The notes beneath the pieces were generated by a model. It was not told the origin of the DNA and did no database searches. It saw only the letters and a program-made list of their open reading frames with translations. From NCBI GenBank assembly GCA_015485455.1, contig WFTN01000376.1:1-17106 (forward strand): a stretch of DNA of 17,106 nucleotides. The letters run 5' to 3'. The translations under genes and the position numbers were made by a program. The stretch comes from Planctomycetota bacterium (GTDB lineage Bacteria; Planctomycetota; GCA-002687715; DRQF01). The number at the start of each line of letters is the position of its first letter. The first letter of the stretch is position 1. This document shows positions 1-17,106 of this stretch, piece after piece.

Positions 1-305
1 GTAATTTCGCCATCTTTGGCATGGTGGGGGAGGCGCAGTTTGAGCTGGTGACCACCGTGCCTCTTGGCATTGGTGCCATGGTCTTTCCTCCTTGCCCTCT
101 GCTGCCTTTCATTCCTGACCTTTTTACTTTGACCAATAACTTTGGCGGCTCTTGCGCCCAAGTCATTGGCTCCACTCTCACTCCTTGGGTTTCTGCACCT
201 TTTCCTCCCGTTGGTTTTCCTGTGACCCTCACCTTCCAAGGGATCATCGAAGAATCCCCCGGGGTTTACGTGCCCACCAACGCTGTGATTTACAAAGCTG
301 AGTAA
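1..305 (+). CDS. C-terminal end of a secreted beta-rich protein (5' cut by window)
   Basis: The frame is open from the window edge (first full codon at base 3) to a TAA at 303-305, so only the last 101 residues are visible. An internal Met at base 21 is not a credible start because the frame stays open upstream with similar composition. The piece is rich in Pro, Phe, Val and Thr and ends with a run (GIIEESPGVYVPTNAVIYKAE is its tail, described here in part) that resembles the C-terminal beta module ending in 'xLTNAVxV' seen in many planctomycete secreted proteins. The next gene ends in a comparable way (ALSNAVEVTV). The function is unknown. Export is inferred only from the resemblance. The 1-base gap to the next gene suggests co-transcription. 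Confidence 0.7.
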   Translation, partial: NFAIFGMVGEAQFELVTTVPLGIGAMVFPPCPLLPFIPDLFTLTNNFGGSCAQVIGSTLTPWVSAPFPPVGFPVTLTFQGIIEESPGVYVPTNAVIYKAE

Positions 306-306
306 G

Positions 307-2247
307 ATGATGAACTTGTCAAAAGCTATGATGTTGATGGTTTTGCTGTTGAGCTCTTGTTGTGCTGGGCTTTTTGCTCAAGCGGCTTTGTCTCCTTTGG
401 TGACAACCTTTGCCGGGGGCAATGGTCAGGCTGGCAACATGTTTGAAGTGCGTTCTTTGTCAGGCATTGTCATCAACGATTTCGACGTGAATTTTGATGG
501 GCCGGTGGGTGACTTCGAAGTTTGGACACTGAACATGCCTGGCACTTTTCTGTTTAATCAAAACAGCAATGCCAATTGGACTCTCGTGGCTACGGTGATG
601 AACTTGCCCAGTCAAGGCAATGGAGCGTCAACACCCTTGGGCCTTAACTTGGCCCTTGATCTGCCTGCGGGTGTGACTCAGTCGTTCTACATCACTGGCA
701 TTAATGGCACGAGTTTGAACTACACCGATGGCAGCGGGTTTGGCAACGTGGCGGCGGCCAATCTTGACCTGGAGATTTTGGAAGGATTTGGCGGGGCGTA
801 TTTTGATTTGGTTTTTGTTCCACGCATTTGGAATGGCAACATTCATTACTCTGATCGTATTTTGACGGATGTGTCTTTGTTTCGCATCATCGCACCGATG
901 AATGACACCCTGGATTGCTCGTTGCGCTCGTCCACTGAAACGGTTCGCGTCAGAATGCAGAATGGCGGCTTGAATCCCATCACGGCTGGGACGATTTTGG
1001 CGCTTTCATTCACCCTCGACGGAAACCCTCCTGTGGTTGAGATGGTGAGTGTTCCTACGACTTTGTCGACGGGGGCGACCTTTTCACACACCTTTGCTGC
1101 CACCGCTGACCTCTCGTCCTTGGGGGCTCACAGTTTGGTTTGTGACGTGGTCTTGGCTGGGGATATGAACCCAAGCAATGATAGTCTGAGTCGAACGGTT
1201 GGCAGCGGTGGGCAACTGCGGGTGAGTTCCTTTCCTTATGCTGAAGACTTTTTCTTGGTTGGGTCGAACGGTGGCATTGATTTGCCTCTCGGTTGGATTC
1301 AAGAACCAGGAGACGCCACTGGGCTTTCTGCTGACTGGAACATGCGCAACGACCTGGCTCAGGTGAACGGGTTGGGCCCGAATGAGGACCGCACTTTTGG
1401 TGTTTCTGGTGATGGCGGGTTCGCTTATGTGCGGGACGATGGCGACCACGCTGTTGTTGCCATGCGGTCGCCTTGTTTTGATCTGAGTTCTTTGACCAAT
1501 CCTAATTGCCGTTTCTTCTTGCATTCGAACAATCCCATGAGTGGGGGCTTTGATTCTCTTTTGTCGGTCGATGTGATTAGTCAGCCCTCGGGAGTGGTGA
1601 CCCCTGATGTGCTTGGCCCCGAGGGCCCAGGGGGCCCGGGGTGGCGTGTTCGCAAGATTGACCTGAGCGCATTTGCCGGACAGTTAATTCAACTTGTCTT
1701 TCGGGTTGATAGCACGGGAAGTTTGAATGATTTGCATGATGTGGCCATCGACGATTTCTCGATTGCCGAGGAAGTGGTGAGCTTGGGGCAAGCACCTCAA
1801 CCTGGATTGGCCGTCCTTGATCTGAACGATTGCCACACGGGTAACGTAGACCCATTGCAGTTGGGCTTGAAGGGGCCCTACTTCGCCAACGCCAGAGATG
1901 GGGGCAGTTTGATCTTCAAGATTGAAGGAGAGCCAGCACAGCCTATCTTGCTCTTTGTCGGGCCTCTCAACCCGGCGGTAGCCTCCTTTGCGGGAATTGG
2001 CAGCATTGATGCTGGTGGTCCCATCGGCGCTGGGGGTATTCCGACCTCATTGTTGGTGCTGGCAGATGGGGCGTCCTTTGGCGGCCTAAACGCCTTCTTT
2101 GTTACCAGCGCGACGGGTTCTGTTGATCTAGGCTTCTCCGTCCCCGCTCTGCCTCCCGGAGTCCTTGGCACCTTCCAATGTGCCATCCCAACAACGGTCG
2201 GCGCTGGCCTTGCCCTTTCGAATGCCGTGGAAGTGACGGTTCGCTAG
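307..2247 (+). CDS. Secreted multidomain beta-sandwich protein, function unknown
   Basis: This is a 646-residue protein with a clear signal peptide (residues 1-26, hydrophobic core MMLMVLLLSS, likely cleavage after AGLFAQA). Roughly in order I see: residues 27-195, a beta-rich domain with many Asn/Gly/Thr, of a kind found in planctomycete exported proteins; about 196-300, a CARDB/Ig-like segment (ETVRVRMQNGG to DMNPSNDSLS); about 304-490, a jelly-roll resembling a MAM-type domain (SFPYAEDF start, VAIDDFSI end); and about 500-646, a C-terminal beta module ending in LSNAVEVTVR. No catalytic motif was recognised, so a surface, adhesion or matrix role is the most I would infer. The start is uncertain between ATG 307 and ATG 310; the upstream ribosome site (GAGTAAG) is weak. 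It follows the preceding stop by 1 bp, which suggests an operon of related exported proteins. Confidence 0.85.
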   Translation: MMNLSKAMMLMVLLLSSCCAGLFAQAALSPLVTTFAGGNGQAGNMFEVRSLSGIVINDFDVNFDGPVGDFEVWTLNMPGTFLFNQNSNANWTLVATVMNLPSQGNGASTPLGLNLALDLPAGVTQSFYITGINGTSLNYTDGSGFGNVAAANLDLEILEGFGGAYFDLVFVPRIWNGNIHYSDRILTDVSLFRIIAPMNDTLDCSLRSSTETVRVRMQNGGLNPITAGTILALSFTLDGNPPVVEMVSVPTTLSTGATFSHTFAATADLSSLGAHSLVCDVVLAGDMNPSNDSLSRTVGSGGQLRVSSFPYAEDFFLVGSNGGIDLPLGWIQEPGDATGLSADWNMRNDLAQVNGLGPNEDRTFGVSGDGGFAYVRDDGDHAVVAMRSPCFDLSSLTNPNCRFFLHSNNPMSGGFDSLLSVDVISQPSGVVTPDVLGPEGPGGPGWRVRKIDLSAFAGQLIQLVFRVDSTGSLNDLHDVAIDDFSIAEEVVSLGQAPQPGLAVLDLNDCHTGNVDPLQLGLKGPYFANARDGGSLIFKIEGEPAQPILLFVGPLNPAVASFAGIGSIDAGGPIGAGGIPTSLLVLADGASFGGLNAFFVTSATGSVDLGFSVPALPPGVLGTFQCAIPTTVGAGLALSNAVEVTVR

Positions 2248-2248
2248 G

Positions 2249-2671
2249 TTAGGTGATATCGGCGATGACCCGGTCGAGAGATTCGACTAAGTAAAGTGGT
2301 AAGGAGTGAAGCGTATAGCTGACTTCTTGACGTTTGCCCTTCGAGACAACTGTTGTTTCTACTTGCTGGACGCTGGGTGGGTTGAGGTCGAAGCGTATGG
2401 CATCGTTGCTATCGTGAGTAGCCATGAACTGGTGGAGGGAACGAAGGGCACCCTTCTTGGCAGCTTTGACCTCGATGGGGAAGATTTTCGTGCCCCTGGC
2501 AATGACGAAGTCTACCTCTGCATTGATTTCATAAAGTTAAAGCCCTTGGGTGCTTGCGCAATTGCGGACGAGTGTGGACTTCCGCACTTGTCGGGCGCCT
2601 CGAATTACCAAGGGTTTTCGCCGAGAAGCTGTGTTCCAAGCGTGTCGTGAGCCTTCTGCGTAGCGCAACAT
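2249..2671 (-). pseudogene. AAA+ ATPase / DUF4143 remnant with internal deletion
   Basis: Reading the minus strand from ATG 2671-2669 gives MLRYAEGSRHAWNTASRRK, then PLVIRGARQVRKSTLVRNC and a TAA at 2539-2537. The same frame then continues LYEINAEVDFVIARGTK, IFPIEVKAAKKGALRSLHQ and so on to a TAA at 2251-2249. The first part matches the start of the AAA+ ATPases that carry a C-terminal DUF4143 domain, with a Walker A loop of the GARQVGKST type. Here the central Gly is Arg (GARQVRKST). The second part matches the extreme C-terminus of the same family (AEVDFV plus the EVKA nuclease-like motif). The roughly 280-300 residues between them, including Walker B, are missing, with the junction inside LYEIN/NAEVDF. 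So it is one gene collapsed by an in-frame internal deletion and then by a nonsense mutation. Full-length relatives are near 400 residues. It lies between a plus-strand gene and a repeat, and is surely non-functional. Confidence 0.8.
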
Positions 2672-2680
2672 AGGCGCATG

Positions 2681-2736
2681 GTGGACGAAAAAGGGGTCAA
2701 TTTCAAAGGGCAAGTGGACGAAAAAGGGGTCAATTT
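2681..2736. repeat. Two tandem 23-bp repeats, possible transposon-end relic
   Basis: Two identical 23-bp units (core GTGGACGAAAAAGGGGTC followed by AATTT) lie at 2681-2703 and 2714-2736, separated by 10 bp, so the period is 33 bp. They sit just upstream of the start of the ATPase pseudogene. From memory, motifs of this type (AAAAAGGGGTCA) recur at the ends of insertion sequences such as IS21-like elements, or near IS200-like/RAYT transposases. I cannot confirm the family here. There is no transposase gene nearby, so this would be an orphan end. The repeat itself is seen directly; its origin is inference. Confidence 0.75.
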
Positions 2737-2744
2737 TCCCTCAA

Positions 2745-2777
2745 CCAAAGCTCCCCTTTCGCGGCGAGAGGCTTTGG
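2745..2777 (-). terminator. Inverted repeat, possible terminator of the thioredoxin-like gene
   Basis: CCAAAGC at 2745-2751 pairs with GCTTTGG at 2771-2777 (7 bp, 19-nt loop). It lies about 60 bp past the stop of the minus-strand gene that ends at 2838. No clean U tract follows on the minus strand, so a terminator role is only suggested. The rest of the gap between the repeat and the gene (2737-2837) shows nothing else I can name. Confidence 0.25.
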
Positions 2778-2837
2778 CCGATACAGGGGCCGGTGTTTAT
2801 CTTCAACGGAAGGACAGGGGCGCTCTTGGGCGCGGGT

Positions 2838-4025
2838 TTAGTCCTCGCGAGCCTCTTTGCCCTTCCCTTTGACGTTGATCCGGAATCGGTCTTCATCTTG
2901 ATGTTGTAACCACCAAGCCCGTGCTTTCACTAGCAACTTGGGGTCATCATTCTTCCAATTCTGACCGCCGATGAGACCAAGGGAATGAGCCGCCCGTTTG
3001 ACCAGAGAAATTGGGACAGGAACATCTTCTGGGCTAACCTCTTTCTTGCCTGTTTCCTCGAGGAATTTCCGTCGAAAATCGTGAAATTGGTTGGGACCAG
3101 CCTGAATATAGAGGGCTTCCAGGTGTTCTGCCGCAGACTGGCTGAATGGCCTCGTATCAACAAGGAATTCTCCTAAGGCCCGAACCGCCGCCACTCGCAA
3201 TCTGCGCCCCAAGGGGTCCTTTTCGTTCTGACCCGGCTTCGGTGGCATTAGTTGTCGGCGGACGGAGTCCCAATCTCTGGCACCATGTCCGGTCAAGAAA
3301 CGCCCAGTTAAGAGCCGACCGTCGTTCCCACAAATACGCCCGGCAAGTTCACGATGTTGCATTTCAGCATAGATGTCGTTGAGGCCCTTCTTTTGGCTTT
3401 CGTTGAGATTCTTGAGCTTCTCAAGTGACCGTGACTTCTTGTAGAGCTCGATGCCTCGCTCGAAGCTCCTTTTGGCAAACTTGAAGGGGTGATTGTGTTT
3501 CATGGCCTCGACACACTGACACCCAGAAATTCCATATACACGACTGCCAGCCCCATTGATCATGACGAAATTGCTGAAGATCATGCTGGTCCAGGGATTA
3601 TCTTTGTATTGATTCTTCCACCACGAAAGGCAGGGGACATCTTGAGGGTAGCCAACATCCGTTGTGTTGACTAAGGCCGGGATAGTCTCTTGGTTGATTT
3701 GCTCCGGGAACCCCGGAACTTCGAGCAAGCGCGAACGCATGGCGTAATGGCCTAGTCAGGCGTAGGGACTGTTGCAGTCACCAAGGAATCGACAAAGAAA
3801 CACAACAAAAACAGGTTTGTCGAGCCGCCTCCCCTTGGCCATGGCGGTCTTGAGATCAGTTTCCCATTTTATGCCGTCGTTCTTGGCTGCTTGGGCAGCC
3901 GAACAGAAACCTTCCTGCTTGAGTTGGGCTTCGTTTTCTTGGGCTTTTAGATGTGCCGCAAAGAACATGAACATCGTGACGACGCCCAGGAAGAAGAACC
4001 AATTTGTTTGTTGGAATTTTCTCAT
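2838..4025 (-). CDS. Secreted thioredoxin-like plus HEAT-like protein with one in-frame TGA (putative selenoprotein or nonsense allele)
   Basis: The start ATG at 4025 has a GGAGA ribosome site about 10 bases upstream and gives a signal peptide (WFFFLGVVTMFMFFAAHLKAQ). The frame runs through residue 89, meets TGA at 3758-3756 (codon 90), and continues in the same frame as LGHYAMRSRLLEV to a TAA at 2840-2838, 395 residues in all. Residues about 45-190 look like a thioredoxin-fold domain of planctomycete type (DLKTAMAKGRRLDKPVFVVF, later MIFSNFVMINGAGSRVYGI). From about 230 to the end, short helical repeats (RVAAVRALGEFL, VKRAAHSLGLIG, KARAWWLQHQDEDR) resemble HEAT repeats. A Cys six residues before the TGA (DCNSPYA-TGA) could be a redox partner. 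Splitting this into an 89-residue and a 300-residue gene would ignore the shared frame and place the second start inside the fold. Alternatives are a recent nonsense mutation (for example from TGG or CGA) or a base-calling error. It lies downstream of the redoxin fusion gene on the same strand (117-bp gap). Confidence 0.7.
3726..3741 (-). promoter_or_regulatory. Weak SECIS-like hairpin after the TGA at 3756-3758
   Basis: On the coding (minus) strand, CAUGCG-UUCG-CGCUUG forms a hairpin with one U-U mismatch. Its apical loop begins after exactly 20 nt from the TGA, inside the 16-37 nt window I know for bacterial SECIS elements. The loop UUCG lacks the G usually expected in its first two positions, unless the closing G-C pair opens. 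A second, stronger hairpin (3699-3728, CCGGG/CCCGG over TTGCT/AGCAA) has its loop about 44 nt from the TGA, outside the usual range. Support for recoding here is therefore modest. Confidence 0.3.
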
Positions 4026-4142
4026 TAGGGAAGAATCTCCGAAACCAAAAGAACAGGAGGCTGTTCGCTGTCTTGTCGCGCAACGCGAACGAACGTAAGT
4101 ATCGAGATGATGATACCAAAATTTGGTTTCTTGGGGCTCAGC

Positions 4143-5960
4143 TTAGCGACCAAGATTCTCGAGGTATTCGCGAACGTCTTTTCTCTCTAACAACGGGTCC
4201 TCGGGTATGGCTAGGTCCATCATGATGAGGAGCATCTCGTCGCGGGCAGACGGCCCCCAGGATACGAGTTTTGGTGGACGATTGGGGTTGAGAGGGTTTT
4301 CCGCTGAATTGTCGAATGTTCCCGTTAATCGGAGTACACTCCCGGCATGGACGGTTTTCGGTTGGGGAAAGACGTATGGCATCTGCCAATTGAAGTCCCA
4401 ATCGTTGATACGTAAGAGTTCGTCTTCCTTGCCATCAGGGTGTTCGACGGAGAATCGAATCTTGCGGCCGAGGAAATGCATGTGGGGGCCCAAGGCCAGA
4501 AGCTCCACCGTCAATGGTGCGGTTTCTGTGCATTCTGCCACGAATTCGCTGCGCCCAGCGGGGATCGACAGGTCTGCTTTGCGTAGGGCCAAGGTGACGA
4601 CATGGTGCTTGACCACTTCGTTCGCGAAACGCAATCCAATCTTCAAGCGACATTTCGCTGGTTTTCCCCTTTTGGTGAAATGAACTTGAACGACAACATC
4701 TGAATGGGCTTTGATCGCTTTCGCGTAGCCCGTTGGGAGGGAGTGAGGCAGGGCTCCTAAGGCCCAAGCACCCAGAGTTGCGTCGGGCACAAAACCAGGG
4801 TCGCCAAATCGGCGGTATCCGGGCTTGGGGTCCGCCATGTCCATTTTTCGTGCTGAATCGCTTGTATCGACGAACGCTAACATGTGATGAAAGTTTTCTG
4901 CGGGTTCAGGACGAAATTCGACGCTCTTGATCAGTCGATTGGTCAGCAAGTTGGATGGCAGCACAAACCAGACGTATTCATCTGGGCCATCTGCGGACAA
5001 CTCGTATTCCTCTTTTAGTTGGAGGATGTGGTCCGGGGCACTCTTCCAACCTTTGGGCCAAATGACCTGCGGGGGGGTGTCTTTGGGATCTCCCTTGGGC
5101 ATTCCGCCATCCACCCACTCTTTGATTTTTCGTTTCTCGGAATCCAATAGGCGCGCATCCCCGAGGAATCTGTTTCTCGGGCCGGATGCTCGCCATGGGG
5201 GCATGGCGCCGGATTGAGTTTGTTGCACAATGTCTTTGGACATTGTTCTGACCTGCCCGTATGTGATCAAGGAAAAAGGTGCAGGTTCGCCGGGCCGATG
5301 ACACTTTTGACAATGACGTTGGATCAATCCTTGGATATCGCGGTGCCAAGTGATTGATGTGGAAGTAGGTATCTCCGATACCGCTTTCGGGATTAGTCAG
5401 CCCCAGGATTCGGTGTGAACAACTCGTGGTCTCTTCCCATCCAAGAGTGCGGCGATGGCGTTCTGGAGATCGTGGCTCCTGATAGGACGACGTTGTGATT
5501 GGCTGGCCCAGCGATCGTCAATACGCCCGGAATATTCGATGGCCTGATTTTTGCCAAACAAAAACACTTGACTTGTATTTGTAGCACCTACCGCTTTGAC
5601 GCTGAGGCGAAGCGGGTCCTTCAAAATTGTGCAGTCGACTTTGAAATTCTTGGCATGACCCCTGATTGCTTCATCCGATTCGTTGCCCACCATCACCATG
5701 ATGAACTTAACACCCCGGTTCTTGAATTTCTCTTGGAGTGAATTCCAAGTTGGCATGTAAGAGTTTGTGATCGGACAAACGGATGTGCAGAACATGAGGA
5801 CAGTCAGAGTGCTCTTCGATGACGAAAAAAGAGTGTGGATCTTTCCTTGCGTGTCACAGAGACTCACCGGCGCGATTGACTTTTGGTCCTGGCAAAGAAG
5901 GTCGCCAGCCGGTACAACGATGCTCAGCAGGACGAAAACTAGGGTATTGAATAGTCTCAT
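4143..5960 (-). CDS. Redoxin - cytochrome c (CxxCH) - PHM-like copper monooxygenase fusion, putative selenoprotein (Sec at TGA 5399-5397)
   Basis: The start ATG at 5960 gives a signal peptide (LVFVLLSIVVPAGDLLC). A redoxin domain follows (residues about 27-180, FCTSVCP with Cys58 and Cys62, ending SGRIDDRWASQSQRRPIRSH). Codon 188 is TGA in HTESWG-TGA-LI, and the frame continues unbroken for 417 codons. Next comes a cytochrome module: Cys217-x-x-Cys220-His221 (HCQKCHRPGEPAPF), with MPPW Met253 as the likely axial ligand. Then comes a copper type II ascorbate-dependent monooxygenase-like part that keeps the full PHM ligand set by motif: His358-His359-Met (HHM), His427 (VHF), His493/His495 (HMH) and Met576 (DEM). 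In relatives I remember, the TGA site is Cys (Gly-Cys-x-Ile), and the redoxin and cytochrome parts are one polypeptide. A TTG at 5327 as start of a separate gene would drop the linker and the export signal, so I read one 605-residue exported protein. The main alternative is a nonsense mutation. Confidence 0.8.
5368..5382 (-). promoter_or_regulatory. Putative bacterial SECIS element
   Basis: On the coding strand, GGUAUC-GGA-GAUACC is a perfect 6-bp stem with a 3-nt loop. The stem begins 14 nt and the loop 20 nt after the TGA at 5399-5397. This fits the bacterial SECIS pattern as I know it: apical loop 16-37 nt from UGA, loop of 3-14 nt, and a G in the first two loop positions. A further GAA/UUC pairing below a 3x3 internal loop is possible. 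It lies inside the open reading frame, as expected in bacteria. The hairpin is seen; SelB binding is inference. Confidence 0.55.
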
Positions 5961-6037
5961 TCTTTTCTCGGGCTGGATAACTCCCAGGGGCGACTTCTGG
6001 ATCTTCTATGCTTTCGTGGCCTTAGATTGGCAACGAT

Positions 6038-6056
6038 GGTGGGGGAAGCGCCCACC
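6038..6056. repeat. Hairpin-forming 19-mer, copy 1 (between genes)
   Basis: GGTGGGGGAAGCGCCCACC can fold as GGTGGG/CCCACC. It lies just downstream of the minus-strand radical SAM gene, so it could act as a weak terminator, but no U tract follows. A close copy (16 of 19 bases) lies at 6154-6172 inside the 3' end of that gene. No other feature was seen in the 107-bp gap. Confidence 0.35.
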
Positions 6057-6067
6057 GCCGTCCTCAT

Positions 6068-7801
6068 CTATTCTTGTCGACAGAACTCAACGACTTCGGG
6101 TTTAATTGTCATGGGGCGTTCCAAGCCAGAGAGGTCCATGCCGGATTCGACGAGGTGGGGGAGGTGCCCACCGTTACAAACCAATGTGCGGTTATTGTTG
6201 ACTGAGAGCATGTTCTTCAGTTGCTGGACTTCATCTGGTTGCATGCCGGTTGAGACCACGTATTCGCAATGATCGTTATCCTGACTCAGGATAGTGACGC
6301 CGTAGTGTTCTGGATTCTTAAATACTTCCGTATCTGGGTGAAGTAGGAAGTCGCCGACGAATGCCGTCAGGCCAAAGTCCGCTCTATGGTCAAAGAGAAA
6401 TTTGGCTGTGTTCATGACGTCTTGCCGATCTTCCGTGGGGAAGCCAATAAACCAAAGTAGCTCGGCGGAGACACCGGCCTTTCGAAGGTTCTTAAGCATC
6501 TGGGGGAGATCGTTGAGGTCGTAGCCTTTCTCCATAAGGTTGAGTACGTCTTGATTTGCGGACTCAAAGCCCATAAGGAGGCTCTTGCATCCACCTTCAC
6601 CTAAGAGTTGGCAATACTCGGGGTTCAAGAGAGCTTTTTCAAATTTCATGCCGCCACCCCAATGAACCTCAAGATTCTCGTCTTTGACGATCTGCGCCAA
6701 ATTCTTGGCACCATTGGGCGGAATACTCGAGTCTTGCATGTAGATATAGCGTGCCCCATACCGTTCAGCTAAGTCTTTGACGTCGGCGCGAATCTTGTCC
6801 GAGCTCGATTGGCGGTAGTTTTCACGCCAACCGATGCTGCAGAAAGTGCACTTGCCCCAATAACAACCTCGAGAAATCATCAGTGGATAGACTGGGCCTG
6901 GGGTCAAATAAAGATCCATGTCTGCCGTGTCGAAGTCTGGAATCGGCAGGTCATCCATCGGCTCGAGGTAGGCCGTTTCTGTGGTGCGAATGAGCTCCTT
7001 GTTCGCATTTAAGTAGATGAAATTGCGGGCATCTTCGAGTTTTGCATGGCCTTCCAAGGCCGCGACGAGCTCGACGATGGCTGTTTCACCATCGCCGAAA
7101 CAAATTGTATCGGTGAACTCGAAGATCCAATTGTTAGTCAACCATTTGTCGAGATAGAGCGAAATTAGAGGGCCACCCATGCTTATGTGTAGGCTGGGCT
7201 TTCTTGCTCTCAAGAGGCGCGCCAATCGGACCGCTTCAACCGCTTGTTCTGGGAATGCCACGGAGATCGCGATCATTTCTGGGGCATCTTGCAAGACCGA
7301 GTCCAAGAAGACTTCTTCGTAAAGGTCTCTCACAGGGGACCATGGGTCCGCGACTTGTTGTGCGATCATATCAGCACCAAAATTTTCTCGATGCGGCGAG
7401 ATGACTGGATCCAGCTGGTAATAGAAGCCCAATACATCAACCACTGTCCAAAACGCTTTCTTGAACAAAGGCTGGTCGAAGCACCGGACTCGGTCGCGCA
7501 AAATGTGTTTACAATTCTCCCCATCCAAGACTTTCTCTTCCAATTGGGCAAGCATCTCCGTCAAACGATCTGCTTCGCCGCCTTGTCCTTGGTGGCGCAG
7601 TTGTTCGATTAATTGTCGAGCGCCATGAAGGATCATCTCTGATCTTTGACGATTCAAAAATAGATCTGCCGCCATGGCGTTGAGATCATAGATTCGAGGT
7701 TCGTGGCCAGCGTTCTTGAGCGCCGCTGCCAGCAGGGGGAGCGAGTGATACATGGGGTTGGGAAGGCACAACGAATTGGGAAATACGACAGAGACTCTCA
7801 T
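6068..7801 (-). CDS. B12-binding-like radical SAM protein (1)
   Basis: This is a 577-residue protein read from ATG 7801, which begins the fold directly (MRVSVVFPNSLCLPNPMYHS). A longer GTG start at 7861 would add 20 residues of unrelated sequence and lacks a spaced ribosome site. The N-terminal half is a Rossmann-like B12-binding type domain (PLLAAALKNAGHEPRIYDLN; later APEMIAISVAF and SLHISMGGPLISLY) with a long helical insertion. The radical SAM core follows with the 4Fe-4S motif Cys-x3-Cys-x2-Cys (RGCYWGKCTFCSIGW; first Cys codon at 6865-6863), a GGG-type strand (VHWGGGMKFEKAL) and a GFES motif. No DxHxxG B12 base-off motif is seen, as is common in this group. The helical insertion (FYYQLDPVISPHRENF to LYEEVFLDSVL) resembles that of radical SAM enzymes linked to RiPP maturation, but no precursor peptide was found. 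The substrate is unknown. It diverges from the hydrolase-like gene and lies upstream of the redoxin fusion gene. Confidence 0.85.
   Translation of the reverse strand: MRVSVVFPNSLCLPNPMYHSLPLLAAALKNAGHEPRIYDLNAMAADLFLNRQRSEMILHGARQLIEQLRHQGQGGEADRLTEMLAQLEEKVLDGENCKHILRDRVRCFDQPLFKKAFWTVVDVLGFYYQLDPVISPHRENFGADMIAQQVADPWSPVRDLYEEVFLDSVLQDAPEMIAISVAFPEQAVEAVRLARLLRARKPSLHISMGGPLISLYLDKWLTNNWIFEFTDTICFGDGETAIVELVAALEGHAKLEDARNFIYLNANKELIRTTETAYLEPMDDLPIPDFDTADMDLYLTPGPVYPLMISRGCYWGKCTFCSIGWRENYRQSSSDKIRADVKDLAERYGARYIYMQDSSIPPNGAKNLAQIVKDENLEVHWGGGMKFEKALLNPEYCQLLGEGGCKSLLMGFESANQDVLNLMEKGYDLNDLPQMLKNLRKAGVSAELLWFIGFPTEDRQDVMNTAKFLFDHRADFGLTAFVGDFLLHPDTEVFKNPEHYGVTILSQDNDHCEYVVSTGMQPDEVQQLKNMLSVNNNRTLVCNGGHLPHLVESGMDLSGLERPMTIKPEVVEFCRQE
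6154..6172. repeat. Hairpin-forming 19-mer, copy 2 (inside radical SAM gene)
   Basis: GGTGGGGGAGGTGCCCACC differs from the copy at 6038-6056 only in the loop region. Here it encodes part of NGGHLPHLVES on the minus strand. The likeness may be chance or may mark a small duplication. Confidence 0.3.
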
Positions 7802-7932
7802 AGTTGGCTCAACATCGATCAAGGAAAAGAAGGTGCGACCTAACAGATTCGCATCGCCCACCCTAGTAGAGTAGACTATTGTCGAATCTTGGTAAACAAC
7901 TATCGGACTCAGCGTTCAGGAATCTATCGGGT

Positions 7933-9711
7933 ATGGATCAATGTTCTCAAGAGGTGACAGAGTCAGGGATCTTTTGGACCTTAGGAGGTATTCGACGTCG
8001 AGCCGACATCCTCGATCATGCCCAGGCTAGCAGCGGCGGAGGGGTCTGGTCTTCATCAAACATCTTCGGGTTTCGCGCTACCATTGATTTTGATCCTCGG
8101 GGCCGTGTTCCAGCGTGCTGGATATCGCGGGGGCAGTTCGACGACAGAGGTGCCTTTGATCAAGCCAAGGATTGTCTCGAGCAAGATTCTGCCGCTTGGG
8201 TCATTCCTGATTTGGTGAGTTGCTCGCCACCATGGTGGGATGAAGAGAACCAGTCAGAACTTGTTGTATGGGGAGATGGGAAAGAAAAGCATACGTTCGC
8301 GCTCAGTAGCAAGGAAACCATCGCGAGTTTGGGCTCTCGGAAATGGCGTGATGTCATGCGCGAGAACTTGAGACGATTCGTCGAGGTTTGGGAGGCCGGT
8401 CCCTATGGTGGTGTTACACCGGCATATTGTCTGGGTTATGGCACTTTTGATTCCTGGATTCATCACGGATCAACGGAAGGGTACTTCGCGGACTACAACC
8501 CATACCTCTTGGATGAATTTCGCATCTGGTTGGGGCACCAATATGGGACTGTTCAAGAGTTGGAAAAGGCTTGGGGCCGCAGCATCCAATGTGAATCTGA
8601 TTGCGTTCCGACCGCGTTACGACGCATGGAAGTGGCACCCACTGGATTCCGGGACCCTGTAGACAATCGTGATGCTATTGATTTTGAGTGGTTCTTGGCA
8701 GACTTCACCGCCACATTGTTCATGGACATGGCGGAGGGCGTTAAGTTAGTAACTCAGAATCGCAAGTTGTTTGGGGCGCGCTATGGCGACTTTATGAACT
8801 TGGCAGCGGTTCAAAATGGTATTCAAAATAGCGGTTGCTTGGGGTTAGGGAAAGTTCTTGATTGCGAAGCAATTGATTTTTTGGTGGGGAGCCAAGTGGA
8901 TTGGTGTGGGCACGAAGATGCTGTTTTTCCGGCGCTGCCCGCCGCAAGCTGTCAGCTGCATGGAAAGGCCTTTTTTCTTTCTACCGCAATCTGGACAGGG
9001 CAGACACATCTTTCAGCCCGTGAAACCCGAGCTAATCATGGTTTCGCTCGTGGCCGAGGTTATGGGTCTTGGTCTCATCAAGAAGTCAGCGAGGTGGTGT
9101 CCGGCCGATCCAAGGCCGAGGTCGCTTTCGTATTGGACGACTTGAGTTTTCTCTATGTCCAAAGGGCTAAGGAGCAGTTTCGTTTTGTGCTTCACCGGCA
9201 AGCTTTGGAACTGGCAGCCCTGGGAATCCCTTTTGACTTTATTCTTCAAAGAGACTTGTATGATGTGGAGCCATATCGCTTCCTCATGTTCCCAAACACG
9301 GCATTCGCTTCGGATGAGACTCGTCAACGTTTGCCATCATTGTTGAGTGGCTGGAAAGCAACGGCCTTGTGGTTGGTAGCGCCAGGATTCGCGAATACGG
9401 ATGTGGCGTTTGAGAACGCAGAGAGCCTGACGGGGTTCAAGCTTCATAAACCGGAGGAGCCCCATAGTGTCATGGCCTCCGTGGGCTATGAAGGTATCAA
9501 TTTGAGCTTTGGTACCGAGGAACTGCGGGCCCACACGCCTTTTTTTGACGAGGGCCCATACCGGGTTATGGGGAGATACGTTGAGTCGGGTTTGCCGGCC
9601 CTTGGTGAATGTTCCAAAGGCAGCATGCGCTCAATTTTTTCCGCAGTCCCGGGAGTTCCAGCGATCCTGTTGCGGAAGTTTTGTTTCGAGGCTGGGGTTT
9701 CCCTTGGGTGA
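7933..9711 (+). CDS. GH42-like glycoside hydrolase family protein, active site doubtful, 3' end possibly disrupted
   Basis: The start ATG at 7933 has AGGA about 11 bases upstream; a TTG at 7881 (7879-7881) is a longer alternative. The protein has 592 residues and no signal peptide. The core resembles beta-galactosidase-like TIM barrels: an N-terminal strand region, FADYNPYLLDEFRIWLGHQYGT followed by VQELEKAWG (typical of GH42-type proteins, quoted here in two parts), and a second domain starting AEVAFVLDD with LHRQALELAALGIPFDFI and PYRFLMFPNTAF, like the GH42 trimerisation domain. Where relatives have an acidic run after LHGK, this protein has AFFLSTAIWTGQTHLSA, so a catalytic acid may be lost. 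The frame ends at TGA 9709-9711 right after LLRKFCFEAGVSLG, where relatives usually continue for another 60-70 residues, and remnants of that tail seem to follow in other frames. A real but degenerate enzyme, or a recent pseudogene, are both possible. Confidence 0.7.
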   Translation: MDQCSQEVTESGIFWTLGGIRRRADILDHAQASSGGGVWSSSNIFGFRATIDFDPRGRVPACWISRGQFDDRGAFDQAKDCLEQDSAAWVIPDLVSCSPPWWDEENQSELVVWGDGKEKHTFALSSKETIASLGSRKWRDVMRENLRRFVEVWEAGPYGGVTPAYCLGYGTFDSWIHHGSTEGYFADYNPYLLDEFRIWLGHQYGTVQELEKAWGRSIQCESDCVPTALRRMEVAPTGFRDPVDNRDAIDFEWFLADFTATLFMDMAEGVKLVTQNRKLFGARYGDFMNLAAVQNGIQNSGCLGLGKVLDCEAIDFLVGSQVDWCGHEDAVFPALPAASCQLHGKAFFLSTAIWTGQTHLSARETRANHGFARGRGYGSWSHQEVSEVVSGRSKAEVAFVLDDLSFLYVQRAKEQFRFVLHRQALELAALGIPFDFILQRDLYDVEPYRFLMFPNTAFASDETRQRLPSLLSGWKATALWLVAPGFANTDVAFENAESLTGFKLHKPEEPHSVMASVGYEGINLSFGTEELRAHTPFFDEGPYRVMGRYVESGLPALGECSKGSMRSIFSAVPGVPAILLRKFCFEAGVSLG

Positions 9712-9916
9712 ACGGATTCTCGTGCCTTTGGGATGTTCTGCCCAATCATTCTTGAAAAAGATATTCGCATTGCTCAGGTAGTTGATTAAGATCGCGTATC
9801 TTCCACGATTACCATGGTCTATGACCTGGGCAGGGCAGAGAATTCTCAGCCCTCTCAGGGGGCGTTGACTTACAGCCGTGCAGGCGGAGTCTTTCTCAAT
9901 TGGAGCCGTAGTTCTC
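9712..9916 (+). other. Apparent frameshifted remnant of the GH42-like C-terminal domain
   Basis: After the TGA the same frame reads TDSRAFGMF. A second frame offers DVLPNHS, a third SFLKKIFALLR and IAYLPRL, and the first frame again gives MVYDLGRAENSQPSQGALTY. Joined across indels these pieces resemble the end of GH42-like proteins (a TDS...NxxFL...LPR...VYDL pattern, from memory). No intact gene fits this stretch. The plus-strand open frame at 9814-10056 overlaps the next gene and looks spurious. Either the hydrolase 3' end has decayed or the assembly has indels here. Confidence 0.35.
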
Positions 9917-11479
9917 TTGAATATCACGTTAGCTCCCCGCGGAGGACTAAGTCACAGCGGAGGGAAGGTCGTCTTGTTCTTCCCCAAGTTTCGGGCACCG
10001 CAGCATCCCGTCTGGATGCCACTCGAAATCATGACGCTTGGTGTCTCCTTGTGTGACGCTGGCTTCGAAGTCCAACTGATCGACGAGAGAACCGAGCCTG
10101 ACGCCGTAGGGATTGCTAATGTTGCTGTTCAGGGGGCCTTGTTCATCGGAATCTCAGCTCGTCCTGGCGACCAGGTTGATCGATCCTTGGAACTTTTCGA
10201 CTTGCTCAAGGAACATCACCCTGGCACTCCGATTGTCTGGGGTGGGTGGTTTCCTTCGACATTTCCGGACGCCTGTTTGAAGATTGAGAACCTTGATTTT
10301 GTAGTTCAAGGAGGAGCGGATACATCCTTAGTTGAACTTGCTTTGCGTATCCGTGACGCCGATGGAGATGTGCGAGGGCTCAAGGGCGTGAATGCTCGTG
10401 ATGGGAAGAATATTGTACGCAATCCACGACGGCCTCTTGAGAACCTTGCCAAGACACCGAGAATCCCCTGGGCTTTGTTTCCCGTTCACGAATATCTCAC
10501 AGCTGATGGTTGTATCAATCTCTACACCAGTCGCGGGTGCCCAGGGCGTTGTCGGTTCTGTGGTGTCCCCAGTGTCTTTCCCGGAGTTTGGACTGGCTAC
10601 GAAGCCGAGAGAGTTGTCGATGATATTGAGACGCTTCATGGAATGGGGGGACGAATTTTTAAGGTTCTCGATACGGATATGTTTCCCGACCACGAACGTG
10701 TACGGGAGATCTGCCGTCTCCTCATCCAACGCGACTTGAATATTCGTTGGATTGCAGACGTCCGAATAAAGGACGTGATTCAGTTTGACTCGGAAATGTG
10801 GGACTTGTTGCGCCGTAGTGGTTGCGCCGAGTTGGAAACTGGAGGTGAATCTGGAGCCGAAGACCTACTTGACGCGATGCAAAAGGAATGCACTGCTGGA
10901 GAAATCTACGATGGCGTGAAAGTGATTGTCGACCACGGGATTGCAGCTCGAGTTAACTTCATCTTGGGATTGCCGAATGAAACCAAGAATCTGCTCAATG
11001 AAACCCTGCGCCTTGTTCATCGGATCGGACTTCTGGGACCCAAAGCCAAATTCCAATTCTATCGTTTCACCCCCTCTCCAGCGACGCGGTTTGGTTCAGA
11101 AACTTGGCACTCCAAAAATTCAAGGCACGATGGAAGCGTGCCTGTGGATGTTCGAGCTCTCAATGGCGTGCCCATCAACCATGATAAAGCTCCTATGTTT
11201 TGGTTGAAGAAATCGGACGAGGCAAGAGTTAAGCGTTTCTACTATTTGCACCTGCCATTGGCCTACTACTTCCAAGATGACGGGCGAAAAGGGATCAAGC
11301 GTTGGGGATTGAGGTTGCTCATGAAATTGGCGAGGGCGCGGATTCGTTTTGGATTTTCATCGCTTCCCTTCGAGAGCTTTCTTTGTGATGCCTTTGATCG
11401 TCCGCTCCCGAGATCGAGAGAGCATGAGTGGCTTGAACTCAATGAGGCAGCCAGCGCCGAGATGCCAATTGTGGAATAG
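9917..11479 (+). CDS. B12-binding-like radical SAM protein (2)
   Basis: The B12-binding-like domain begins at KVVLFFPKFRAPQHPVW (KVV near base 9967) and runs through SLCDAGFEVQLIDERTEPDA, ALFIGISARPGDQV and TPIVWGGWFPSTFPDACL. The radical SAM core carries Cys-x3-Cys-x2-Cys in SRGCPGRCRFCGVPS (first Cys codon 10538-10540), followed by KVLDTDMFPDHERV, IRWIADVRIKDV and ETGGESGAEDLL, a variant of the usual GxES strand. A C-terminal region of about 120 residues (FYRFTPSPATRF to the end) is helical and Arg-rich. The start is uncertain: GTG 9878 is the longest, while TTG 9917 has GGAG 11 bases upstream and removes a tail that has no homology I recognise, so I chose TTG. The likely role is SAM-dependent chemistry on an unknown substrate. 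It converges with the third radical SAM gene. Confidence 0.85.
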   Translation: MNITLAPRGGLSHSGGKVVLFFPKFRAPQHPVWMPLEIMTLGVSLCDAGFEVQLIDERTEPDAVGIANVAVQGALFIGISARPGDQVDRSLELFDLLKEHHPGTPIVWGGWFPSTFPDACLKIENLDFVVQGGADTSLVELALRIRDADGDVRGLKGVNARDGKNIVRNPRRPLENLAKTPRIPWALFPVHEYLTADGCINLYTSRGCPGRCRFCGVPSVFPGVWTGYEAERVVDDIETLHGMGGRIFKVLDTDMFPDHERVREICRLLIQRDLNIRWIADVRIKDVIQFDSEMWDLLRRSGCAELETGGESGAEDLLDAMQKECTAGEIYDGVKVIVDHGIAARVNFILGLPNETKNLLNETLRLVHRIGLLGPKAKFQFYRFTPSPATRFGSETWHSKNSRHDGSVPVDVRALNGVPINHDKAPMFWLKKSDEARVKRFYYLHLPLAYYFQDDGRKGIKRWGLRLLMKLARARIRFGFSSLPFESFLCDAFDRPLPRSREHEWLELNEAASAEMPIVE

Positions 11480-11539
11480 TTGGAGGGTGCGAGATCAAGG
11501 AGAACCGTTGGCCGCTAGCCTCGTAAAACGGGTGAACCT

Positions 11540-11556
11540 GTTGGTTTGGGACCAAC
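11540..11556. terminator. Small hairpin between convergent genes
   Basis: GTTGGT-TTGGG-ACCAAC is a perfect 6-bp stem with a 5-nt loop in the 85-bp gap between two convergent radical SAM genes. It could stop both transcripts. It lacks a strong U tract on either strand. Confidence 0.3.
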
Positions 11557-11564
11557 CATCCTGT

Positions 11565-13121
11565 CTAACTCCGTATCTCGTTGTTGAATGGATAGTAGGT
11601 CCCATGATGAGGGATTCCGCCTGCCTCACGCAGTAACTTCGCAATTTTTGACCGAACAACTTCGCTGACCGGAAGGGTCTGGAGATCGTATCCTGTTTCT
11701 GTGACGCAGAAATCTATGTATTCGGCGATGGAGGTCTTGGAATGGCAATCGTCGGTTAAGTCGATCATTCTGGTCAGGCGATAGTCATCGAAATGAAACT
11801 TGAGAGACGTGTCCTGGATCATCTTTCGGATTTCAGCTGGGCTGACTTCGGTGAACCAATCCTGGCTGTCCTGGGGTACGGTGGAGTAGCCAAATTCCGC
11901 ATCCATCTTACCGTTCGTTAGATCCGTAACTTGATTGCGAATCTCAGTGCCTTCGAATGGCTGGACATGAAACATGAGCGCCATGTGGGCCGCCGACGAC
12001 AGTAGGTCGTCGATTGTCAGTTGCATTTCCTTCCGTGTCTCGGTGGGGAATCCAAACATAGTAAAGGTCGATGTAAAAATGTTGTACTTATCAGAAAGTT
12101 CGATCGCCTGTCGAAGACGATCCAGCTTGTTGTGCTTCTTGACAAGTTTCTGAATGCGTGGGGAGGCACTCTCAATGGCGAGGCTCCAGTGGTAGGTCCC
12201 TGCTTCTTTGGCTGCTGCGATAAACTCTTCTGTCATGAGGTCACCACGCAGACCGTTGGGGAAAGCGAAGGACAATTTCCAATTGCGTTTCACGACTCCA
12301 TCAAAAAAATCTATGGCTCTTTTTCGATCGGCGTTGAAGATGTCGTCGACGATTTGAAACTCAGTGACGCCATGGCTGGCCATGAGTCCTTCCATTTCAG
12401 TATAGACGTTCTCAATGCTTCTTTTTCTCACTGTCTTGCCGAAATGGTCGTGACAGTATGTGCACTGGAAATAACATCCCCGCGTTGTGAAAAGCGATGT
12501 TGCTTTTCCTTTGGGACGAAGGCCAGTCATGGTCTTAAACTCTTGATAGGCGTCAAGGTCGATTCCCGTGTAGTCTGGGAATTCGATCGTATCCAAGTCT
12601 GAGATGAGTGGGCGTGAGCCTGACGTCCTGCGTCCCTTGCCATCCCACCACTGAACTCCAGTAACATTGTGCCCATTTCCACCGGCCAAGATATCGGCGA
12701 CCAGTTCAACGAAGGTGATTTCCCCTTCCAAAGGCACGATAAGATCGATGTTGGAGTCCTTGAATAGGCTAAGGGAGAGAGTTGCTGCGTGTGGTCCCCC
12801 CGCAACAACGATGCAGCTCGGGTTAGCTGCCTTAGCGATTTCGGCTACCATGGGATAAACATCGCTTTGCGACGAGAACCCTCGAATGCCAATGATGTCT
12901 GGTTGGACGTCCGCGAGGAATGACTCCGCCACTGGGCGCAGGAATGTTTGTTGTGGTATCAAGCCCATGTCGCCCACGATGATCTCAACACGATCACCAA
13001 ATTGGGCGCGAAGGGCGGCGGAGATGTATTGAATCCCCAGAGGGACCATGACGATTTCCCAGTTGTCTTTCTCGGAAGCGAGATTCACTAGGGCAATCTT
13101 TAGAGTTCTTAGTGTCGTCAC
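11565..13121 (-). CDS. B12-binding-like radical SAM protein (3)
   Basis: This is a 518-residue protein from GTG 13121, supported by a GAGG ribosome site seven bases upstream. The N-terminal domain is of B12-binding type (LKIALVNLASEKDNWE, PDIIGIRGFSSQSD, CIVVAGGPHAATLS). The linker GEITFVELVADIL and the DLDTIEFPDYTG strand are typical of this family. The 4Fe-4S motif is Cys216-x3-Cys220-x2-Cys223 (TRGCYFQCTYCHDHFGK), followed by FQIVDDIFNADRKRA, WSLAIESASPRIQKLV and FTMFGFPTETRKEM, all radical SAM core landmarks. A roughly 100-residue C-terminal tail has two Cys residues (TDDCHSK, YIDFCVTETG). Such proteins include methyltransferases and cyclases; I cannot name the substrate. The N-terminus faces a 159-bp divergent region shared with the DUF4139-like gene, which should hold both promoters, although I see no convincing -35/-10 pair. 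Confidence 0.88.
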   Translation of the reverse strand: MTTLRTLKIALVNLASEKDNWEIVMVPLGIQYISAALRAQFGDRVEIIVGDMGLIPQQTFLRPVAESFLADVQPDIIGIRGFSSQSDVYPMVAEIAKAANPSCIVVAGGPHAATLSLSLFKDSNIDLIVPLEGEITFVELVADILAGGNGHNVTGVQWWDGKGRRTSGSRPLISDLDTIEFPDYTGIDLDAYQEFKTMTGLRPKGKATSLFTTRGCYFQCTYCHDHFGKTVRKRSIENVYTEMEGLMASHGVTEFQIVDDIFNADRKRAIDFFDGVVKRNWKLSFAFPNGLRGDLMTEEFIAAAKEAGTYHWSLAIESASPRIQKLVKKHNKLDRLRQAIELSDKYNIFTSTFTMFGFPTETRKEMQLTIDDLLSSAAHMALMFHVQPFEGTEIRNQVTDLTNGKMDAEFGYSTVPQDSQDWFTEVSPAEIRKMIQDTSLKFHFDDYRLTRMIDLTDDCHSKTSIAEYIDFCVTETGYDLQTLPVSEVVRSKIAKLLREAGGIPHHGTYYPFNNEIRS

Positions 13122-13280
13122 GTTTTTGCCTCGGTCGAGATCTTATCATATCAGAGAGCAGTTGGTAGAGTCCTCAATGACGGTTCGTTAGGCCAAGGTT
13201 GCTGACGATATGTTACTAAGCCGTTACTCAGGCTGGCTCCAGGATGACTACAAATAGTGAGTCACTTTCTGGAGGTCATC

Positions 13281-14966
13281 ATGAATATTCTAGTTCTCGT
13301 TTTCTTGTTCATCCTTTGTCCTAGGCAGTTTCTCTTGGCCCAGAATGAGGCGACTCAGTTAGACGATCCTCAATTGGGGCTCCCGGTTCGAGAACTCGTG
13401 GTGTTCAAGGATGGTCATGCACTTGTTCACCATCAAGGGCAAGTGGTTTTGGATGACAACAAGGCCATCGCTTTTCAGGATTTGCCCAAGCCGTTGATGG
13501 GGACTTTCTGGCCCTCTGTGAGAACACCTGGCTGGAAGATCAATTCCACCACTGCGGGTTGGCGCATGGTGGCGGAAGATCGGAACGTGTCGACCTTGGC
13601 CGAGTTGATCCTCGAGAACTGTGGGGCTCGTGTCATGGTGACCGAAAAAGACGATGTGCGCTATTCTGGGAGGCTCCTGAAAGCGGACGCCATCGTTGGC
13701 ACTATCGTCCTAATTGAAGTTGAGGAGGGACTCAAAACTCTGCCCATAGCGCGCATTCGAGATGTGACTTTTCTTGACGCCAAACCCAAGAGAAAGCGAG
13801 TCTTCAAGGAAAGAAAACGTGTTCTTGCCTATAGTCTGAGTCAAGAGGACGAGAATGTTGCAGGGAAGGTAGAGCTGGGGCTCTCCTATGTCAGCTCGGG
13901 TTTTCGTTGGATTCCCAATTATCGCATTGAGGTTGATGGCGAGGGAAAAGCGCTTGTTCACATGCGGGCAACTTTGGTGAATGACCTGCGCGACTTGGAT
14001 GATTGCCTCATTCAGCTTGTTGTGGGTGTGCCGAACTTCTCATTCTCTGGTATGGCTGATCCCATGGCGCTCGCCTATGGGGTGCAGCAAGTGGGAAGCC
14101 AACTGAGTAACTTCGCTAGCAACTACGATTCCAACATGTTCTCGAATGCCGTTAGAACACAGGTTCTTAATCCTTTACCTGTAGCTTCCACAACAGCCCC
14201 TGCCACCGGATATCAATTTGGCGCTGGAAAGGCTGTAGAGGATTTCTATGTGTTCAGTGTTCCGGGGATTACCCTCAAGAAAAATGAACGCATGAGCGTG
14301 GCGCTGGGATCGTTCGAATTCAACTATTCCGACCACTATGTCTTGGATATTCCTGTTCAAGTGCCGGGGGAGATTAGATCCAACTATCAGCCGAATCGAA
14401 CTCAGTGGGACAAACTGGCCTCAATGCCAAAGGTGATGCATCAGATCCGTCTGCGGAATCGCAGTAAGATCCCTTTAACCACGGCTCCAGCTTTGATTTT
14501 CTCGAAGGGGCGGGTCGTTTCTCAATCTTTGTTGCGCTACACACCTGCAGGCGGTCTATGCTCTTTGGATCTCAGCAAAGCTATCGATATTCACGTCGAG
14601 AAGGAAGACTTCGAAGTGGGCCGGGTGGCAGACGCCAAGTCTCTCGGTGGGCGCACTTACCATCAGGTTAATTACTCGGGCCGCGTTCGCTTAGCGAATC
14701 ATGACAACAAGAAGATTGTTGTTGAGGTGAATCGCTATCTTGTTGGTCACATGGACGAGAGTCCTGAAGGTGGAGAACGTCACACCCTGAGTCCTTTTGA
14801 CGATTTAGATACGGTTTTCGGCCCGACAAGCTCAGGGTCATCGCATCGCGGATGGGCGTCGTGGTGGCGCCAGGTTAACGCCATCGAGAAAGTATCTTGG
14901 ACCGTGGTTCTTGATCCAAAGCAAGAACGAAGTTTAGGCTACACTTGGCACTACTACTGGAGATAG
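13281..14966 (+). CDS. Secreted DUF4139-like protein
   Basis: ATG 13281 is preceded by a strong GGAGG ribosome site five bases upstream and starts a signal peptide (MNILVLVFLFILCPRQFLLA). An in-frame ATG at 13257 would place this site inside the gene and bury the signal. The mature protein opens with LPVRELVVFKDGHALVHHQG. A central part (KVELGLSYVSSGFRWIPNYR to LVNDLRDLDDCLIQLVVGVP) matches the DUF4139 pattern: a conserved 'YV..G..W.P.Y' motif followed by a beta-rich domain. That domain is known from mucoidy-inhibitor-like proteins. No catalytic residues are apparent. A role at the envelope is inferred from export only. It ends 27 bp before the response regulator and may share its transcript. 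Confidence 0.8.
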   Translation: MNILVLVFLFILCPRQFLLAQNEATQLDDPQLGLPVRELVVFKDGHALVHHQGQVVLDDNKAIAFQDLPKPLMGTFWPSVRTPGWKINSTTAGWRMVAEDRNVSTLAELILENCGARVMVTEKDDVRYSGRLLKADAIVGTIVLIEVEEGLKTLPIARIRDVTFLDAKPKRKRVFKERKRVLAYSLSQEDENVAGKVELGLSYVSSGFRWIPNYRIEVDGEGKALVHMRATLVNDLRDLDDCLIQLVVGVPNFSFSGMADPMALAYGVQQVGSQLSNFASNYDSNMFSNAVRTQVLNPLPVASTTAPATGYQFGAGKAVEDFYVFSVPGITLKKNERMSVALGSFEFNYSDHYVLDIPVQVPGEIRSNYQPNRTQWDKLASMPKVMHQIRLRNRSKIPLTTAPALIFSKGRVVSQSLLRYTPAGGLCSLDLSKAIDIHVEKEDFEVGRVADAKSLGGRTYHQVNYSGRVRLANHDNKKIVVEVNRYLVGHMDESPEGGERHTLSPFDDLDTVFGPTSSGSSHRGWASWWRQVNAIEKVSWTVVLDPKQERSLGYTWHYYWR

Positions 14967-14993
14967 AATTGGGTTGTTCGCACTTGAGGTAAC

Positions 14994-15704
14994 ATGACTA
15001 TGAGCCAAGGCCGGATCTTAGTTGTCGAAGATGATGAGCCCATCAGACGTGGTCTGGTGGATGCGCTCAAATATGCCGGCTACGATGTTTGCCAAGCTGC
15101 AGACGGTGAAGCTGGTTTATTGGCTGCGACCTCAGGTGATGTAGACCTTGTTCTCTTGGATGTGTTGATGCCGAAGCGGGACGGATTTTCTGTTCTCAAA
15201 GAGATCCGCGGTCGAAGGCAGGATTTACCGGTCATCATGCTGACAGCCAAAGGAGAGGAAGAAGATCGTATCGGTGGACTCCGCGCTGGGGCTGATGACT
15301 ACGTCGTCAAGCCATTCTCAGCGGAAGAACTTTTGGCGCGGGTTGATGCAGTCTTGCGTCGCTCTCCACAACGGCGCAAGAACGTAGCCAGTCTCGAACT
15401 TGCTGGACGCCGCATTGACTTCAATCTTCGCACGATTACCCATGGAGACGGTTCTACCGTCGAATTGTCAGAACGGGAGTGCTGCTTATTGGCCTACTTA
15501 GCGCGGAACATGGGACGTTGTATTCCGCGGGACGAGCTTCTGTCCGCCGTTTGGGGACTTGATCCAAGGGGTATCAAGACGCGTACTGTTGACATGCACA
15601 TTGCCCGTCTGCGAGAGCGCCTGAAGGCAAATGAGGGCCAGGAGATCATTAAGACGATCCGGTCTCGGGGATACTTGCTTGAAGCCGGAACTGCCGAAGA
15701 ATGA
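14994..15704 (+). CDS. OmpR/PhoB-type response regulator
   Basis: The receiver domain covers residues about 6-120, with an acidic pocket Glu12-Asp13-Asp14 (VVEDDEP), phospho-acceptor Asp56 (LLDVLMP), Thr84 (IMLTAKG) and Lys106 (YVVKPFS). A winged-helix DNA-binding domain covers about 130-232 (ELSERECCLLAYLARNMGR, RTVDMHIARLRERL, IKTIRSRGYLLE). All key residues are present, so it should work as a phosphorylation-controlled transcription factor. The start may be ATG 14994 or ATG 15000. GAGG at 14986-14989 sits 4 or 10 bases before them, slightly favouring the second (MSQGRILVVEDD). The stop TGA overlaps the ATG of the kinase (ATGA), so the two are translationally coupled. Confidence 0.95.
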   Translation: MTMSQGRILVVEDDEPIRRGLVDALKYAGYDVCQAADGEAGLLAATSGDVDLVLLDVLMPKRDGFSVLKEIRGRRQDLPVIMLTAKGEEEDRIGGLRAGADDYVVKPFSAEELLARVDAVLRRSPQRRKNVASLELAGRRIDFNLRTITHGDGSTVELSERECCLLAYLARNMGRCIPRDELLSAVWGLDPRGIKTRTVDMHIARLRERLKANEGQEIIKTIRSRGYLLEAGTAEE

Positions 15705-17106
15705 GGCGATCAACCAAGACATGGATTTTTTTCTCCTTCGGAGCAGCGGTGGTTCTCGGGGTCATGGTTTATGTCTCCCTTCGGGTGTCGGCTGAAGAGA
15801 AGAAGGCGAGATTAGCTCGTTCGGTCGCTGGGCATCAAGAGAAGGAGCGGGCCGCTTTGTGGCGATTGGATAGCGCATTAGCGCCGATCTTGGCCAATGA
15901 AACCGGGCGCGCCATTGCTGAAATGGCGGGGATAATTCCACTCAGTTCAACTCCGCCAGCGTTTTTTCGCCTCTTCTTTTCACAGGATGCTGAAGGGAAT
16001 CTCAAGGGGTTTGCGTCGACACCAAATCTCTCGACAGAACAGAAACGGACCATCAGCCTTCTCGATTTGGAGTCAGTGAAAACCAAAGTCAGAACTGATC
16101 ACACTTGGGATGACCCAGAAGCTCAGGACCTCGCCAGTAACCTTGCACTCTTGAACGCCAGCAACTCAAGTGGAAGCGGGTGGGACCGCAATGATGATAG
16201 GATTCGTCAGAGAAACCAGATGTTGACGAATTTTGCCAATCCGGCGAACATTTTCGTGCCCGCGAAGTTCAGTTGGCGTTCCCTTATGCCCTTTGTTGGT
16301 TATTGGCTCAACGTTGACGGGGTGGACACCTTGTTGCTGTCAAGGCCGGGAGGTGAAAGTAATATCTTTCAGTTTGCCCTGGTGGACTGGGATGAGCTGC
16401 GCTTGTGGATGACAACACATATCGAGGATCTCTTGCCTCAGGCTTCCTTGGAGCCGGCTTCAACCCGCAGCGATAACTCTCCTCAAGCGCTGCTGACAGC
16501 TCTTCCCTTACGACTGGTGTCGGAACCAGTCCCGCTAGAGTCTGCTACTTTGGGGTTACCTTTGATTCTTGGCTGGGGTGCGGTTTTCTTGGGGCTGATT
16601 AGCATTGCTGGTGTGCTCCGGGCATCTCTATTGATTGGCGATCGGCGAGCGCGCTTCGTTTCGACAGTGACTCATGAACTGCGCACACCCATCACCACCT
16701 TTCGTATGTATTCACAGATGCTGGCAGACGGCATGGTGACAGAAGAATCGCAGAAAGTTGTCTATCTTCAAACGTTGAAGGAAGAGAGCGCGCGAATTGC
16801 TCGGGTGTTGGAAAGTGTTCTTCTGTATTCCCGCTTGGAAGAAGGACGAGCAGAGGCCAGGAAATCAACGGTCTCAGTGATGGATCTCTTGGACGGCATC
16901 ATGGTGCCCATGGTCCGGCAGGCCAGGGTTCACGGCCTTGACTTGAAAATTGACTTTCACCATGCCCAAGACCAAAGCTTGGAGACGGACGCACAGGTGG
17001 TTGAGCAAATCATGCTCAATCTTTTGGACAATGCTGGAAAGTATGCCAGCGGCCAGAGTCGATCTGTCGAACTTTTCAGCGGCGTCGGGAACCATCAACT
17101 TTTTCT
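15701..17106 (+). CDS. Membrane sensor histidine kinase (3' end beyond window)
   Basis: ATG 15701 overlaps the regulator stop, and the frame is open to the window end (468 codons). Features in order: a transmembrane helix at about residues 8-27 (WIFFSFGAAVVLGVMVYVSL); an extracytoplasmic sensor region of about 255 residues with no domain I recognise; a second transmembrane helix at about 284-308 (LPLILGWGAVFLGLISIAGV); the H-box with His325 (FVSTVTHELRTPITTF); and the N-box at about 440-449 (NLLDNAGKYAS). The ATP-binding domain is cut off by the window. It belongs to the HisKA/HATPase_c class and is the natural partner of the regulator upstream. The signal sensed is unknown. A kinase-type X box (SVLLYSRLEEG) also fits the family. 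Confidence 0.93.
   Translation, partial: MRRSTKTWIFFSFGAAVVLGVMVYVSLRVSAEEKKARLARSVAGHQEKERAALWRLDSALAPILANETGRAIAEMAGIIPLSSTPPAFFRLFFSQDAEGNLKGFASTPNLSTEQKRTISLLDLESVKTKVRTDHTWDDPEAQDLASNLALLNASNSSGSGWDRNDDRIRQRNQMLTNFANPANIFVPAKFSWRSLMPFVGYWLNVDGVDTLLLSRPGGESNIFQFALVDWDELRLWMTTHIEDLLPQASLEPASTRSDNSPQALLTALPLRLVSEPVPLESATLGLPLILGWGAVFLGLISIAGVLRASLLIGDRRARFVSTVTHELRTPITTFRMYSQMLADGMVTEESQKVVYLQTLKEESARIARVLESVLLYSRLEEGRAEARKSTVSVMDLLDGIMVPMVRQARVHGLDLKIDFHHAQDQSLETDAQVVEQIMLNLLDNAGKYASGQSRSVELFSGVGNHQLF

Follow-up and report, generated by a model that had tools for sequence, protein, structure and literature searches.

A putative selenoprotein joining a Gly-Sec redoxin, a c-type heme and a PHM-type copper monooxygenase domain in Planctomycetota

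Introduction

Selenoproteins with selenocysteine (Sec) in an AhpC/TSA-redoxin fold have been predicted computationally: the Prx-like thiol:disulfide oxidoreductase and Redoxin families (PF00578/PF08534), which carry Sec in a UxxC motif, appear in Table 1 of a 2026 inventory of 119 prokaryotic selenoprotein families (PMC13188914). The protein analysed here would place Sec in the same fold. Relative to the entries in that table, its Sec would lie in a distal Gly-Sec motif ~125 residues after Cys62, with no Cys following, and its redoxin domain shares a fused chain with domains for heme and copper. The table also contains multiheme cytochrome selenoproteins (ExtKL and the octaheme tetrathionate reductase family), in which, as proposed here, selenium and heme c occur within the same protein; these families are different ones, and the table names neither a redoxin nor a copper monooxygenase domain for them. 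The VPGUxxT family thioredoxin-like protein (NF041383) shares a thioredoxin-like character and a Gly-Sec motif, and none of nine proteins tested matched its model at E 0.01 or better.

The same redoxin fold is found in the thioredoxin-like proteins of PDB entries 2cvb/2ywo, 3u5r, and 2ywi. These have the same distal Gly-Cys motif at the matching place, with Cys instead of Sec, and stand alone. PHM and dopamine beta-hydroxylase (DBH), which are type II copper monooxygenases, share the fold and the five-His-plus-Met ligand pattern of the copper domain. The present protein differs from them in being bacterial, in its identity of about 17%, and in carrying a c-type heme and a redoxin ahead of the copper domain in one chain. 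The animal PHM and DBH enzymes use ascorbate.

Sec machinery and putative selenoproteins have been reported in Planctomycetes (PMC4807772), and it is possible that the supplementary candidate list of that study already includes a member of the family described below. We analysed a 17,106-nucleotide stretch of a Planctomycetota genome (the window), in which a preliminary description had proposed a heme-copper-selenium chain of a kind not known among described selenoproteins. Table 1 of the 119-family inventory (PMC13188914) holds no matching family, and no NCBIfam 20.0 selenoprotein model was matched over its cut-off by either of two sets of proteins (9 and 8), the WAxxUGC model NF041054 giving weak below-cut-off matches (L065, L067, P0160). 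A literature search, in which "redoxin" was matched at word start and peroxiredoxin and thioredoxin were uncounted, returned no such family.

Results

Domain architecture of the interrupted gene

The gene occupies an otherwise open frame on the minus strand, of 605 residues if codon 188 is counted as Sec, and the TGA at 5399-5397 is its sole interruption (Table 1). The claim that a single TGA interrupts a frame encoding a redoxin domain, a CxxCH motif and PHM-type copper ligands was thereby confirmed. TGA terminates two of the seven other long frames checked within the window, which argues against its being a plain sense codon in this genome.

The N-terminal domain shows both the profile match (PF00578/PF08534) and the fold of a TlpA/PRX-like redoxin. 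The C-terminal domain combines the PHM fold with the ligand pattern of the CuH site (three His) and the CuM site (two His and Met). The roles of His358, His359, and His427 at CuH and of His493, His495, and Met576 at CuM are assigned from the PHM ligand pattern.

Table 1. Features of the candidate selenoprotein gene and the adjoining gene in the window
Feature	Position	Strand	Basis or remark
Candidate selenoprotein gene: N-terminal leader followed by GU-type redoxin, c-type heme domain and PHM-type copper monooxygenase domain	4143..5960	-	Pfam, alignment, structure
In-frame TGA, codon 188, proposed Sec codon	5397..5399	-	Cys in 54/57 homologue DNA rows; TGA in the other 3 (window's included)
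Redoxin (TlpA/PRX-like) domain, residues 32-191, conserved Cys62 and Cys/Sec188	5388..5867	-	PF00578, PF08534
SECIS-type hairpin GGTATC-GGA-GATACC, 6 bp, apical loop from nt 21 after UGA	5368..5382	-	shuffle p 0.005-0.009
CxxCH heme c site, residues 217-221	5298..5312	-	C217, C220, H221 invariant (38 sequences)
PHM-type domain, residues 308-590	4191..5039	-	structure, alignment
His358-His359, presumed CuH ligands	4884..4889	-	invariant in alignment; role from PHM ligand pattern
His427, presumed third CuH ligand	4680..4682	-	invariant in alignment; role from PHM pattern
His493-x-His495, presumed CuM ligands	4476..4484	-	invariant in alignment; role from PHM pattern
Met576, presumed CuM ligand	4233..4235	-	conserved in at least 90% of alignment; role from PHM pattern
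Neighbour gene, 395-residue frame, one in-frame TGA (codon 90, 3758-3756)	2838..4025	-	second, weaker selenoprotein candidate

Cysteine and TGA at codon 188 in three-domain homologues

The statement in the preliminary description that relatives carry Cys at the TGA proved correct. Among 57 distinct homologue DNA rows, all spanning codon 188, the codon at this site is TGC in 35, TGT in 19, TGA in 3 and no other; since the rows combine best hits with deliberately chosen loci, 3 of 57 should not be read as a frequency. Protein-database relatives with a redoxin domain also mostly have Cys at the site, with exceptions that include Thr in P0020 and Arg in P0054. The NCBI-named rows among these relatives are mixed (Planctomycetaceae, Paludisphaera, Acidobacteriota, and Kofleriaceae).

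Examination of 392 genomes of the phylum shows an internal TGA, among the matches listed, in the window's gene and in G016 and G264. The last two represent genera other than the window's, and each has the TGA exactly at the codon-188 site; an additional TAA in G016 is the terminator of its own gene. TGA in G264 contrasts with Cys at the same site in its congeners G225 and G154, and in a sample of its class, where 14 of 20 genomes match, an internal stop occurs in G264 alone. In a quickly built tree (76 rows) the proteins with TGA fall in three separate places, and the minimum number of Cys/Sec changes is three.

The expectation that related genomes would share the TGA thus held for other genera and for stand-alone redoxins (see below), and no case was shown in a close relative. 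Within the genus and family of the window's organism, no orthologue carrying this TGA was found. All that congener G001 retains of a nearer homologue is a C-terminal remnant (L132, G001:C22, 3087-3298), which matches residues 529-575 and 562-602 (span 529-602) in two reading frames, with the neighbour gene unmatched there.

Several loci considered as Sec forms were rejected. The site is occupied by Cys in G011 (L061), G063 (L060), and G026 (L066), where a stop comes only afterwards; G073 (L070) also has Cys there, and its stop is TAA. Further homologues are encoded in the window's own genome (L072 on G000:C404, and others on G000:C427 and C391), and the C404 copy spans the site and has Cys.

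Stand-alone redoxins with a putative Gly-Sec site

The phylum also has stand-alone redoxins, whose chains finish a little beyond the Gly-[Cys] motif; in these the TGA pattern is commoner than in the three-domain forms. A profile search with the stand-alone UGA forms gave 25 rows with an internal stop among the matches listed. The stop was TGA, at the same Gly-[Cys] site, in all 25 (7 first seen among relatives and 18 new), and no internal TAA or TAG occurred among these matches. The residues after the TGA in the 18 new rows are x-[IVLT]-K in 16, Ser-Ile-Gln in G157, and Ser-Ile-Ala in G213.

Against the protein database, the stand-alone profile returned 309 relatives. Among the best 120, 113 break off at the Gly that precedes the site, whereas the Cys/Sec position is Cys in 3 and Ser in 4 (P0168, P0170, P0172, and P0190); the search favours UGA forms because it started from them. 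The ends of the 113 short proteins would correspond to TGA codons in their DNA. The NCBI-named stand-alone relatives P0127, P0139, P0150, P0199, and P0213 are all from Planctomycetota. Together, these loci (L062-L065, L067-L069, and L113-L130) and proteins (P0108-P0227) form a large group with a putative Gly-Sec near the C-terminus.

A SECIS-type hairpin downstream of the TGA

The hairpin that had been noticed after the TGA is present in the window's gene, and hairpins of this type are enriched in UGA forms. The window's own is among the weaker ones. Alone it has a folding energy of -6.3 kcal/mol; its pairing probability is about 0.71 in a 45-nt context and 0.09 in a 60-nt context, and it is missing from the 63-nt minimum-energy fold.

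For comparison across genes, a hairpin was counted if it had an uninterrupted stem scoring at least 6, with GU pairs counting half, and a loop of 3-8 nt with G in one of its first two places, starting 16-30 nt after the codon. Such hairpins were found in 23 of 28 UGA forms (3 three-domain and 25 stand-alone, including the near-duplicates G003/G007 and G099/G378), against 1.5 expected from dinucleotide shuffles and against 3 of the 54 three-domain controls with Cys (Fisher p 1.5e-12). Among stand-alone genes only, they were found in 21 of 25 UGA forms vs. none of 19 Cys forms (p 6e-9), the latter being fetched profile-search rows without an internal stop. The three three-domain UGA genes alone show a modest excess over Cys forms (p 0.035). 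No hairpin of this strict definition was found in G016, G206, G263, G178, or G166; the G016 fold has 6 bp and a 9-nt loop without G in its first two places.

Sec machinery

Sec machinery had been proposed as a check on the reading, and it was found in part. The window's assembly, which totals 4.13 Mb in 614 contigs and is 77% complete, encodes SelB, and searches of it for selA, selD, and tRNA-Sec found none of the three. SelB is present as two pieces, each at a contig end, with RNGVH common to both. The N-terminal piece, at the end of contig C589, scored over the cut-off, and the C-terminal piece, at the end of C496, scored 49 bits, under the full-length cut-off. For tRNA-Sec (selC), 150 of 482 first-look candidates were scored; six matches were rejected, all lying below the cut-off and overlapping tRNAs for Ser, Cys, and Tyr.

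The genes selA, selD, and selC adjoin one another within about 2.7 kb both in congener G001 and in G002, a member of the family. Because the genes are clustered in the congener, a single contig missing from the 77%-complete assembly can explain their joint absence. An aldehyde-dehydrogenase-like gene (named by eye) lies beside selC in G001, and its best match in the window's genome has 24% identity; the lack of a close match is consistent with a missing contig without proving it.

Over 99 genomes (relatives, with the window's own included), selA was found in 70 and a tRNA-Sec match over the cut-off in 78, all 11 others of the order included, some of the weak tRNA-Sec matches possibly being other tRNAs. 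selA scored over the cut-off in 12 of the 12 other UGA-form genomes of this set and also in G264; 14 further UGA-form genomes lie outside this check. G071, which has a UGA form, contains selA, and its best tRNA-Sec match (E 1.3e-7) is absent from the over-cut-off rows listed.

Interpretation of the in-frame TGA

Cys in homologues, TGA at the same site in other genomes and the enrichment of SECIS-type hairpins support the Sec-for-Cys interpretation put forward in the preliminary description. Judged from sequence comparison, the gene very probably encodes a selenoprotein in which UGA188 is read as selenocysteine, and this is by far the best reading.

A two-gene arrangement, in which the redoxin ends at the TGA and a heme-copper protein starts anew downstream, is very unlikely. 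Split genes of this kind do exist in G065 and G001, and in the database the downstream part is annotated as a gene of its own, for a 366-aa protein. In the split relatives, however, the redoxin keeps its Gly-Cys and the heme-copper gene encodes a hydrophobic leader at its own N-terminus, whereas in the window's gene the stop is the Cys site itself and neither a leader nor an ATG lies between the TGA and CxxCH. A start at the downstream TTG (5327) would give a heme protein without an export signal.

Still a little less probable is a pseudogene or a sequencing error, TGC/TGT having become TGA by a nonsense change while the gene decays or by a miscalled base. Cys codons and TGA differ by a single base, the window's protein sits on a long branch (1.56 on the quick tree of 76 rows), and a homologous gene can decay, since congener G001 keeps only the C-terminal remnant. 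Against this reading, the alignment-invariant residues are intact across all three domains and the frame has no further stop. TGA occurs at this exact site in 27 other genes, some of them near-duplicates and most with hairpins, and the stand-alone matches listed contain no internal TAA or TAG. The downstream product is recorded from two contigs (P0002), and no full-length Cys version of it was returned from the protein database.

Read-through that inserts some other residue at UGA, such as Trp through a near-cognate or suppressor tRNA, would be expected to give a full-length product as well and can be dismissed as extremely improbable: at this position the 54 other DNA rows encode Cys and none encodes Trp, SelB and a SECIS-type hairpin are present, and two other long frames of the window end in TGA.

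The adjoining gene

The neighbour gene is also interrupted by a single in-frame TGA. Its N-terminal part matches a Trx7/PDZ (seleno)protein model weakly (18.7 bits vs. 300). In two database relatives the first residue is the same methionine, located shortly after the TGA position, which hints at a stop there in the relatives too; one relative that carries an NCBI name, P0230, is from Planctomycetota. The gene has a strong hairpin whose loop starts at nt 45 after the TGA, farther than usual, and no hairpin scoring above 4 lies within nt 16-30. Because no Cys homologue was seen at codon 90, the neighbour gene as a second Sec protein is a lead. Elsewhere in the window, three long genes (6068-7861, minus strand; 9878-11479, plus strand; 11565-13121, minus strand) encode translations that by eye resemble cobalamin-binding radical SAM proteins.

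Discussion

If UGA188 is a Sec codon, SelB and Sec-tRNA would decode it with the aid of the hairpin just downstream, and the product would be one exported polypeptide. Sec188 most likely pairs with Cys62, because Cys62 and Cys/Sec188 are the only conserved thiol positions of the redoxin. The two would form a selenylsulfide, with Sec188 most likely the resolving or electron-transfer residue. Electrons may then pass from the Cys62-Sec188 redox pair to the attached heme c and on to both copper sites; redoxin and heme would in this way replace ascorbate in driving the O2-dependent hydroxylation of a substrate by the predicted monooxygenase. We regard such a thiol/selenol-to-heme-to-copper relay in place of ascorbate as reasonable, though less likely than not.

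A wider picture, which we put forward tentatively and at somewhat less than even confidence, is that of a phylum-wide, unlisted family of Gly-Sec redoxins with Sec in place of the distal resolving Cys. The family would have escaped notice because gene callers end their predictions at UGA. Fusion to heme c and PHM domains in several lineages would make it a self-contained selenium-heme-copper relay that takes the place of ascorbate, and its neighbour in this operon would be a second Sec protein.

The candidate adds a selenoprotein family not found among the 119 families in Table 1 of the inventory (PMC13188914). That 113 of the best 120 relatives end just before the site suggests that many annotated redoxins of the phylum are cut short at a Sec codon. 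Within one genus, G264 vs. G225 and G154 forms a natural Cys/Sec pair for measuring the contribution of selenium. The three-domain form would unite, within a single exported chain, centres of selenium, heme, and type II copper, and it yields a testable claim on the electron supply of bacterial PHM-like enzymes.
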